From assembly GCA_946548895.1 (NCBI GenBank), contig CAMNQF010000016.1, forward strand, positions 1-56,914: a DNA stretch of 56,914 bases. The letters run 5' to 3'. Positions 1 through 56,914 of the stretch are shown here, one piece after another. This stretch comes from an uncultured bacterium. Lineage in GTDB: Bacteria > Bacillota > Clostridia > Oscillospirales > Oscillospiraceae. Numbering within the stretch: the stretch's first letter is position 1; each line of letters starts with the position of its first letter. Under the pieces are notes generated by a model. It saw only the letters and a list, made by a program, of their open reading frames with translations. It did no database searches and was not told where the DNA came from. A program made the position numbers and the translations under genes.

Positions 1-70
1 GCCCGGAGGGACTCGAACCCCCAACATTCAGAACCGGAATCTGACGCTCTATCCATTGAACTACGGGCGC
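1..70 (-). tRNA. tRNA-Arg (anticodon CCG), 3' end cut by the window edge
   Basis: Read on the minus strand this folds as a cloverleaf: acceptor arm start GCGCCCG, D-arm, anticodon stem TCAGA/TCTGA around loop TTCCGGT, and T-arm with the TTCGAGT loop. The anticodon CCG lies at 35-37 and would decode the Arg codon CGG, which is used heavily in the genes of this window. The last two bases of the acceptor stem and the discriminator fall outside the window. A promoter sits at 90-118. Confidence 0.93.
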
Positions 71-89
71 GTTTTCCTGATGCTCATAT

Positions 90-118
90 AGTATAGCAGG
101 ATTTTTGACGATTGTAAA
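90..118 (-). promoter_or_regulatory. SigA-type promoter of tRNA-Arg
   Basis: On the minus strand, -35 TTTACA (113-118) and -10 TATACT (90-95) are separated by 17 bp. Transcription would begin a few bases before the tRNA 5' end at 70. Confidence 0.75.
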
Positions 119-189
119 GAGAAAAATGGAAAAAATTTTTGCGGCCATTTTCTTGTGCAGTTTTTCCATTACAATTTTCGCCGGCTGCC

Positions 190-218
190 TTGCTTTTTTC
201 ACCGCAATTTGCTATGCT
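190..218 (+). promoter_or_regulatory. Promoter of the aconitase-like hydratase gene
   Basis: TTGCTT (190-195), 17 bp, TATGCT (213-218). The -10 is the left half of a perfect inverted repeat, TATGCT-AA-AGCATA (213-226), so a repressor site overlapping the -10 is possible. A wider dyad, ACAATTTTC (172-180) and GAAAATTGT (231-239), flanks the promoter. Confidence 0.55.
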
Positions 219-258
219 AAAGCATACGCCGAAAATTGTCCAATGGGAGGAACTTACC

Positions 259-2460
259 ATGATTACGATACAAAACACCCCTGTCCGCTGGCAGAACGGC
301 CGCTTTGCCCCGACTGGGGATTTTGAGGGCAGGGAGGGCTCCATGGCCCGCGCCATCCTGCTGGCGCATAACAGCTCCGGCGACCCAAACCGCCTGTCCC
401 TCCGCTTTGACGCCATGGCGTCCCATGACATCACCTATGTGGGCATCATCCAGACGGCCCGGGCCTCCGGCATGAAGGAATTCCCCCTGCCCTATGTGCT
501 CACCAACTGCCACAACTCCCTGTGCGCCGTGGGGGGCACCATCAACGAGGACGACCACGTGTTCGGCCTGTCCGCCGCCAAAAAGTATGGCGGGGAGTTT
601 GTCCCCGCCCATCAGGCCGTCATCCACTCTTATATGCGGGAGCGGTACGCCGCCCCCGGCAAAATGATCCTGGGCTCCGATTCCCACACCCGGTACGGGG
701 CCTACGGCTGCATGGCCATCGGCGAGGGAGGCCCGGAGCTGGCCCGGCAGCTGCTGCGCAAAACCTACGACATCCCCTATCCCAGAATCGTCGCCGTCTA
801 CCTCACCGGCGCGCCCCGGCCCGGGGTGGGCCCCCAGGACGTGGCCCTGGCCCTGGTGGGCGCCACCTTCAAGAGCGGCGCGGTGAAAAACGCCGTCATG
901 GAGTTCTTCGGCCCCGGCGTGTCCGCCCTGTCCATGGATTACCGGGCGGGCATCGACGTGATGACCACCGAAACCACCTGCCTGTCCTCCGTGTGGCAGA
1001 CCGATGAACAGACCAGGGCCGCCCTCGCCCTGCTGGGCCGGGGGGACAGCTACCGGGAGATGTCCCCCGCCGAGGGGGCGTACTACGACGGCGTGGTGAC
1101 GGTGGAGCTGGACAAGGTGGAGCCCATGATCGCCCTGCCCTTCCATCCCTCCAACGCCTATACTATAAAAGAATTCAAGGCCAATATGGCCGGCCTGCTC
1201 CACCAGGTGGATGTGGACGCGGCGGAGCGGCTGGGGGTGAAAAACGCCCCCCCGCTGGCGGGCAAGATCGTGGACGGCCAGTTCCGTGTGGACCAGGGGG
1301 TCATCGCCGGCTGCTCCGGCGGCACCTACCAGAACCTGAAGCGGGCCGCCGAGATTCTCAAGGGCTGCTCCACCGGCTCCGGCGCATTCTGGCTGTCCTG
1401 CTACCCCGGCTCCATGCCCATCAACCTGGAGCTGACGAAAAATGGGTATATTGCCCAGCTCATGGCGGCGGGGGCGTCCATCCGCTCCTGCTTCTGCGGA
1501 CCCTGCTTCGGCGCGGGGGACGTGCCCGCCAACGGCGCCTTCTCCATCCGCCACTCCACCCGCAACTTCCCCAACCGGGAGGGCTCCAAGCCCGGGGAGG
1601 GCCAGATCTCCTACGTGGCTCTTATGGACGCCCGGTCCATCGCCGCCACCGCCCGGATGGGGGGCGTGCTCACCGGGGCGGACGAGCTGCCCGACGTGCC
1701 CGCCGACCGGGCCGACGAGCAGTGGAATTATGACGGCTCCGCCTACAAGTCCCGGGTGTATTTTGGCGTGGGCAGGCCCCAGCCGGACGAGCCGCTGGTG
1801 TTTGGCCCCAACATCGCCGACTGGCCGGAACAGATCCCCCTGCCGGAGAACCTGCTGCTCACCTGCTGCGCCGCCATTTACGACCCCGTTACCACCACCG
1901 ACGAGCTGATTCCCTCCGGGGAGACCTCCTCCTACCGCTCCAATCCCCTGCGGCTGTCCGAGTTTGCCCTGTCCCGGAAGGACCCCCAGTACGTCTCCCG
2001 GGCCAAGGCGGTTCAGGCGGAGGAGCGGAAGCGCCGGGCCGGACAGGACCCGGATTTCCCCGCCGACACAGGCATCGGCTCCTTCATCATGGCGCTGAAG
2101 CCGGGGGACGGCTCCGCCCGGGAGCAGGCGGCCTCCTGCCAGCGGGTGCTGGGGGGGTGCGCCAACGTGGCCGAGGAGTACGCCACCAAGCGCTACCGCT
2201 CCAACGTGGTGAACTGGGGGATGCTGCCCTTCATCGCGGAGGATGTGCGGAGCTGGAACCTCCAGCCGGGGGACTCCCTCTACATCCCCGGCATCCGTAC
2301 CCTGCTGCGCGGGGACGGGGGGGAGGTCAAGGCCCTTCTTCTGCAAGGGGACGGCGGAGAGCAAAAGCAGACCCCGGTGGTTTTGAAGCTCCCCGGCCTC
2401 ACCCGGGAGGAGCGGGACATCATCCTGGCCGGGTGCCTCATCAACTATTACGCGGAATAA
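259..2460 (+). CDS. Aconitase-family hydratase (YbhJ-like)
   Basis: A 733-residue member of the aconitase superfamily, cytoplasmic and expected to carry a [4Fe-4S] cluster and move a hydroxyl group on a small hydroxy acid. Visible motifs are SDSHT near residue 139, AGCSGG with C352, CGPC with C413 and C416 as the likely cluster ligands, and a C-terminal swivel domain ending in [21 protein letters not shown]. Length and the CFCGPC variant resemble the E. coli YbhJ type rather than citrate-cycle aconitase. The start at 259 is chosen because GGGAGG lies 8 bp upstream; an in-frame ATG at 139 has no such site. It faces the lactate permease, with a shared terminator between them. The substrate cannot be read from sequence; the lactate-gene context suggests a 2-hydroxyacid. 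Confidence 0.85.
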
Positions 2461-2470
2461 TGGGAACATA

Positions 2471-2506
2471 AAAACAGGCGTGCGGAGGTCCGCACGCCTG
2501 TTTTTT
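2471..2506. terminator. Bidirectional terminator between hydratase and lactate permease
   Basis: Stem ACAGGCGTGCGGA / TCCGCACGCCTGT flanked by A-tract and T-tract, so it can serve both converging genes. Confidence 0.92.
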
Positions 2507-2514
2507 GCGCGGGG

Positions 2515-4071
2515 TCACAGGATTGCCGCGACGCCCTGGAACAGCCCCACAATCAGGCAGGCCAGCACCAGCATCAGCAGCGCCCATTTGAGCACCGCCG
2601 CCAGCAGCTTGCTGTCCTGGCCGGCCAGGCCCACCGCCGCGGCGGCGGTGGCGATGCACTGGGGGGACAGGATTTTGCCGATGCCCGCGCCGGTGGAGTT
2701 GGCAGCCGCCAGCCAGAATTGGGAGGCGCCAATAGCGCTGGCGGCCTCGGTCTGGAGGCGGCCCAACAGTACCTCGGTGTTGGTGCCGCTGCCGGTGACG
2801 AAAGCGCCGATGGCGGCGATCACCGGGGCGAAGAAGGGGTAGAGGGAGCCGGTGAGGGTGACAAACAGGTCGGCCATATCGGAGATCATGCCGGAATAGG
2901 TCATGATTTTGGCCACGGCCAGCACGGACATGATGGTGATGATGGTCTTGCTCATCTGCTTGAGGGTGGCGGCGAACACCTCCCACATGGCCCGGGCGCC
3001 GGCCTTCTGGACGCAGCCGCCGATGACGGCGGCCAGGAAGATGAGCACGCCGGGGGTATTCACCCAGCTGAAGGAGGTCATGCCAGCGCTCTCCGCGGTG
3101 GAGATCTGGAAAGAGCTGGAGAACTGCCCCAGGAAGCCGTTCACCGGCGGCACCAGCTTGGAGGTGAGCAGCAGCAGCACGAAAATGAGGATGTAGGGCA
3201 GGCAGGCGGTGAGGGGGCTCATGGACGGCCCGCCGCCCTGGGCGGGCTGGGCGGGCTCCCCCATGTCGTACTCGGCGGGGACGGGCTTGCCGGCGCGCAG
3301 CCGCACCAGCCCCAGCGTCACCGCCAGGGACGCCACGCTGCCCACGATGACCGCCAGCTCCGGGCCCAGGAACTTGGCCACCAGCAGTTGGGGCAGGACG
3401 AAGGACAGGCCCGCCGCCAGGGTCAGGACGGACACGCCTTTGAGGGCTTTGATTCCGCCGCCCCCGGCGATCACCATGAGGAAGGGCATCAGGATCATGA
3501 AGGGGAGCATCTGCACCACCGTCACAAAGGCCAGGGGGACGGCGTCCAGCCCAGTGACGTTGGCCAGGGTGACGGTGGGAATGCCCACCGACCCGAAGGC
3601 CGTGGGGAAGGCGTTGGCCAGCATACACACCAGGCAGGCGGCCACCGGCTCCATGCCCATCACCACCAGCATACTGGCCGGGATGGCGATGGCGGTGCCG
3701 AAGCCGGCCATGCCCTCCAGGAAGCCGCCGAAGCACCAGCCGATGAGCAGGATGATGACCCGCTTGTCCCGGGACACCCCGGCCAACATCCGTTTAATCA
3801 CGTCCATGGCCCCGGTGCGCAGGGAGAGGTTGTAGGTGTAGATGGCGGCGATGATGACCAGGATGATGGGCCACAGGGCGGCGGCAAAACCCTCCAGGGC
3901 GGAGGTGGCGCAGTCCAGGACGGGCATCCGCCACAGGGTGAGGGCCAGCACGGCCGCGATGGCCAGGGCGGCCAGGCAGGCCTTGTGCCCGGGCATTTTC
4001 AGCACGGCCAGGGCGATGATGAGCCACACAATGGGCAGCAGGGTGAGGACGGATTGCAGAATGGGCGGCAT
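2515..4071 (-). CDS. lctP: L-lactate permease family transporter
   Basis: A 518-residue integral membrane protein made almost wholly of hydrophobic segments, of the LctP/LldP lactate permease family. It would import lactate or glycolate with protons across the cytoplasmic membrane. Family features include the GWCFGGFLEGMAGFGTAIAIP segment near residues 110-130, PTAFGSVGIPT near 155-165, and the C-terminal GSGTNTEVLLGRLQ and AANSTGAGIGKILSPQC segments. AAAGGAGGT lies about 9 bp before the ATG. It diverges from the lactate racemase gene across a regulated interval holding two GntR-type operator candidates, and has a TGGACA-16-TATAAT promoter at 4216-4243. A related 2-hydroxyacid cannot be excluded as substrate. 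Confidence 0.93.
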   Translation of the reverse strand: MPPILQSVLTLLPIVWLIIALAVLKMPGHKACLAALAIAAVLALTLWRMPVLDCATSALEGFAAALWPIILVIIAAIYTYNLSLRTGAMDVIKRMLAGVSRDKRVIILLIGWCFGGFLEGMAGFGTAIAIPASMLVVMGMEPVAACLVCMLANAFPTAFGSVGIPTVTLANVTGLDAVPLAFVTVVQMLPFMILMPFLMVIAGGGGIKALKGVSVLTLAAGLSFVLPQLLVAKFLGPELAVIVGSVASLAVTLGLVRLRAGKPVPAEYDMGEPAQPAQGGGPSMSPLTACLPYILIFVLLLLTSKLVPPVNGFLGQFSSSFQISTAESAGMTSFSWVNTPGVLIFLAAVIGGCVQKAGARAMWEVFAATLKQMSKTIITIMSVLAVAKIMTYSGMISDMADLFVTLTGSLYPFFAPVIAAIGAFVTGSGTNTEVLLGRLQTEAASAIGASQFWLAAANSTGAGIGKILSPQCIATAAAAVGLAGQDSKLLAAVLKWALLMLVLACLIVGLFQGVAAIL

Positions 4072-4114
4072 GGAAAACAGACCTCCTTTTGTTCAGCTGG
4101 ACCGGACAGATAAA

Positions 4115-4127
4115 TTGGTTCTACCTC
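4115..4127. promoter_or_regulatory. Imperfect FadR/LldR-type operator in the lctP leader
   Basis: TTGGT-TCT-ACCTC, an imperfect copy of the TTGGT-N3-ACCAA palindrome at 4376. It lies between the lctP promoter and start codon. Likely ligand is the FadR-type GntR protein encoded at 7618-8319; this is inference from motif and proximity. Confidence 0.5.
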
Positions 4128-4215
4128 AATTTGGCCGGAAAACGCCGTGTACAAGGACACGCCCTTATCCACGGTAAGCTGTTCCCAGAAGCTGGCTGGG
4201 AACATTATCAATTTT

Positions 4216-4243
4216 ATTATAGCGCGCTTGGTGAAAATGTCCA
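4216..4243 (-). promoter_or_regulatory. lctP promoter
   Basis: Minus-strand TGGACA (4238-4243), 16 bp, TATAAT (4216-4221). The transcript would carry a leader of about 140 nt containing the operator-like site at 4115-4127. Confidence 0.65.
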
Positions 4244-4375
4244 TTAAAAAATGCGGAAAAAATAATTTTCAGTGATATAGCACAAAAATATTCCTGATTT
4301 TTGTAGAAATGGGAGAAAAGAAAAAAGGGGCTTGTAATTCCCAGAAAATGTGTTAAGCTGAAATCACGGTATAAA

Positions 4376-4388
4376 TTGGTTGTACCAA
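4376..4388. promoter_or_regulatory. FadR/LldR-type operator upstream of larA
   Basis: Perfect palindrome TTGGT-TGT-ACCAA, directly after a TATAAA box at 4370-4375 that could be the larA -10 (no good -35 is seen). The form agrees with operators known for the FadR subfamily of GntR regulators such as LldR and PdhR. Confidence 0.65.
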
Positions 4389-4488
4389 AAACGTTCCGTT
4401 TCGCAACCGTTTCGCTTTTGGCAACACCAGACCGCACCCCTCGGCAGGACGTCATATGTTTTATGGATGTAATGGGAGGAATCACAAA

Positions 4489-5760
4489 ATGGCTGTCACC
4501 ATCCCCTTCGGCCGGGCCGGAATGGCGCTGAACGCCGACCTCACCGGCGCCGAGCTGCTGGAATCCCGCATTGGCGAGCTGGCCGCGTCCGGGTCGGAGG
4601 ACGACCTGGTCCGCGCCGCCATGGCCGCCCCCGCCGGCACGCCCACCCTGTGTGAGCTGGCGGCGGGCAAAAAGACCTGCACCATCATCATCAGCGACCA
4701 CACCCGGCCCGTCCCCAGCAAGCACATCATCCCCTTCATGCTGGAGGAGCTGCGCCGGGGCAGCCCGGAGATCCAGATCACCCTGCTGGTGGCCACGGGG
4801 TTCCACCGCCCCACCAGCACCGAGGAGCTGGTGGGCAAGCTGGGCCGGGACATCGTGGACCGGGAGCGCATTGTCATCCACGACAGCAGGGACGCAGCTT
4901 CCAACGTGAAGATCGGCGTGCTCCCCTCCGGGGCGGACTGCGTCATCGACCGCCTGGCGGTGGAGACTGACCTGCTGGTGGCTGAGGGCTTCATTGAGCC
5001 CCACTTCTTCGCCGGCTTCTCCGGGGGCCGCAAGAGCGTGCTCCCCGGCGTGTGCGACCAGGTGACGGTGCTGGGCAACCACTGCTCTAAATTTATCGCG
5101 TCTCCCTTCGCCCGCACCGGCGTGCTGGACGGCAACCCCCTCCACGAGGATATGCTGGCGGCGGCGAAGCTGGCCAAGCTGGCCTACATCGTCAACGTGG
5201 TCATCGACGAGGACAAGAAGGTGGCCGCCGCCTTCGCCGGCGACCCGGTGAAGGCCCACCGCCAGGGCTGCGAGCTGCTGCTGGGCTACTGCCAGGTGAA
5301 GCCGGCGCGGCGCGGCGACATCGTCATCTCCAGCAACGGCGGCTATCCCCTGGACCAGAACGTCTACCAGAGCGTCAAGGGCCTCACCGCCGCCGAGGCC
5401 GCTGCCGCCCCCGGCGCGGTGCTCATCATGGTCAGCTCCTGCTCCGACGGCCACGGCGGGGAGAGCTTCTACAACGCCCTCCACGGGTGCGAGTCGCCGG
5501 AAAAGCTCACCGAGGAGATTCTGGCCACCCCCCAGACCGAGACCAAGCCCGACCAGTGGGAGTACCAGATTCTGGCCCGGGTGCTGTGCAAGCACCGGGT
5601 GATCTACGTCACCGACCCCGCCCAGAAGGACACCATCGAGGGCATGAAGATGGAGTGGGCTCCCAACGTGGACGAGGCCCTGGCCCGGGCCCGCCAGGCC
5701 AAGGGGGACGCCGCTCACCTGGTGGTCATCCCCAACGGGATATCCGTGATGGTACAGTGA
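4489..5760 (+). CDS. larA: LarA-type nickel-pincer lactate racemase
   Basis: A 423-residue homologue of lactate racemase LarA, which interconverts D- and L-lactate with a nickel-pincer nucleotide cofactor. The catalytic set is conserved: R73 in DHTRP, H106 in TGFHRPT, H172 in EPHFFAGFSGGRK, K182 (the cofactor-bearing lysine) and H198 in LGNH. Each is two residues before the Lactobacillus plantarum equivalent, and length is within one residue. Start 4489 has GGGAGG 9 bp upstream; ATG at 4456 lacks a site. The LarB, LarC and LarE cofactor-synthesis genes are not in the window and must be elsewhere if the enzyme is active. LarA homologues can act on other 2-hydroxyacids, but lactate permease and a GlcD-type dehydrogenase alongside favour lactate. 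Confidence 0.92.
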   Translation: MAVTIPFGRAGMALNADLTGAELLESRIGELAASGSEDDLVRAAMAAPAGTPTLCELAAGKKTCTIIISDHTRPVPSKHIIPFMLEELRRGSPEIQITLLVATGFHRPTSTEELVGKLGRDIVDRERIVIHDSRDAASNVKIGVLPSGADCVIDRLAVETDLLVAEGFIEPHFFAGFSGGRKSVLPGVCDQVTVLGNHCSKFIASPFARTGVLDGNPLHEDMLAAAKLAKLAYIVNVVIDEDKKVAAAFAGDPVKAHRQGCELLLGYCQVKPARRGDIVISSNGGYPLDQNVYQSVKGLTAAEAAAAPGAVLIMVSSCSDGHGGESFYNALHGCESPEKLTEEILATPQTETKPDQWEYQILARVLCKHRVIYVTDPAQKDTIEGMKMEWAPNVDEALARARQAKGDAAHLVVIPNGISVMVQ

Positions 5761-5765
5761 GTTTT

Positions 5766-5810
5766 GTTCCTTTTTCTTGAGAGAAAAAGGAACCGAAAAA
5801 GAACTTTAAT
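5766..5810 (+). repeat. Structured intergenic repeat family 1, copy 1
   Basis: Perfect 12-bp stem GTTCCTTTTTCT / AGAAAAAGGAAC with loop TGAG, followed by the tail CGAAAAAGAACTTTAAT. It has two relatives: an inverted copy at 5927-5978 and one at 34193-34233. Stem ends differ between copies but pairing is kept. Confidence 0.8.
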
Positions 5811-5926
5811 CCGCTGCGGAAGGAGCAATGCCTTCGTAAGTACAGCCCCTGCCATCAACTCGTTCAAAGCCAAAGCTGAAGATATTTCATGCAAACTCTT
5901 TACAGCACAGCGCCGGATAGAAGAAG

Positions 5927-5978
5927 TTTAAAAGTTTCTTTTTTCGCTTCCTTTTTTCTTCTCAAAGAAAAAAGGAAG
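5927..5978 (-). repeat. Structured intergenic repeat family 1, copy 2 (inverted)
   Basis: On the minus strand a 14-bp stem CTTCCTTTTTTCTT / AAGAAAAAAGGAAG with loop TGAG, then the tail GCGAAAAAAGAAACTTTTAAA. It faces copy 1 across about 115 bp that contain no recognisable gene, forming an inverted pair between larA and glcD. The glcD ribosome binding site follows immediately. Confidence 0.8.
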
Positions 5979-6004
5979 AAGAAAACAGTAAGGAGGCACC
6001 CCCC

Positions 6005-7426
6005 ATGGCACAGTACAATCAAGTCACCCCTGAAATCATCGCCCAGCTCCAGGCCGCGGCCCCCGGCCACGTTGTGGTCGGCGAGGACGTCAACCCCGAC
6101 TACGCCCGGGACGAAATGCCCATCTATGGCGTGAAAATGCCCGAGGTGTCCATCGACGCCACCAGCACCGAGGAAATCGCCGCCGTCATGAAGATCTGCT
6201 ATGACAACAACATCCCCGTCACCACCCGGGGCGCCGGCACCGGCCTGGTGGGCGGCTGCACCCCCATCTGCGGCGGCGTGGTCATCTGCACCATGAAGAT
6301 GAACAAGATCCTCGGCTACGACCTGGAGAACTTCGCCGTCACCGTCCAGCCCGGCGTGCTGCTCCAGCAGCTGGCGGACGACGCCCTCACCCACGGCTGT
6401 ATGTATCCCCCCGATCCCGGCGAGAAGATGGCCACCCTGGGCGGCAATGTGGCCACCAACGCCGGCGGTATGCGGGCGGTGAAGTACGGCGCCACCCGGG
6501 ACTACGTGAAGGCCATGACCGTGGTGCTCCCCACCGGCGAGGTCACCAGGTTCGGCGCCACCGTGTCCAAGACCTCCTCCGGCTACAGCCTCACCAACCT
6601 GATCTGCGGCTCCGAGGGAACCCTGGCCATCATCACCGAGCTGACCCTGAAGCTTATCCCCGCCCCCAAGGCCACCGTCAGCCTGATGGCCCCCTTTGAG
6701 GACCTGAACGCCTGCATTTCCACGGTGCCCAAGGTGTTCATGAACCACCTGAAGCCCCAGGCCCTGGAGTTCTTCGAAAAGGAGATCCTCATCTCCTCCG
6801 AGGAGTACCTGGGCAAGCAGGTATTCCCCCGGAGGATCGACGGCGTGGAGGCCGGCGCTTACCTGCTGATGACTTTCGACGGCGACAGTATGGAGGAGCT
6901 GGACCCCCTGGTGGAGAAGGCCGCCGAAATGCTGGTGGAGGAGGGCGCCCTGGACGTGCTGGTGGCCGACACCGCCCCCAAGCTGAAGGACACCTGGGCC
7001 GCCCGCTCCTCCTTCCTGGAGGGCATCGAGGAGCAGACCAAGCTGCTGGACGAGTGCGACGTGGTGGTGCCCGTGAACAAGATCGCCGAGTACGTGGCCT
7101 ACGTGGCCGCGGAGGGGGAGAAGTACGACTTCGAGGTGAAATACTTCGGCCACGCCGGCGACGGCAACCTGCACATCTACACCTGCTCCAACGACATGGA
7201 GAAGGGCGAGTTTGAGAAGCAGGTGGAGCAGTTCTTCACCAGCATCTACGCCAAGACCGTGGAGCTGGGCGGCCAGATCTCCGGCGAGCACGGCATCGGC
7301 CTGGGCAAGGTGAAGTTCCTGGCCCAGGCGGTGGGCCCCGTGAATATGGGCCTGATGGAGGGCATCAAGAAGGTGTTCGACCCCAAGATGATCCTCAACC
7401 CCGGCAAGGTGTGCCATATGCTGTGA
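6005..7426 (+). CDS. glcD: GlcD-type FAD-linked D-2-hydroxyacid (lactate/glycolate) dehydrogenase
   Basis: A 473-residue flavoprotein of the D-lactate dehydrogenase / glycolate oxidase subunit GlcD family. The FAD-binding-4 domain shows RGAGTGLVGGCTP near residues 76-88, PGEKMATLGGNVATNAGG near 138-155 and GSEGTLAIITELTLKLIP near 201-218. The C-terminal oxidase domain has FGHAGDGNLHIY, GEHGIG and the terminal LNPGKV. AGGAGG lies 8 bp before the ATG. It would oxidise D-lactate, supplied directly or by LarA, to pyruvate. In acetogens such enzymes can work with EtfAB by flavin-based electron confurcation; no etf genes lie here, so the electron acceptor is unknown. A strong terminator follows. 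Confidence 0.92.
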   Translation: MAQYNQVTPEIIAQLQAAAPGHVVVGEDVNPDYARDEMPIYGVKMPEVSIDATSTEEIAAVMKICYDNNIPVTTRGAGTGLVGGCTPICGGVVICTMKMNKILGYDLENFAVTVQPGVLLQQLADDALTHGCMYPPDPGEKMATLGGNVATNAGGMRAVKYGATRDYVKAMTVVLPTGEVTRFGATVSKTSSGYSLTNLICGSEGTLAIITELTLKLIPAPKATVSLMAPFEDLNACISTVPKVFMNHLKPQALEFFEKEILISSEEYLGKQVFPRRIDGVEAGAYLLMTFDGDSMEELDPLVEKAAEMLVEEGALDVLVADTAPKLKDTWAARSSFLEGIEEQTKLLDECDVVVPVNKIAEYVAYVAAEGEKYDFEVKYFGHAGDGNLHIYTCSNDMEKGEFEKQVEQFFTSIYAKTVELGGQISGEHGIGLGKVKFLAQAVGPVNMGLMEGIKKVFDPKMILNPGKVCHML

Positions 7427-7477
7427 CGGCCACGGCCCGCGGGCAGGCCTTTCCATAGATACCTCCTCACGCGGCGG

Positions 7478-7518
7478 ACCGGCGGCGGGGCGCGAACCCC
7501 GCCGCCGGTCTGTTTTTT
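7478..7518 (+). terminator. Terminator after glcD
   Basis: 13-bp stem ACCGGCGGCGGGG / CCCCGCCGCCGGT with loop CGCGAA, followed by CTGTTTTTT. Confidence 0.93.
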
Positions 7519-7535
7519 GCCCGGTCAAAGTCTTA

Positions 7536-7555
7536 TTTTGCCAAATTTGGGAAAA
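7536..7555. promoter_or_regulatory. Palindrome upstream of the gntR promoter
   Basis: TTTTG-CCAAATTTGG-GAAAA, a 20-bp palindrome with one mismatched pair, ending 4 bp before the -35. It could be an autoregulatory or activator site. It does not fit the TTGGT-N3-ACCAA form of the sites near larA. Confidence 0.4.
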
Positions 7556-7559
7556 GCGC

Positions 7560-7588
7560 TTGTGCCCCGCGCCGAAAAATGTTATGAT
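7560..7588 (+). promoter_or_regulatory. Promoter of the GntR regulator gene
   Basis: TTGTGC (7560-7565), 17 bp, TATGAT (7583-7588). Confidence 0.6.
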
Positions 7589-7617
7589 ATTAACAATTCG
7601 GCAAAGGAGACTTCCCC

Positions 7618-8319
7618 ATGGCAGAAAAAAACGAGCGGGCCTATGAAAAGGTGATTGAGCACATCAAAAACGAGATCTGGCAGGGCACCCTGAAGCGGGG
7701 GGAGCGGCTGCCGCCGGAGCGGGAGCTGGCCGAGTCCCTGGGGGTCAGCCGCAATTCCGTGCGGGAGGCCATCCGCACCCTGAGCCTGCTGGGCTTTGTG
7801 TCCAGCACCCAGGGGGCGGGCAACTTCGTCACCTGCGACATTGAGCAGAACCTGCGGGAGAGTCTGCGCATGATGGTCATGCTGGGGGAGACCAACTACC
7901 TCCAGATCAGCCAGCTGCGGTGCGGCCTGGAGAGCGAGAACGCCCGGCTGGCGGCGGGGCGCATCCTGCCCCGGCAGGCGGCGCGGCTGCGGGAGCTGGC
8001 CCGGCTCATGCGGGAGGAGCCCGACGCCCAGAAGGCCTCCCGCTACGACCAGGAGTTCCACCTGCTGCTGTGCGAGGCGTCGGGCAACCGGCTCATCAAG
8101 TCGCTGTTCAGCGCCATGCTGTCCACCATCAACGACTTCATCAGCACCATGTATGTGCGCATCATGGAGGACCCCCGGCAGGCGGCGGAGCTTCACGCCG
8201 CCCACGAGCGGCTGGCGGACGCCCTGGCCGCCCGGGACGGGGACGCCGCCGGGGAGGCTATGCGCACCCACTTCGAGGTGGTGGACGCATCCATCCGGCA
8301 GGAGCAGCTGCGGCAATAG
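7618..8319 (+). CDS. FadR-subfamily GntR regulator, likely lactate-responsive (LldR-like)
   Basis: A 233-residue regulator with an N-terminal winged helix (LPPERELAESLGVSRNSVREAIRTLSLLGFV, residues about 31-62, with the G-x-G wing QGAGNFV) and a C-terminal FCD ligand domain recognisable by the FHLLLCEASGN segment and the closing His residues in THFEVVDASIR. FCD domains usually bind a carboxylate with a metal. AAAGGAGA lies 7 bp before the ATG. Its position beside larA, glcD and the lactate permease, together with TTGGT-N3-ACCAA sites upstream, suggests it controls the lactate genes as LldR or PdhR-like proteins do elsewhere. Whether it represses or activates cannot be read from sequence. Confidence 0.9.
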   Translation: MAEKNERAYEKVIEHIKNEIWQGTLKRGERLPPERELAESLGVSRNSVREAIRTLSLLGFVSSTQGAGNFVTCDIEQNLRESLRMMVMLGETNYLQISQLRCGLESENARLAAGRILPRQAARLRELARLMREEPDAQKASRYDQEFHLLLCEASGNRLIKSLFSAMLSTINDFISTMYVRIMEDPRQAAELHAAHERLADALAARDGDAAGEAMRTHFEVVDASIRQEQLRQ

Positions 8320-8328
8320 CGGCGGAAC

Positions 8329-8360
8329 AAAACGGGACGCCTCATACGGCGTCCCGTTTT
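8329..8360. terminator. Bidirectional terminator between gntR and the GHKL kinase gene
   Basis: AAAACGGGACGC / GCGTCCCGTTTT stem with A and T tracts on both sides. The kinase stop codon (8342-8344) lies in the loop. Confidence 0.88.
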
Positions 8361-9700
8361 ATGTGTCCATCCCCCTCCGGCAGGGGAATCATCAGGTTGA
8401 TGGAAAACCAGTTGTCCCGGCTGTGTACGGTGGTGGTGCCGCCGTACTTCTGGGCGGCGTGGCGGATGGACTTGATTCCGTAGCCGTGGTAGACGCTGTC
8501 CCCCTTGGTAGACACGGGCAGCCCGTCCTGGAAGGTGAGGGCTTCCGGGCAGTAGTTCTCGCAGTGGATCATCAGAAAGTCTTTTTTTACGTATACCGCC
8601 AGGTGGATGAGCCTCTTTTCCCGCTCGGGTATGCGCAGCTCGCACTCAATGGCGTTGTCCAGGATATTGCCGAACACGGTGCAGATATCCATCACGTCCA
8701 TAAACTCCAGCCGGGAGCCGTCGGCCACGCAGGTCAGCTCCACCCCGTGGCGGGCGCAGTACAGGCTCTTGCCGGTGAGCACCGTGTCCAGCACGGAGTT
8801 GCCCGTTTTGTTCTGGGCCTCATAGTCCCGGATCTCCTCCTCCATGCCGTCCAGGTAGGCGGAGCGCTTGTCCGCGTCCGGTTCCGCCCGGAGCACGGCG
8901 ATTTGGTGCTTCAGGTCGTGGTATTTGTGGTTGATGACCTCGATGCTCTCCCGGGACTGCCGGTACTGCGCGTACTGGTTTTGCAGGATGTTCTGGATGG
9001 CGTCCAGCTCCCGCTGCATATAAAGCTCGCACCGCTGGACGTGGTATGCGTAGAGCATGGCCACCCCCGCCAGGTCCACCAGGGTGCGGATATTGTAGAT
9101 GTCCGTCAGTTCGGAGCCGGCGAAGGGGGTGTCCACATTGACAAAGCTGAGATTGCTCAGGAGGAAGCAGGCCAGGGCAATGAGGACGGGGCTCCACAGC
9201 TCCTGAATGCGGAAGGCCAGGGCGGCCCGGGGATCGGCCCGGCGGCTCTCCAGCCAGAACATGGCGGAGAACACCGCGGCGTATACCAGCAGCAGGACAG
9301 CGGCGCCCAGCGCGGCGGCGGGGGCGGTTCCCTCCTGCCAGCCCAGGTTGTACAGGGCGTAGGAATACAGCTGCCACTCCAGGGAGGCGGCAAACTCCGC
9401 CAGCACGAAAGCCCGGGCGGTGCAGTATCCCGCGGCGGACAGGGGCATATCGCAGCACACGGCGATGAGCAGCAGCATCAGTCCCACCGCCAGCCCCATG
9501 CAGGGCAGCCACAGCCAGAGGGGGAGGGCGTCGGTAAAGACCAGGAACGTGCACTGGGCCACCAGGCCCGCCCCCAGCACCTGCCACAGCCGGGCGCCGC
9601 TGAACCGCCGGGGATACCGGGCAATGACGGTGAGGCAGGCGCACCACTCCGCCAGGCCGGTGAGGACCCGGGGGATGTCGGACAGGTAGACGGGGCTCAC
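8342..9700 (-). CDS. GHKL-type membrane sensor histidine kinase (AgrC-like architecture)
   Basis: A 452-residue kinase. Residues 1-215 hold about six hydrophobic segments and should be the membrane sensor; a coiled linker leads to HDLKHQ near residue 261-266 (phosphoacceptor region), and the ATPase domain has the N-box GNILDNAIE and the glycine-rich HGYGIKSIRHAAQKYGG. This is the HATPase_c_5 group usually paired with LytTR regulators and often sensing peptides. It starts at a GTG that overlaps the regulator stop codon by 4 nt (9697-9700), so the two are translationally coupled. No AgrB or AgrD gene is near; the ligand is unknown. Confidence 0.88.
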   Translation of the reverse strand: MSPVYLSDIPRVLTGLAEWCACLTVIARYPRRFSGARLWQVLGAGLVAQCTFLVFTDALPLWLWLPCMGLAVGLMLLLIAVCCDMPLSAAGYCTARAFVLAEFAASLEWQLYSYALYNLGWQEGTAPAAALGAAVLLLVYAAVFSAMFWLESRRADPRAALAFRIQELWSPVLIALACFLLSNLSFVNVDTPFAGSELTDIYNIRTLVDLAGVAMLYAYHVQRCELYMQRELDAIQNILQNQYAQYRQSRESIEVINHKYHDLKHQIAVLRAEPDADKRSAYLDGMEEEIRDYEAQNKTGNSVLDTVLTGKSLYCARHGVELTCVADGSRLEFMDVMDICTVFGNILDNAIECELRIPEREKRLIHLAVYVKKDFLMIHCENYCPEALTFQDGLPVSTKGDSVYHGYGIKSIRHAAQKYGGTTTVHSRDNWFSINLMIPLPEGDGHIKRDAV

Positions 9701-10407
9701 GGTTTGCCCCCTCCCACCCAGTCGGTGAGGGCCTCCAGGAAGGGGGCACGGCGGCCCCGGCTGATGAGCAGCCGGTCCCCGCCTACCACGGCGCAGCCGT
9801 CCTGGATGCCGGTGACGTGCTCCAGGTTCACCAGGTAGCCCTTGTTGCAGCGGGCGAAGCCCTTGCCCGCCAGGTCCTGCTCCACCTGCTGGAGGGTGGC
9901 GGTGGAGGCGTGGATGCCGGAGCGGGTGTGGATCATGAGCTGCCGGCCCAGCCGCTCAATATAAAAAATGCCGTCCACCTCCAGCTTGATGGCGCCCCCC
10001 TTCACCATCACGGTGAGGAAGGCGGCCTCCTTTTTGTGGACGTATTGCAGGGCCCGGCCCAGCCGCTGGGAGAAAGAAAAGTAGTTCAGCGGCTTGAGAA
10101 TGTAGTCCAGGGCGTTCACGGAGTAGCCCTGGATGGCGTACTGGGCCAGGTTGGTGACAAAGACGATGACTACCTCCGGGTCCACCCGGCGCACGTAGCC
10201 CGCCGCCGTCATGCCGTCCATAAACGGCATCTCCACGTCCATCAGGATCAGGTCGAACTCCGGCTGATATCCCTCCACCAGGTCCTCGCCGTTGCTGAAG
10301 CGGGTGATCTGAAAGGCCCGGCCCGTTTCCCGGCCGTAGTCCCCGATGAACTGCTCCAGCTGGGCCAGGCACTGGGGATCGTCCTCGGCAATGGCAATGC
10401 GGATCAT
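9697..10407 (-). CDS. LytTR-family response regulator
   Basis: A 236-residue regulator: receiver domain with acidic pair near E8-D10, phosphoacceptor D57 in LILMDVEMP and conserved K in LKPLNYF, then a C-terminal LytTR DNA-binding domain with ARCNKGYLVNLEHV. These proteins bind direct repeats upstream of target promoters. The ATG overlaps the stop of the DUF5655 gene (ATGA at 10404-10407) and the 3' end overlaps the kinase start, so the three genes form one operon. Purine-rich AGGAGG precedes the start. Targets are not evident. Confidence 0.92.
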   Translation of the reverse strand: MIRIAIAEDDPQCLAQLEQFIGDYGRETGRAFQITRFSNGEDLVEGYQPEFDLILMDVEMPFMDGMTAAGYVRRVDPEVVIVFVTNLAQYAIQGYSVNALDYILKPLNYFSFSQRLGRALQYVHKKEAAFLTVMVKGGAIKLEVDGIFYIERLGRQLMIHTRSGIHASTATLQQVEQDLAGKGFARCNKGYLVNLEHVTGIQDGCAVVGGDRLLISRGRRAPFLEALTDWVGGGKP

Positions 10408-10802
10408 GGCGTTCTCCTCCTCTCTTTTAACAGGCTGAAGTCCCAGGCCTCCCGGAGCCAGCCCATCAGCTCTCCGTCCAGCGCCGCTTCCGACGCCGCG
10501 GGGACGTGGTGGGTCCAGCGGCCCGGGTACGCCTCCACGGATACGGCAACCCGGGGGGAGGGTTCCCGCCGCCCCAGGCCGAAGGACACCACAATGCCCG
10601 GGTCCCGCTTCCGCTTGGGCAGGGAGACCATGGCGAACAGCCGGGGGGAGTAAAAGCTGATCTGGCTCTTCTGCACCTTGACGGACGCCTGGGGAAAGGC
10701 GGCGTCCAGCCGGCGGAACAGGGCCTGGTACAGCGCCAGCTGGTCCGGGCTCCCATCAAAGAAGAACAGCACGTCGGTTTCGTAATGGCCGGGTACGTTC
10801 AC
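10404..10802 (-). CDS. DUF5655-like protein leading the two-component operon
   Basis: A 132-residue cytoplasmic protein with the pattern of DUF5655 domains: VKVQKSQISFYSPRLFAMV, then a beta-rich stretch and WLREAWDFSLLK at the C terminus. Molecular function is unknown. I place the start at GTG 10802 because AAGGAGG lies about 8 bp upstream and because an upstream in-frame ATG at 10844 falls inside the -10 of the best promoter. The TGA overlaps the regulator ATG, so its product is made in fixed ratio with the two-component pair, hinting at an accessory role. Family assignment is from memory of the motif and is moderately sure. Confidence 0.7.
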   Translation of the reverse strand: MNVPGHYETDVLFFFDGSPDQLALYQALFRRLDAAFPQASVKVQKSQISFYSPRLFAMVSLPKRKRDPGIVVSFGLGRREPSPRVAVSVEAYPGRWTHHVPAASEAALDGELMGWLREAWDFSLLKERRRTP

Positions 10803-10839
10803 GGCGGTCCCCTCCTTGCGGGCAGAATCTATCAATAAC

Positions 10840-10868
10840 ATCATATCACGCGGGAGGGAATTTGAAAA
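10840..10868 (-). promoter_or_regulatory. Promoter of the DUF5655-LytTR-GHKL operon
   Basis: Minus-strand TTTTCA (10863-10868), 17 bp, TATGAT (10840-10845). Confidence 0.6.
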
Positions 10869-11040
10869 GACGGCGGGGGCGGATCAGGCAAAAAAATCTC
10901 GGAAAAACAGGGCTTGTCCCGGCCGTGGCGGCCCAGTTCTTGGAAGGAACTCCCATTTGCGGCGGTGGCCGATCCTCCAAACGGCGGAGGGGCAATGGCC
11001 GTTCCGCTTTGTGCAACATGGAAAAACGCCCCATCTTATT

Positions 11041-11062
11041 TACAAAATGTTCACATTTTGTA
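11041..11062. promoter_or_regulatory. Perfect 22-bp palindrome upstream of the microprotein promoter
   Basis: TACAAAATG-TTCA-CATTTTGTA, 9-bp perfect arms. It is centred about 57 bp before the presumed start of transcription from the TATAAT at 11097, a usual position for an activator site. The interval 10869-11040 shows nothing else that I can support. Confidence 0.6.
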
Positions 11063-11096
11063 CACGAATAATCCACATCTTTCCGGCGGCCCGGCC

Positions 11097-11102
11097 TATA
11101 AT
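11097..11102 (+). promoter_or_regulatory. -10 element of the microprotein gene
   Basis: Consensus TATAAT. The region 17-18 bp upstream (CACATC) is a poor -35, which fits an activator-dependent promoter together with the palindrome at 11041-11062. Confidence 0.5.
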
Positions 11103-11163
11103 GTGCCTACCGTGAGCGGAAGAGCTCGCGGCAGACCGAAGCGAGAAAGGAATGAATTTCATC

Positions 11164-11262
11164 ATGTATATGCTCAACTACAAAAACACTTACCAGCGCA
11201 AGGTGACCCTGACGCAGCGCATTGCCGCGTTTGTCAGCAACCTGGTCAACGGCGTACAGTGA
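11164..11262 (+). CDS. 32-residue basic amphipathic microprotein
   Basis: A short reading frame encoding MYMLNYKNTYQRKVTLTQR followed by IAAFVSNLVNGVQ. The C-terminal half would form an amphipathic helix; the N-terminal half is polar and basic. GAGAAAGG lies about 13 bp upstream of 11164 (ATGs at 11152 and 11170 are in-frame alternatives). It has its own TATAAT, an upstream palindrome and a downstream hairpin, and diverges from the GHKL/LytTR operon. It has no Cys and no AgrB partner, so it is not an obvious AgrD. I do not recognise the family; a secreted signal, a membrane-active peptide or a leader are all possible. Confidence 0.5.
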   Translation: MYMLNYKNTYQRKVTLTQRIAAFVSNLVNGVQ

Positions 11263-11266
11263 GCCG

Positions 11267-11312
11267 GCCCGTCAGACGTGTAAGGCGCGTCTGGCGGGTC
11301 GAAGTCGTTTTT
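11267..11312 (+). terminator. Hairpin after the microprotein, weak terminator
   Basis: GCCCGTCAGACG / CGTCTGGCGGGT stem (11267-11299) with two wobble pairs; the T-run GTTTTT begins 9 bp later, so termination may be inefficient. Confidence 0.45.
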
Positions 11313-11447
11313 GGGATTACCGCCGGCGGGACCGTTGGTACAGGCCGACTTTCCTGACAGTCGAGTTGCTTTTTCGCCGTGGGGCCTTGACTTTTTCCCG
11401 GCGGCGGGGTAGGGTGGGGACACAACCTGTCGAAGGGAGCGCCGGAT

Positions 11448-12476
11448 ATGAACGGGAAGAAATCCTTTGGAGAGTATATCCGAAAAAAGAGGCTGGACGC
11501 GGGGCTGACCCAGAAGGAGCTGGCGGGCCAGCTGTTTGTCACCGAGTCCACCATCAGCAAGTGGGAGCGGGCGCTGTCCTACCCGGACGTGTCCATGGTC
11601 ACGCCCATCTGCGCCGCCCTGCACATCACGGAGCACGAGTTTTTCACCGCCTGCGACGACGACCAGGCCCACGCCCAGGAGCGGCAGGCGGCGGTTTGGC
11701 GCGGGGTGACGAAGGGGGCCCGGTTGTTCTTTGCCGTGGGCTACGCCATCGCCGTGGCCGTCTGCTTCATCTGCGACCTGGCGGTCTTTCACACTTTGGA
11801 CTGGTTCTGGATTGTGCTGGCGGCCTGCGCCCTGGCTTTCTGCTTTACCAACCTGCCCTTCCTGTTCCAGCGCAACCGGCTGGCGGTGTGCCTGGGGTCC
11901 GCGTCCATGTGCCTGATCCTCCTGCTGCTGGCCTGCTGGGTCAATGTGGGCGGCTGGTGGATCATCGGCGCGCTGGCCATCACGGCGGCGTGCATAGCCT
12001 TGCCCTGAACCTGGTGGGCCATCTGGCGGTTCTATGGCCGGCATATCCTGCCCCTGTGCGGGGCGGCGCTCACCGCGTGGGTGTTTCTCCTGCTGGCGGT
12101 GATCTGGGCGTTCACCGGCGGGGACTGGCTGTTCTCGGTGGCCTACCCGCTGGCGCTGGCGGGAACCGCCTTCTTCTGGGTGGGCTTTGCCGTGCTTTAC
12201 TGGCTGAAGGCCGGCCCCTGGCTTAAGGGCGGCGTGATCGCCCTGCTGGCCAGCTTTGCCACGCCGGTGTTCAACAGCCTCTGCGGCCTGATCCTGGAGG
12301 ACATGGGCGGGCCCAGCTTCTGGCAATACTTCTCGGCGCGGGATATGCTGGCCCGCCGCGCCGCCGGGGACGTGTCCTGGGTCAATTCCTTGATCTTTCA
12401 GATCATGCTGGCGTGCTCCCTGGCGCTCACCGCCATTGGCGTGATTGCGGAGATACGCCGCGGAAAAAAGGCATAA
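11448..12476 (+). pseudogene. XRE-family regulator with membrane domain, interrupted by an in-frame TGA
   Basis: Residues 1-60 are a Cro/C1-type helix-turn-helix (IRKKRLDAGLTQKELAGQLFVTESTISKWERALSYPD); the rest is a multi-segment membrane domain. Translation from 11448 (AAGGGAG 8 bp upstream) stops at TGA 12006-12008 after ACIALP. The same frame then continues uninterrupted as TWWAIWRFYGRHILPLCG and further hydrophobic segments to TAA at 12476. Total would be 342 residues plus the stop position, so this is one gene broken by a nonsense codon, or two split products. No selenocysteine signal is apparent. The first part alone still holds the whole DNA-binding domain and some membrane segments, so it could retain activity. 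Confidence 0.8.
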
Positions 12477-12515
12477 AAAGCGCCCGGCCATGGGAGCGGG
12501 CCGCTCCATGGCCGG
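12474..12515 (-). terminator. Hairpin between the XRE gene and the holin-like gene
   Basis: CCGGCCATGG..AGCGG / CCGCTCCATGGCCGG (12484-12515, one bulge). On the minus strand it is followed by GGGCGCTTTTTATG, so it ends the leftward holin-like gene. Confidence 0.75.
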
Positions 12516-12531
12516 ACGTTCCGCCGGGGCG

Positions 12532-12768
12532 TCAGATGTCCCGCTCCAGGTCCTGAATGCGGTGGTTCACCACCTTCAGCTTTTCCTCCTGGAGCTCCGC
12601 CCGCTCTTCCAGGCGGTAGGTGCGCTCCACCAGGCTGTTGTGGGCCTGCACCTGTTTTTCCAGGGCCTCCAGGCGGTAGGCGATGAGGGCGGTGGACCTG
12701 CGGTTCGCGAAATAGCTCCCCGCCAGCGTCCCCGCCAGCGCCAGCGCCGCCACGACAATGTCCTCCAT
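12532..12768 (-). CDS. Small membrane-anchored coiled-coil protein (holin/XhlA-like)
   Basis: A 78-residue protein: one N-terminal membrane segment (MEDIVVAALALAGTLAGSYF), then NRRSTALIAYRLEALEKQV and a charged heptad-patterned coiled coil ending in NHRIQDLERDI. The arrangement matches short BhlA/XhlA-like phage-associated proteins common in Firmicutes genomes. A near-perfect AGGAGGTGA precedes the ATG at 12768, which settles the start against longer in-frame options. No lysin, portal or integrase is near, so there is no prophage here; it is either a lone phage-derived gene or a cellular microprotein of unknown role. Confidence 0.65.
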   Translation of the reverse strand: MEDIVVAALALAGTLAGSYFANRRSTALIAYRLEALEKQVQAHNSLVERTYRLEERAELQEEKLKVVNHRIQDLERDI

Positions 12769-12875
12769 CCGGTCACCTCCTCCGGCTGTGCCGGAACCGG
12801 GGAGATTTTCCGCCGCGGTTGCCCCTTTTTGTGCACGGCAGCGGTTTCCGGCCGAGATAGTATGCCGGTCATCAA

Positions 12876-12907
12876 GCGGCCCGCGCATGGAGCGCGGGCC
12901 GCCTTTT
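12876..12907 (+). terminator. GC-rich hairpin between holin-like and glycosidase genes
   Basis: GCGGCCCGCGC / GCGCGGGCCGC with loop ATGGA, followed on the plus strand by CTTTTTC. Both neighbours are on the minus strand, so its orientation does not fit a simple terminator; it may end antisense transcription or protect the glycosidase mRNA 3' end. Confidence 0.5.
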
Positions 12908-12922
12908 TCAACCAGTGTTCCG

Positions 12923-14599
12923 TTAGGGCTGGCCATAGCGGCTGCCGATGCGCAGGACGGTGGCAATGGCCTGTTCCCTGGAGAAGGTGCCCTCCGGCCT
13001 GAAGGCCCCGTTATCGCCGTTCATAATGCCGTTGACGCCGCAGTAATCAATGAACTGCCCGGCCCAGCCAAACGCGGCCCGGTCGGTGAAGGCGGAGTAT
13101 TGCTCCCCGCGGTCCGCCACCCCCAGCAGCTGGGTGGTGAGGGCCAGAATTTTGGCCGCCTCGGACCGCTTCAGATTGCGGTCCGGCTCAAAGCGGCCCT
13201 CGCCCACGCCGCTGATGATGCCCAGTCCGGCACAGCTGCGCACCGCCTCGCCGGAGGTGTCGGAAAATTCCACCACGGCGTTGTTCTGGAGCTTTTGGCT
13301 GATGCCGGGCTGCTGTTTCAGCAGCTCCCAGATCAGGCGGCAGAAGTCCTGCCGGCTGATGGGAGACTGGTAGCTGTTTTGGATATCCTGGGGCACCAGG
13401 CCCTTGGAAATGGCGTTTTGGACCTCGGCCACCGCCCAGGGGGAGGGGCCGCCGGAGGCGTCCGGGGACTGGGCGGCCGTGCCGCTCCCGGTGTCCACGA
13501 TGGACAACACGCTGGCCAGGTTCCGGCCCGCGGGTTGGATAAAGGACCCGTTGGCGTACAGCATGGAGGACGCGCCCCCGTCCATGGCCAGGCCCTCCTG
13601 GATGCCGTTGGCCACCATCCAGTCGGCGATCTGCCGGAAGGAGGCGGTGGCCACCCCCATCACCAGGCTGCCGCCGGAGGTGACGCCCACGAAGGACCGG
13701 GCGGCCACCCCGTCAGGCCGCTGCTTGGGGTCGCTGTAAAAGCTCTGGTTACCCTGCCCGTCCACCACGTTGACGCCGTTTTTCACCAGCAGCGGGCCGC
13801 CCACCAGGGCCTCCCGCACGCCGGCCCACTCGGAATCCCGGTCGGTGCCGCTGGCGGTGAGCTGGACCTCTGCGCTCATCCCCACGGCGGGCAGGCGGTT
13901 GTGGCCGCGCTCATCCTCATATACCGCGGAGTTATACACCAGCACGTAGGTTCCGGCGGGCACGGTGATGCTGCCGCCGGGGACAGCCTGGGTGACTTGG
14001 CCATTCTGAATGTAGAACATGGTGGAGCTGGCGGGCACGTCCACCGGGAGGGTCAGGTGCTCGTCAAAGAGCATAATGGCCCAGGGGTCGGAGAGATAGG
14101 TGTTGACGCCCCAGTTGCCGCCCACGGTAAAGCCGTTGCCCAGCGCGATTTGATACGTCAGCGTCACCCAGTCCACCATAGCCTTTCCGGCGGCGGTGAA
14201 GCCCAGGGTGGCGGTATTGCCGCTGTGGATGAGCACGCCGTCTTTGACCACGGCGTTCATAATCATGGGGCAGTTGTCGGGGTATACCGCGGCGCCTTTG
14301 GTGTAGGCGTCGAAGAATCCCCCGTTGATGGCGGCCACCACCGTATGGCCCTTGGCGTTCTCCGCTTCGATGATGCCCTTGGCCGGGGCGGACTCCACCA
14401 CGCTGTTGTTGGCCAGGCTGACCACGCCGGTGCGGCCCGGCGTCATGTCCACGGTGACAATCTTAGCTGTCCTGCCGCCGATAGCGTCGCTCCAGGCGGT
14501 GACGCCCGCCTCCGCGGCTGAGGCGGGTACGGCCAGCAGGGACGCGCACACCGCCGCGGCCAGGAACAGCCCGGCGGCACGAGATTTTAGACCTTTCAC
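12923..14599 (-). CDS. Secreted SLH-anchored phosphodiester glycosidase (NAGPA domain)
   Basis: A 558-residue exported protein. Residues 1-29 form a signal peptide (basic start, hydrophobic core, VPASA-AEAG cleavage site). Residues about 30-370 are an NAGPA / phosphodiester glycosidase domain with AAINGGFFDAYTKGAAVYPDNCPM, LVGGPLLVKNG and GLAMDGGASSMLYANG. Residues about 390-558 are three SLH repeats, for example GEGRFEPDRNLKRSEAAKILAL and NGAFRPEGTFSREQAIATVLRI. SLH repeats bind pyruvylated wall polymer, and csaB for that modification lies at 36065-37195. It starts at GTG 14599 with GAAGGAGGG upstream and has a TTGACA-17-TAGAAT promoter. The family cleaves sugar-phosphodiester links; the actual substrate here is not known. 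Confidence 0.88.
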   Translation of the reverse strand: MKGLKSRAAGLFLAAAVCASLLAVPASAAEAGVTAWSDAIGGRTAKIVTVDMTPGRTGVVSLANNSVVESAPAKGIIEAENAKGHTVVAAINGGFFDAYTKGAAVYPDNCPMIMNAVVKDGVLIHSGNTATLGFTAAGKAMVDWVTLTYQIALGNGFTVGGNWGVNTYLSDPWAIMLFDEHLTLPVDVPASSTMFYIQNGQVTQAVPGGSITVPAGTYVLVYNSAVYEDERGHNRLPAVGMSAEVQLTASGTDRDSEWAGVREALVGGPLLVKNGVNVVDGQGNQSFYSDPKQRPDGVAARSFVGVTSGGSLVMGVATASFRQIADWMVANGIQEGLAMDGGASSMLYANGSFIQPAGRNLASVLSIVDTGSGTAAQSPDASGGPSPWAVAEVQNAISKGLVPQDIQNSYQSPISRQDFCRLIWELLKQQPGISQKLQNNAVVEFSDTSGEAVRSCAGLGIISGVGEGRFEPDRNLKRSEAAKILALTTQLLGVADRGEQYSAFTDRAAFGWAGQFIDYCGVNGIMNGDNGAFRPEGTFSREQAIATVLRIGSRYGQP

Positions 14600-14654
14600 A
14601 AAAAGCCCTCCTTCTTTCTGGCCGGAAAATATGCCTCCGGCTTTTCTCGGGAAT

Positions 14655-14683
14655 ATTCTATACCATCCTGTTTCCTATGTCAA
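14655..14683 (-). promoter_or_regulatory. Promoter of the SLH glycosidase gene
   Basis: Minus-strand TTGACA (14678-14683), 17 bp, TAGAAT (14655-14660). Confidence 0.8.
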
Positions 14684-14747
14684 TAAACCGGCGGCGTACG
14701 CCGCCGGGGAGCGTATTCCGGCCGCGGAAAAAATATGCCGGGAGGGA

Positions 14748-14776
14748 TTGACAAACCGGCCCTGACCGAGTATAAT
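14748..14776 (+). promoter_or_regulatory. Full-consensus SigA promoter
   Basis: TTGACA (14748-14753), exactly 17 bp, TATAAT (14771-14776). It drives the 14877 gene through a leader with a terminator-like hairpin. Confidence 0.88.
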
Positions 14777-14790
14777 GGCTATCAGGATAA

Positions 14791-14832
14791 AAAAAGGGTA
14801 TGGGACGGCTGAGGCTGTTTCATGCCCTTTTT
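14791..14832 (+). terminator. Leader hairpin with U-tract, possible attenuator
   Basis: AAAAAGGGTATG / CATGCCCTTTTT, a 12-bp stem with one wobble and an 18-nt loop, beginning within about 10 nt of the expected transcript start and 45 nt before the 14877 start codon. Confidence 0.55.
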
Positions 14833-14876
14833 CCGTTTGCGGGGGAAAGGGTACTACTTGAAAGGGGGAGCCCATT

Positions 14877-15239
14877 ATGGCAACCAAGCAAAACACGAGA
14901 GAGTATCCCGTTCAGGTCATCCGCGAGAATCTGCGCCAACACTCGGCCCGGCAGGCGGCCTTGCTGACGCGGTCTGTCGGACGGCTGACCTCCTGCGACG
15001 CCCAGCCCTGCCTGGAATACCGCGCGGAGATTACGGCGGAGCGCACCGTCATCGACCGGCTGCTGTATGTCCAGGAGTGCCGGAACGCGCTGGAGCGGTG
15101 CATCTGTTCCGGGTCCGCCCGCCTGCGCTACCACTGGCGGGATGGCCGGGTGACGGACACCTGCTTCCGCAGGACCGCCCCCGGAAGAATCCGGGTCAGC
15201 GGGCTGCTGGCCGAGCCCGTCCTGCGGGCGGCGGGCTGA
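14877..15239 (+). CDS. Unrecognised 120-residue Arg/Cys-rich protein
   Basis: I do not recognise this family. The product is 120 residues, basic, without membrane segments or signal peptide, and has seven Cys, several in close pairs (SCDAQPC, ERCIC). The N-terminal half is helical and Arg-rich (QVIRENLRQHSARQAALLTRSVGRL); the C-terminal half looks like a small beta unit (ARLRYHWRDGRVTDTCFRR). AAAGGGGGAG lies 6 bp before the ATG. A full-consensus promoter, a terminator-like hairpin in the leader and a strong terminator at 15247 make it a monocistronic, probably well transcribed and regulated gene. It sits beside the collagen-like surface protein locus, but no link is proven. Confidence 0.75.
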   Translation: MATKQNTREYPVQVIRENLRQHSARQAALLTRSVGRLTSCDAQPCLEYRAEITAERTVIDRLLYVQECRNALERCICSGSARLRYHWRDGRVTDTCFRRTAPGRIRVSGLLAEPVLRAAG

Positions 15240-15246
15240 GAGAAAG

Positions 15247-15283
15247 GCCGCCGCAGCGGAGTGATCCGCTGCGGCGGCTTTTC
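15247..15283 (+). terminator. Terminator of the 14877 gene
   Basis: 14-bp stem GCCGCCGCAGCGGA / TCCGCTGCGGCGGC, loop GTGA, then TTTTC. Confidence 0.9.
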
Positions 15284-15342
15284 GCGATTTTGGGGAAGAA
15301 CGGAGAGACCATAGAGCAGGCTTTGGCTGGGCGCCGTGCTCC

Positions 15343-16158
15343 TTAAAGCTCCACCACACTCATGGCCGCCCGCTCTACGCACAGGGCGTTTCGGGTATCC
15401 AATACCAGGGACAGGTCCGCTCCGCCGGTCCCTCCCGCGCGGGGATAGAGCACGGCGGTATATTGCAGCGCCTGGGGGCCGCCCCCGGCGCATTCCAAAG
15501 GGAACCGCAGCGGCTGTGTCTCTGTAAACGACCCGCAGGGGGTCTGCCTGAGCTGGATGATCCCCTCGCCCCTTGCCGGGGGCATAGCGCGGACGGTCAG
15601 CGTGCACCGCACCGCGTAGGCCGCCTGAGGGTCCAGCCGGATCTGGGTGGGGTTGTGCCTGTTCCAGCGGATGCGCCCGCCCTGCCGGGACTGCTCCCGC
15701 CAGGGCAGGCGGCAGCCCGGACTCCACAGCAGGCCCGCTTCCCGTTCGGCCAGCTGGAGGGCGCATTTGGTTCCGCCCTCCGGCGGGCAGAACCCCGGGC
15801 CGCAGGGCGGCGGGCACGGCCTTGGCGGGCACGGTTTCGGCGGGCATGGCTCCGGGGGGCGGGGCGGGGGCGGGCAGGCCTCCAGCACCTTTTCCAGCTT
15901 GCTCTTTAACAGCATCTGGTTCTGCGCCACCACATCCAGCAGGGAGGCGACGCTCTTATTCACCGCCAGTACATCCTGGGGCCCGGCGCAGGGCGTCGAC
16001 CCCGGCAGGGTTCCCAGGATATATTGCAGCTTCTCGCCCTCGGCGTTGATGATGTGGCTCAGAGCCAGCTCTTCCATGGCGATGGAAGCGAGGATCATCG
16101 TCAGGGCTTCCTCCCGCGTGAAACAAGCCCCATGGGGGGGAAAAGAAGGCATAGACAT
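15343..16158 (-). CDS. Surface protein with shared N-module and Cys/Pro-rich linker
   Basis: A 271-residue protein in three parts. Residues about 1-92 are the same N-terminal module as in the two collagen-like proteins next door (SIAMEELALSHIINAEGEKL, LGTLPG, and VNKSVASLLDVVAQNQMLLKSKLEKVL). In place of collagen triplets, residues about 94-130 are a run of Pro-Pro-Cys units (EPCPPKPCPPRPCPPPCGPG). The C-terminal domain is beta-rich and ends ERAAMSVVEL, like the ASLTLVRL end of the neighbours, suggesting the same C1q/BclA-type jelly roll. No signal peptide is seen, as in spore-surface BclA-type proteins, which are assembled from the mother cell. The Cys run could crosslink. It diverges from the collagen-like genes. 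Confidence 0.7.
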   Translation of the reverse strand: MSMPSFPPHGACFTREEALTMILASIAMEELALSHIINAEGEKLQYILGTLPGSTPCAGPQDVLAVNKSVASLLDVVAQNQMLLKSKLEKVLEACPPPPRPPEPCPPKPCPPRPCPPPCGPGFCPPEGGTKCALQLAEREAGLLWSPGCRLPWREQSRQGGRIRWNRHNPTQIRLDPQAAYAVRCTLTVRAMPPARGEGIIQLRQTPCGSFTETQPLRFPLECAGGGPQALQYTAVLYPRAGGTGGADLSLVLDTRNALCVERAAMSVVEL

Positions 16159-16243
16159 ATGAAATACTCCATAGCGCCGTCCCGGCCCGGGACCGGGGCG
16201 GAGTTGTGCGGCAGGCCCTGCTGCCGCCGGTTCATTCTATGCG

Positions 16244-16265
16244 GCCGGACCGGCGCCGGTCCGGC
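16244..16265. promoter_or_regulatory. Perfect 22-bp palindrome in the divergent surface-gene interval
   Basis: GCCGGACCGGC-GCCGGTCCGGC. On either side, at 16233-16240 (minus) and 16289-16296 (plus), are CATAGAAT and CATAGGAT, which weakly resemble the CATA-type -10 boxes of mother-cell sporulation sigma factors. No clear SigA promoter is visible for either divergent gene. A 5' UTR hairpin (GCGGGAAA / TTTCCCGC) lies at about 16312-16331. Confidence 0.35.
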
Positions 16266-16387
16266 GGGAACCCGCGGGTACGCCGGGGCATAGGATGCTG
16301 TGGGCGCTTCGGCGGGAAAACCGTTTCCCGCGCCGCGATACCGTCAGGCGGCAGCCTGCGCCCCTGTTTGAAAGGAGACATTTTCCT

Positions 16388-17500
16388 ATGTCTATGCCCA
16401 GCTTTCCCGTCATCGACCCACCCATCCAGCGGGACGATGCGGTTAACCAGATCCTCTCCTCCATCGCCATGGAGGAGCTGGGCCTGAGCCATATCCTCAA
16501 CGCCGAGGGTGAGAAGCTGCAATATATTCTCGGTACGATTCCGGGCCTCAGCGGTCCGGCGGCCACGGTGAGCGACGTGCTGGCCGCCAACGAGAGCGTC
16601 CGCGGCCTGCTGGAGACCGCCGTGCAGAACCAGCTCTTTTTAAAGGCCAAGATGCAGGGCGCGTTGACGGCCTCCCCCCTCCAGGGGCCCACCGGGGCCA
16701 CGGGCCCCACCGGCCCTGCCGGCCCCGCGGGCGGCCCCGCCGGTCCCACGGGTGCCACCGGCGCGACGGGCGCGACGGGCGCCACAGGCGCCACGGGGGC
16801 CACCGGCCCCGCGGGTGCCGCCGGGGTCAACGGAGCCACGGGTGCCACCGGCCCCGCCGGAGCTGCCGGGGCCGCCGGCGCCACGGGGGCCACCGGCCCC
16901 GCGGGCGCTGCCGGCGCGACCGGCCCCACCGGCCCCACGGGTGCCACCGGCTCTGCGGGCGCTATCGGTGCCACGGGTGCCACCGGTCCCGCGGGCGCTG
17001 TTGGCGCGACGGGTGCCACCGGCCCCACCGGCGCGGCGGGCGCCGCCGGAGCCACCGGGGCCACGGGCCCCACCGGCCCCACCGGCCCCAACGTCACCGC
17101 CACCTCCGCCTTTGCCGCCAACACCAGCGGCGCTGTAATCACCGTCATCCTGGCGGGCACCCTGGTGCCCCTGCCCAATAGCCAGCTGCTCTCCCCGGAC
17201 ATCACCGTTAACGCGGGCAATACCGTGTTCACCGTGAACACCGCCGGGCGCTATCAGCTGTCCTACAGCATCAACACCACCGTGGCCCTGGCCAGCGGCA
17301 CCCGGCTGCTGATTAACGGCGTGGCCAACACCGCCTCCACGGTGGCCCCCCTGGTGTCTTTGAGCCACTTTTCCAATGAACTCCTGCTGGATCTGAACGC
17401 CGGGGACACCGTTTCCCTGCAAATGTTCGGCATCGCGTCGGTGGCCACGCTGCTGCCCGGTTCCGCCGGGGCGTCCCTGACGCTGGTCCGCCTGAGCTGA
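16388..17500 (+). CDS. Collagen-like BclA-type surface protein 1
   Basis: A 370-residue protein: shared N-module (residues 1-98; [20 protein letters not shown]), collagen-like region of Gly-X-Y triplets rich in Gly-Ala-Thr and Gly-Pro-Thr (about 100-235), and a C-terminal domain (about 236-370) matching BclA/C1q-type trimerisation domains, opening [20 protein letters not shown] and ending ASLTLVRLS. Gly-X-Thr repeats are typical O-glycosylation carriers in Bacillus anthracis and Clostridioides difficile BclA proteins. One triplet break (GPAGGPAG) occurs near residue 115. AAAGGAG lies 10 bp before the ATG. It is followed 13 bp later by a paralogue and then a glycosyltransferase gene. Location on spores is inferred from the family, not shown. 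Confidence 0.85.
16685..17092 (+). repeat. Gly-X-Y triplet-coding tandem region 1
   Basis: About 136 residues of collagen triplets, GC-rich 9-bp-periodic DNA with many near-identical GGxGCCACC units. Likely to vary in length by slippage or recombination with the copy at 17808-18213. Confidence 0.9.
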
Positions 17501-17513
17501 GGAGGGGTGCTTT

Positions 17514-18629
17514 ATGTCGCAGCCCACATTTCCCCAGATAGATCCCCCCCTGACCCGGGAGGGAAGCCTCAACGAGATAATCGCATCCATCGCCGCCGAG
17601 GAACTGAGCCTGAGCCACATTCTCAACGCCGAGGGTGAAAAGCTGCAATACGTCCTGGGCACCCTGCCCGGGCTGGACGGGGCGGCGGCCCTGGAGGAGG
17701 TCATCCAGGTCAACCAGAGCGTGCAGGACACTCTGTCCAGTGTTGTGGAACAGCAGATGGTGCTGTCCGCCAAGCTGGGCGCTGCCCTGAGCGCCCCGGT
17801 TCTTCCTGGCCCTGCCGGTCCCACCGGGCCTGCCGGCCCCACTGGGCCCGCCACGGGTCCCGCCGGGCCCACGGGCGCCACCGGCCCCACCGGGCCGGAC
17901 GGACCTGCTGGAGCCGCCGGCCCTGCCGGACCGGACGGCGCGGCGGGCCTCACCGGCGCCACCGGCCCCACCGGGCCGGACGGCGCGGCCGGAGCCGCGG
18001 GTGTCACCGGGCCTGCCGGGCCGGATGGCGCGGCGGGCGCCACCGGTCCCACCGGCGCCACAGGTCCCGCGGGCGCGGCTGGAGCCACAGGCGCTACGGG
18101 CCCTGCGGGCCCCGACGGCGCGGCCGGAGCCACGGGCCCCGCCGGGCCGGAGGGCGCGGCGGGCGTCACGGGCGCCACCGGGGCCGCTGGTCCCACCGGG
18201 GCCGCCGGACCCAACCCCACCGCCACCGCCGGATTTGCCGCCAACACGCAGGGCAGCACCATCCTGGTGGCGCTGGGGGGCACGGCGGTGCCCATGCCCA
18301 ACGCCCAGGTGTTCTCCCCGGACATCACCGCCAACGCCGGGAGCACGGTGTTCACCGTGGCTACGGCGGGAACCTACGAGATTTCCTATCATGTGAATAC
18401 CACGCTGGCTCTGCTGCTGGGGACCCGGTTGGTGATTAACGGTGTGAACAACACCGCCTCCACCATCGCCCCCGTGGTGTCCACCTCCCACTTTGAGAAT
18501 CAGATCAAGGTGGCTCTGCCCGCAAACTCCACCGTCACCCTTCAGCTCTACCCGGCCGCCGCGGCCGGGACGGCTATCCTGGTAGGCGGCGGCGCGGGAG
18601 CCTCCCTGACCATCGTCCGGCTGGCCTGA
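17514..18629 (+). CDS. Collagen-like BclA-type surface protein 2
   Basis: A 371-residue paralogue of the preceding protein with the same layout: N-module (residues 1-97; [20 protein letters not shown] and [19 protein letters not shown]), collagen-like region (about 99-235) with Gly-Pro-Asp-Gly-Ala-Ala units as well as Gly-X-Thr, and C-terminal domain from [20 protein letters not shown] to [10 protein letters not shown] triplet break (GPATGPAG) occurs at nearly the same place as in copy 1. GGAGGGG precedes the ATG 13 bp after the stop of copy 1, so the two are cotranscribed tandem duplicates. The Asp-containing triplets give it a more acidic stalk than copy 1. Confidence 0.85.
17808..18213 (+). 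repeat. Gly-X-Y triplet-coding tandem region 2
   Basis: About 135 residues of collagen triplets, including repeated [11 protein letters not shown]-like blocks. Second such tract within 1.1 kb, a likely recombination hotspot. Confidence 0.9.
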
Positions 18630-18649
18630 AGCCCGCCGCGCCGTAAAAG

Positions 18650-18679
18650 GGGGGAGGCGCTTTTCGGAGCGCCTCCCCC
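18650..18679. other. Hairpin between collagen-like gene 2 and glycosyltransferase
   Basis: GGGGGAGGCGC / GCGCCTCCCCC with loop TTTTCGGA. No T-run on the plus strand (CGCAAAAC follows), so it may be a processing or stabilising hairpin that sets the ratio of surface protein to glycosyltransferase rather than a terminator. Confidence 0.6.
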
Positions 18680-18708
18680 GCAAAACATCCATGGCAAGGA
18701 GGCACTTC

Positions 18709-19779
18709 ATGATAAGCGTCAGCCTGTGCATGATTGTAAAAAACGAGGAAGATGTGCTGGAGCGGTGCCTGAGCAGCGCCGCAAGCCTGGTGGACGAGAT
18801 CATCATCGTGGATACCGGCTCCACCGACCGAACAAAGGAGATCGCCGCCCGGTTCACCGATTTGATGTTTGACTTCCCCTGGCGGGACGACTTCTCCGCC
18901 GCCCGGAACGAGTCCTTTGCCCACGCGTCCAAGGACTATTGTATGTGGCTGGACGCGGACGACGTGCTCCTGGAGGAGGACCAGGCCGCGTTCCTGGCTC
19001 TGAAAGAGGCCCTGGATCCCGCCGTTTCGGTGGTCATGGCCCCGTACCACACCGGCTTTGACGAGAGCGGCCGCGTCACCTTTTCCTACTGCCGGGAGCG
19101 GCTCATCAAGAACCACGCCGGGATGAGCTGGGCGGGAGCCGTCCATGAGGCCATCACCCCGGTGGGGCAGGTTTTTTACGCGGATTTCGCCGTCACCCAC
19201 CGCAAAACCCGCCCCGGCGACCCGGACCGCAACCTGCGGATCTACCAGGCCCAGCTGGACGCGGGGGAAACCCTGGAGCCCCGGCAGCAGTTCTACTATG
19301 GCCGTGAGCTGTACTACCACTGCCGCTGGGAAGAGGCTCTGGCGGTCTTTTCGGCGTTTTTGGCGGACGGCCGGGGCTGGGTGGAGAACAACATCGACGC
19401 CTGCTGCCACTGCGCCTACTGCCGCGAGCGGATGGGGCAGTCCGAGGCGGTTCCGGCGGCGCTGTTCGGGACCTTCCTCTATGACCGCCCCCGGGCGGAG
19501 GTGTGCTGTGAGCTGGGCCGGTGGTTTTTTCAGCGGGAGCAGTACAGCCAGGCCGCCTACTGGTACGCCCTGGCCCTGACCTGCCCCCGGGACGACCGCC
19601 GGGGCGGGTTTGTCTCCCCGGACTGCTACGGTTACCTTCCCTGCATTCAGCTGTGCGTGTGCTTCAGCCGGATGGGCGACCAGAAACGGGCGGAGGAATT
19701 CAACGAGCTGGCCGCGGGCTACAAGCCGGACGACCCGGCGGTGCTCCACAACCGGGCCTATTTCCAGGCGCGGGCATGA
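18709..19779 (+). CDS. Family 2 glycosyltransferase with TPR-like C-terminus
   Basis: A 356-residue cytoplasmic enzyme. Residues 1-230 are a GT-A fold family 2 transferase: ISVSLCMIVKNEEDVLERCL opening, VDTGSTDRTKEIA, and the metal/donor motif WLDADD near residue 83-88. The C-terminal 120 residues are helical with TPR-like pairs (YYGRELYYHCRWEEALAVF, RWFFQREQYSQAAYWYALAL). This matches SunS/SgtA-like transferases that glycosylate proteins. In C. difficile the glycosyltransferase gene sgtA adjoins bclA; the same arrangement here suggests it glycosylates the collagen-like stalks. Start 18709 follows AAGGAGG by 6 bp. Confidence 0.85.
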   Translation: MISVSLCMIVKNEEDVLERCLSSAASLVDEIIIVDTGSTDRTKEIAARFTDLMFDFPWRDDFSAARNESFAHASKDYCMWLDADDVLLEEDQAAFLALKEALDPAVSVVMAPYHTGFDESGRVTFSYCRERLIKNHAGMSWAGAVHEAITPVGQVFYADFAVTHRKTRPGDPDRNLRIYQAQLDAGETLEPRQQFYYGRELYYHCRWEEALAVFSAFLADGRGWVENNIDACCHCAYCRERMGQSEAVPAALFGTFLYDRPRAEVCCELGRWFFQREQYSQAAYWYALALTCPRDDRRGGFVSPDCYGYLPCIQLCVCFSRMGDQKRAEEFNELAAGYKPDDPAVLHNRAYFQARA

Positions 19780-19801
19780 GGGCCGCGGGCCGCCCTGAAG
19801 T

Positions 19802-19843
19802 CCGCAAAGGGACCTGTCCCCCGGGGGGACGGGTCCCTTGCGG
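19802..19843. other. Large hairpin after the glycosyltransferase gene
   Basis: CCGCAAAGGGACC-T-GTCCCCC / GGGGGAC-GGGTCCCT-TGCGG, near-perfect. No T-run follows. The rest of 19780-19964 holds no gene that I can support. Confidence 0.6.
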
Positions 19844-19964
19844 CGCGTCTGCCCGTCCAGGGTGTTCTCCATGGCGCGGGATAGATTCACGCTCCCATTG
19901 AATTTTGAGGCCGCGCCCTGTATCATGGGGAAAACGCCGGAGGCTGCCGGCCCGCCCCCGCCGT

Positions 19965-21263
19965 TTAGCCGTCCCCGGCCTCCGGCAGCGTGACCCGCAG
20001 CAAAAAGATGTGATCTTCCGCCTGTACCGTCAAGAGCCCACCGTATTTCTCCGCGATGCTCTGGATGCTTTTCAGACCGAAGCCATGGCGGTCCAGGTCC
20101 GGCTTGCTGGTGCGGGGAAGCGGCCCGTCGAAGCGGAGCTCCCCCTGATAGTAATTTTCCACCTGGAAGAACACCAGCCCCGCCCGGGAAAACACCATCA
20201 GGGAAATGGTGCGCTGTTCCGCGTCGGCCAACTGGGCGGCGCTCTCCACGGCGTTGTCCAGCGTGTTTCCCACCATGGTGTACAGGTCCACCGCGTCCAT
20301 GAACCCCAGGCACTTCCCGTCGGCCATACAGGTCAGTTCAATTCCCCGGGTCTCGCAGAGCAGGCTTTTTTCCGTCAGCACCGCGTCCAAGATTTTGTTT
20401 CCAGACTCCGTGATGGCGTCGTAAATCATGACGGCCTGTTCCAGGGAATGGATGGACCTGTCACGCTGCGCCTGGTCGGAAATGAGCTTGAGCGCCGCGA
20501 TCTGATGCTTCAGGTCGTGGCATTTCTGGTTAATCACATCGGCGTTGCGCATGGCCGTCTGGTACTGGGCTTGCTGCCGGGTCCAGAGCTGCTGCTGCAC
20601 GTCCAGGTCATGGCGCAGGGCCAGCCGCTTCTGCTGGGAGAGCTGGGCCCACAGGGCGTAGACGCAGAAGGCGATGGCGTAGAGCAGGCAGACGCGGTAA
20701 AAATAGTCGTTTTCCGGCTGAAGATGCTGGGAAAACGCGCTGAACACCAGCGCCACCAGCAGCGCCCCCGCCGTCATGCCCACGGAGTGAGTGACCTTCA
20801 GGTCATACCGGCCCCGGGTGGGCAGCCGGCGGGCGAACAGCAGATAGGAGACCAGGTAAATCGAGCCGTAAACGAGAAAATACGGCCAGCCAAACCGAAC
20901 ATTCATGCGCTGCATGGAATCTGGCTTCCAAAGGGTGTACAGGCAGTAGGCCAGGTGCTGGGTCAGGTAGGCGCTGGAGGTGCAGTACATGGCCTCTGAA
21001 ACCGTGATCCGGCAGCACAGCAGGGCGAACAGCAGCCCGCACAGGTAGGAGCTCAGGGAATACAGCAGCACCAGCACGATGCGCTGGCCGGTCCAGGGGG
21101 CCAGAAGGGAAAAGGCGGCCTGGAACAGGACGGCGCACAGAACGAACCACGCCGGCCAGAGCGCGGCGCTCCCTCTGCGCCGCAGCGGCAGGCAGAACAG
21201 GGTCACGGCGGCCAGCACCTCAATGGGCAGGGTCATGCTCTGCGCGGCGGACGCCCACGTCAT
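19965..21263 (-). CDS. GHKL-type membrane sensor histidine kinase 2
   Basis: A 432-residue kinase of the same group as that at 8342-9700. Residues 1-205 carry about six hydrophobic segments; HDLKHQ near residue 249-254 marks the phosphoacceptor region, VGNTLDNAVES the N-box, and RHGFGLKSIQSIAEKYGG the glycine-rich lid. The ATG directly follows the TAA of the regulator gene (21264-21266), with GGAGGGGGG as its binding site inside the regulator 3' end, so they are coupled. Ligand unknown. The GH3 glycosidase just upstream in the same direction may be a target. Confidence 0.88.
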   Translation of the reverse strand: MTWASAAQSMTLPIEVLAAVTLFCLPLRRRGSAALWPAWFVLCAVLFQAAFSLLAPWTGQRIVLVLLYSLSSYLCGLLFALLCCRITVSEAMYCTSSAYLTQHLAYCLYTLWKPDSMQRMNVRFGWPYFLVYGSIYLVSYLLFARRLPTRGRYDLKVTHSVGMTAGALLVALVFSAFSQHLQPENDYFYRVCLLYAIAFCVYALWAQLSQQKRLALRHDLDVQQQLWTRQQAQYQTAMRNADVINQKCHDLKHQIAALKLISDQAQRDRSIHSLEQAVMIYDAITESGNKILDAVLTEKSLLCETRGIELTCMADGKCLGFMDAVDLYTMVGNTLDNAVESAAQLADAEQRTISLMVFSRAGLVFFQVENYYQGELRFDGPLPRTSKPDLDRHGFGLKSIQSIAEKYGGLLTVQAEDHIFLLRVTLPEAGDG

Positions 21264-21977
21264 TTACCGATACCCCCCTCCCATGTAATCCGAAAGCTTC
21301 CGCAAAAAATCCTTCTGCTTGGAGCGGCTCAAGGGCGCCGCCTCGCCCTCCACCAGCACCGTGTCCCGCCGCACGCTGGTGACATGGCGCAGGTTGACCA
21401 GGTGGCTGTGGCTGCACCGGGCGAAGGGCTGGCCCTCCAAAGCCTGCTCCAGCCTGGACAGCGTGCCGTTGGTGACGTACACCCGGTCCGCCGTGTGGAT
21501 GTAGATGTGGCGGTTGGCTACCTCAATGTAGCGGATATCCGCCGTGAGCACCCGGAACAGCTCCCCGTTTTCCGACACCAGCAAAAACCGCTCCTCCCGG
21601 CGGCGGATGATCTCCTCCACATGGCGCAGCCGCATGGCCAGCTTGGAATAGTTCACCGGCTTGAGCACAAAGTCCAGCGCGCTGACCTCATAGCCCCGGA
21701 TGGCGTACTTCCCCATGTAGGTGATGAAGATAATCAGGACGGCGGGGTCCACCGCCCGGATGCGTTCCGCGGCTTTCATCCCGTCCAGGTGGGGCATTTC
21801 GATGTCCAGAAGGAGGACGTCCCACACCGGCTGATAGTCCTCCACCAGCTCCATGCCATCCGGAAACACCTGAATTTGCAGCTCCAGGCGATGCTCCCGG
21901 CAGTAGCGCTCCACGAAGGACCGCAGATCCGCCGCGCATTGGGGGTCGTCCTCCGCGATGGCCAGTTTCAGCACCAT
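21264..21977 (-). CDS. LytTR-family response regulator 2
   Basis: A 237-residue LytTR regulator: receiver domain with IAEDDPQC, phosphoacceptor D58 in VLLLDIEMP and K in LKPVNYS; LytTR DNA-binding domain with FARCSHSHLVNLRHV. It resembles the regulator at 9697-10407 and forms the first gene of the pair with the downstream kinase. GGAGGGAT is the ribosome binding site. It has a good promoter at 22004-22032, and an inverted repeat running from the -10 to the Shine-Dalgarno suggests autoregulation. Confidence 0.92.
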   Translation of the reverse strand: MVLKLAIAEDDPQCAADLRSFVERYCREHRLELQIQVFPDGMELVEDYQPVWDVLLLDIEMPHLDGMKAAERIRAVDPAVLIIFITYMGKYAIRGYEVSALDFVLKPVNYSKLAMRLRHVEEIIRRREERFLLVSENGELFRVLTADIRYIEVANRHIYIHTADRVYVTNGTLSRLEQALEGQPFARCSHSHLVNLRHVTSVRRDTVLVEGEAAPLSRSKQKDFLRKLSDYMGGGYR

Positions 21978-21979
21978 GC

Positions 21980-22006
21980 GATCCCTCCTCTCTCTATAGA
22001 GGGATC
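21980..22006. promoter_or_regulatory. Inverted repeat spanning start site and Shine-Dalgarno of LytTR regulator 2
   Basis: GATCCCTC (21980-21987) and GAGGGATC (21999-22006), 11 bp apart. The right arm overlaps the -10 and the left arm, on the minus strand, is the Shine-Dalgarno sequence. Confidence 0.5.
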
Positions 22007-22032
22007 ATAGCACATTTTGGCGCGCTTTTCAA
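22004..22032 (-). promoter_or_regulatory. Promoter of the second LytTR/GHKL operon
   Basis: Minus-strand TTGAAA (22027-22032), 17 bp, TATGAT (22004-22009). The leader would be only about 20 nt. Confidence 0.75.
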
Positions 22033-22065
22033 TCGCGGGGACGGGGGCCGCCCGCCGGCGCCTCG

Positions 22066-22110
22066 GAAAAAGGGGGAGCCGCCCCGCCGGATTCCGGCAG
22101 AGCGGCTCCC
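22066..22110 (-). terminator. Terminator of the GH3 gene
   Basis: Minus-strand stem GGGAGCCGC / GCGGCTCCC enclosing a smaller CCGG hairpin, followed by CCTTTTTCC. Confidence 0.82.
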
Positions 22111-22132
22111 AAGTGAATGAGGGGAACGCGGA

Positions 22133-24946
22133 TTAAGGGTTGGCGGCTTTCCAGGCTTTCATGGCCTGGCGCCGCCGGACGAAGTACCAGGCGCACAGGG
22201 CCAGCAGGCCCGCCACGGCGATACCCGCCGGGATGTACACCTGATAGGCCACGGGGATGGAGCTCACCTCCTGGCCCACGCTGTTGGCGGAGGCATACAG
22301 GATATTGTGGCAGGCGGTCCGCAGGGCCTGGCGGCCGGTGGCGGTGCCGGTGGTCTGGTCGGTGGGGCTCTGGATGCCCATGAGGGAGAGGATCAGGTCG
22401 TTGCCCGCCCGGATGGCGCGGTCAATGTTGACGTAGGACAGCTGGAGGATGCAGTCGGTGATGACGGTTCCCTGGAACCCCCATTCGCCGCGCAGAACCG
22501 CGGTGAGCAGCTCAGGGCTCTCGGCGGCGTTGGTGGCTCCCAGGCGGTTGAAGGAGGACATGACGCCCCGGGTGCCGCCCTCTTTGACGGCCACCTCAAA
22601 GCCTTTCAGATAGATCTCGCGCATGGCCTGCTCGTTCACCCAGGTCAGCAGCCCGCCGGAGTCCCGGTTGGTCTCCTGGTCGTTGACGGCGAAGTGCTTG
22701 CAGTAGGTGGTCACTCCCTGAGACTGGATGCCACGCACCTCGGCGGCGGCCATTTTGCCGGAGTGGAGGCCGTCCTCGGAATAGTATTCGTAGTTGCGCC
22801 CGGAGAAGGGGGAGCGGTGGATGTTCATGGCCGGGGCGTACAGGGCGGCCACGTCCATGGCGACAGCCTCCTTGGCGAAGGCCTCGCCCATGCGGGCGGC
22901 CAGGTCCGTGTTCCAGGAGCAGGCCAGCACGGACTGGGCGCAGTACTGGTTGCCGGTGGTGTGGGCCATGATGTTGTTGATGCCGTTGGGGCCGTCCACC
23001 TCCACGTAGTTCAGCTTGCCAATGGAGGGTACGGACTGGGTGGTCCAGCCGCCGTTGGCCACCAGGTTCACCATCTCGTCCACGGGGATCTGTTCCAGCA
23101 GCTGATCCCACTTGGGATCGTCATAGGGCAGGCCGCGCACATCCTCAATGGTCAGGCCGTGCTTGGCGGTGACGATATCCGGGTCACTGCCGTCATTGGG
23201 AACAGAGGCGTCGTTCAGCGCGGCCACCACGCCGCCGCTGGCGGCGCGGCTCTGAGGCATCCGCTGGGTGGGGAAGGTGCCAGCCCAGTCGGAACGGGAC
23301 ACGTAGGAGGCGCATTCACCGAAGGAAACCTGGTCAAACAGGTTGACGGCGGCGGTGTGGTCGGAGGCCCGGGCCCCGGCGTTGGCGCCGTTGTAAATGA
23401 CGTCGGCGGGGATGTTGACGGTGCGGCTGTCGATGACGTCGTGGGAGTTGTCCATCAGCTTGACCTCATAATCCCCTGCCTCCAGGACATAAGCGCCGCC
23501 CTGGGCCTTGACGCCGGAGTAGTCATAGGAGGCCATGTCCTCTTTGGCAAAGGACAGGGTGACGGTTTGGCTCTGGCCGGGCTCCAGCAGGCCGGTCTTG
23601 GCGAAATCCGCCAGCACCACGTGGCTTTTCTCGATGCCGCCGGGGGTGTAGGGCGGGGTGTAGTAGGCCTGCACCACGGTCTTGCCCGCGGCGGAGCCGG
23701 TGTTGGTGACGGACACCCCCATGGTAACCGTGTCGCCGGAATCGTTGAAGGAAGCGATCTCCTGGGTGAAACCGGTGTAGCTCAGGCCGTAGCCGAAGGG
23801 GTACTGCACGGTGGAATCGTAGTCGATGAAGCCGTCCGCCGCCGCCGTCTCGTAGTAGCGGTAGCCCACGTAAATGCCCTCAATGTAGTCCACATAGTGG
23901 TAGCTGTCGGGCGCGGCGTTGACCCCGCCGCCGGAGATGGGGTTGGTGTTGGTATAGTCCACGTTGGTGTAGTCATAGGCGCCGATGCTGTAGTAGCTGG
24001 GGGCGGACTCCACCTCATAGGCGAAGGTATCGGCGGTGCGGCCGGAGGGGTTCACCGCGCCGGACAGCACCTCGCCCACGGCGTTGGCCCCGGTGGAGCC
24101 CAGGCAGCCGATCCACAGGGCGGCGTCGATGCCGCCGTCCTCCAGCCAGCCCAGCTCCATGGCGTTGGTGGAGTTCACCAGCACGATGACGGTGCCGAAG
24201 TTCTCCTTCACCAGGTCCAGCACCTCAAGCTCCACGTCCTGGAGCTCCAAGTAGTGCTTGCCCGCGTCGCCGCCCTGGACGTTGAAGCTGACAGCCTGGC
24301 CGGAGGAGCCGATCTCCGCCCCGCCCTGGGCGGGGGTCATGTCCATGGGCAGGTCGCCGCCCTCGCCGCCCAGCCGGGAGATGACGAACACCGCCACATC
24401 GGAATGGGCCTTGGCGTTTTGAATGAGGCTGTCCGAGTATGCGCTGGCGGGAGGCTCATTGATGTCGAAGTTGTTGCCGGTGAAGCCCACGCCGGTGCGC
24501 TCCACAAAATGGCTGTCGTAGAAATCGACCAGTTCCTGGTTTACGTCAAAGCCCGCGTTGGCCAGGCCCTGGGCCAGGGTGACGTTGTTGGTGCTGTCCC
24601 CGGAGCCGGACCCGGAGCCGCCGTACACGGTGTCCCGGGAGCCGTAGCCGAACAGGTTGACGGCCGCGCCCCTTTGCAGGGGCAGCGCGCCGTTTTTGTT
24701 CTCCAGCAGGACGATGCCCTCCGATTCCACCTCCTGGGTCATGCCGGCGGAGGCATGGCGGGCTGCGTCCACCTCCTCGCCGGAAGGGCCGGCGGCAAAG
24801 AAGCTGTTAATCATGTCGAAATTCTTGGGGACCAGCGCGGCGGCCGCGATGGCGATGACGAGGGTTACAGCCGTAAGGGCGCTCATCAGGGCCAGGGGCA
24901 CCTTTCCCGGGCGCTTGGGGGCGGTATTGGTTCCTTGCTTGCTCAT
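22133..24946 (-). CDS. Membrane-anchored GH3 beta-glycosidase with permuted domain order
   Basis: A 937-residue enzyme whose GH3 domains are in reverse order. After an N-terminal membrane segment (about 17-39), the alpha/beta sandwich domain comes first (SEGIVLLENKNGALPL near 75-90, through GYGLSYTGF near 395), then a fibronectin-III-like domain, then the TIM barrel (DEMVNLVANGGWTTQSVPSIG, DGPNGINN, KHFAVNDQETNR, GFQGTVITDC with the predicted Asp nucleophile). A second membrane segment (about 907-928) and a basic tail end the protein. Such inverted GH3 enzymes are known from Ruminococcus albus and Butyrivibrio fibrisolvens. The catalytic part should face outward. GGAGGAAAAACA precedes the ATG. 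Sugar specificity cannot be read; beta-glucosidase is usual. Confidence 0.88.
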   Translation of the reverse strand: MSKQGTNTAPKRPGKVPLALMSALTAVTLVIAIAAAALVPKNFDMINSFFAAGPSGEEVDAARHASAGMTQEVESEGIVLLENKNGALPLQRGAAVNLFGYGSRDTVYGGSGSGSGDSTNNVTLAQGLANAGFDVNQELVDFYDSHFVERTGVGFTGNNFDINEPPASAYSDSLIQNAKAHSDVAVFVISRLGGEGGDLPMDMTPAQGGAEIGSSGQAVSFNVQGGDAGKHYLELQDVELEVLDLVKENFGTVIVLVNSTNAMELGWLEDGGIDAALWIGCLGSTGANAVGEVLSGAVNPSGRTADTFAYEVESAPSYYSIGAYDYTNVDYTNTNPISGGGVNAAPDSYHYVDYIEGIYVGYRYYETAAADGFIDYDSTVQYPFGYGLSYTGFTQEIASFNDSGDTVTMGVSVTNTGSAAGKTVVQAYYTPPYTPGGIEKSHVVLADFAKTGLLEPGQSQTVTLSFAKEDMASYDYSGVKAQGGAYVLEAGDYEVKLMDNSHDVIDSRTVNIPADVIYNGANAGARASDHTAAVNLFDQVSFGECASYVSRSDWAGTFPTQRMPQSRAASGGVVAALNDASVPNDGSDPDIVTAKHGLTIEDVRGLPYDDPKWDQLLEQIPVDEMVNLVANGGWTTQSVPSIGKLNYVEVDGPNGINNIMAHTTGNQYCAQSVLACSWNTDLAARMGEAFAKEAVAMDVAALYAPAMNIHRSPFSGRNYEYYSEDGLHSGKMAAAEVRGIQSQGVTTYCKHFAVNDQETNRDSGGLLTWVNEQAMREIYLKGFEVAVKEGGTRGVMSSFNRLGATNAAESPELLTAVLRGEWGFQGTVITDCILQLSYVNIDRAIRAGNDLILSLMGIQSPTDQTTGTATGRQALRTACHNILYASANSVGQEVSSIPVAYQVYIPAGIAVAGLLALCAWYFVRRRQAMKAWKAANP

Positions 24947-25021
24947 TGTTTTTCCTCCTTCACTGTTTGGGGCTCGATGAATGGAGGATAACAGATTTTG
25001 ATGGCGGAAGGGGCGGCCTTT

Positions 25022-25049
25022 GTCTAACTGGTCGTTTTAAGCGTCTAAT
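25022..25049. promoter_or_regulatory. Direct repeat with 21-bp period upstream of the GH3 gene
   Basis: GTCTAAC (25022-25028) and GTCTAAT (25043-25049) are offset by 21 bp, about two helical turns, as in LytTR-regulator sites. No good -35 is visible between here and the start at 24946, fitting activation. The remaining interval to 25280 shows a small CCCGCC dyad but no gene. Confidence 0.35.
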
Positions 25050-25280
25050 TTACAACGGGGCGGGAATTCTCCCGCCCATCGGGAAACGCAAACGTCAGGG
25101 AAACAGCCGTACCGCGAGCCTGGAGGGCAAATCCGGGCCGCTTGCGGCGCGGTCCGCGCATAATATAGGAACAGGCGAGTGAGAGGCATCTTCTGGGGGC
25201 CATATTTTGGGGTGGCTTTCATGCGTGCGATGTGCTAAAATTTCGTCAGACAAACTTGGGCATAAAGGGGAAGGGATCAC

Positions 25281-26066
25281 ATGAAAATTGCGTATTTGGG
25301 CATCGACCTGCTGAAGCCCGTGCTGGACTGCCTGCTGGCGGAGGGGTGCCAGGTGCTGAAGCTGTTCACCTGCCCGGTGGACAACGTGACGGAGACAAAC
25401 ACCGCCGTTATCCGGGCGGCGGAGGAGCGGGGCATCCCGTACACGCTGGGGCGGATCACCGCCGGCGACCTGGACGGGTTGGCGGCTCAGGGCTGTGAGC
25501 TGCTGGTGTGCGCGGGGTACTATTACCGCGTCCCTGTCACGGACGCCTTTCCCATGGTGAACTTCCACCCCACCCCCCTGCCCCTGGGCCGGGGGTCCTG
25601 GCCCATGCCCCGGCTCATCCTGGAGGGGGCGGAATACGGCGGCGTCACCGCCCACAGGATGGCGGCGGACTTTGACACCGGGGATATCCTGCTGTGGGAG
25701 CGGTTCCCCCTGGATGAGCGGGAGAACCATGGGACCTATATGGAGAAAGTGTACGAGCGGGTGCCCGCCATGGTGCGCGGGCTGGTGCACGACCTGCCGG
25801 GGGTGCTGGCGGAAGCCCGGCCCCAGGGGGCGGGGGACTACTGGCCGCTGCCCGGGGAGGAGGACTGGACGGTGGCGCCGGACATGGACGCGGCCCGGGC
25901 GGACCGCGTCCTCCGGGCGTTTTACGGCTACGAGTGCGTCTACCGGGACGGGGGGCGCCGGACGGAGCTGATCGGCGGGCGGGTGGTATTCGGGGACCCG
26001 GCGGGCCGCAGGTTCCCCCTCCGGGGCGGATACGTGGAGGCGGAGCGGGTCCGGGAACTGGACTGA
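25281..26066 (+). CDS. Formyltransferase-family protein (Fmt-like)
   Basis: A 261-residue protein with a formyltransferase domain (residues about 1-190). The catalytic Asn-His-Asp triad is visible as N and H in NFHPTPLPLGRG (about residues 94-96) and D in DFDTGDIL (about 135); AGYYYRVP and GVTAHRM are family segments. It lacks a full Fmt C-terminal domain; the last 60 residues form a small beta unit. This resembles methionyl-tRNA formyltransferase homologues and sugar N-formyltransferases that use 10-formyl-THF. It is too divergent to be PurN, which is present at 29870. It converges on the purine operon. AAGGGGAAGGG precedes the ATG. Confidence 0.75.
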   Translation: MKIAYLGIDLLKPVLDCLLAEGCQVLKLFTCPVDNVTETNTAVIRAAEERGIPYTLGRITAGDLDGLAAQGCELLVCAGYYYRVPVTDAFPMVNFHPTPLPLGRGSWPMPRLILEGAEYGGVTAHRMAADFDTGDILLWERFPLDERENHGTYMEKVYERVPAMVRGLVHDLPGVLAEARPQGAGDYWPLPGEEDWTVAPDMDAARADRVLRAFYGYECVYRDGGRRTELIGGRVVFGDPAGRRFPLRGGYVEAERVRELD

Positions 26067-26184
26067 CGGTCCGTTCCCCCGGGCGGAAGATCAAGAGCGC
26101 CCCCCGTCATATGGCGCACGGGCTCTGCCTCCCCGCCGCAGCCGGGGAGGGAGAACCTTTCATAACGCCCGCCAGCCAGCACGG

Positions 26185-26225
26185 CAAAGGGCCCCTCTCC
26201 CCGCCGGCGGCGGAGAGAGGGGCCC
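26185..26225 (-). terminator. Terminator of the purine operon
   Basis: Long stem GGGCCCCTCTCTCCGCC / GGCGGGGAGAGGGGCCC on the minus strand, followed by TTTG. The U-tract is short. Confidence 0.75.
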
Positions 26226-26232
26226 GTCCTGT

Positions 26233-27492
26233 CTAAAATGCCCGGCCGATGTCGGTGCGGAAGTGCATCCCGGTAAAGGAGATGGGCTTGGCGGCGGCGT
26301 AGGCGTTGGCAATGGCCTGCTCCAGGGTGTCCCCCAGGGCGGTGACGCCCAGCACCCGCCCGCCGTTGGTGAGGAATTCGCCCTGTTTCCCCAGCTTGGT
26401 GCCCGCGTGGAACACCACGGCGGATTTGCCCGCCTCCTCCAGCCCGGAGATGGGATACCCTTTTTGGTAGTCCAGCGGGTAGCCCCCGGAGGCCAGCACC
26501 AGGCAGCAGGCGGCCTGGTCCTTCCAGCGGATGTCCGCCCGGTCCAGCGTACCCTCCCGGCAGGCGGTGAAGATGTCCATCAGGTCGCTGTCCAGCAGGG
26601 ACAGCACCGCCTGGCACTCCGGGTCGCCGAACCGGGCGTTGTACTCCACCACGCGGGGGCCGCCGGGGGTGAGCATCAGCCCGAAGTAGATGACCCCCTG
26701 GAAGGGCCGGCCCTCCGCCTTCAGCGCCCGGATGGTGGGCAGGAAGATCTCGTCCATGCACCGCGCTGCCACGTCCGGGGTGTACTGGGGCGGGGGAGAG
26801 ATGGCCCCCATGCCGCCGGTGTTGGGGCCCTGGTTGCCGTCATAGGCCCGCTTGTGGTCCTGACTGGCGGGCATGGTGCGCACCCGCTCCCCGTCGGCGA
26901 AAGCCAGCACCGTCACCTCCGGGCCGGTCATGCACTCCTCAATGACCACCGTGGAGCCGCTCTCCCCAAACTTCTTGTCTGCCATCATCTCCCGGGCGGC
27001 CCGCTTGGCCTCATCCACGGTGGCGGCCACCACCACCCCCTTGCCCAGGGCCAGGCCGTCCGCCTTCACCACGATGGGCGCGCCCCGCTCCTCAATGTAG
27101 GCCAGGGCCTGGTCCAGCTCGGTGAAGGTCTCGTACCTGGCGGTGGGGATGTGGTATTTCTTCATCAGCTCCTTGGAGAACGCCTTGCTGGCCTCAATGA
27201 CGGCGGCGTTCTTCCGGGGCCCGAAGGCGGGGATGCCCGCCTCCTCCAGGGCGTCCACCATGCCCAGGGCCAGGGGGTCGTCGGGGGCCACCACCACGAA
27301 GTCCATGGCGTTTTCCTTGGCCCATTTCACCATGCCGTCCACGTCGGTGGCCTTCACGTCCACGCACTGGGCCGTCTGGGCGATGCCCGCGTTGCCGGGG
27401 GCGCAGAACAGCTCCGTCACCTTGGAGGACTGCTTTAATTTCCAACAGATGGCGTGCTCCCGGCCACCGCTTCCTACAACCAAAACCTTCAT
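26233..27492 (-). CDS. purD: Phosphoribosylamine-glycine ligase (GAR synthetase)
   Basis: A 419-residue ATP-grasp enzyme that joins glycine to phosphoribosylamine, the second step of purine synthesis. It opens with MKVLVVGSGGREHAICWKL and shows CAPGNAG, DPLALGMVD, the ATP-grasp segment PIVVKADGLALGKGVVVA near residues 135-155, PNTGGMGAISP and EYNARFGDPE, all typical of PurD at its usual length. AGGAGGGTTTT precedes the ATG. It is the last gene of the purine operon and is separated from the AICAR transformylase gene by 156 bp that hold a structured repeat (27546-27622). Confidence 0.97.
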   Translation of the reverse strand: MKVLVVGSGGREHAICWKLKQSSKVTELFCAPGNAGIAQTAQCVDVKATDVDGMVKWAKENAMDFVVVAPDDPLALGMVDALEEAGIPAFGPRKNAAVIEASKAFSKELMKKYHIPTARYETFTELDQALAYIEERGAPIVVKADGLALGKGVVVAATVDEAKRAAREMMADKKFGESGSTVVIEECMTGPEVTVLAFADGERVRTMPASQDHKRAYDGNQGPNTGGMGAISPPPQYTPDVAARCMDEIFLPTIRALKAEGRPFQGVIYFGLMLTPGGPRVVEYNARFGDPECQAVLSLLDSDLMDIFTACREGTLDRADIRWKDQAACCLVLASGGYPLDYQKGYPISGLEEAGKSAVVFHAGTKLGKQGEFLTNGGRVLGVTALGDTLEQAIANAYAAAKPISFTGMHFRTDIGRAF

Positions 27493-27545
27493 AAAACCCT
27501 CCTATGCTTGTCACGTTCGCGTTGGGCTGGCTTGACGGCCCGGCT

Positions 27546-27622
27546 GTTTCGCCTTCCGACTCGGACAAAACCCGCCTCCGCTTTGCGGCGGTTGAGCTTT
27601 TGTCCTCGCTCCAGTCCATCCG
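27546..27622 (-). repeat. Structured intergenic repeat family 2, copy B
   Basis: On the minus strand: CGGATGGACTGGAGCGAGG, a hairpin closed by GGACAAAA / TTTTGTCC with inner arm ACCGCC / GGCGG, then GAGTCGGAAGGCGAAAC. It aligns along its length with copy A at 41833-41907; inner stems differ but still pair. It fills most of the gap between purD and the AICAR transformylase gene. Confidence 0.8.
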
Positions 27623-27648
27623 GGCCTGCCAGCCTACGCTCACGCTTC

Positions 27649-28824
27649 CTAATGATGGAACAGCCGGATGCCGGTGAACGCCATGACCATGCCGTGCTTG
27701 TCGGCGGTGGCGATGACGTGGTCGTCCCGGATGGAGCCGCCGGGCTGGGCGATGTATTTTACGCCGGACTTGAAGGCCCGCTCCACGTTGTCGCCGAAGG
27801 GGAAGAAAGCGTCGGAGCCCACCGTGACCCCGGACTGCCTGGCGATCCACTCCTTTTTCTCCGCCTCGGTGAGCACCTCGGGGCGCACCTTGAAGGTGTT
27901 CTGCCACACGCCGTCGGCCAGCACGTCGTCATGCTCGTCGGAGATGTAGATGTCAATGGCGTTGTCCCGGTCCGGGCGGCGGATGCCGTCCACGAACTGG
28001 AGGCCCAGCACCTTGGGATGCTGGCGCAGCCACCAGGTATCCGCCTTGCTCCCGGCCAGCCGGGTGCAGTGGATGCGGCTCTGCTGGCCCGCGCCCACGC
28101 CAAGGGTCTGTCCGTCCTTCACGTAGCACACCGAGTTGGACTGGGTGTACTTCAGCGTGATGAGGGACAGCAGCATATCGTGCTTGGCCGCCTGGGGCAG
28201 GTCCTTGTTCTTAGTGACGATGTTGTCCAGCATCCTCTCGTCAATGGCCAGGTCGTTATAGCCCTGCTCGAACACGATGCCGAAAATGCTCCGGCGTTCA
28301 ACGAGGGCGGGGGCATAGTCCGGGTCGATTTTCACCACGTTATAGCCGCCCTTGCGCTTGGTTTTGAGGATTTCCAGCGCCTCGGCGGTGTAGTCCGGGG
28401 CGATGACGCCGTCGGACACCTCCAGGGCCAGATAGCGGGCGGTGTCGGCGTCGCAGGGGTCGGACAGCGCCGCCCAGTCGCCGTAGGAGCACAGCCGGTC
28501 GGCCCCCCGGGCCCGGATATAGGCGCAGGCGATGGGGGAGAGCTCGCCCTCGGGGGCGAAATAGATCTGACGCTCCACGCCGGTGAGGGGCAGGCCCAGG
28601 GCCGCGCCGGCGGGGGAGACGTGTTTGAAGGAGGCGGCGGCGGGCAGGCCGGTGGCCTGCTTCAGCGCCTTCACCAGCTGCCAGGAGTTCAGCGCGTCCA
28701 TGAAATTGATGTACCCCGGCTTGCCGTTGAGGACCTCCAGGGGGAGCTCCTGGTCCCCCTTCATGAAGATGCGGGCGGGCTTCTGGTTGGGGTTGCAGCC
28801 GTATTTCAGTTCCAGTTCCGTCAT
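27649..28824 (-). CDS. purH: Stand-alone AICAR transformylase (C-terminal half of PurH)
   Basis: A 391-residue phosphoribosylaminoimidazolecarboxamide formyltransferase that moves formyl from 10-formyl-THF to AICAR. It contains only the AICARFT part of PurH: it starts ELELKYGCNPNQKPARI, has the KH catalytic motif in SFKHVSPAGAALGLPL, and ends with FPFGDNVERAFKSGVKYIAQPGGSIRDD. The MGS-like IMP cyclohydrolase domain of ordinary PurH is absent and its role is taken by the PurO-type protein at 29151-29855. Start 28824 follows GAGGAG by 8 bp; GTG 28833 would lie in that site. The symbol is used for the transformylase only. Confidence 0.93.
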   Translation of the reverse strand: MTELELKYGCNPNQKPARIFMKGDQELPLEVLNGKPGYINFMDALNSWQLVKALKQATGLPAAASFKHVSPAGAALGLPLTGVERQIYFAPEGELSPIACAYIRARGADRLCSYGDWAALSDPCDADTARYLALEVSDGVIAPDYTAEALEILKTKRKGGYNVVKIDPDYAPALVERRSIFGIVFEQGYNDLAIDERMLDNIVTKNKDLPQAAKHDMLLSLITLKYTQSNSVCYVKDGQTLGVGAGQQSRIHCTRLAGSKADTWWLRQHPKVLGLQFVDGIRRPDRDNAIDIYISDEHDDVLADGVWQNTFKVRPEVLTEAEKKEWIARQSGVTVGSDAFFPFGDNVERAFKSGVKYIAQPGGSIRDDHVIATADKHGMVMAFTGIRLFHH

Positions 28825-28844
28825 TGATTGCACTCCTCTAACCG

Positions 28845-29132
28845 TTATTTAATATTTGGGATACGGGCTAAATAGCTTTTTGCCTGGGATGGGTCATGAC
28901 GAAAAGTGACCCATTGTTCGGAAAGGCTGTGAGATTCAACGATATAGTCAGCTAAAAGCCAACCGATAGATAGGGAATGCTGAGAAGCATTGTTCCAGGC
29001 GGGATGATGTCGATATACGTATGGAGACAAACCGCATAATTGGTCAATTTCTGAAAACGCCATTCGTATATTTTCTTGTCCACAATGGAGAAGGAAGTTT
29101 GTCAAAGGTATATATTTGTCCCCCTTTGGCAT
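28845..29132 (-). CDS. Small DUF7662-like protein in an AT-rich insert
   Basis: A 95-residue soluble protein with MAFSEIDQLCGLSPYVYRHHPAWNNASQHSLSIGWLLADY style sequence, that is FxEID-L near the start, then P-AWWxN / HS / GW-type positions, recalling DUF7662 proteins found near mobile and defence genes. Function unknown. Base composition is 43 percent GC over 28861-29100, against well above 60 percent in the genes on both sides, and codon use differs accordingly. It has its own GGGAGGCG site, 18 bp after the PurO-type stop, and leaves 20 bp to the transformylase start, so it sits cleanly inside the operon. It looks horizontally acquired. Confidence 0.7.
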   Translation of the reverse strand: MPKGDKYIPLTNFLLHCGQENIRMAFSEIDQLCGLSPYVYRHHPAWNNASQHSLSIGWLLADYIVESHSLSEQWVTFRHDPSQAKSYLARIPNIK

Positions 29133-29150
29133 AAATAGCGCCTCCCCAAT

Positions 29151-29855
29151 TTACCAGTGCTTGTTGATGATGGAAGTTTCGTCGTCCCCAGTCTCCAGGT
29201 CGATGTACCGCACAAACAGGGAGACTTTGTTATCGTCGTTCAGCGCCAGCCACAGGTCGTTGGCCAGGGTCTCCGCGTCGGGGGCGGTGATGGACACCAT
29301 CCGCGGCTCCCCCTGGAAGGAGGGCAGGGGGTTCCCGTCGCTCTCATAGGTGTGGATGAAGTGGCCCATCCCCGCCTTGGGGTCGGAGTACTCGAAAAAG
29401 TACCGGCAGGCGCAGGCGGGGTCCCCGTCCAGGCTCTTGAGGATGGACAGGTTATAGGAGCCGTCAGGCTTTACCACCCCGGAGATGCGGGGAGTAAAGT
29501 TGGGGCCGTCCGGCTCGAAGGTGCGGGTGTTCAGGGCATGGCGGTAGCAGTGGCCCTCCAGGATGTGGTCCCGGATGGTGTCGGTCTGGTCGCCGTTGGT
29601 GACAATGGTGAGGCCGTTTTCCATCCGCCGCACCGGGTGGTAGATGATGAGGGAGGGGTCGGTCATTTTGGACTCGTCGAAGGCCTTGGTGCGGATGCCG
29701 TCCTCCGTCTCCTCAAAGACCCGGTTGCGGCTGTTCTCGCTGCGGCCCATGATAAAGTAGGCGATGACGGCGCTCTTGTTGTCCGGGGCGCGGCCCAGTA
29801 TAATGCCCCGGCCGGGGTAGGGATTATTCTGTAAATACGCGGTCATGTCGGTCAT
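29151..29855 (-). CDS. purO: PurO-type IMP cyclohydrolase
   Basis: A 234-residue protein of the IMP cyclohydrolase family first known from archaea (PurO), closing the ring of FAICAR to IMP. Features include LQNNPYPGRGIILGRAP, YFIMGRSENSRNRVF, IYHPVRRMENGLTIVTNGDQTDT and YSDPKAGMGHFIHTYESDGNP. It complements the AICAR transformylase that lacks the cyclohydrolase domain, so together they replace bifunctional PurH. AAAGGAG stands before the first of two ATGs (29855, 29846); the first has the better spacing. It follows purN by 14 bp. Confidence 0.88.
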   Translation of the reverse strand: MTDMTAYLQNNPYPGRGIILGRAPDNKSAVIAYFIMGRSENSRNRVFEETEDGIRTKAFDESKMTDPSLIIYHPVRRMENGLTIVTNGDQTDTIRDHILEGHCYRHALNTRTFEPDGPNFTPRISGVVKPDGSYNLSILKSLDGDPACACRYFFEYSDPKAGMGHFIHTYESDGNPLPSFQGEPRMVSITAPDAETLANDLWLALNDDNKVSLFVRYIDLETGDDETSIINKHW

Positions 29856-29869
29856 GGCTGACGCTCCTT

Positions 29870-30514
29870 TCACAAATTCGGCTGGTTCAGGATGCGGACG
29901 GCCCGGCCCTCCACCCGCAGGCGGCCCTGGCAGAACAGGGACACGGCCTCGGGGAGGATCACCCACTCCGCCTGTTCCATAATCCGGCGCTGGAGGGTTT
30001 CCGGGGTGTCGCCCTCCTCCACGGGTACCGCCTTTTGCAGCACGATGGGCCCCCCGTCGCACTCCTCGCTGACAAAGTGGACGGTGGCGCCCGACACCTT
30101 CACCCCGTACTCCAGCGCCTTTTCGTGGACGTGGAGCCCGTAGTACCCCTCGCCGCAGAAGGAGGGGATCAGGGCGGGGTGGACGTTCAGAATAGCGTTG
30201 GGGTAGGCCCGGACCATCTCCTCCGTGAGGATGACCATGAACCCCGCCAGCACCACCAGGTCAATGCCCAGGCGTTTCAGCTGCTCCACCAGAGCCGCGG
30301 TCATGTCCCGGCTGGAGGGGTAGTCCTTCCGGGCCGTCACATAGGCGGGTATGCCCGCCCGGGCGGCCCGCTCCAGGGCGTAGGCCCCCGGCTTGGAGGA
30401 GATGACGGCGGCAATCTCCCCGTTGATCATCTCCCCCCGGCGCTGGGCGTCGATGAGGGCCTGCAAATTGGTGCCCCCGCCGGACACCAGCACGGCGATG
30501 CGTTTGACGCTCAT
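29870..30514 (-). CDS. purN: Phosphoribosylglycinamide formyltransferase
   Basis: A 214-residue 10-formyl-THF-dependent GAR transformylase, third step of purine synthesis. It starts VKRIAVLVSGGGTNLQALID, has VVLAGFMVILTEEMV, the catalytic NVHPALIPSFCGEGYYGLHV (Asn and His) and GATVHFVSEECDGGPIV (Asp), and a normal length. Its ATG overlaps the purM stop (ATGA at 30511-30514), which marks the start against longer in-frame extensions. Confidence 0.96.
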   Translation of the reverse strand: MSVKRIAVLVSGGGTNLQALIDAQRRGEMINGEIAAVISSKPGAYALERAARAGIPAYVTARKDYPSSRDMTAALVEQLKRLGIDLVVLAGFMVILTEEMVRAYPNAILNVHPALIPSFCGEGYYGLHVHEKALEYGVKVSGATVHFVSEECDGGPIVLQKAVPVEEGDTPETLQRRIMEQAEWVILPEAVSLFCQGRLRVEGRAVRILNQPNL

Positions 30515-31554
30515 ACCAGCTCCACGCCCCCGCCGCCGGACACCACATCGCCGATCCGGTAGGCCTCCTCGCCGGCCTCCTTCAGGAGGTCCAGGGCCCG
30601 GTCCGCCTGCCCGGCCGGGACGGCCAGCACCATGCCGACGCCCATATTGAAGGTGTTGTACATATCCCGCTCCGGGATATTGCCCAGCCGCTGGATAAGC
30701 TTGAAAATGGGCGGGCAGGGGAAGGCGTCCAGCCTGATCCGGGCGGCGAGGCCCTCCGCCATCATCCGGGGCACATTCTCGTAAAATCCGCCGCCGGTGA
30801 TATGGCTGACGGCGTGAATGCCGATCCCCGCCGCCAGCAGGGCCTTTACCGCCTTGACGTAGATTTTGGTGGGGGTGAGCAGGGTGTCGCCCAGCCCCCG
30901 GCCCCCCAGCTCGTCCAGGGGGGTGTGGAGGTCGGCGTGCTCGATGTGGAGCACCTTGCGCACCAGGGAGAAGCCGTTGGAGTGGACGCCGGAGGAAGCC
31001 AGGCCGATGAGGGCGTCCCCCTGGGCCAGCTTCCTGCCGTCGATGATGTTCTCCTCGTCCACCATGCCCACGGAGAAGCCCGCCAGGTCGTACTCGTCCA
31101 CAGGGTAGAAGCCGGGCATTTCGGCGGTCTCGCCCCCCACCAGGGCGCACTGGGCCTGGCGGCACCCCTCGGTGATGCCCGCCACGATCTGGGCGATGCG
31201 GCCGGGTTCGTTTTTGCCGCAGGCGATGTAGTCCAGGAAAAACAGGGGAGAGGCCCCGCCGCAGATGATGTCGTTGACGCACATGGCCACGCAGTCGATG
31301 CCCACGGTGTCGTGCTTGTCCATCAGGAAGGCCAGCTTCAGCTTGGTGCCCACGCCGTCGGTGCCGGACACCAGCACCGGCTTTTTCATCCCGGCGAGGT
31401 CGGGGGCAAACATACCGCCGAAGCCCCCCAGGGTGCCCATCACGCCGGGGATATAGGTGGATTCCACCATGGGCTTGATGCGCCGGACCGCCTCGTATCC
31501 GGCGGTGACGTCCACCCCGGCGGCGGCGTAGGATGCGGAATGGGATTCGTTCAT
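30511..31554 (-). CDS. purM: Phosphoribosylformylglycinamidine cyclo-ligase (AIR synthetase)
   Basis: A 347-residue AIR synthetase converting FGAM to AIR with ATP. Diagnostic segments are YAAAGVDVTAGYEAV, VSGTDGVGTKLKLAF, GIDCVAMCVNDIICGGASPLFFLDY, LVGGETAEMPGFY and SHITGGGFYENVPRM. Start 31554 has GGAGGG 10 bp upstream and overlaps the TGA of the DUF3795 gene by ATGA. The FGAM synthase genes that would supply its substrate are not in this window. Confidence 0.96.
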   Translation of the reverse strand: MNESHSASYAAAGVDVTAGYEAVRRIKPMVESTYIPGVMGTLGGFGGMFAPDLAGMKKPVLVSGTDGVGTKLKLAFLMDKHDTVGIDCVAMCVNDIICGGASPLFFLDYIACGKNEPGRIAQIVAGITEGCRQAQCALVGGETAEMPGFYPVDEYDLAGFSVGMVDEENIIDGRKLAQGDALIGLASSGVHSNGFSLVRKVLHIEHADLHTPLDELGGRGLGDTLLTPTKIYVKAVKALLAAGIGIHAVSHITGGGFYENVPRMMAEGLAARIRLDAFPCPPIFKLIQRLGNIPERDMYNTFNMGVGMVLAVPAGQADRALDLLKEAGEEAYRIGDVVSGGGGVELV

Positions 31555-31817
31555 ACCAGTTTGTCCCTCCATTTTGCGCACTGCTCGATGCGTTTGCCGC
31601 CGTCGCCCTGCTTCTCATCATAGGCGAACTGCTTGAGAAGGCCGCAGGGGAAGGCTTCACACTGGCCGCAATGCTCCTTTGTTTTTTCCTCGCAGCAGGA
31701 TTTTACGGGGCAGCTGCCGCCCCAAAAGGGTTTTTGAATCTGTACGCAGCCGCCGCACCCCATCTGTTCACGATAGGCGCACTCGCCGCACAGGATGCCG
31801 CACCGTGACTCGATCAT
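31551..31817 (-). CDS. DUF3795-type Cys-rich protein within the purine operon
   Basis: An 88-residue protein with twelve Cys in spaced pairs (CGILCGECAYREQMGCGGC, CPVKSCCEEK, HCGQCEAFPCG), the pattern of DUF3795 proteins, which probably bind zinc or an iron-sulfur cluster. Its role is unknown. It lies between the PurF homologue and purM; its stop overlaps the purM start, so it is translated as part of the operon. AAAGGGGATGG precedes the ATG at 31817. Confidence 0.8.
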   Translation of the reverse strand: MIESRCGILCGECAYREQMGCGGCVQIQKPFWGGSCPVKSCCEEKTKEHCGQCEAFPCGLLKQFAYDEKQGDGGKRIEQCAKWRDKLV

Positions 31818-31835
31818 ATTGTACCATCCCCTTTA

Positions 31836-33254
31836 TCATTCTTTTCCGGTCCAGCAGTAGGTGCACACCTTGTCCCGGTCGATGCCGATGGCCTCCAGCA
31901 GGCCGTCCAGGGATTGGTATCCCAGGGAGTCGAAGCCCAGCTTTTCGCAGATGGACTTCAGCAGGCACTTCCCCCGCTCGGTGGACGAGTCGGAATATTC
32001 CTCCAGATGCCGCTCCCCCTCGTCCCCCTCCAGCTCCCGGACGGTCTTGCGGGCCAGCAGCTCCATGTCGGAGTTGCTCCGGGAGAAGTTGAGGAACTTG
32101 CAGCCGTACATGATGGGGGGGCAGGCGGAGCGCATATGGACCTCCTTGGCCCCCGCGCCGTAGAGGAAGTCCACCGTCTCCCGCAGCTGGGTGCCCCGGA
32201 CGATGGAGTCGTCCACAAACAGGAGCTTTCTGCCCTGGATCAGCTCGGGCACGGGAATCTGCTTCATCTTAGCCACCTGGTTGCGCACCTCCTGGTTGGC
32301 GGGCATGAAGGACCGGGGCCAGGTGGGGGTGTATTTCACGAAGGGCCGGGCAAAGGGCTTGCCGCTGGCGTTGGCGTAGCCGATGGCGTGGGGCACGCCG
32401 GAATCGGGCACCCCGGCCACCCAGTCCACGTCGGGCATGGCGCCCTTGGCCTTCTCCGCCCGGGCCATGATCTCGCCGTTGCGGCAGCGCATGACCTCCA
32501 CGTTCTGCCCCTCGTAATTGGAGTTGGGGTAGCCATAGTAGGTCCACAAAAAGGCGCAGATGCGCATTTTGTCCCCCGCCGGGGCCAGGGTGTCCCAGCC
32601 GGACCGGGTGACCCGGACGATCTCTCCGGGGCCCAGCTCGTAAGCGCTTTCGTAGCCCAGCTTCTGGTAGGCGAAGGACTCAAAGGACACGCAGCAGCCC
32701 TCGTCGTTTTTGCCCACGAGCACCGGCAGGCGGCCCAGCCGGTCCCGGGCGGCCACGATGCCCTCCGGGGTGAGGATGAGGATGGTGGACGAGCCGTCGA
32801 TGACCTCCTGGGCGTATTGGATGCCCTCCACCAGGGAGTTCTTCTGGTTGATGAGGGCGGCGGTGAGCTCGGTGGAGTTCACCTTGCCGGAGCTCATGGC
32901 CATGAACTGGTGGCAGCCGTCGAAATACTGTTCCACCAGGGCGTCGGCGTTGTTGATGATGCCCACGGTGGAGATGGCGTACAGGCCCAGGTGGGAGCGC
33001 ACCAGCAGGGGCTGGGGGTCGGTATCGCTGATGCAGCCGATGCCGGAGGTGCCGTGGAAATTCTCCAGGTCCTTTTCGAACTTGGTGCGGAAAGGGGTGT
33101 TTTCGATGGAGTGGATCTGCCGCTGGAAGCCGTCCGCCTCATCGTAAATAATCATGCCGCCCCGGCGGGTGCCCAGGTGGGAGTGGTAGTCCACGCCGAA
33201 AAAAATGTCAAGAGACACGTCGCGCTGGGAAATTGCGCCGAAAAAACCGCCCAT
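31836..33254 (-). CDS. PurF-like amidophosphoribosyltransferase lacking the N-terminal Cys
   Basis: A 472-residue protein of the glutamine PRPP amidotransferase family. It opens MGGFFGAISQ, whereas functional PurF glutaminase sites begin with Cys (MCGI or a cleaved propeptide); no Cys lies within the first 90 residues. The PRPP transferase half is intact: LLFVDDSIVRGTQ (PRPP loop, about 345-357), PDSGVPHAIGYA and the C-terminal CPPIMYGC and CTYCWTGKE, which recall the iron-sulfur ligands of Bacillus PurF. It could use free ammonia, an ammonia partner, or act as a regulator beside a canonical PurF elsewhere. The start is fixed by AAGGAGG at 33261-33267; upstream lies the microprotein stop, so no missed Cys-bearing N-terminus fits. 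Confidence 0.9.
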   Translation of the reverse strand: MGGFFGAISQRDVSLDIFFGVDYHSHLGTRRGGMIIYDEADGFQRQIHSIENTPFRTKFEKDLENFHGTSGIGCISDTDPQPLLVRSHLGLYAISTVGIINNADALVEQYFDGCHQFMAMSSGKVNSTELTAALINQKNSLVEGIQYAQEVIDGSSTILILTPEGIVAARDRLGRLPVLVGKNDEGCCVSFESFAYQKLGYESAYELGPGEIVRVTRSGWDTLAPAGDKMRICAFLWTYYGYPNSNYEGQNVEVMRCRNGEIMARAEKAKGAMPDVDWVAGVPDSGVPHAIGYANASGKPFARPFVKYTPTWPRSFMPANQEVRNQVAKMKQIPVPELIQGRKLLFVDDSIVRGTQLRETVDFLYGAGAKEVHMRSACPPIMYGCKFLNFSRSNSDMELLARKTVRELEGDEGERHLEEYSDSSTERGKCLLKSICEKLGFDSLGYQSLDGLLEAIGIDRDKVCTYCWTGKE

Positions 33255-33266
33255 TACAGAGCCTCC

Positions 33267-33413
33267 TTATTTCTTGCGCTTGCGCCGGAACAGCCAGACT
33301 GCCGTTCCGGCCGCTGCCGCGGCCAGCAGCAGCGCGAGGACCACCCCAACGGGGTCTCCTCCAACGAGAATTGCGGTGGGGCCGTCCTGCCCGCCGATGA
33401 CGCCCAGGTCCAC
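33267..33413 (-). CDS. 48-residue membrane microprotein with GVIGGQDGPTAILV motif
   Basis: A short frame starting GTG 33413, 10 bp after the purC stop, and ending TAA 33267-33269 inside the Shine-Dalgarno of the PurF homologue. The product begins MDLGVIGGQDGPTAILV, then a single hydrophobic helix (VVLALLLAAAAAGTAVWLF) and a basic tail RRKRKK. The GxIGGxDGPT motif is that of the N-terminal part of Na+-translocating decarboxylase beta subunits, but the protein is far too short to be one. Single-pass, with the tail likely inside. Its placement with tight spacing on both sides argues for real translation. Function unknown. Confidence 0.65.
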   Translation of the reverse strand: MDLGVIGGQDGPTAILVGGDPVGVVLALLLAAAAAGTAVWLFRRKRKK

Positions 33414-33423
33414 GGGGCGCGCC

Positions 33424-34110
33424 TCAGGCGAAGAACAGCTTGGACAGGGTCATGGGGTCGATATACTGCCCGTCCTTGTACACCCGCATATTGCCGGAGG
33501 CGATCTCGTCGATGAGCATCACCTTGCCGCCGGCGTCGTAGCCGTACTCAAATTTGATGTCGTAGAGCACCAGGCCCTTCTCCTTCAGGTCGTCGGCCAC
33601 AATCCGGGTGATCTTCTGGGTCATGTCTTTGATGTCGTCGTACTGCGCCTCGGTCATCACGCCCAGGGCCACCAGGCCGTCCTTGGTCACCAGGGGGTCG
33701 CCCTTCTCGTCATTTTTAAAGGTGGTCTCCACATAGGCGGGCAGGTCCGCGCCCTCCTGGATGTACTCGCCGTAGCGGCGGAAGAAGGAGCCGACCGCCT
33801 TATGGCGGCAGATGACCTCCAGCCCCTTGCCGAACACCTTGGCGGGCAGCACCTCCATGGTGGTGTCGTCCAGGTTGGCGGAGACGTAGTGGGTGCGGAT
33901 GCCGGCGGCGTTGATCTTCTCAAAGAAATAGATGGACATACGCAGGTTCACGTCGCCCACGCCCTCAATGGTCAGGCCCACGGAGTTCTCGCCGGGGTCG
34001 AACACGCCGTCCTTGCCGGTGCAGTCGTCCTTGAACTTGAGCAGGTAGTTGCCGTTGTCCAGGGCGTAGACGTTCTTGGTCTTGCCAGTGTAAACCAGTT
34101 TGTTTTCCAT
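33424..34110 (-). CDS. purC: SAICAR synthase
   Basis: A 228-residue phosphoribosylaminoimidazole-succinocarboxamide synthase, joining aspartate to CAIR with ATP. Typical segments are [80 protein letters not shown] and the terminal LSKLFF. AAAGGATG precedes the ATG. Between it and purE lie 110 bp with a family 1 repeat (34193-34233). Confidence 0.96.
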
Positions 34111-34192
34111 GATGATTCATCCTTTCTGACTGATAAGCATCTGTTATGTTACCGAGCGGAAACGCTGCGGTATGGGATGCGGTGGTAACGAA

Positions 34193-34233
34193 TTAAAGTT
34201 CTTTTTGCCTACTTTTTCTTTCAAGAAAAAGTA
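34193..34233 (-). repeat. Structured intergenic repeat family 1, copy 3
   Basis: On the minus strand TACTTTTTCTT-GA-AAGAAAAAGTA hairpin followed by GGCAAAAAGAACTTTAAT. It overlaps the purE stop: the last codons (LTFS and TGA) lie in the left half of the hairpin, so the repeat supplies the purE stop codon. Confidence 0.8.
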
Positions 34234-34718
34234 AGCTCCGCCTGGAGCCTGGCCTCTTTTTCCGCGATTTGAGCGGCCATGGCTTCCCGGGCCCGGTCTA
34301 ATTTGGCGGCCAGGTCCCCGTCGGACACCGCCAGGATCTGGGCGGCCAGCACGGCGGCGTTCTTGGCCCCGTTGATGGCGACCGTCGCCACCGGGATGCC
34401 GCTGGGCATCTGGACGGTGGCCAGCAGGGCGTCCAGCCCGTCCATGGCGCTTCCCTTCATGGGGATGCCGATGACGGGCAGGGTGGAGTTGCCGGCGAAG
34501 GCCCCGGCCAGGTGGGCAGCCATACCCGCCGCGCAGATCAGGACGCCGAAGCCGTTGGCCCGGGCGCTTTTGGCGAAACTGGCGGCGGCGGCGGGGGTGC
34601 GGTGGGCGCTGAGAATGTGGGCCTCATAGGGGATGCCGAACTCCTTGAGCTGGGCGCAGGCCCCCTGGACCACAGGCCAGTCGGAATCGGAGCCCATAAT
34701 GACGGCGACTTTTTTCAT
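34221..34718 (-). CDS. purE: N5-CAIR mutase, class I
   Basis: A 165-residue N5-carboxyaminoimidazole ribonucleotide mutase. KKVAVIMGSDSDWPVV holds the GSxSD loop, LSAHRTP the catalytic His, and ICAAGMAAHLAGAFAGNSTLPVIGIP and GAKNAAVLAAQIL are family signatures. Class I enzymes need PurK, which is not in the window. AAAGGAGG lies 6 bp before ATG 34718. It is the first structural gene of the purine operon, 24 bp after a terminator-like hairpin and a leader peptide gene. The C-terminal four residues are encoded by a family 1 repeat. Confidence 0.95.
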   Translation of the reverse strand: MKKVAVIMGSDSDWPVVQGACAQLKEFGIPYEAHILSAHRTPAAAASFAKSARANGFGVLICAAGMAAHLAGAFAGNSTLPVIGIPMKGSAMDGLDALLATVQMPSGIPVATVAINGAKNAAVLAAQILAVSDGDLAAKLDRAREAMAAQIAEKEARLQAELTFS

Positions 34719-34742
34719 GGGAATCCTCCTTTGGGATAGAAT

Positions 34743-34781
34743 CAAAAAGAAACAGGCCGCCGCGTGGCGCGGCGGACCTGT
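34743..34781 (-). terminator. Attenuator-like terminator before purE
   Basis: Minus-strand stem ACAGG-T-CCGCCGCG / CGCGGCGG-CCTGT, loop CCA, then TTCTTTTTGAT. It lies between leader peptide and purE. Its 5' arm (TCCGCCGCG, 34768-34776) is nearly duplicated at the leader stop codon (TCCGCCGCC, 34793-34801), which could pair with the 3' arm instead. Confidence 0.85.
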
Positions 34782-34789
34782 CCTATGAA

Positions 34790-34861
34790 TTAGGCGGCGG
34801 ATTTGGACGCAATGGGGCCATGGAAACGGAAGCCCGGACGGACACGGGCGGAACAGACCAT
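34790..34861 (-). CDS. 23-residue leader peptide of the purine operon
   Basis: ATG 34861 with Shine-Dalgarno GAGGTGG 5 bp upstream, ending TAA at 34790. The peptide starts MVCSARVRPGFRFHGPIA and ends SKSAA. It is Arg-rich (three CGT codons) and begins about 26 nt after the expected transcript start. Its stop codon lies 8 nt before the terminator hairpin, and its last codons duplicate the 5' arm of that hairpin. The layout fits ribosome-mediated attenuation of purE onward. I do not recognise the peptide family; the sensed signal is unknown. Confidence 0.6.
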   Translation of the reverse strand: MVCSARVRPGFRFHGPIASKSAA

Positions 34862-34893
34862 GACAGCCACCTCATTTCCAAATAGACACTTCC

Positions 34894-34922
34894 ATTTTAG
34901 CTAAAAAAAGCCCAAAAAGCAA
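34894..34922 (-). promoter_or_regulatory. Promoter of the purine operon
   Basis: Minus-strand TTGCTT (34917-34922), 17 bp, TAAAAT (34894-34899). No guanine riboswitch-like junction is visible in the short leader. Confidence 0.65.
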
Positions 34923-34991
34923 GGGGTTTTTCCAATTTTGTAGGCTTGTACGATTCTCAGGGACGGGGAAGGGCCGTCCATGGCAAAAATC

Positions 34992-36068
34992 TCAAAACAG
35001 CCCGGTGGCCTCCAAAATGCTGGAAACCTGGGCCGCGCGGTTGGCCCAGGAGCACTGCCGGGCCATCTCCCGGCGGCGGCGGGGGAGGGAGGGGTCCTCC
35101 GCCAGCGCCGACTTGCACCGGCGCAGGAAGCCGGGGCCGTCGTAGGCGGTGGACACCAGTTCGGGAATGGCGTCGGGCACGCTGGGATCCACCACGGTGA
35201 CGATGGGTTTGCCCGTGGCCAGGTACTCAAAGACCCGGATGGGCACCACATCGCCGGGGCGGTCGAAGCGGGGCAGGTCAAACAGCAGGTCGCAGCGGTA
35301 CAGGTAGTCAGGCAGGTCCAGCGGGTTCACCGCCCCGGTGAGCACCACGTTTTCCAGCCCCCGGAGCTGCTCCGCAGCCGGTTTTGTCACCCGGCCCATG
35401 AGGGCGAAGGTCCACTCCGGCCGGTGCCGGGCCAAATAGAGCAGCGGCTCCAGGTCCACCTGGCCGGTGACGCTGCCCACCCGGCCCAGGACCCGCCGGC
35501 CGGGCAGGTCCGCCAGGGCGGGGGGGACGGTCCGCACCTTCTGCTGGAACAGCACCGGGTTCACCCCGTTGGGCAGCAGGGCGATGTTGTCGCTGCAGGG
35601 GGACAGCCGCTTGGTGAGCCCGAAGGAGGCGGCGAACACCACCTCGGCGTGGCGGGTGAGGTCGCTCTCCCAGTCCAGAAAGCCGTCGCTCCAGAAGCGG
35701 TGGCAGTCGTACACCACCCCCCGGTAGGCCAGTTTGTCCAGGAACTGGGCGTGGGCGGGGGTGGTGCACCACAGCACCGGCTCGTGGAAGCGGTGCTTTT
35801 CCATGACCTGCTGGACGTAGTCCGCGGCCCGGTCCAGCCTGCGGTGGTGGAGCACGGAGCCCTCCTGGGGGCCGGGCAGGGGGACGGGCAGGGTGTACAC
35901 GGTGATATGGGCCCGGACCCGGCGGCCCTGCTCGGGCATGGGGGCGCCTCTTTTGGGGGCTGGCTCGAAGAACAGGATCTGGGCTTCCCCCAGCCGGGCC
36001 AGCAGCTGCTGGGTGCGGTCGGTGCGGGCCCGCCAGGGGGCGTGGGCCAGACAGACGATCTGATTCAT
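34992..36068 (-). CDS. Glycosyltransferase (GT-B type)
   Basis: A 358-residue GT-B transferase, N-terminal half with QIVCLAHAPWRARTDRTQQLLARLG and VVYDCHRFWSDGF, C-terminal half with ALLPNGVNP, GRVGSVTGQVD, FALMGRV and the donor-site segment VPIRVFEYLATGKPIV. This resembles TuaH/GT4-like enzymes of wall polymer or exopolysaccharide synthesis. ATG 36068 overlaps the csaB stop (ATGA, 36065-36068). It is the last gene of a three-gene operon with csaB and another GT4; acceptor and sugar are not known. Confidence 0.82.
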   Translation of the reverse strand: MNQIVCLAHAPWRARTDRTQQLLARLGEAQILFFEPAPKRGAPMPEQGRRVRAHITVYTLPVPLPGPQEGSVLHHRRLDRAADYVQQVMEKHRFHEPVLWCTTPAHAQFLDKLAYRGVVYDCHRFWSDGFLDWESDLTRHAEVVFAASFGLTKRLSPCSDNIALLPNGVNPVLFQQKVRTVPPALADLPGRRVLGRVGSVTGQVDLEPLLYLARHRPEWTFALMGRVTKPAAEQLRGLENVVLTGAVNPLDLPDYLYRCDLLFDLPRFDRPGDVVPIRVFEYLATGKPIVTVVDPSVPDAIPELVSTAYDGPGFLRRCKSALAEDPSLPRRRREMARQCSWANRAAQVSSILEATGLF

Positions 36069-37195
36069 GGGGCCACCTCCAGCAGGCGGCGCAGGACGCT
36101 GGAATTGTTCCCCTCCAGGCGGCGCAGGGCGGCCACGGCGGCGCGCAGGGAGTCCCGGTCCGCCCGGAGGGCCAGGGCCCGGTCCAGCATATCCCGGAGG
36201 CTGTCGCCGGTGAGCTTGTCCAGGTCCTGGCACAGCTCCTGGCCCATATAGGCCAGGAACCCGCTCACCTTGGGGTCGTAGATGATGCCCACCAGTGGGA
36301 CTCCCTGGCCGGCGGCGAACACCAGGCCGTGGAGGCGCATGGAGATCACCGCCTGCATCCGGGAGGTGATGCCCAGCATCAGCTCAGAGCTGAGGGGCTC
36401 CCGCACCACGAAGGACGGGATGCCGCCCAGGCGGGACACTACCATATCGGCGGCGTCCCCGTCGGTGATGTGGTTGACGGACAGGAACACGGGGGTCAGG
36501 CCGTAGGCCTCCCGGGCATAGTGCACCGTCTGGGCGATGACGGGCACCTTGTCCTCAAACCCCCGCCAGGTCCTCAGGCAGACGCCCAGATAGGCGCCGC
36601 CGGGGTCCAGCCCCAGCTGGGCCATCAGCGCGTCGGTCTCCTCCTCGGGGGCGGGCTGGAGGGAGAGCACCGGGTCGGCGGCCAGCACGATTTCCGGCTT
36701 GTCCACCCCGAACCGCTTCAGCTCCGCCAGGCTGGCGTCCTCCCGGAGGGTGATGGCGTCCACGCAGCGGTTGAGCACCCGGCGGACCAGGGCCGCGTCG
36801 CCCAGGCGCTCCACCGGCCCGATGCCGCAGCCGTACATCAGCACCTTGCAGCCCCGGCTGTGGGCGGCGCGCAGGGTGAACAGGTAGTACAGCAGGCTGC
36901 GGCGGGAGGTGGCGTCCTGGATGAGGCTGCCGCCTCCGTTGATATAAAGCCGCACCCGGCCCATGGCGCCCAGGATGCCGGGGAGATCGAACATATGCAG
37001 GGCCTTCACCCCGTGGCGGGCGGCGGTCTCCTCGGGATTCCTGGACAGTACGGTGAGCTCCTCGTCTCCGGCGGCGGCGCGCACCTCCCGGAGGATGGCC
37101 TTCAGGATGGACTCATCCCCCGTGTTGCCCAGGCCGTATGAGCCGCAGATGAGGATTCCCCGCCGCTGATTTGATTTTGAAGCCTGTTGGCCCAT
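36065..37195 (-). CDS. csaB: Polysaccharide pyruvyl transferase CsaB
   Basis: A 376-residue pyruvyl transferase that adds ketal pyruvate to secondary wall polymer, the ligand of SLH domains. Family segments are GILICGSYGLGNTGDESILKA, YINGGGSLIQDATSRRSLLYYL, KVLMYGCGIGP, LREDASL and ISMRLHGLVFAAGQGVPLVGI. Start 37195 follows AGAGGAG; an upstream ATG at 37222 has no such site. An SLH protein is encoded at 12923-14599 in this window, consistent with pyruvylated wall polymer. The two flanking glycosyltransferases probably act on the same polymer. Confidence 0.92.
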   Translation of the reverse strand: MGQQASKSNQRRGILICGSYGLGNTGDESILKAILREVRAAAGDEELTVLSRNPEETAARHGVKALHMFDLPGILGAMGRVRLYINGGGSLIQDATSRRSLLYYLFTLRAAHSRGCKVLMYGCGIGPVERLGDAALVRRVLNRCVDAITLREDASLAELKRFGVDKPEIVLAADPVLSLQPAPEEETDALMAQLGLDPGGAYLGVCLRTWRGFEDKVPVIAQTVHYAREAYGLTPVFLSVNHITDGDAADMVVSRLGGIPSFVVREPLSSELMLGITSRMQAVISMRLHGLVFAAGQGVPLVGIIYDPKVSGFLAYMGQELCQDLDKLTGDSLRDMLDRALALRADRDSLRAAVAALRRLEGNNSSVLRRLLEVAP

Positions 37196-37225
37196 AGCTG
37201 TCGCTCCTCTGATCGGCGGCATCCG

Positions 37226-38281
37226 TCACAGCCCCAGCACGGTGTCCGCCAGCCGGGTGATCTCGCCGTTGTAGTCCGCCAGGTCGTCGTAGACCTTGTG
37301 TTCCGGCTTTTCCGCCGCCGCCAGCGCCTGGACGATGTCCCCGCACCCGGTGACGCCGGGGTTGTAGGCCTCCAGGTTCTTGGAGATATACAGGGGCAGG
37401 CCCAGGGCCTTGGCCTCCCAGATGACCATGCCCTGCCCCTCGTACCGGGAGGTGAGCACAAAGCCGTCCATTTTGTCCATATAGCAGAAGGGGTTGGCCT
37501 GGTTGCCCAGCAGGGTGACGAATTCCGTCAGGCCAAGCCCCTTGATCTGGGCCTCCAGGGCGGCCCGGTCGGGGCCGTCCCCGATGAGGTAGAAGTGGAA
37601 ATCCTGGCGCCGCTCCTTTACCTCCGCCAGCCAGCCCATCAGCAGGTCGTAGCCCTTCTGGTGGCAGATGCGGCCCACGGAGCACAGGTTGAGTTTGGCT
37701 GGGTCCACGCTGAAGTCCACGTCCAGCTTGGCCTTGCGGAAGATTTCGCCGGTGTCGATGTGGTTGGGAATGGGGGTGATGGGCTTGTCCTGGATGCCGG
37801 ACACCCGGCGGAAGCCGCCGATGATGCCGGGGGAGACGGCCACAAACTCGTCGTAGTACCGCAGCTTCCCCTTGAAGAAGTGCCACAGGATGCGGTATTT
37901 GGGCTCGTTTTTCCGCTTGACCTCCACGTCGTTGTGAATCCACATCACCCGTTTTTTGGCGTTGGCGTTGATGACGCCCGCGGCGCACTCGTTCTGATAG
38001 CTGTTAAAATCCACCGCCACGTCGTACTCCCTGCCGCCGGTCACGTCCCCCAGCAGGCGGCGGGCCAGGCCGAAGTACACCACCCGGAAAAAGCCCGGGG
38101 CGGCGGGCAGGTACTTGATGCGGAGGTTCTCATGGGCGGGCAGGTCGAAGAAGCATTCCCGGTCGTACAGGTAGACGTCGACGCAGCACTTGCTGAAGTC
38201 GATGTCGTTGAGGATGTTGACCAGGGATTTCTGGACCCCGCCCACCCGGAGGTCTGTTTGGAAGAACGCGATGTGTTTCAT
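37226..38281 (-). CDS. Family 4 glycosyltransferase
   Basis: A 351-residue GT4 enzyme: MKHIAFFQTDLRVGGVQKSLVNIL at the N terminus, VMWIHNDVEVKRK, IPNHIDTGEIF, LCSVGRICHQKGYDLL at the domain hinge, FHFYLIGDGPDR, and the E-x7-E donor motif EGQGMVIWE near residue 293. Start 38281 has AAAGGCGG upstream. It is the first gene of the operon with csaB and the second transferase, behind a strong promoter at 38328-38356, and likely takes part in wall polymer assembly. Confidence 0.88.
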   Translation of the reverse strand: MKHIAFFQTDLRVGGVQKSLVNILNDIDFSKCCVDVYLYDRECFFDLPAHENLRIKYLPAAPGFFRVVYFGLARRLLGDVTGGREYDVAVDFNSYQNECAAGVINANAKKRVMWIHNDVEVKRKNEPKYRILWHFFKGKLRYYDEFVAVSPGIIGGFRRVSGIQDKPITPIPNHIDTGEIFRKAKLDVDFSVDPAKLNLCSVGRICHQKGYDLLMGWLAEVKERRQDFHFYLIGDGPDRAALEAQIKGLGLTEFVTLLGNQANPFCYMDKMDGFVLTSRYEGQGMVIWEAKALGLPLYISKNLEAYNPGVTGCGDIVQALAAAEKPEHKVYDDLADYNGEITRLADTVLGL

Positions 38282-38327
38282 GAGTTGGCCGCCTTTCACA
38301 GTGACATATGGTGCGGGACCGCCACAT

Positions 38328-38356
38328 ATTATAGTACGTTCCCGGAATTTTTGCAA
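38328..38356 (-). promoter_or_regulatory. Promoter of the GT4-csaB-GT operon
   Basis: Minus-strand TTGCAA (38351-38356), 17 bp, TATAAT (38328-38333). Confidence 0.82.
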
Positions 38357-38482
38357 GACGCCGCCGGAGAAAGGGCTTGCCAACGGCGGCGGGATAGGCT
38401 ACAATGGAGCCTGCGGGCCGGGGGCCCGTAGCCAGTATACAGACAAATTCCTCCCAGGTCAAGGGAGAAGGGAGGCATTCCT

Positions 38483-39049
38483 ATGCCGGAAGCGATTCAG
38501 CGGCTGGACCAGCAGGCGCTGGTGTGGATTGCGGAGCACCTGCGCTGCGGCCTGCTGAACCCCGTGGTGGAGTTCTACACCCGGCTGGGCAACACAGGGC
38601 TGCTGTTCATCGGGCTGGCCCTGCTGATGCTGTGTTTCAAGCGCACCCGGCGGGCGGGGGCGTCGGCCCTGTGCGCCATGCTCATCGGGCTCGTCGTGGT
38701 CAACTTCACCATAAAGCCCCTGGTGTCCCGGCCCAGGCCCTGGTTGGTCATTGAGAATTTCGCCAGCCTGGTGGAGGAGCACGACCCCAACTCCTTCCCG
38801 TCGGGCCACACCAACGCCGCCTTTGCCTTTGCCCTTGCGGTGTGGGCCGCCGCGCCGGAGCGGTGGATGAAAATCGCGGCGGTGGCCGCGGCGGCGCTCA
38901 TGGGCCTGTCCCGGCTGTACGTAGGGGTCCACTTCCCCAGCGACGTGCTGGCGGGAGCCGTGATCGGCTCCCTGTGCGGGCTGCTGGGGGCGTGGGTGGT
39001 CAAAAAGGCGTGGGAGCGGATTCCGCGCCGTCTGCAAGGGCCAGAATAA
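38483..39049 (+). CDS. PAP2-family membrane phosphatase
   Basis: A 188-residue integral membrane protein of the PAP2 superfamily with the three signature motifs KPLVSRPRP (about 77-85), SFPSGHT (about 104-110) and SRLYVGVHFPSD (about 143-154), among about five membrane helices. Such enzymes dephosphorylate undecaprenyl pyrophosphate or phosphatidic-type lipids on the outer face of the membrane. Undecaprenyl recycling would suit the wall-polymer genes next door. GGGAGG lies 8 bp before the ATG. Its last 50 bp overlap the 3' end of tcdA on the other strand. Confidence 0.88.
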   Translation: MPEAIQRLDQQALVWIAEHLRCGLLNPVVEFYTRLGNTGLLFIGLALLMLCFKRTRRAGASALCAMLIGLVVVNFTIKPLVSRPRPWLVIENFASLVEEHDPNSFPSGHTNAAFAFALAVWAAAPERWMKIAAVAAAALMGLSRLYVGVHFPSDVLAGAVIGSLCGLLGAWVVKKAWERIPRRLQGPE

Positions 39050-39737
39050 CCGCCTGGGCCAGCAGCAGCCCCGCCGCCGCCGGCACCCACATGGCGCTGG
39101 CGGGGATGGACCGCCGGCCGGGGGGCGGGGCCTCACCCCCCGCCTCGGCGCTGCGGGCGGGCTCAGGGGAGAACACCACTTGATGGTGGACGATGCCCCG
39201 TTTCCGCAGCTCCTTGCGCACCACCCGGGCCAGGGGACACCCCTCGGTCTGGGCGATGTCGGCGATGCGCAGCAGCTGGGCGTCCCGCTTGTTGCCGGTG
39301 CCCAGGGCGGAGATGATGGGGACGCCCCGGGCGTGGGCCGTCTCAATCAGGTCCAGCTTGCAGCTCACCAGGTCGATGGCGTCCACGATGTAGTCGTACT
39401 GCGCGGCGAAAAACCGGTCCCGGGTCTCCGCCTCGTACCGGGCGGCCACGGGGTGGAGCGCGCAGCCCGGAGCGATGTCCTGAAAGCGCAGGACGGCGGC
39501 CCGGGCTTTTTCCATGCCCACGGTGGACCGCAGGGCGGCGGCCTGGCGGTTCAGGTTGCTCACCGAAACCGTGTCCTGGTCCACCAGGGTGAGCTCCCCC
39601 ACCCCGGAGCGGCACAGGGCCTCGGCGCACCAGCTCCCCACGCCGCCCAGGCCGAACACGGCCACGTGGCTGGCCCGGAGCCGCTCCATGGCCGGGGCGC
39701 CCAGCAGCATCTGGGTGCGGATGAACGGATCTTCCAT
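39000..39737 (-). CDS. tcdA: tRNA threonylcarbamoyladenosine dehydratase
   Basis: A 245-residue E1-like enzyme (TcdA/CsdL/YgdL) that cyclises t6A in tRNA using ATP. It has VAVFGLGGVGSWCAEALCRSG (nucleotide-binding loop), NLNRQAAAL, DAIDLVSCKLDLIE, ISALGTGNKRDAQLL and the C-terminal VVFSPEPARSAE and MWVPAAAGLLLAQAVI. AAGGAGG lies before the ATG at 39737. It is downstream of the foldase gene, after a terminator, and its 3' end overlaps the converging PAP2 gene by 50 bp. Confidence 0.93.
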   Translation of the reverse strand: MEDPFIRTQMLLGAPAMERLRASHVAVFGLGGVGSWCAEALCRSGVGELTLVDQDTVSVSNLNRQAAALRSTVGMEKARAAVLRFQDIAPGCALHPVAARYEAETRDRFFAAQYDYIVDAIDLVSCKLDLIETAHARGVPIISALGTGNKRDAQLLRIADIAQTEGCPLARVVRKELRKRGIVHHQVVFSPEPARSAEAGGEAPPPGRRSIPASAMWVPAAAGLLLAQAVILALADGAESAPTPF

Positions 39738-39756
39738 CTGAAATGCCTCCTTGTGT

Positions 39757-39790
39757 GGAAAAAGGGGCCGGACTGGTGTCCGGCCCCTTT
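39757..39790 (-). terminator. Terminator of the foldase gene
   Basis: Minus-strand AAAGGGGCCGGA / TCCGGCCCCTTT, loop CACCAG, then TTTTTCC. Confidence 0.9.
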
Positions 39791-39800
39791 CATGCGCTGG

Positions 39801-41360
39801 TTACTTGCCGAGATAGTCCGCGCCGCCGGCCAGGGCGGTGGGGAAAGCGGAGGAGAGCTCCTCAATCCAGGCCTCCTGGGCCTCGCTGCCCAGGGCGCTG
39901 CGGACGCTGCTCTTCCAGATGGGCTCGTTCTCGCCCACATAGTACATCAGGTGGTAGCCCCAGTACTGGTTGCTGTCGTTTTCGGCGGCGCTGTGCTGGA
40001 TGATGCCCACGTCGCCGGGCTGGCGGCCGTCCTCATAGACCCAGTTCAGGAACTCGGGGACCAGGGTGGTGTTGGTGCTGGCGATCCGGCTGTACAGGCC
40101 GCCGGTGGTGCCGTTGCCGTCGTCGGACTTCTCGTTGGCCAGTGCGGCGAAGGCGTCCTCGGTTTTGGCGCCGGCCTCGTACTCGGCCTGGATGGAGTCA
40201 ATCTTCTCCTTGGCGGCGGCCCAGGCCTCGTCGGTGGGGGCCACGGCGTGGCCGTCCTCGTCGGTGGTGGTGTCGGCCAGGATGGCGATGTGGCGCACGT
40301 CCCGGGTGGGCTCCTCGTCGCGGTAGCGGTCATGGAAGAAGATGGCGTAGTAGCCGTTGTCCGTCTCCACCATCTCGGCGCCTTCTTTGGGCAGCTTCAG
40401 CAGCTGGGCGCTGTACTCCTGGTTGATGGAGCCGGTGCCTACGGTTTTGACATGATCGCCGGAGCTGGTGGGGCTGAAGTGCTCCTTCAGGTGGGACACC
40501 GCCTCGCCCTCCTTGAACTCGGCCACGGCGTCCTCGGCGTTCTTCTTGGCGTCGGCCTTCACGTCGTCCTTCAGCTTCTGGAGGGCATCCTCCGCCAGCT
40601 CGTTGCCTTCCTCGTCCTTGGTGTTCACGGTGGGGATCTGGAAATAGAGGTAGGAGTATTCAATGGTGTCCAGGCCGTCGGTATGCTCCTTGTAATAGGC
40701 CTCCAGCTCGTCCGCGGTGAAGCTGTCAAACAGCTCGTTGGCGTTATCGGTGGCCACCAGGCTGGCCATCAGGTAGCGGGTGGTGAGCTTCTCATAGATG
40801 CCGGCGGTCATATAGGGGCCGAAGTTGGCGCGGAGATAGGCCGCGTAGCTGTACCCGCTGGAAGCGGCGGAGGACTTCATGTTTTCCACGGCGGCGGCCA
40901 GGTCATCCTTGACCTCGGCCTCGGTGTGGCCCTGCTTCACGGCCTCCTCCGCCAGGGCCAGGTGCTGCTGGGCGTTGGTCAGGGCGGTCTCCAGGAAGTA
41001 GTCCCGGTAGGTGACGCCGTTGGCCTCGTCATAGAACTGGTCCTCGTCGGACTTGGTGGTGTCAAAGCCGTAGTAGGCGCTGAGGTAGGGGTTGGCATAG
41101 CTGCTGCGGGCGTTCTGGTAATAGAAGCTCAACTCGGCGGTGGTCAGGGTCTCCCCGCCCACGGTGGCGGCGGCGGCCCGGCCCTGGAAAAAGCCGGAGC
41201 GCCACACCAGCAGGGCGATCACCAGGACCGCGATGACGGCGGCGGTGACGGCGTAGATAATGGTTTGGCGCTTATGGGCGGCCTGCTCCTGCTGGGCCTT
41301 GGCGGCCTTGGGGTCGGGACCGGCGCCCTGGCGCTGCTTTTTCTCTCTGGATGCGCTCAT
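39801..41360 (-). CDS. Membrane-anchored PrsA/SurA-like peptidyl-prolyl isomerase
   Basis: A 519-residue foldase. A basic cytoplasmic tail (1-31) leads to one membrane segment (about 33-54), then an extracellular helical chaperone region starting with VGGETLTTAELSFYYQN, and a parvulin-type rotamase domain (about 345-440: TRDVRHIAILADTTT, then AAKEKIDSIQAEYEAG and FAALANEKSDDG). No lipobox is seen, so it is held by the transmembrane helix instead of a lipid. It would help secreted proteins fold. Strong promoter at 41480-41508 and a terminator after it make it a single-gene unit. Confidence 0.85.
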   Translation of the reverse strand: MSASREKKQRQGAGPDPKAAKAQQEQAAHKRQTIIYAVTAAVIAVLVIALLVWRSGFFQGRAAAATVGGETLTTAELSFYYQNARSSYANPYLSAYYGFDTTKSDEDQFYDEANGVTYRDYFLETALTNAQQHLALAEEAVKQGHTEAEVKDDLAAAVENMKSSAASSGYSYAAYLRANFGPYMTAGIYEKLTTRYLMASLVATDNANELFDSFTADELEAYYKEHTDGLDTIEYSYLYFQIPTVNTKDEEGNELAEDALQKLKDDVKADAKKNAEDAVAEFKEGEAVSHLKEHFSPTSSGDHVKTVGTGSINQEYSAQLLKLPKEGAEMVETDNGYYAIFFHDRYRDEEPTRDVRHIAILADTTTDEDGHAVAPTDEAWAAAKEKIDSIQAEYEAGAKTEDAFAALANEKSDDGNGTTGGLYSRIASTNTTLVPEFLNWVYEDGRQPGDVGIIQHSAAENDSNQYWGYHLMYYVGENEPIWKSSVRSALGSEAQEAWIEELSSAFPTALAGGADYLGK

Positions 41361-41479
41361 GGTATATCAATCCTCTCAGTATTCGTGTAGTGGCGGCGGG
41401 CCGGGAGGCCCGCCCGCTCCCGGCGGTTCTGGCTGCGTTTCACCCGAAAAAACACAGCTCCCGCAGGGCGCCGCCTGCT

Positions 41480-41508
41480 ATTATAGCATGGCAAAACGGC
41501 CGTTGCAA
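41480..41508 (-). promoter_or_regulatory. Promoter of the foldase gene
   Basis: Minus-strand TTGCAA (41503-41508), 17 bp, TATAAT (41480-41485). Confidence 0.82.
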
Positions 41509-41620
41509 GGCTAAAATGGCCTGTCGATGAAAATTCACAAATAGAAAAGCAGACGGAAGGGCCGCGGCCCCTCCGCCTGATGTGGCAAAAAGAACCCCCG
41601 CCGTGGCCGTGCCGCCCCAT

Positions 41621-41790
41621 TAAAAACCTGCACAAAAATGCAGGTGGGTCGCCTCCGCTTGGCTTTACCGCTTCCAACGTCCAGGTGCCTCCGAAGAGGG
41701 CCGGGAGGCCTGCGAACCGCCGCGCGAGTGGAGCGTCCCGTTTTAAAAATGTGGGTTTTAACAGGGCAGGTTCACGTAGTTAGAACCCGG
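41621..41790 (-). ncRNA. Structured small RNA, probably 6S RNA
   Basis: The 600-bp gap between the foldase and DUF1292 genes holds, on the minus strand, a self-contained RNA-like unit of about 170 nt ending in an intrinsic terminator (ACCTGCA / TGCAGGT then TTTTTA, 41621-41645). Its ends can pair (TTCTAAC near 41780 with GTTGGAA near 41672), leaving a large asymmetric bubble flanked by CCCTGTTAAAACC and TTTTAAAACGGGACGCTCC, and an inner hairpin GCCTCC / GGAGGC. Size, closed ends and open middle are those of 6S RNA, which binds RNA polymerase in stationary phase. I see no consensus promoter. The call rests on fold and resemblance, not a search. Confidence 0.55.
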
Positions 41791-41810
41791 CAGGGGTAAA
41801 AAATAAATGC

Positions 41811-41965
41811 GTCCGAACCGTCGTGAGCAGCGCGGATGGAGCGGAGCGAGGGCAGAAGCCCAGCTTCCGCGCAGCGGAAGCGGATTTTGTCCGAGTCGAA
41901 GCGAAGCCGCGCGTCGCGAACAGGTGAGGCGTAGATGCGTGCCGTCCGAACCGTCGCGAACAGCG
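41811..41965 (+). repeat. Direct repeats flanking repeat family 2 copy A
   Basis: A 22-bp segment beginning GTCCGAACCGTCG occurs at 41811-41832 and 41944-41965 with two mismatches, 133 bp apart, bracketing copy A. This may mark duplication of a target site or an internal tandem unit. Confidence 0.7.
41833..41907 (+). repeat. Structured intergenic repeat family 2, copy A
   Basis: CGGATGGAGCGGAGCGAGG, then a hairpin with inner arms GCTTCCGC / GCGGAAGC and outer GGGCAGAA / TTTTGTCC, then GAGTCGAAGCGAAGC. It matches copy B (27546-27622) along its length with compensating changes in the inner stem. It adjoins the 6S-like RNA and DUF1292 genes. Confidence 0.8.
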
Positions 41966-41968
41966 GGC

Positions 41969-42253
41969 TTACTCCTCATCCTCCTCGTCCGCGAACAGCT
42001 CCTCCATGAACTGCTCGTACACGGCGTTGAGCTCCTGCTCGTCGTCGATGTCGGCCAGCAGCTGCTCGCCGTCCTGCACAATGACCTTTAAGAGGATCAT
42101 GCCGAAGTCCTCGTCGTCCTCGTCCATGTCGGCGGGGACGAACGCCATATAGTCCTGGCCGTTATACTCCAGGGTGCCCAGATGCTCCAATTCAAATTCA
42201 TTGCCCTCGTCGTCGGTGACCGACACGAAATCCGGGCCGTACTCCTCGCTCAT
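41969..42253 (-). CDS. DUF1292-type acidic protein
   Basis: A 94-residue, strongly acidic protein of the DUF1292 (YrzB-like) family: FVSVTDDEGNEFELEHLGTLEYNGQDYMAFVP, a short acidic loop, MILLKVIVQDGEQLLADIDDEQELNAVYEQF and an Asp/Glu-rich tail. In many Firmicutes it accompanies mreB/ruvX-like genes and has no assigned role. GGAAGGGGG precedes the ATG at 42253. It is a lone gene here. Confidence 0.85.
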   Translation of the reverse strand: MSEEYGPDFVSVTDDEGNEFELEHLGTLEYNGQDYMAFVPADMDEDDEDFGMILLKVIVQDGEQLLADIDDEQELNAVYEQFMEELFADEEDEE

Positions 42254-42396
42254 GGCCGCGATCCCCCTTCCTGCGGCGCGCTCCGCCGCCTACGCCCCTA
42301 TTGTAACGGGTGCCGCGGAAAATTGCAAGAGGGAATGAAAAATTTTCACAGGAAAATGGCGTCGGGCCCTGGCGGTTCCCGTCGTTCCGCCCAGGG

Positions 42397-42425
42397 TGGA
42401 CAAATCAGTTTCAACGTGGTATAAT
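42397..42425 (+). promoter_or_regulatory. Promoter of the class A PBP gene
   Basis: TGGACA (42397-42402), 17 bp, TATAAT (42420-42425). Confidence 0.8.
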
Positions 42426-42525
42426 AACCCGGAATCGCGCTGTGCGCGGGGGCCTGCGCCCCGGGAGAGAGGGACCCGGACCGTCCCGCCAGGGATGGGT
42501 TTAACACATCGGAGGGATCTCAATT

Positions 42526-45369
42526 ATGGCAGATATAAACCAAAACCACGCCCCCGAGCGCCGTGAGCCCCAGGGCGGCGGCCAGGCCCGGCCAAAGCGC
42601 AAGCGCCGCCGCCGGCCCATTGTGCTGACCATCCTCATCCGCCTGCTCCAGGCTGTCGGGACGCTGCTGCTGATCGGCGTCATCACCGGCTGCTTCATGG
42701 CCTGCTTCGCCGTGGTCTACGTGCGCACGGCGGTGATGCCCAGGACCTACATGAACCTGGACGACTACACCATGGATGAGAACTCGGTGATCTACTACAA
42801 GGACAAGGACACCGGCGGCCTGGTGGAGCTCCAGACCCTGGAGGGCAAGGAGAACCGGGAGATCATTCGGTACGAGGACATCCCGGAGGACCTGATCAAC
42901 GCCTTCATCGCCGTGGAGGACAAGCGCTTCCCCACCCACCACGGGGTGGACTGGGGGCGCACCGCGTCGGGCCTGCTGCGCCTGTTCACCGGCGGCAACA
43001 TCCAGGGCGGCTCCACCATCACCCAGCAGCTCATCAAAAACCTGACCGAGTACGATGACATCACGGTTACCCGGAAGATTCTGGAGATTTTTACCGCTCT
43101 GGAGCTGGAGAACAACTACAAAAAGGAGGATATCCTCACCACATACATGAACTATATCTTCCTGGGCAACAAGTGCTACGGGGTGCAGGCGGCCGCCAAA
43201 TTCTACTTCGGCAAGGACGTGTGGGACCTGTCCCTGGCCGAGTGCGCCAGCTTGGCGGGCATCACCAACAACCCGTCCCTCTACGCCCCCTACGGCACGG
43301 TGGAGGTGGTGCGCTATCGGTGCCAGAACCCGGAGTGCAGGCTGTATTCCTTCACCAAGGACCCGGTGTGCGAGTACTGCGGTGCGGCGAACTCCTATGA
43401 CAACGGTTCGGTGTGGACCAACCGGGAGTATAACAAGGCCCGGCAGGAGACGATTCTCAGGCTGATGGCCGACCCGGAGATCTCCCCCAACGGGGCCTAT
43501 ATCACAGAGGCGGAGCGGGACGCCGCCATCGCCGAGCCCCTGGTGTTCCAGCGGGACCGGCAGGACGCCCCGGAGGACCCGGAAAACCCGGACCAGGCCG
43601 CGGACAGCAAGCCCTCCACCGTCTATTCCTGGTACGTGGAGGCGGTGATCGACGAGGCCATTGAGATGATGAAGGAGACCTATCAGATCAACGACAAGGC
43701 GGCCTCCCAGCGGGTGTTCAGTGGCGGCCTGTCCATTGTGTGCGCCTATGATCCCACCGTTCAGGCGGCGGTGGACACCGTGTTCAACAACCGGGAGAAC
43801 CTGGACCAGGTGTCCAAGCGGACGGGACAGCGGCTCATGTCCGCCATCTCGGTGGTGGACAACGGGAGCGGCCTGGTGGTGGCCATGGGCAGCACCGAGG
43901 AAAAGACGGTGAACCGGGGCTGGAACACGCCGGTGGACACCAAGCGCCAGCCCGGCTCCTCCATCAAGCCCCTGTCGGTGTACTCCCCGGCCATTGACAT
44001 GGGGCTTATCACCCCCGCCACCATCATCGACGACAGCCCCCAGGAGCTGAACGGCAAGCCCTGGCCGGTGAACGTCACCCCCACCTACAAGGGTTTGACC
44101 ACCGTGCTGGACGGCGTGACCAACTCGCTGAACACGGTGGCGGTGCGGGTGCTCCAGCAGGTGACGCCCCAGGCGTCCTACGATTTCATGGTGGACCGGT
44201 ACGGCTTCACCTCCATGGTGCCCTATTGGGAGACCTCCACCGGCCAGATCAAATCGGACATTGAGTTGAGCCCCCTGGCCATGGGCGGCCTGACCAAGGG
44301 CGTGTCCACCTTCGAAATGGCGGCGGCCTTCGCCTCCTTCCCCCGGGACGGCGCTTTCACCAAAGCCACCACCGTGCTGGAGATCCGGGACTCCAAGGGC
44401 CACGTCGTGCTGGAAAACGACACGGCGCCCAATTTCATTATGCAGCCCAAGACCGCCTATTATATCAACGCCCTGCTGACCAACGCCGTCACCTCGGGCA
44501 CCGGCACCGGCGCCCGCATCTCCGGCCAGACCGTGGCGGGCAAGACGGGTACCACCAGCGACACCTATGACTACTGGTTCTGCGGCTACACCTCCTACTA
44601 TACCGGGGCCGTCTGGACGGGCTATCCCAACAGCGAGGTCATCAACTACAACTACCACAACCCGTCGGTGGACCTGTGGCAGAAGGTGATGTCCATCCTC
44701 CACGAGGGGAAGGAGAACGCGGCCTTCACCGTGCCGGGCACCCTGAATTCCTACTCCATCTGCCGGGACTGCGGCAACAAGGCCCTGGCGGAGTGCGAGA
44801 ACGATATCCGGGGCAGCCGGGTGCAGACCTTCCGGCTGTTTCCCGAGGACGCCCCCCAGGAGTACTGCGACTGCCACAAGCCGGTGAAGATCTGCGTGGA
44901 CAGCCCCATCCTCAACGCCGACGGGGAGGCCACCGGCCGCTACCACCTGGCGGGGGAGTTCTGCCCGGAGGAGACGGTCAAGACGGTGTATATGGTGGAC
45001 TTCCAGCGGGAAGTGCCCTCCTCCGTCCGGGTGGGGGACTCCAACGCCCTGCTGGGCTGGTACGACACCCTGGAGCACCCCCAGTGCGACGTCCACACGG
45101 ACGAGCCGGCGCCCTCGGACCCGGAGCCCTCGGACAGCCCCGAGGTGCCGCCCACCGACTGGCCCTTCCTGCCCCCCGAGCCGACGGACAGCCCCATCGT
45201 CCCGCCCACGGCGGAGCCCTGGCCCACCACGGAGCCCTACCCCACCTTTGATCCCCTGCCCCCGGAGCCCACCTTCAGCCCCATCCCCGTGGACCCGGAC
45301 CCCGGACAGACCTTTATCCCCGCCGGAGGGGACGAGGACTTCCCAAAGCCCAGCTGGCTGCTGTCCTGA
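42526..45369 (+). CDS. Class A penicillin-binding protein (PBP1A type)
   Basis: A 947-residue bifunctional peptidoglycan synthase. A basic N-terminus and membrane segment (about 30-66) precede the GT51 glycosyltransferase (AVEDKRFPTHHGVDWGRTASG with the catalytic Glu, GGSTITQQLIKN), then the transpeptidase with SSIK (near 480), SLN (near 536) and KTGTTSD (near 673). Two unusual parts: a Cys4 insert near 264-286 (C-x4-C ... C-x2-C, RCQNPEC and CEYCG) inside or just after the GT51 domain, and Cys motifs near 744-790 (CRDCG, CDCHK). The last 100 residues are Pro/Ser/Thr/Asp-rich. GGAGGGATCT stands 8 bp before the ATG. A strong terminator follows. Confidence 0.93.
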   Translation: MADINQNHAPERREPQGGGQARPKRKRRRRPIVLTILIRLLQAVGTLLLIGVITGCFMACFAVVYVRTAVMPRTYMNLDDYTMDENSVIYYKDKDTGGLVELQTLEGKENREIIRYEDIPEDLINAFIAVEDKRFPTHHGVDWGRTASGLLRLFTGGNIQGGSTITQQLIKNLTEYDDITVTRKILEIFTALELENNYKKEDILTTYMNYIFLGNKCYGVQAAAKFYFGKDVWDLSLAECASLAGITNNPSLYAPYGTVEVVRYRCQNPECRLYSFTKDPVCEYCGAANSYDNGSVWTNREYNKARQETILRLMADPEISPNGAYITEAERDAAIAEPLVFQRDRQDAPEDPENPDQAADSKPSTVYSWYVEAVIDEAIEMMKETYQINDKAASQRVFSGGLSIVCAYDPTVQAAVDTVFNNRENLDQVSKRTGQRLMSAISVVDNGSGLVVAMGSTEEKTVNRGWNTPVDTKRQPGSSIKPLSVYSPAIDMGLITPATIIDDSPQELNGKPWPVNVTPTYKGLTTVLDGVTNSLNTVAVRVLQQVTPQASYDFMVDRYGFTSMVPYWETSTGQIKSDIELSPLAMGGLTKGVSTFEMAAAFASFPRDGAFTKATTVLEIRDSKGHVVLENDTAPNFIMQPKTAYYINALLTNAVTSGTGTGARISGQTVAGKTGTTSDTYDYWFCGYTSYYTGAVWTGYPNSEVINYNYHNPSVDLWQKVMSILHEGKENAAFTVPGTLNSYSICRDCGNKALAECENDIRGSRVQTFRLFPEDAPQEYCDCHKPVKICVDSPILNADGEATGRYHLAGEFCPEETVKTVYMVDFQREVPSSVRVGDSNALLGWYDTLEHPQCDVHTDEPAPSDPEPSDSPEVPPTDWPFLPPEPTDSPIVPPTAEPWPTTEPYPTFDPLPPEPTFSPIPVDPDPGQTFIPAGGDEDFPKPSWLLS

Positions 45370-45398
45370 GCGGGGCGGAGCCGGCCCCCGGCAATTCA

Positions 45399-45431
45399 AA
45401 CCGCCCGGCGGCGCTGCCGCCGGGCGGTTTT
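45399..45431 (+). terminator. Terminator of the PBP gene
   Basis: AACCGCCCGGCGGC / GCCGCCGGGCGGTT with loop GCT, then TT. Very stable stem, short T-run. Confidence 0.8.
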
Positions 45432-45519
45432 CCGGCTTTTCGGAGGCCTTTGCTTCATTCCGCTAAAGAAAGGGGCGCGGAAGGGAAAAGGTTTGGTGAA
45501 AAAGCAGGGAGACCGGCGA

Positions 45520-45548
45520 TTGATATCTGCCTAAAAATGTGGTATAGT
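45520..45548 (+). promoter_or_regulatory. Promoter of hom
   Basis: TTGATA (45520-45525), 17 bp, TATAGT (45543-45548). The leader contains a CGGGCCGC / GCGGCCCG hairpin (45600-45618) immediately before the Shine-Dalgarno. No T-box or lysine riboswitch is recognisable. Confidence 0.78.
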
Positions 45549-45637
45549 CTAAGAAATTTGGGTTCACAGGCGTTTTCCCGCCCGAAAAAGCAAAATCACC
45601 GGGCCGCGGCGCGGCCCGATGGGAGGAATGACTGGCA

Positions 45638-46852
45638 ATGGTAAATGTGGCAATCCTGGGCTTCGGCACCGTGGGCTCCGGCGTGGCCGAGGTGCTCACC
45701 GGCCATGAGAGCAGCATTGAGCGCAAGGCGGACGGGCTGATCCGTCTGAAATATATCCTGGACGTGCGGGATTTCCCCGGCAGCCCTTTTGAGGACCGCT
45801 TTGTGAAGGATTTCAGCGTCATTGAGAACGACCCCGAGGTGGACATCGTGGTGGAGACCATCGGCGGGGCCGCCATCGCCCTGGACTTCACCCGCCGGGC
45901 CCTGGAGGCGGGCAAGAGCGTGGTCACCTCCAACAAGGAGCTGGTGGCCACCCGGGGCTACGAGCTCACCCAGCTGGCCAGGCGGAAGGGCGTGTGCTAC
46001 CTCTTCGAGGCCAGCGTGGGAGGCGGCATCCCCATTATCCGGCCCCTGAGCCAGTGCCTGGCCGCCAATGAGATCCTGGAGATCTACGGCATTCTGAACG
46101 GCACCACCAACTATATCCTCACCCGGATGATCCGGGCGGGGCTCACCTTTGACGCGGCGCTGGCGGAGGCCCAGGAAAAGGGCTACGCCGAGCGGGACCC
46201 CTCCGCCGACGTGGAGGGCCACGATGCCTGCCGGAAGATCTGCATTCTGGCGGACATCGCCTTCGGGCGGCACATCAGCCCGGACCAGGTGCCCACCCAG
46301 GGCATCACCGGGGTCACTTTGGCGGACGTGGACTACGCCGAGAGCGCCGGCAAGAAGATCAAGCTGCTGGGCCGTGCCATCCGCCGGCAGGACGGCCGGG
46401 TGTGCGCCTATGTGGCCCCCCACCTGGTGGACCAGTCCGACCCGCTGGCCGGGGTTGAGGACGTGTTCAACGCCATTTCTGTCCGGGGGGACGCCATCGG
46501 CGACGTGATGTTCTACGGCCGGGGGGCGGGCAAGCTGCCCACCGCCTCCGCGGTGGTGGCGGATGTCATCGACGTGGCCCGGAACATGGGACACCGCAAG
46601 GCCCTGTCCTGGGAGCCCGGCGGGGAGGACGCCGCCTGCGGCACCCAGGGGCTGGAGAGCCGCTGGTATGTCCGGGCGGGGGCCGCTGCCGAGGAGCTGC
46701 GCGCCCGGTTCCCGGGCTGCAAGCTGCTGGCCCGCCGGGAGAGCGGCGGGGCGGAGTCCGCCTGTCTCACCGAGGGGGCCCTCACCCGGGAGGAGCTGGA
46801 GAAGAAGCTGGCAGGGCTGAAGGTGTCCAACGCCCTGCGGGTGCTGGATTAA
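45638..46852 (+). CDS. hom: Homoserine dehydrogenase
   Basis: A 404-residue NAD(P)-dependent enzyme reducing aspartate semialdehyde to homoserine, the branch toward threonine and methionine. Typical segments: NVAILGFGTVGSGVAEVL, VETIGG, SVVTSNKELVATRGYEL, FEASVGGGIPIIRPL, GILNGTTNYILTRM, GYAERDPSADVEGHDACRKICIL, FYGRGAGKLPTASAVVADV. The C-terminal ACT domain is short and degenerate (SRWYVRAGAAAEELRARF onward), so threonine feedback may be altered. GGGAGGA lies 10 bp before the ATG. It is followed 97 bp later by aspartate kinase, likely cotranscribed. Confidence 0.95.
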   Translation: MVNVAILGFGTVGSGVAEVLTGHESSIERKADGLIRLKYILDVRDFPGSPFEDRFVKDFSVIENDPEVDIVVETIGGAAIALDFTRRALEAGKSVVTSNKELVATRGYELTQLARRKGVCYLFEASVGGGIPIIRPLSQCLAANEILEIYGILNGTTNYILTRMIRAGLTFDAALAEAQEKGYAERDPSADVEGHDACRKICILADIAFGRHISPDQVPTQGITGVTLADVDYAESAGKKIKLLGRAIRRQDGRVCAYVAPHLVDQSDPLAGVEDVFNAISVRGDAIGDVMFYGRGAGKLPTASAVVADVIDVARNMGHRKALSWEPGGEDAACGTQGLESRWYVRAGAAAEELRARFPGCKLLARRESGGAESACLTEGALTREELEKKLAGLKVSNALRVLD

Positions 46853-46879
46853 GAAGCGCGGAGAAGCGGACAGCATAAA

Positions 46880-46908
46880 ATGGATTGCCGGGTCTGAGGC
46901 CCGGCAGT
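46880..46908. other. Hairpin between hom and lysC
   Basis: GGATTGCCGGG / CCCGGCAGTCC with loop TCTGAGG, no T-run. It may set relative mRNA levels in the hom-lysC unit. Confidence 0.55.
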
Positions 46909-46949
46909 CCCTAGACAGCATGGAAAATCCATGAGAGGATGAAGAACGT

Positions 46950-48176
46950 ATGGCTTTGATTGTACAGAAATTCGGCGGGTCCTCTGTGGCGGACGCGGAA
47001 AAGATCCGCAACGTGGCCCGCATCATCACCGATACTTACCAGAAGGGGAACAGCGTGGTGGCGGTGCTGTCCGCCCAGGGGGACACCACCGACGACCTGA
47101 TCGACAAGGCGGCGGAGATCAACCCCTCCGCCTCCAAGCGGGAGCTGGATATGCTGCTTTCCACCGGCGAACAGATCTCCTGCGCCCTGTGCGCCATGGC
47201 CATTGAGGGCATGGGCTTCCCCGTGGTGTCCCTCACCGGGTGGCAGGCGGGGTTCCGCACCAACTCCGGCTACGGCAACGCCCGCATCAAGCGGGTGCAG
47301 GGGGAGCGCATCCGGGCGGAGCTGGACAAGCGGCGCATCGTCATCGTCACCGGCTTCCAGGGCCTGAATAAGTACGACGACATCACCACCCTGGGCCGGG
47401 GCGGCTCGGACACATCGGCGGTGGCCATCGCGGCGGCGCTGGGGGCCGACCTGTGCCAGATCTACACCGACGTGGACGGCGTCTATACCGCCGACCCCCG
47501 CCTGGTGCCCACCGCCCACAAGCTGGACGAGATCACCTACGACGAGATGCTGGAGCTGGCCACCCTGGGCGCCCAGGTGCTCCACAACCGTTCGGTGGAA
47601 ATGGCCAAGCGTTACAACGTGAACCTGGAGGTCCTCTCCAGCTTTGAGCGCAAGCCCGGTACAAAAGTGAAGGAGGTCGTCAAGACCATGGAAAAATCCC
47701 ACATCAGCGGCGTAGCCAAGGACAAAAATATTGCCCGCCTGGCCCTGGTGGGCCTGGAGGACACCCCGGGCATCGCCTACAAGATTTTCTCTCTGCTGGC
47801 CAAGAACAACGTGAACGTGGACATCATCCTCCAGTCCATCGGCCGCAGCGACACCAAGGATATCAGCTTCACCGTGGCCAAGGGCGACATGGAGCTGGCC
47901 CAGCGCCTGCTGGAGGAAAACCGGGACAGCATCCGCTTCGACCGCATCGACGTTTCGGACAACATCGCCAAGGTGTCCATTGTGGGGGCGGGCATGATTA
48001 ACAACCCCGGCGTGGCCGCCGCCATGTTTGAGGCCCTGTTCAGCGCGGGCATCAACATCAACATGATCTCCACCAGTGAGATCAAGGTGTCGGTGCTGGT
48101 GCACATCAGCGACGCGGACCGGGCGGTGCAGGTCATCCACAACCGCTTCTACGACGAGTTTAACGGCGCGCAGTAA
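46950..48176 (+). CDS. lysC: Aspartate kinase
   Basis: A 408-residue aspartokinase, first step of the aspartate amino-acid family. The kinase domain begins LIVQKFGGSSVADAEKI, has LSTGEQISCALCAMAI, VIVTGFQGLNKYDDITTLGRGGSDTSAVAIAAALGA and IYTDVDGVYTADPRLVP; two ACT domains follow (ALVGLEDTPGIAYKIFSLLAKNNVNVDII; VSIVGAGMINNPGVAAAMFEAL and MISTSEIKVSVLV), so lysine or threonine feedback is likely. GAGAGGATG precedes the ATG. It joins hom upstream; the aspartate semialdehyde dehydrogenase gene is elsewhere. Confidence 0.96.
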   Translation: MALIVQKFGGSSVADAEKIRNVARIITDTYQKGNSVVAVLSAQGDTTDDLIDKAAEINPSASKRELDMLLSTGEQISCALCAMAIEGMGFPVVSLTGWQAGFRTNSGYGNARIKRVQGERIRAELDKRRIVIVTGFQGLNKYDDITTLGRGGSDTSAVAIAAALGADLCQIYTDVDGVYTADPRLVPTAHKLDEITYDEMLELATLGAQVLHNRSVEMAKRYNVNLEVLSSFERKPGTKVKEVVKTMEKSHISGVAKDKNIARLALVGLEDTPGIAYKIFSLLAKNNVNVDIILQSIGRSDTKDISFTVAKGDMELAQRLLEENRDSIRFDRIDVSDNIAKVSIVGAGMINNPGVAAAMFEALFSAGININMISTSEIKVSVLVHISDADRAVQVIHNRFYDEFNGAQ

Positions 48177-48190
48177 TTTCGATATGCCGC

Positions 48191-48227
48191 AAAACGCCGC
48201 TCCCGGTGAGGGGAGCGGCGTTTTTTT
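48191..48227 (+). terminator. Terminator after lysC
   Basis: AAAACGCCGCTCCC / GGGAGCGGCGTTTT stem followed by a seven-T run. Confidence 0.95.
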
Positions 48228-48244
48228 GCCGTGTTGGCGGCGTT

Positions 48245-48922
48245 TCAGGGGGCCCCGTCCGCCTCCAGGTGGTAACCCAGCCGGCGCACAGCCTCAATGC
48301 GGACGTTGGAGCCGATGCTGGCCAGCTTTTTCCGCAGGAAGCCCACGTATACCTCCACGTGGTTTTCCACGGCGTTGGAGTCGTACCCCCACACCCGGGC
48401 CAGGATCGTCTCCTTGGGCAGGTTGCGGCCCTTGGCCTGCATGAGGCAGCGCATGACCTCGAATTCCCGGGCGGACAGCCGGACCCACTTCTCCCCGCAG
48501 GCCAGGGTGGAAGCGCCCAGGTCCAAAGAGGTGTTGCCGAAAGTGAGCTCGTCCACCTGCCCGCCCTGGCGGCGGAGCAGGGCGTTGACGCAGGCCAGCA
48601 GTTCCCTGGTGTCGAAGGGCTTTGTCAGGTAGTAGTCCGCCCCGGCGTTCAGCCCCTCCACCCGGTCCTCCAGCTGGGAGCGGGCGGTGAGCATGAGGAT
48701 GGGCGCGGCGCACCGCGCTCCCCGGAGCTGCCGGACGGCCTGCCAGCCGTCCAGCTTGGGGAGCATCACGTCCAGGATGATGAGGTCGTACACGCCCAGC
48801 AGGGCGTACTGCACCCCGGTTTCGCCGTCGAAGGCGGCGTCCACCTCATAGCCCCGGTCCTCCAGCAGGGCCCGGAGGGAGTCGGACAGGGGACGGTCGT
48901 CCTCAATGATGAGTATTTTCAT
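48245..48922 (-). CDS. OmpR/PhoB-family response regulator, no adjacent kinase
   Basis: A 225-residue regulator: receiver domain with IIEDDRPL, phosphoacceptor D51 in LIILDVMLPKLDGW, T in MLTARSQLEDRVEGLNAGADYYLTKPF; C-terminal winged helix with LSAREFEVMRCLMQAKGRNLPKETILARVWGYD and VEVYVGFLRKKL, RRLGYHL. AAAGGAGG precedes the ATG at 48922. Its neighbours are a peptidase and aspartate kinase, so the cognate kinase is encoded elsewhere or it is an orphan. Confidence 0.93.
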   Translation of the reverse strand: MKILIIEDDRPLSDSLRALLEDRGYEVDAAFDGETGVQYALLGVYDLIILDVMLPKLDGWQAVRQLRGARCAAPILMLTARSQLEDRVEGLNAGADYYLTKPFDTRELLACVNALLRRQGGQVDELTFGNTSLDLGASTLACGEKWVRLSAREFEVMRCLMQAKGRNLPKETILARVWGYDSNAVENHVEVYVGFLRKKLASIGSNVRIEAVRRLGYHLEADGAP

Positions 48923-48953
48923 TGGGGCCTCCTTTCGGCAGGGATGGGCGGGT

Positions 48954-50315
48954 TCAGCCCTCCGCCGCCAGCGCCGCGCAGAGCTGGTACAGGGTGGCGG
49001 TCCCCGCGCCGGTGGCCCCGGCGGTTTGGTACTCCCTGCGGGGGCGGTCCACCCAGGCGGTGCCCGCGATGTCCATGTGGACCCAGGGCGTGTTCTCCGC
49101 GAAAGCGCCCAGGAACAGCCCGGCGGTGATGGCGCCGCAGCCGTCGCTGGATTGGTTGGACAGGTCGGCCACCGGGCTCTCAATCATTTTTTTGTACTCC
49201 GGGAAGTCCGGGAAGCGCCAGTACTGCTCGCCGGCCTTTTGGGCGGCGTCCAGCAGCCGGGCGCACAGGCCGTCGTCGTTGCTCACCAGCCCGCCCACGG
49301 TAAAGCCCAGCGCCTGGACGCAGGCCCCGGTGAGAGTGGCGATGTCCACCACCCGAGCGGCCCCCTCTTTCTGAATGGCGTAGGTGATGGCGTCGGCCAG
49401 GATGAGCCGCCCCTCGGCGTCGGTGTTGTTGATCTGGATGGTCTTGCCGGACATGGAGACGACCACGTCGCCGGGGAGCATACTGTCCGGGGAGATGCGG
49501 TTTTCCACCGCCGGGATCACCGCCGTCACGTTCACCGGCACGCGGTTTTCCGCCAGGGCCAGCACTGCGCCGCACACCGCCGCCGCGCCGGCCATGTCGG
49601 CCCGCATGGTTTTGAGTCCGGCGGAGGTTTTGAGGTTGTACCCGCCGGTGTCGAAGCATACCCCTTTGCCTACCAGGGCGGTGGGGGCGGCGTCCGGCTT
49701 CCCGCCCCGCCAGCGCAGCACGATGAGCCGGGGCGGATGGGCGGCGCTGTCCCCCACGGCGTGGAATGCCCCCATGCCCAAGGCGCGGGTCTCCCTCTCG
49801 TCCAGCACCCGGACCTCCACGCCGGCCTTTTCCGCCGCCTGGGCCATGGCCTGGGCCAGGAGCGCCGGGGTGAGCATATTTGCGGGGCGGTTGGTGAGGT
49901 CCCTGGCGAAGCGGACGCCCCGGGTCACCGCGTCCGCCCGCGCCAGGACGGAGGCGGCGTCCAGTTCGCCCGCGCCGGTGAGGTACAGGGTAAAGGGCTT
50001 GTCCTCCGCCTGCTTCCACGTCTCCTGGCGGTAGCAGGCCAGCTCCGCCCCCTGGGCCAGAGCGGCCAGGCCGTCCGCGCCCAGGAGCTCCGCCGCCGGG
50101 GCGGCGTCCAGCACGGCGCTGGCCGCCCCCAGCTCCCGGATGGCTTTCACCGCCTTGGCGGCGGCGCGGCGGGCGGTCTCGGCGGTGGGTTCTCCGCCCA
50201 GGCTCACCGACAGGGCGCGGCCCTCTCCGGCGGCGCGCAGGGACAGGGGAGCGGCATCCCCCAGCTCCAGCTCCAGCCGCCAGTCCGCGGCCTCCTGGTT
50301 CCAAAGCTTTACCAT
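48954..50315 (-). CDS. pepA: Leucyl aminopeptidase (M17 family)
   Basis: A 453-residue cytosolic metallopeptidase removing N-terminal residues from peptides, normally hexameric with two metals. The catalytic half shows LVGKGVCFDTGGYNLK, MRADMAGAAAVCGAV, IPAVENRISPDSMLPGDV, the family signature NNTDAEGRLILADA, VDIATLTGACVQALG and MDIAGTAW. Start 50315 has GAGGAG 9 bp upstream; an ATG at 50333 would overlap that site. The N-terminal half is weakly conserved as usual. It is followed 31 bp later by the OmpR-type regulator gene and may share its transcript. Confidence 0.92.
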   Translation of the reverse strand: MVKLWNQEAADWRLELELGDAAPLSLRAAGEGRALSVSLGGEPTAETARRAAAKAVKAIRELGAASAVLDAAPAAELLGADGLAALAQGAELACYRQETWKQAEDKPFTLYLTGAGELDAASVLARADAVTRGVRFARDLTNRPANMLTPALLAQAMAQAAEKAGVEVRVLDERETRALGMGAFHAVGDSAAHPPRLIVLRWRGGKPDAAPTALVGKGVCFDTGGYNLKTSAGLKTMRADMAGAAAVCGAVLALAENRVPVNVTAVIPAVENRISPDSMLPGDVVVSMSGKTIQINNTDAEGRLILADAITYAIQKEGAARVVDIATLTGACVQALGFTVGGLVSNDDGLCARLLDAAQKAGEQYWRFPDFPEYKKMIESPVADLSNQSSDGCGAITAGLFLGAFAENTPWVHMDIAGTAWVDRPRREYQTAGATGAGTATLYQLCAALAAEG

Positions 50316-50421
50316 ATTGTTCCAACTCCTCAAAGCTTATTGAATTCCAAGCCATTTTAACGCCTTTTCCGGCGGAAGGCAAGCCTTTGGGAAAAAAATC
50401 CCGGCAGATCGGAAATTCTGG

Positions 50422-50450
50422 TTGCCATAAGGAAATAATTGTGATATATT
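50422..50450 (+). promoter_or_regulatory. Promoter of the DtxR-family gene
   Basis: TTGCCA (50422-50427), 17 bp, TATATT (50445-50450). TTACCTAAA directly after the -10 resembles one half of a DtxR/MntR-type box (TTTAGGTAA on the other strand), suggesting autoregulation. Confidence 0.65.
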
Positions 50451-50495
50451 ACCTAAAAACAGGCTGTGTCAGGCCGCCGTTTTGGAGTGAGCGCG

Positions 50496-50870
50496 TTGAA
50501 CATCCACGAATCCGCCGAAAATTACTTGGAGGCCATTTTAGCCCTGGGGGAAAAGGGGCCCGTGCGGTCCATTGACGTGGCCCAGCACCTGGGCTTCTCC
50601 AAGCCCAGCGTCAGCCGGGCCATGAGCCTGCTCCGGGAGGGGGGCTTCGTGGTGATGGACGCGGGGGGCTTTCTCACCCTCACCGATGACGGGCTGGAAA
50701 TCGCCCAGCGGATCTATGAGCGGCATCTGCTGCTCACCCGCTGGCTGATTCACCTGGGGGTTTCGGAGAAGGTGGCCGCCGAGGACGCCTGCCGCATTGA
50801 GCACGACCTGAGCGTGGAGTCCTTCGACGCCCTCCGGGAGCACATCAACCGGGACCTGGGGGTTGGGTGA
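50496..50870 (+). CDS. DtxR/MntR-family metal-dependent repressor
   Basis: A 124-residue regulator. Residues 1-65 are the winged helix (SAENYLEAILALGEKGPVRSIDVAQHLGFSKPSVSRAMSLL); residues 66-124 form the dimerisation/metal domain with YERHLLLTRWLIHLGV and CRIEHDLS, where C-x2-E-H matches the metal ligands of DtxR. There is no SH3-like third domain, as in MntR. I choose TTG 50496 because GGAGTGA lies 7 bp upstream and the protein then begins NIHESAENYLEAI like the family. It would sense iron or manganese; Cys in place of the MntR Glu favours iron, as inference. Confidence 0.85.
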   Translation: MNIHESAENYLEAILALGEKGPVRSIDVAQHLGFSKPSVSRAMSLLREGGFVVMDAGGFLTLTDDGLEIAQRIYERHLLLTRWLIHLGVSEKVAAEDACRIEHDLSVESFDALREHINRDLGVG

Positions 50871-50937
50871 GGCAAATACAAAACCGCAGCCTCCTTCCGT
50901 CCCGGTGACCGCATGGCGCACACTTGACCGACAGCTT

Positions 50938-50963
50938 GAAACCGCCGCTTCAGCGGCGGTTTT
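50938..50963. terminator. Bidirectional terminator between dtxR-like and ansA
   Basis: AAACCGCCGC / GCGGCGGTTT, loop TTCA. The ansA stop codon lies in the loop at 50950-50952. Confidence 0.82.
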
Positions 50964-51948
50964 GCATTTCTCCGGCCAGGTTCTCCGCGAACAGCTTGCG
51001 GACCTGTTCCGTATCGTCCGTCTGGCCCAGCGCCCACATCAGCTTGGTGACGGCGGCCTCTGTGGTCATGTCGTACCCCTGGATGACCCCTTCCGCCAGC
51101 GCCTTCTGTCCCGCCTGGTAGAGGGTAAAGTTGCTGCTCTCGTACAGGCACTGGCTGCACACCACCACGGACATCCCGGCCTGGGCGGCGGCGTGGAGCT
51201 TTTCAATGAGGTTGCGGCGGATGAAGTGGAGCCCGCCCGCGCCGAAGGCCTCGATGACCACGCCCCGGTAGTGCATCCGCAGCAGCATATCAAAGATCTC
51301 CGGGTCCAGCCCCGGGGTGAGCTTGATGAGGAACACCGCCTCGCACAGCCGGTCCCGCAGGCGGCAGGGCCCGTTCAGGGGCGGGACGGCGTCCTCCCGG
51401 ATGGTCAGCCCCGCGCCGTCCACCTGGGCCACCAGGGGCCAGTTGACGCTGTCGAAGGCCCCGAAGGCGGTGGTGTGGGTCTTGACCGCCCGGCAGCCCA
51501 GCATCACCCGCCGGTCGAAGGCCAGGAACACCCCCGGCTTGCCGGAGGCCGCCATGGCGAATGCGGTGCGCAGGTTGTCCAGCCCGTCGGTGAGGGGGTG
51601 CTCGATGGGCAGCTGGGCCCCGGTGAGCACCACCGGGATGGGAATGTTGCGCACCATATAGCTGAGTACCGAGGCGGTGTATGCCATGGTGTCGGTGCCG
51701 TGGGACACCACCACGCCGTCGAACTCCTCCCGGGCTTCAAAGACGTGGCGGGCGATGAGCCGCCACTCCTCCGGCTGGATGTTGGAGGAGTCCAGGTGGA
51801 GAATGTCCCGCACAGTGAGGTCATAGCTGTCCCCCAGGGCGCCCAGGTAGTGAGACAGGGCCGCGCCGTCCAGGCCGGGGGCCAGCCCCTCGTCGGTGAG
51901 CCGGGAGGCGATGGTGCCTCCGGTGGTGAGCAATAGGATGCGCTTCAT
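50950..51948 (-). CDS. ansA: Type I L-asparaginase
   Basis: A 332-residue asparaginase releasing ammonia from L-asparagine. The two catalytic threonine motifs are visible, LLLTTGGTIASRL (about 4-16) and VVSHGTDTMAYTASVL (about 79-94). PVVLTGAQLPIEHPLTDGLDNLRTA and VIEAFGAGGLHFIRR are further family segments. No signal peptide, so it is the cytoplasmic type. GGAGGGAATCCC precedes the ATG at 51948. It diverges from a thioredoxin-reductase-like gene, with back-to-back promoters. Confidence 0.93.
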   Translation of the reverse strand: MKRILLLTTGGTIASRLTDEGLAPGLDGAALSHYLGALGDSYDLTVRDILHLDSSNIQPEEWRLIARHVFEAREEFDGVVVSHGTDTMAYTASVLSYMVRNIPIPVVLTGAQLPIEHPLTDGLDNLRTAFAMAASGKPGVFLAFDRRVMLGCRAVKTHTTAFGAFDSVNWPLVAQVDGAGLTIREDAVPPLNGPCRLRDRLCEAVFLIKLTPGLDPEIFDMLLRMHYRGVVIEAFGAGGLHFIRRNLIEKLHAAAQAGMSVVVCSQCLYESSNFTLYQAGQKALAEGVIQGYDMTTEAAVTKLMWALGQTDDTEQVRKLFAENLAGEMQNRR

Positions 51949-51981
51949 GGGATTCCCTCCAATGGAAGATTTGCCAGGGAG

Positions 51982-52010
51982 AGTATAACCGATTTGCGGG
52001 GATTTTGCAA
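51982..52010 (-). promoter_or_regulatory. Promoter of ansA
   Basis: Minus-strand TTGCAA (52005-52010), 17 bp, TATACT (51982-51987). Its -35 is 3 bp from the -35 of the divergent promoter. Confidence 0.8.
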
Positions 52011-52013
52011 GTA

Positions 52014-52042
52014 TTGTCAACCGCGGGAAAAGCTGATATACT
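52014..52042 (+). promoter_or_regulatory. Promoter of the thioredoxin-reductase-like gene
   Basis: TTGTCA (52014-52019), 17 bp, TATACT (52037-52042). Confidence 0.8.
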
Positions 52043-52069
52043 ATGAAAAATGATGTGGAGGAATGCGCC

Positions 52070-52870
52070 ATGAAATACGATCTGCTTATTGTGGGCGGCG
52101 GCCCCGCCGGCCTCGCCGCCGCCATTCACGCCCGGGCCCGGGACAAATCGGTACTGGTGGTCTCCAACGACCCCTTGGCCTCCCCGCTGTGCAAGGCCCC
52201 CGGGATGGCCAACTATCCCGGCCTGCCCGGCGTGTCGGGCAGGGAGCTGGTGGAGCGGATGCTGGCCCAGGCCCGGGACCTGGGGGCGGAGTTCAGGCAG
52301 GGCCGGGCCCTGTCGGTGATGCCCATGGGGAAGTCCGTCATGGTATCGGTGGAAAACGACGCAGTGGAGGGACGGGCGGCCATTCTGGCCCTGGGGGTGT
52401 CCCGGGCCGCGCCCCTGAAGGGGGAGGCGGAGCTGCTGGGTCGGGGCGTGAGCTACTGCGCCACCTGCGACGGGATGTTTTACCGGGGCAAGCGGGTGGT
52501 GTGCGCCGGGGACGCCCCCAATTTTGACGAGGAAGTGGAATTTCTACGGTCCATCGGCTGCGAGGTGGCGGTAAAGCGGCTGGCGGGGCTGTCCATCCTG
52601 GGGGAGGACCGGGTGACCGGCGTGCGCGACGCCCAGGGGGAGGAGACCCCCTGCGACGGGGTGTTCCTGCTGCGCGCCTCCATCGCCCCCGCCCGGCTGG
52701 CCCCCGGCCTGGCGCTGGAGGGGGGGTACATCAAGGTGGACGGTCGTATGGGCACCAACCTGCCGGGAGTGTACGCCGCCGGGGACTGCACCGGACAGCC
52801 CCTCCAGCTGGCCAAGGCGGTGGGCCAGGGCCAGTCCGCCGCCCATTTCGCCGTGGAGGAGATGGACTGA
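52070..52870 (+). CDS. Thioredoxin-reductase-like FAD/NAD(P) oxidoreductase
   Basis: A 266-residue flavoprotein, shorter than standard TrxB (about 310). The N-terminal FAD loop is YDLLIVGGGPAGLAAAIHAR, followed by the redox site YCATCDGMFYRGK (CxxC near 129-132) and the C-terminal GVYAAGDCTGQPLQLAKAVGQGQSAAH. The NAD(P) domain is shortened: the usual GGGxxA loop is replaced by VVCAGDAPNFDEEVEFL, so pyridine-nucleotide binding may be weak or altered. It may reduce thioredoxin or a ferredoxin/flavin partner. GGAGG lies 8 bp before ATG 52070. Confidence 0.87.
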   Translation: MKYDLLIVGGGPAGLAAAIHARARDKSVLVVSNDPLASPLCKAPGMANYPGLPGVSGRELVERMLAQARDLGAEFRQGRALSVMPMGKSVMVSVENDAVEGRAAILALGVSRAAPLKGEAELLGRGVSYCATCDGMFYRGKRVVCAGDAPNFDEEVEFLRSIGCEVAVKRLAGLSILGEDRVTGVRDAQGEETPCDGVFLLRASIAPARLAPGLALEGGYIKVDGRMGTNLPGVYAAGDCTGQPLQLAKAVGQGQSAAHFAVEEMD

Positions 52871-52914
52871 CGGGCCGGACTTTCCTAATTTTTCGTGAAC
52901 TTCTCTTTCTTGTA

Positions 52915-52943
52915 TTGAAATTTTGGAGAAAAGATGGTAACAT
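52915..52943 (+). promoter_or_regulatory. Promoter of the small P-loop gene
   Basis: TTGAAA (52915-52920), 17 bp, TAACAT (52938-52943); an alternative -10 is TAGAAT six bp further on. Confidence 0.5.
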
Positions 52944-52993
52944 AGAATTATCACAGGGGGACTCCCCCCAATACCAAGTAAGGAGTGGTCAAA

Positions 52994-53404
52994 ATGGTCA
53001 AGGTTATCATGGGCCTGAAGGGCACCGGCAAGACCAAGCAGATGATCGACCTCATCAACACAGCGGTGGATACGGAGCACGGCAACGTGGTTGCCATCGC
53101 CCACAATTCCAAGCTGAACTATAAAATCAACTACAAAATCCGACTGGTGGACACCTCCGACTACAGCATCCCCAACTACGACACCCTGCGGGGCTTCCTG
53201 TACGGCCTGTACGCCAGCAATTACGATATTACCCATGTGTTCATTGAGAGCCTGAACAAGCTGGTGCCCACCGTGGGCAACGAGGACGTGGAGCCCTTCC
53301 TGGCGTTCCTGGACGACTTCTCCCAGAAGACCGGCATCAAGTACACCATCTCCATCAGTGAGGACGCCTCCAAGGCCAGCGATGGCGTGAAAAAGTATTT
53401 TTGA
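52994..53404 (+). CDS. Small P-loop protein of unknown function
   Basis: A 136-residue protein with a Walker A loop at the very start (VKVIMGLKGTGKTKQMIDLI, GxxGxGKT near 7-14) and a possible Walker B-like strand ITHVFIESLNKLV (about 85-97). It is recognisable as a family found widely in Clostridia, sometimes labelled PilT-like, but it lacks the PilT domains; it looks like half of an ATPase fold. Function unknown. Start 52994 follows AAGGAG by 9 bp; a GTG at 52985 abuts that site. Single gene with its own promoter and terminator, suggesting an independent conserved role. Confidence 0.82.
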   Translation: MVKVIMGLKGTGKTKQMIDLINTAVDTEHGNVVAIAHNSKLNYKINYKIRLVDTSDYSIPNYDTLRGFLYGLYASNYDITHVFIESLNKLVPTVGNEDVEPFLAFLDDFSQKTGIKYTISISEDASKASDGVKKYF

Positions 53405-53423
53405 CCGAATCAGGTTTATCAGA

Positions 53424-53458
53424 CCGGGCGGGCGCGGGCCCGCCCGGCCGTTATTTTT
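53424..53458 (+). terminator. Terminator of the P-loop gene
   Basis: CCGGGCGGGC / GCCCGCCCGG, loop GCGG, then CCGTTATTTTT. Confidence 0.88.
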
Positions 53459-53505
53459 GAAGCCGCCATGACAGCGCCCCGGCGGCCAGGAAGGGAGAGC
53501 GAACC

Positions 53506-55617
53506 ATGAGCGTAAAAAAGGAAACCGCCCTTGAGCCCCCCAAGGTGACGGGAGTTGTCCTGCCCCGGGCCATCCATCTGGTCCCCATGGACCAGATCGC
53601 CGGCTTCGACGTCCGCCCGGGCTTCTATGAGACCAACGGCGCCACCGCCATCCCCGGCGGCGTCAACTTCACCGTCCACTCCCATGGCGCTACCGGCATT
53701 GAGCTGCTGCTGTTCCAGCGGGAGCAGGACGAGCCCTTCGCGGTGCTCCCGTTCCCGGAGCGCTACCGCATCGGAAATGTGTATTCCATGATCGTATTCA
53801 AGCTGAACATTGAGGAATTTGAGTACGCGTACCGGGTATACGGGCCCTATGAGCCGGATAAGGGCCTCATCTTCGACTCCTCCCGTTATCTGCTGGACCC
53901 CTACGCCAAGGCGGTCACCGGCCAGAGCGGCTGGGGGACGACCCAGCCCAACGGCCAGCACTACAAGGCCCGGGTGGTGAAGGACGACTTCGACTGGGGA
54001 AATATGGGCCAGCCCCTCATCCCCATGGAGGACCTGGTGATCTACGAACTCCATGTCCGGGGGTTCACCAAGGACCCCTCCTCCGGGGTGGAGCACCCCG
54101 GTACCTTCGCCGGGCTGATGGAAAAGCTGGACTACCTCCAGGAGCTGGGGGTGAACGCCATTGAGCTGATGCCCATCTTTGAATTCGACGAGATGCTGGA
54201 CTACCGGGAGGTAAACGGGCAGAAGCTGTACAACTACTGGGGGTACAACACCGTCAGCTTTTTCGCCCCCAACACCAGCTACACCGCCTCCACCGAGTAC
54301 AACCGGGAGGGCAACGAGCTGAAGCGGCTCATCCGGGCCTGCAAGGAGCGGAAGATTGAGGTATACCTGGACGTGGTGTTCAACCACACCGCCGAGGGCA
54401 ACGAGATGGGGCCCTTTTTCTCCTTCAAGGGTTTTGACAACAACATCTACTACCTGCTCACCCCGGAGGGGTACTATTACAACTTTTCCGGCTGCGGCAA
54501 CACCCTGAACTGCAACCACCCCATCGTCCACCAGATGATCCTGGACTGTCTGCGCTACTGGGTGACCACCTACCGGGTGGACGGTTTCCGCTTCGATCTG
54601 GCCTCCATCCTGGGCCGGGACGAGCACGGCGCGCCCATGGTGTCCCCGCCGCTGCTTCAGGCCATGGCCTTCGACCCCATCCTGGGGGATGTGAAGCTCA
54701 TCGCCGAGGCGTGGGACGCGGGGGGGCTGTACCAGGTGGGTTCCTTCCCCGCCTGGAACCGCTGGGCGGAGTGGAACGGCCGCTACCGGGACGATATGCG
54801 CCGCTACCTCAAAGGGGACGGGGGGATGGCCCAGGCCGCCGCCCTGCGTTTGACGGGCTCCAAGGACATCTACGATACCGCCGCCCGGCGCAACGCCTCG
54901 GTGAACTTTCTCACCTGCCACGACGGGTTTACCCTCCACGACCTGTATGCCTATAATAGTAAGCACAACGAGGCCAACGGCTGGAACAACACCGACGGCG
55001 CCAACGACAACAACAGCTGGAACTGCGGCGTGGAAGGGGAGACGGGGGACCCGGAGGTGAACGCCCTGCGCCGCCGGATGGTGCGCAACGCTTTTGCCCT
55101 GCTGATGTGCTCCCGGGGCACCCCCATGTTCCTGGCGGGGGACGAGTTCGGCAACACCCAGTTCGGCAACAACAACGCCTACTGCCAAGACAACATCACC
55201 TCCTGGCTGGACTGGTCGCTGCTGGAAAAAAATCGGTCCCTGTTCCGCTTTTTCCAATATATGATCCGTTTCCGCAGGGAAAACCGGGTGCTGCGCTGCG
55301 ACATGAGCGGCGGCGCCTGCGGCTTCCCCGATGTGAGTTTCCACGGCGTGTCTCCCTGGCAGGACAAATTCGGCCCGGAGGACCGCTATGTAGGCGTGAT
55401 GTTTTCCGGGGCGGAGCGGAACGTGGGCCCCCAGGTGGTCTATGTGGCGTCCAACTCCTACTGGGGCGAGCTGAACGCGGCGCTGCCCCAGCTGCCCTTG
55501 TCCATGCGCTGGGAGCAGGTGGTGGATACCTGGGAGGAGGAGCAGGCCGTCCGGCCCGTGGAGGGCGGGTGCTTTACCATTGGCCCCCGCAGCGTGAAAG
55601 TGTTCCGGGCCAGGTGA
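53506..55617 (+). CDS. glgX: Glycogen debranching enzyme (GlgX/isoamylase type, GH13)
   Basis: A 703-residue alpha-1,6-glucosidase that trims branches of glycogen. A CBM48-like N-terminal domain (about 35-160) precedes the GH13 barrel with the four conserved regions: DVVFNHT, GFRFDLAS (nucleophile Asp), IAEAWD (acid/base Glu) and LTCHDG. YELHVRGFTKDPSSGV and GDEFGNTQFGNNNAYCQDN are typical of GlgX/TreX-type enzymes. AAGGGAGAG lies upstream of ATG 53506. No other glycogen gene lies in the window. Terminator at 55642. Confidence 0.94.
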   Translation: MSVKKETALEPPKVTGVVLPRAIHLVPMDQIAGFDVRPGFYETNGATAIPGGVNFTVHSHGATGIELLLFQREQDEPFAVLPFPERYRIGNVYSMIVFKLNIEEFEYAYRVYGPYEPDKGLIFDSSRYLLDPYAKAVTGQSGWGTTQPNGQHYKARVVKDDFDWGNMGQPLIPMEDLVIYELHVRGFTKDPSSGVEHPGTFAGLMEKLDYLQELGVNAIELMPIFEFDEMLDYREVNGQKLYNYWGYNTVSFFAPNTSYTASTEYNREGNELKRLIRACKERKIEVYLDVVFNHTAEGNEMGPFFSFKGFDNNIYYLLTPEGYYYNFSGCGNTLNCNHPIVHQMILDCLRYWVTTYRVDGFRFDLASILGRDEHGAPMVSPPLLQAMAFDPILGDVKLIAEAWDAGGLYQVGSFPAWNRWAEWNGRYRDDMRRYLKGDGGMAQAAALRLTGSKDIYDTAARRNASVNFLTCHDGFTLHDLYAYNSKHNEANGWNNTDGANDNNSWNCGVEGETGDPEVNALRRRMVRNAFALLMCSRGTPMFLAGDEFGNTQFGNNNAYCQDNITSWLDWSLLEKNRSLFRFFQYMIRFRRENRVLRCDMSGGACGFPDVSFHGVSPWQDKFGPEDRYVGVMFSGAERNVGPQVVYVASNSYWGELNAALPQLPLSMRWEQVVDTWEEEQAVRPVEGGCFTIGPRSVKVFRAR

Positions 55618-55641
55618 GGGCCAAGGCAAATCAAGGCAAGA

Positions 55642-55675
55642 GGGCCGCGGTGAAAATCGCGGCCCTTATTTTTTC
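55642..55675 (+). terminator. Terminator after glgX
   Basis: GGGCCGCG / CGCGGCCC with loop GTGAAAAT, then TTATTTTTT. Confidence 0.92.
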
Positions 55676-55798
55676 CAGGGCCGGTTGGATTATGCCCCAC
55701 CGACTCCCGAGCCAGAGGCGCTTTTTTGGTAATGCTTACTTGGATTTCGCTGCTATTTCGGTATATACTCTTTGATTTCTTCCCAAAGTTCGTCCAAT

Positions 55799-56030
55799 AT
55801 GGCCCAGGATCAGGACATTTATCTGGAAGAGCAGCAAAAGAAAATCGAGGAGCATTTCAGCGAGGCGATTGAAATTGCCCGCACAAGCGGGATACCTCTT
55901 GGCAGAATGCTGAATCTGCTGACGGAGGACTGACCATGGCAAATGCTTTTCCCACCGCTCCAAGCTGCTGATTCTGGATGAAGCCACCAGCGGCCTGGAG
56001 AAGATCGCGGCTGCCCCGATGACCTTTTAA
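55799..56030 (+). pseudogene. Decayed GntR-type regulator / ABC transporter remnant
   Basis: Two gene fragments survive. 55799-55933 encodes 44 residues ending KKIEEHFSEAIEIARTSG and IPLGRMLNLLTED, like the C-terminal tail of a YtrA-type GntR regulator, with no upstream DNA-binding part and no ribosome site. 55953-56030, in another frame, encodes HRSKLLILDEATSGLE then a short unrelated tail; LLILDEATSGLE is the Walker B and D-loop of an ABC ATPase. Such regulators and ATPases are usually adjacent, so this is an eroded ytrAB-like operon that lost most of both genes by deletion. The region is poorer in GC than the rest. 55680-55798 shows nothing I can support. Confidence 0.65.
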
Positions 56031-56123
56031 GAGGGGCGGAAACATTTCATGACATACCTGCGGCATTCCATTACATCGGGGGTTGTAACTCTGTCCTGCT
56101 TTTGTTAATCTAAGGCCATTGAT

Positions 56124-56197
56124 TTATTGTGTTCTCCCCGCCGGGGATCGTCCATCGCCGGCCGAGTCAAAGACGAGATCCGGGGAGAACACAATAA
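56124..56197. repeat. 74-bp inverted repeat before the LytTR gene
   Basis: Arms TTATTGTGTTCTCCCC (56124-56139) and GGGGAGAACACAATAA (56182-56197) match perfectly over 16 bp, with further partial pairing inward (GGATCGTC with GACGAGATCC). It may be a leader hairpin of the following regulator gene, terminal repeats of a miniature element, or an operator pair. 56031-56123 holds no gene. Confidence 0.75.
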
Positions 56198-56223
56198 GGA
56201 CCGCACAAAACGTGGTGACGAAC

Positions 56224-56914
56224 ATGATAACATTTGCGATCTGCGACGACGAGCCGCTGATGGCCCGGGAGCTTGCCGGCCATCTCGCGGGTTATATGAA
56301 AGAAAAATCAATGACTGATTACGACCTCAGCAGCTTTTCCAATGGTTGTGCCCTGTTGGAGAGGGCTGGCAGCTTTGATGTGATCTTCCTGGACATCCAG
56401 ATGGAACAGCCGGATGGAATGGAGACGGCCAAGCTGCTGCGCCAGCGGGGAGTTCACAGCCTGCTGATTTTTGTAACGGTTCTGAAGGAGTGCGTATTCG
56501 ACTCCTTCCAGGTAGAGGCGTTTGACTATCTGCTCAAGCCCCTGGACAGCGCCCGCTTTTGCCAGACAATGGATCGGGTCCTCCGTTCTCTGGAACAGAG
56601 GAGGGCTGAGGACATCGTGATTCAGCGGGGGACCGGCTGCGAGGTCGTTCTCCTCTCGGACATTGTGTACTGCGAGGTACTGGGCCGGAAAATCTATCTT
56701 CATAAAAATGACGGGACAGTGAGCGGCTACTACGGCAAGCTGGAGGACTTGGAGCGGCGGGTGGACGGACGCTTTTTCAAGTGCCACCGAAGCTACCTGG
56801 TCAACCTGGATCATGTTCGCGGATGCCAGGGCGGACAGGTTCTGCTGCCCCAGGGGGAACGTATCCCCGCCTCCCGGCTGCGGGAGCGGGAGCTGACCCA
56901 GGCCCTTTTGCGCT
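56224..56914 (+). CDS. LytTR-family response regulator, cut by the window end
   Basis: The frame is open from ATG 56224 to the window edge (230 codons). It has a receiver domain with FAICDDEPLMARELA, phosphoacceptor D57 in VIFLDIQMEQPDGMET and K in YLLKPLDSARF, then a LytTR domain with IVYCEVLGRKIYLH and FFKCHRSYLVNLDHV and RIPASR. The C-terminal end is missing. Only a weak GGTGA precedes the start. Third LytTR regulator in the window; a kinase gene is likely just beyond the edge. Its DNA is less GC-rich than the two others. Confidence 0.88.
   Translation, partial: MITFAICDDEPLMARELAGHLAGYMKEKSMTDYDLSSFSNGCALLERAGSFDVIFLDIQMEQPDGMETAKLLRQRGVHSLLIFVTVLKECVFDSFQVEAFDYLLKPLDSARFCQTMDRVLRSLEQRRAEDIVIQRGTGCEVVLLSDIVYCEVLGRKIYLHKNDGTVSGYYGKLEDLERRVDGRFFKCHRSYLVNLDHVRGCQGGQVLLPQGERIPASRLRERELTQALLR

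Follow-up and report, generated by a model that had tools for sequence, protein, structure and literature searches.

A conserved leader reading frame beside a terminator upstream of purE: a probable ribosome-dependent attenuator of a purine operon in Oscillospiraceae

Introduction

Control of purine operons in Firmicutes is usually ascribed to PurR, to guanine riboswitches or to ZTP riboswitches, the last of which report a lack of formyl-tetrahydrofolate (formyl-THF). Several described systems place a short open reading frame (ORF) in front of a biosynthetic gene. In the Escherichia coli pyrBI attenuator the leader ORF runs up to the terminator, which puts the trailing ribosome in a position to mask the hairpin. 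Attenuators of the trp and his type combine a short translated leader with competing helices and an intrinsic terminator, and arrest-peptide leaders (TnaC, SecM, and the RAPP-type ApdA and ApdP) carry a recurrent motif near the end of a short ORF, preceded by constrained codons. Candidates from the Breaker laboratory (ilvB-II, fthC, odc1) pair, in the accessible portions of those surveys, an upstream ORF (uORF) with an RNA structure before a metabolic gene.

Here we describe a leader upstream of purE in an uncultured member of the Oscillospiraceae (GenBank assembly GCA_946548895.1, contig CAMNQF010000016.1; the whole analysed stretch of 56,914 nucleotides is called the window below). Like pyrBI, it precedes a nucleotide-synthesis operon and has its stop codon within ribosome reach of the terminator, but the pathway is that of purines instead of pyrimidines, the leaders share a recurrent C-terminal motif, and a covarying helix joins their start and end. 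The resemblance to arrest peptides lies in the recurrent motif near the end of a short ORF and in the constraint on the codons before it. The ending xAPK or xASK is one that we take to resemble RAPP or RAGP; among 58 rows bearing the motif, however, neither R-A-P-P nor R-G-P-P was seen by eye and, with neither RAPP nor a secretion or tryptophan gene, the purE leader is a candidate for arrest only. Read by eye, the purE leaders also have no run of codons for a single amino acid in common, in contrast to trp- and his-type leaders: short arginine runs occur in L006 and L007 (RRR) and in L107 (RRRR), and the window leader has none. A further difference from that type is spacing, the median distance from stop to terminator being 3 nt here, as against more than 20 bp in the set of known leader-peptide attenuators treated in the available portion of PMC4824070. 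The ZMP/ZTP riboswitch (RF01750) occupies the same site upstream of purE in relatives but is a different RNA. The Breaker surveys name no purE uORF in the portions at hand, and their purS motif belongs to Corynebacterium. The available parts of PMC6429828, PMC9971707 and PMC8632094, and those of PMC11109978, PMC4824070 and PMC2965389, yielded no published leader peptide for purE; an entry in a supplementary table of any of these is possible.

The purE upstream region and its operon

The elements discussed below, for which the original prediction gave no strand, all lie on the minus strand:

34894..34922, minus strand: promoter read from the sequence, TTGCTT (34922-34917), a spacer of 17 and TAAAAT (34899-34894)
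34867..34873, minus strand: leader Shine-Dalgarno (SD) sequence GAGGTGG, read from the sequence
34790..34861, minus strand: leader ORF MVCSARVRPGFRFHGPIASKSAA, 23 codons, from ATG at 34861 to TAA at 34790
34854..34882, minus strand: 5' strand of the start-end helix, containing the SD and start codon, from pair counts in two alignments; its parts are P1 (34882-34877), P2 (34876-34870), P3 (34863-34858) and inner pairs to 34854
34802..34828, minus strand: 3' strand of the start-end helix, equal to leader codons 12-20, with a bulge GCG at 34810-34808
34862..34868, minus strand: candidate antiterminator segment GGCTGTC, which could pair with GGCGGCC of the terminator (34761-34755)
34793..34801, minus strand: near-repeat TCCGCCGCC at the leader stop, judged a chance match
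34768..34776, minus strand: TCCGCCGCG, the counterpart of that near-repeat in the terminator 5' arm
34743..34782, minus strand: intrinsic terminator GACAGGTCCGCCGCGCCACGCGGCGGCCTGTT with a T-rich tail, stem -25.3 kcal/mol
34221..34718, minus strand: purE (TIGR01162, above cut-off)
26233..34718, minus strand: operon under the leader, purE to purD, eight enzymes (NCBIfam scan)

The promoter, the 23-codon leader with its SD and the intrinsic terminator before purE, which made up the framework of the original prediction, were all confirmed. The hairpin spans 34782-34751 and is followed by TCTTTTTG as far as 34743, 24 nt from the purE ATG at 34718; leader and terminator together fold better than shuffled sequences (z -2.7), and the window peptide ends in the motif G-P-I-A-S-K. 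A consensus promoter scan of the window did not list the promoter at 34894..34922. In relatives with the same type of leader (group A, defined below), TTG[AC]TT-17-TA[AG]AAT is present in 18 of 18 loci, the window included, and group B has TTGATT-18-TAGAAT in 7 of 7.

Downstream of purE lie, in order, purC, purF, an 88-aa ORF, purM, purN and the genes for IMP cyclohydrolase, AICAR formyltransferase and purD, which from gene order and strand we infer to form one transcript. Scores for purC, purF and IMP cyclohydrolase are below the curated NCBIfam cut-offs and those for the other five enzymes above them, and the 88-aa ORF has no NCBIfam match. In place of a bifunctional PurH there are separate genes (27649-29852, minus strand) for AICAR formyltransferase and for an IMP cyclohydrolase resembling archaeal PurO. 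Two neighbouring features are a formyltransferase-like gene facing purD (25281-26066, plus strand), matched below cut-off by both the fmt and the PurN models, and a 6S RNA (RF00013, 58.2 bits; 41591-41799, minus strand), which shares the strand of the purE leader and lies some 7 kb upstream of it.

Conservation of the leader ORF

Relatives were sampled at three depths: the genus (42 genomes, 41 with purE), the family (120 genomes, 97 with purE) and the order (117 genomes, 105 with purE). Upstream regions were fetched for up to 30 loci each from the family and order samples, together with 80 more, ten of which belong to the genus; a scan of genome contigs kept 80 purE loci out of 583. The resulting 247 regions became 242 once five duplicates were collapsed, L002-L004 not being part of the purE set. 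A strict search for [GS]-x-x-[AVP]-[SPTLHQ]-[KNR] near the C-terminus matched 58 of these 242 regions, and after removal of five implausible matches (L070, L110, L112, L192, L199) the remaining 53 loci served for the helix, terminator, antiterminator, stop-gap and SD-accessibility tests. Five groups of leaders are referred to below. Group A has its motif at residue 15 and counts 18 loci, among them the window. Group B comprises 7 loci with leaders of the MKAEHF type, one of which, L037, belongs to the cultured relative Pseudoflavonifractor capillosus. In the 6 loci of group C the motif stands at residue 14, while group D consists of L021, L025, L027, L028, L029 and L179 (6 loci) and group E of L039, L040 and L046 (3 loci). 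Counts of loci are not independent, because many are close relatives.

Within the genus, 37 of 41 purE loci carry a leader with a C-terminal G-x-x-[AV]-[SP]-K, the others being L024, with the variant GVTAPA, L177, L178 and L180, the last with a ZTP riboswitch in the place of the leader. Beyond the genus the motif is present but patchy: 11 of 74 leader clusters have it, whereas 1000 shuffles gave 1.1 on average and never more than 6. Motif discovery over 92 leader clusters gave a score of 665, compared with 503 +/- 8 in residue shuffles, a difference inflated by relatedness and by unequal restarts (80 for the real set, 12 per shuffle); the 20 loci of the ZTP test described below were left out of it, among them L184, which has no ZTP match. 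The translated-leader-plus-terminator arrangement foreseen before purE thus appears, from the comparison, to be conserved in frame among relatives.

The pattern ATTGCGYCCAAA occurs only once in its own genome, which gives no sign of such leaders before other genes there. The pattern GFRFHGP was found in 3 of 150 genomes including its own, lying in the two others away from their purE; by our estimate about 0.6 chance matches were expected. Upstream of purE at L044, L049, L050, L091 and L109, leader ORFs end in an in-frame R-V-S, with CCGTGTATC; these leaders from outside the genus are possibly a divergent form of the same leader.

Peptide and RNA constraint on the leader

When the motif was sought at the nucleotide level in any frame, 46 of 49 unique sites proved to be in frame and open, with an SD-preceded start, and the distances from start to motif took seven lengths (42, 45, 48, 51, 54, 57 and 60 nt), all multiples of three. 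Over the five codons before the motif, one among four windows examined, pN/pS was 0.42 in group A, 0.50 in B, 0.36 in C and 0.42 in E, against 0.78-2.35 in the other frames of these groups; in group D the same codons are unconstrained (1.14). With nine codons the contrast holds in groups A and C, another frame is lower in B (0.44 vs 0.68), and the values in E are close (0.58 vs 0.53). The leader as a whole gave no sign of purifying selection in group A (pN/pS 1.12), and its motif-anchored codons had 0.96, compared with 0.98 and 0.82 in the other frames.

The motif itself behaves otherwise. In codons 16-19 of group A, first and second positions vary (pN 0.13-0.59) and the third is fixed, codon 20 is invariant, and pS over codons 16-20 is 0.00; fixed third positions imply constraint on the nucleotides. 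Purely peptide-level conservation of the motif was therefore rejected, the motif codons being fixed at the nucleotide level. A purely RNA motif is disfavoured by the frame test and by the constraint on the preceding codons, since an RNA alone would not need the frame to be kept across seven lengths. On these alignments, the leader carries both a peptide and an RNA layer of constraint.

A reading built on the peptide layer is that of a nascent-chain sensor of purine or one-carbon status, in which a pathway metabolite would stall the ribosome at G-x-x-[AV]-[SP]-K, or fail to, and so decide termination before purE. We put this forward tentatively, as an unlikely reading.

The start-end helix

In group A the leader start pairs with codons 12-20: 88.4% of cells are paired, against 34-49% when the strands are slid, and five pairs have changed on both sides, a number reached in 13 of 500 shuffles, with the start codon covarying with codon 14. 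In a 31-sequence alignment, which had been fitted to the helix structure, 11 of 22 pairs show double changes, and the 43 double-change cells compare with 17.3 after shuffling and were reached in 0 of 500 shuffles. RNAalifold on its own recovered the inner helix P3 on both alignments, and P1 and P2 not as drawn. The start-end helix is accordingly backed by covariation in the alignments, best in its inner part.

A covariance model built from 18 group A loci found seven group B loci and the family members L115 and L121 outside its training set, with weaker matches at E 0.02-0.2. Applied to the 42 genus genomes at E<1e-4, the RNA model found the purE leader only, in 25 genomes, seven of them outside the training set, the next best match having E 0.025. 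Compared with shuffles, the mean z of the start-end duplex was -1.55 in group A, -2.75 in B and -1.93 in E, and weaker in C (-0.55) and D (-0.91); in four Ruminococcus-type leaders (L060, L069, L098, L105) the pairing was not significant. The helix contains the SD, and a role as a gate hiding it was considered and found unsupported: relative to codon-shuffled leaders, SD accessibility is equal in group A (z 0.02) and greater in group B (z +4.1).

The leader stop and the terminator

The stop codon lies 7 nt from the hairpin in the window and a median of 3 nt from it across the 53 loci. Of the 53 loci, 49 have a gap within -10..12, and of 106 out-of-frame stops 6 do, in a search for hairpins near the leader stop that is biased toward short gaps; at L015, L022 and L174 (gaps 17-18) the hairpin called is probably not the visible terminator. 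With the stop so close, a ribosome there should mask a terminator arm. In the available portion of PMC4824070, a terminator placed a few bp behind a stop codon was almost fully repressed, and the repression vanished once translation was uncoupled. Taken with the stop position, these findings lead us to infer that the operon is switched on by translation that reaches the stop.

This sign is opposite to that originally proposed. The original prediction held that a near-repeat of the terminator 5' arm at the leader stop competes for the 3' arm, a ribosome finishing the leader letting the terminator form and an earlier pause preventing it. The repeat does exist, with 8 of 9 matches, and pairing between it and the 3' arm is possible (the leader end of the window gives -15.7 kcal/mol, z -1.3), but such a match is at chance level (p 0.08, leader-tail shuffles). 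Nor was the duplicated arm seen in the relatives tested, the best tail match in 26 other loci being 7 of 9 or fewer, and the complementarity of the leader end to the 3' arm is at background in the 53 loci (mean z -0.06; 3 of 53 below -1.64). That a finished leader would let the terminator form is also doubtful in the light of the accessible text of PMC4824070, as a ribosome standing on the stop codon would reach into the hairpin and should block it. The stop-codon copy was rejected as an antiterminator on account of its chance-level match and background complementarity, and the model built upon it is now barely tenable.

The leader start, by contrast with its end, is complementary to the terminator 3' arm above shuffles (mean z -0.80; window -2.7), with z below -1.64 in 14 of 53 loci, 13 of them in the genus. 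Between the 5' segment and the 3' arm, 7-10 contiguous pairs involving GGCUG[UC]C or GGCUGUU and its neighbours are possible in 11 of the 18 loci of group A, one of them the window. The pairing does not extend to the other 7 of these 18 or to any of the 7 loci of group B, and no covariation was seen in it; the antiterminator, if real, is therefore a local addition. Since the terminator is the stronger structure in the window (-25.3 against -15.4 for the antiterminator duplex), a ribosome would have to hold its 5' arm. It is plausible, as a reading of these pairings, that the 5' strand at the leader start, not the copy at the stop codon, is the antiterminator. Read in this way, the purE leader differs from the duplicated-arm model in both arm and sign.

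The same geometry would suit a particular form of masking, the pyrBI-type nucleotide-speed sensor, in which scarce purine nucleotides would slow the polymerase in the leader so that the ribosome draws level and covers the terminator. The leader stop at or in the terminator, the aptness of purine-nucleotide sensing for this operon and the steep distance dependence described for pyrBI (available portion of PMC4824070) make it a serious candidate, if not a probable one; the peptide sequence would be irrelevant to such a device, which leaves the recurrent C-terminal motif and the constraint before it unexplained. Were the leader instead an unregulated leftover, a weakly used short ORF with a terminator that sets a fixed partial read-through, there would be little reason for many species to have kept the frame, the position of the stop, the motif and the helix, and we hold this to be very unlikely.

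ZTP riboswitches at the leader site

Of the 117 genomes of the order sample, 29 have a ZTP riboswitch (RF01750) within 200 nt upstream of purE, which implies that sensors have been exchanged at this site; in the genus, one of 42 genomes does (G159). Among 20 purE loci picked for lacking the leader, the site is taken by a ZTP riboswitch in 19 (L145, L147, L159, L180 and 15 others, from other genera plus one genome of the genus), a proportion that is no rate, many of these loci having been chosen with another visible shared element. Conversely, no Rfam element was found at any of 20 purE loci with a leader candidate, and a covariance-model search over the window leader (E up to 5) matched no family. 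In the genome of the window, which is 95.9% complete, RF01750 is without a match, and a single match to the purine riboswitch lies elsewhere and scores below the cut-off. Six group B genomes and the group D genome G168 have both a purE leader and, about 4 kb downstream on the same strand, a ZTP riboswitch (for example G066 C26:3501-3579; similarly G145, G150, G152, G163, G167 and G168), which perhaps lies inside the pur operon.

These observations bear on whether the leader is itself a riboswitch or protein-binding RNA, its helix with the GCG bulge binding a purine-pathway ligand or a protein and thereby controlling leader translation or termination. Covariation of the start-end helix, motif codons fixed at the nucleotide level and the riboswitch at the same site in relatives would all fit. 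We consider it improbable nevertheless, given the failure to match Rfam in the window and at the 20 leader loci, the frame kept across seven start-motif lengths, and start-end pairing of little strength in groups C and D that falls short of significance in the four Ruminococcus-type leaders.

Much further down the scale stands a sensor of formyl-methionyl initiation, whereby low 10-formyl-tetrahydrofolate would cut leader initiation and so change termination. Formyl-THF is a purine substrate and the ZTP riboswitches of relatives sit at this very site, but under masking a drop in initiation would raise termination, which is the reverse of what a formyl-THF shortage calls for, and the idea appears most improbable. 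PMC11109978, in its accessible part, puts forward a related idea for the fthC uORF, with tRNA-fMet as the route by which initiation is limited. As the signal for the purE leader we favour purine or one-carbon status, given that relatives have a ZTP riboswitch at the same spot.

Proposed mechanism and significance

Comparison between loci establishes, at the level of the alignments, that the ORF is kept in frame, that its stop is held beside the terminator and that the start-end helix covaries. From these features, we think it somewhat probable that a ribosome-dependent transcription attenuator controls the purine operon, most likely through masking of the terminator by the ribosome. With no ribosome following RNA polymerase through the 23-codon leader, the terminator would form and transcription would stop; with a ribosome at the leader end while the polymerase is at the terminator, the 5' arm would be covered and the operon read. 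The translating ribosome would also open the start-end helix and free GGCUGUC, which in this lineage could hold the terminator 3' arm, and it may pause at the conserved C-terminal motif. The sign, in which translation turns the operon on, and the antiterminator role are conclusions of the same conditional kind. The purE leader may thus combine a pyrBI-like geometry with an added nascent-chain pause.

A conserved leader ORF before purE, at the site used by the ZTP riboswitches of relatives, would add to the types of sensor used in the purine pathway and would exemplify the exchange of sensors at a single site. Should the nascent-chain reading hold, the leader would be a purine counterpart of TnaC, and within a single order, made up mostly of bacteria from the gut, it would occupy the same place as ZTP riboswitches.
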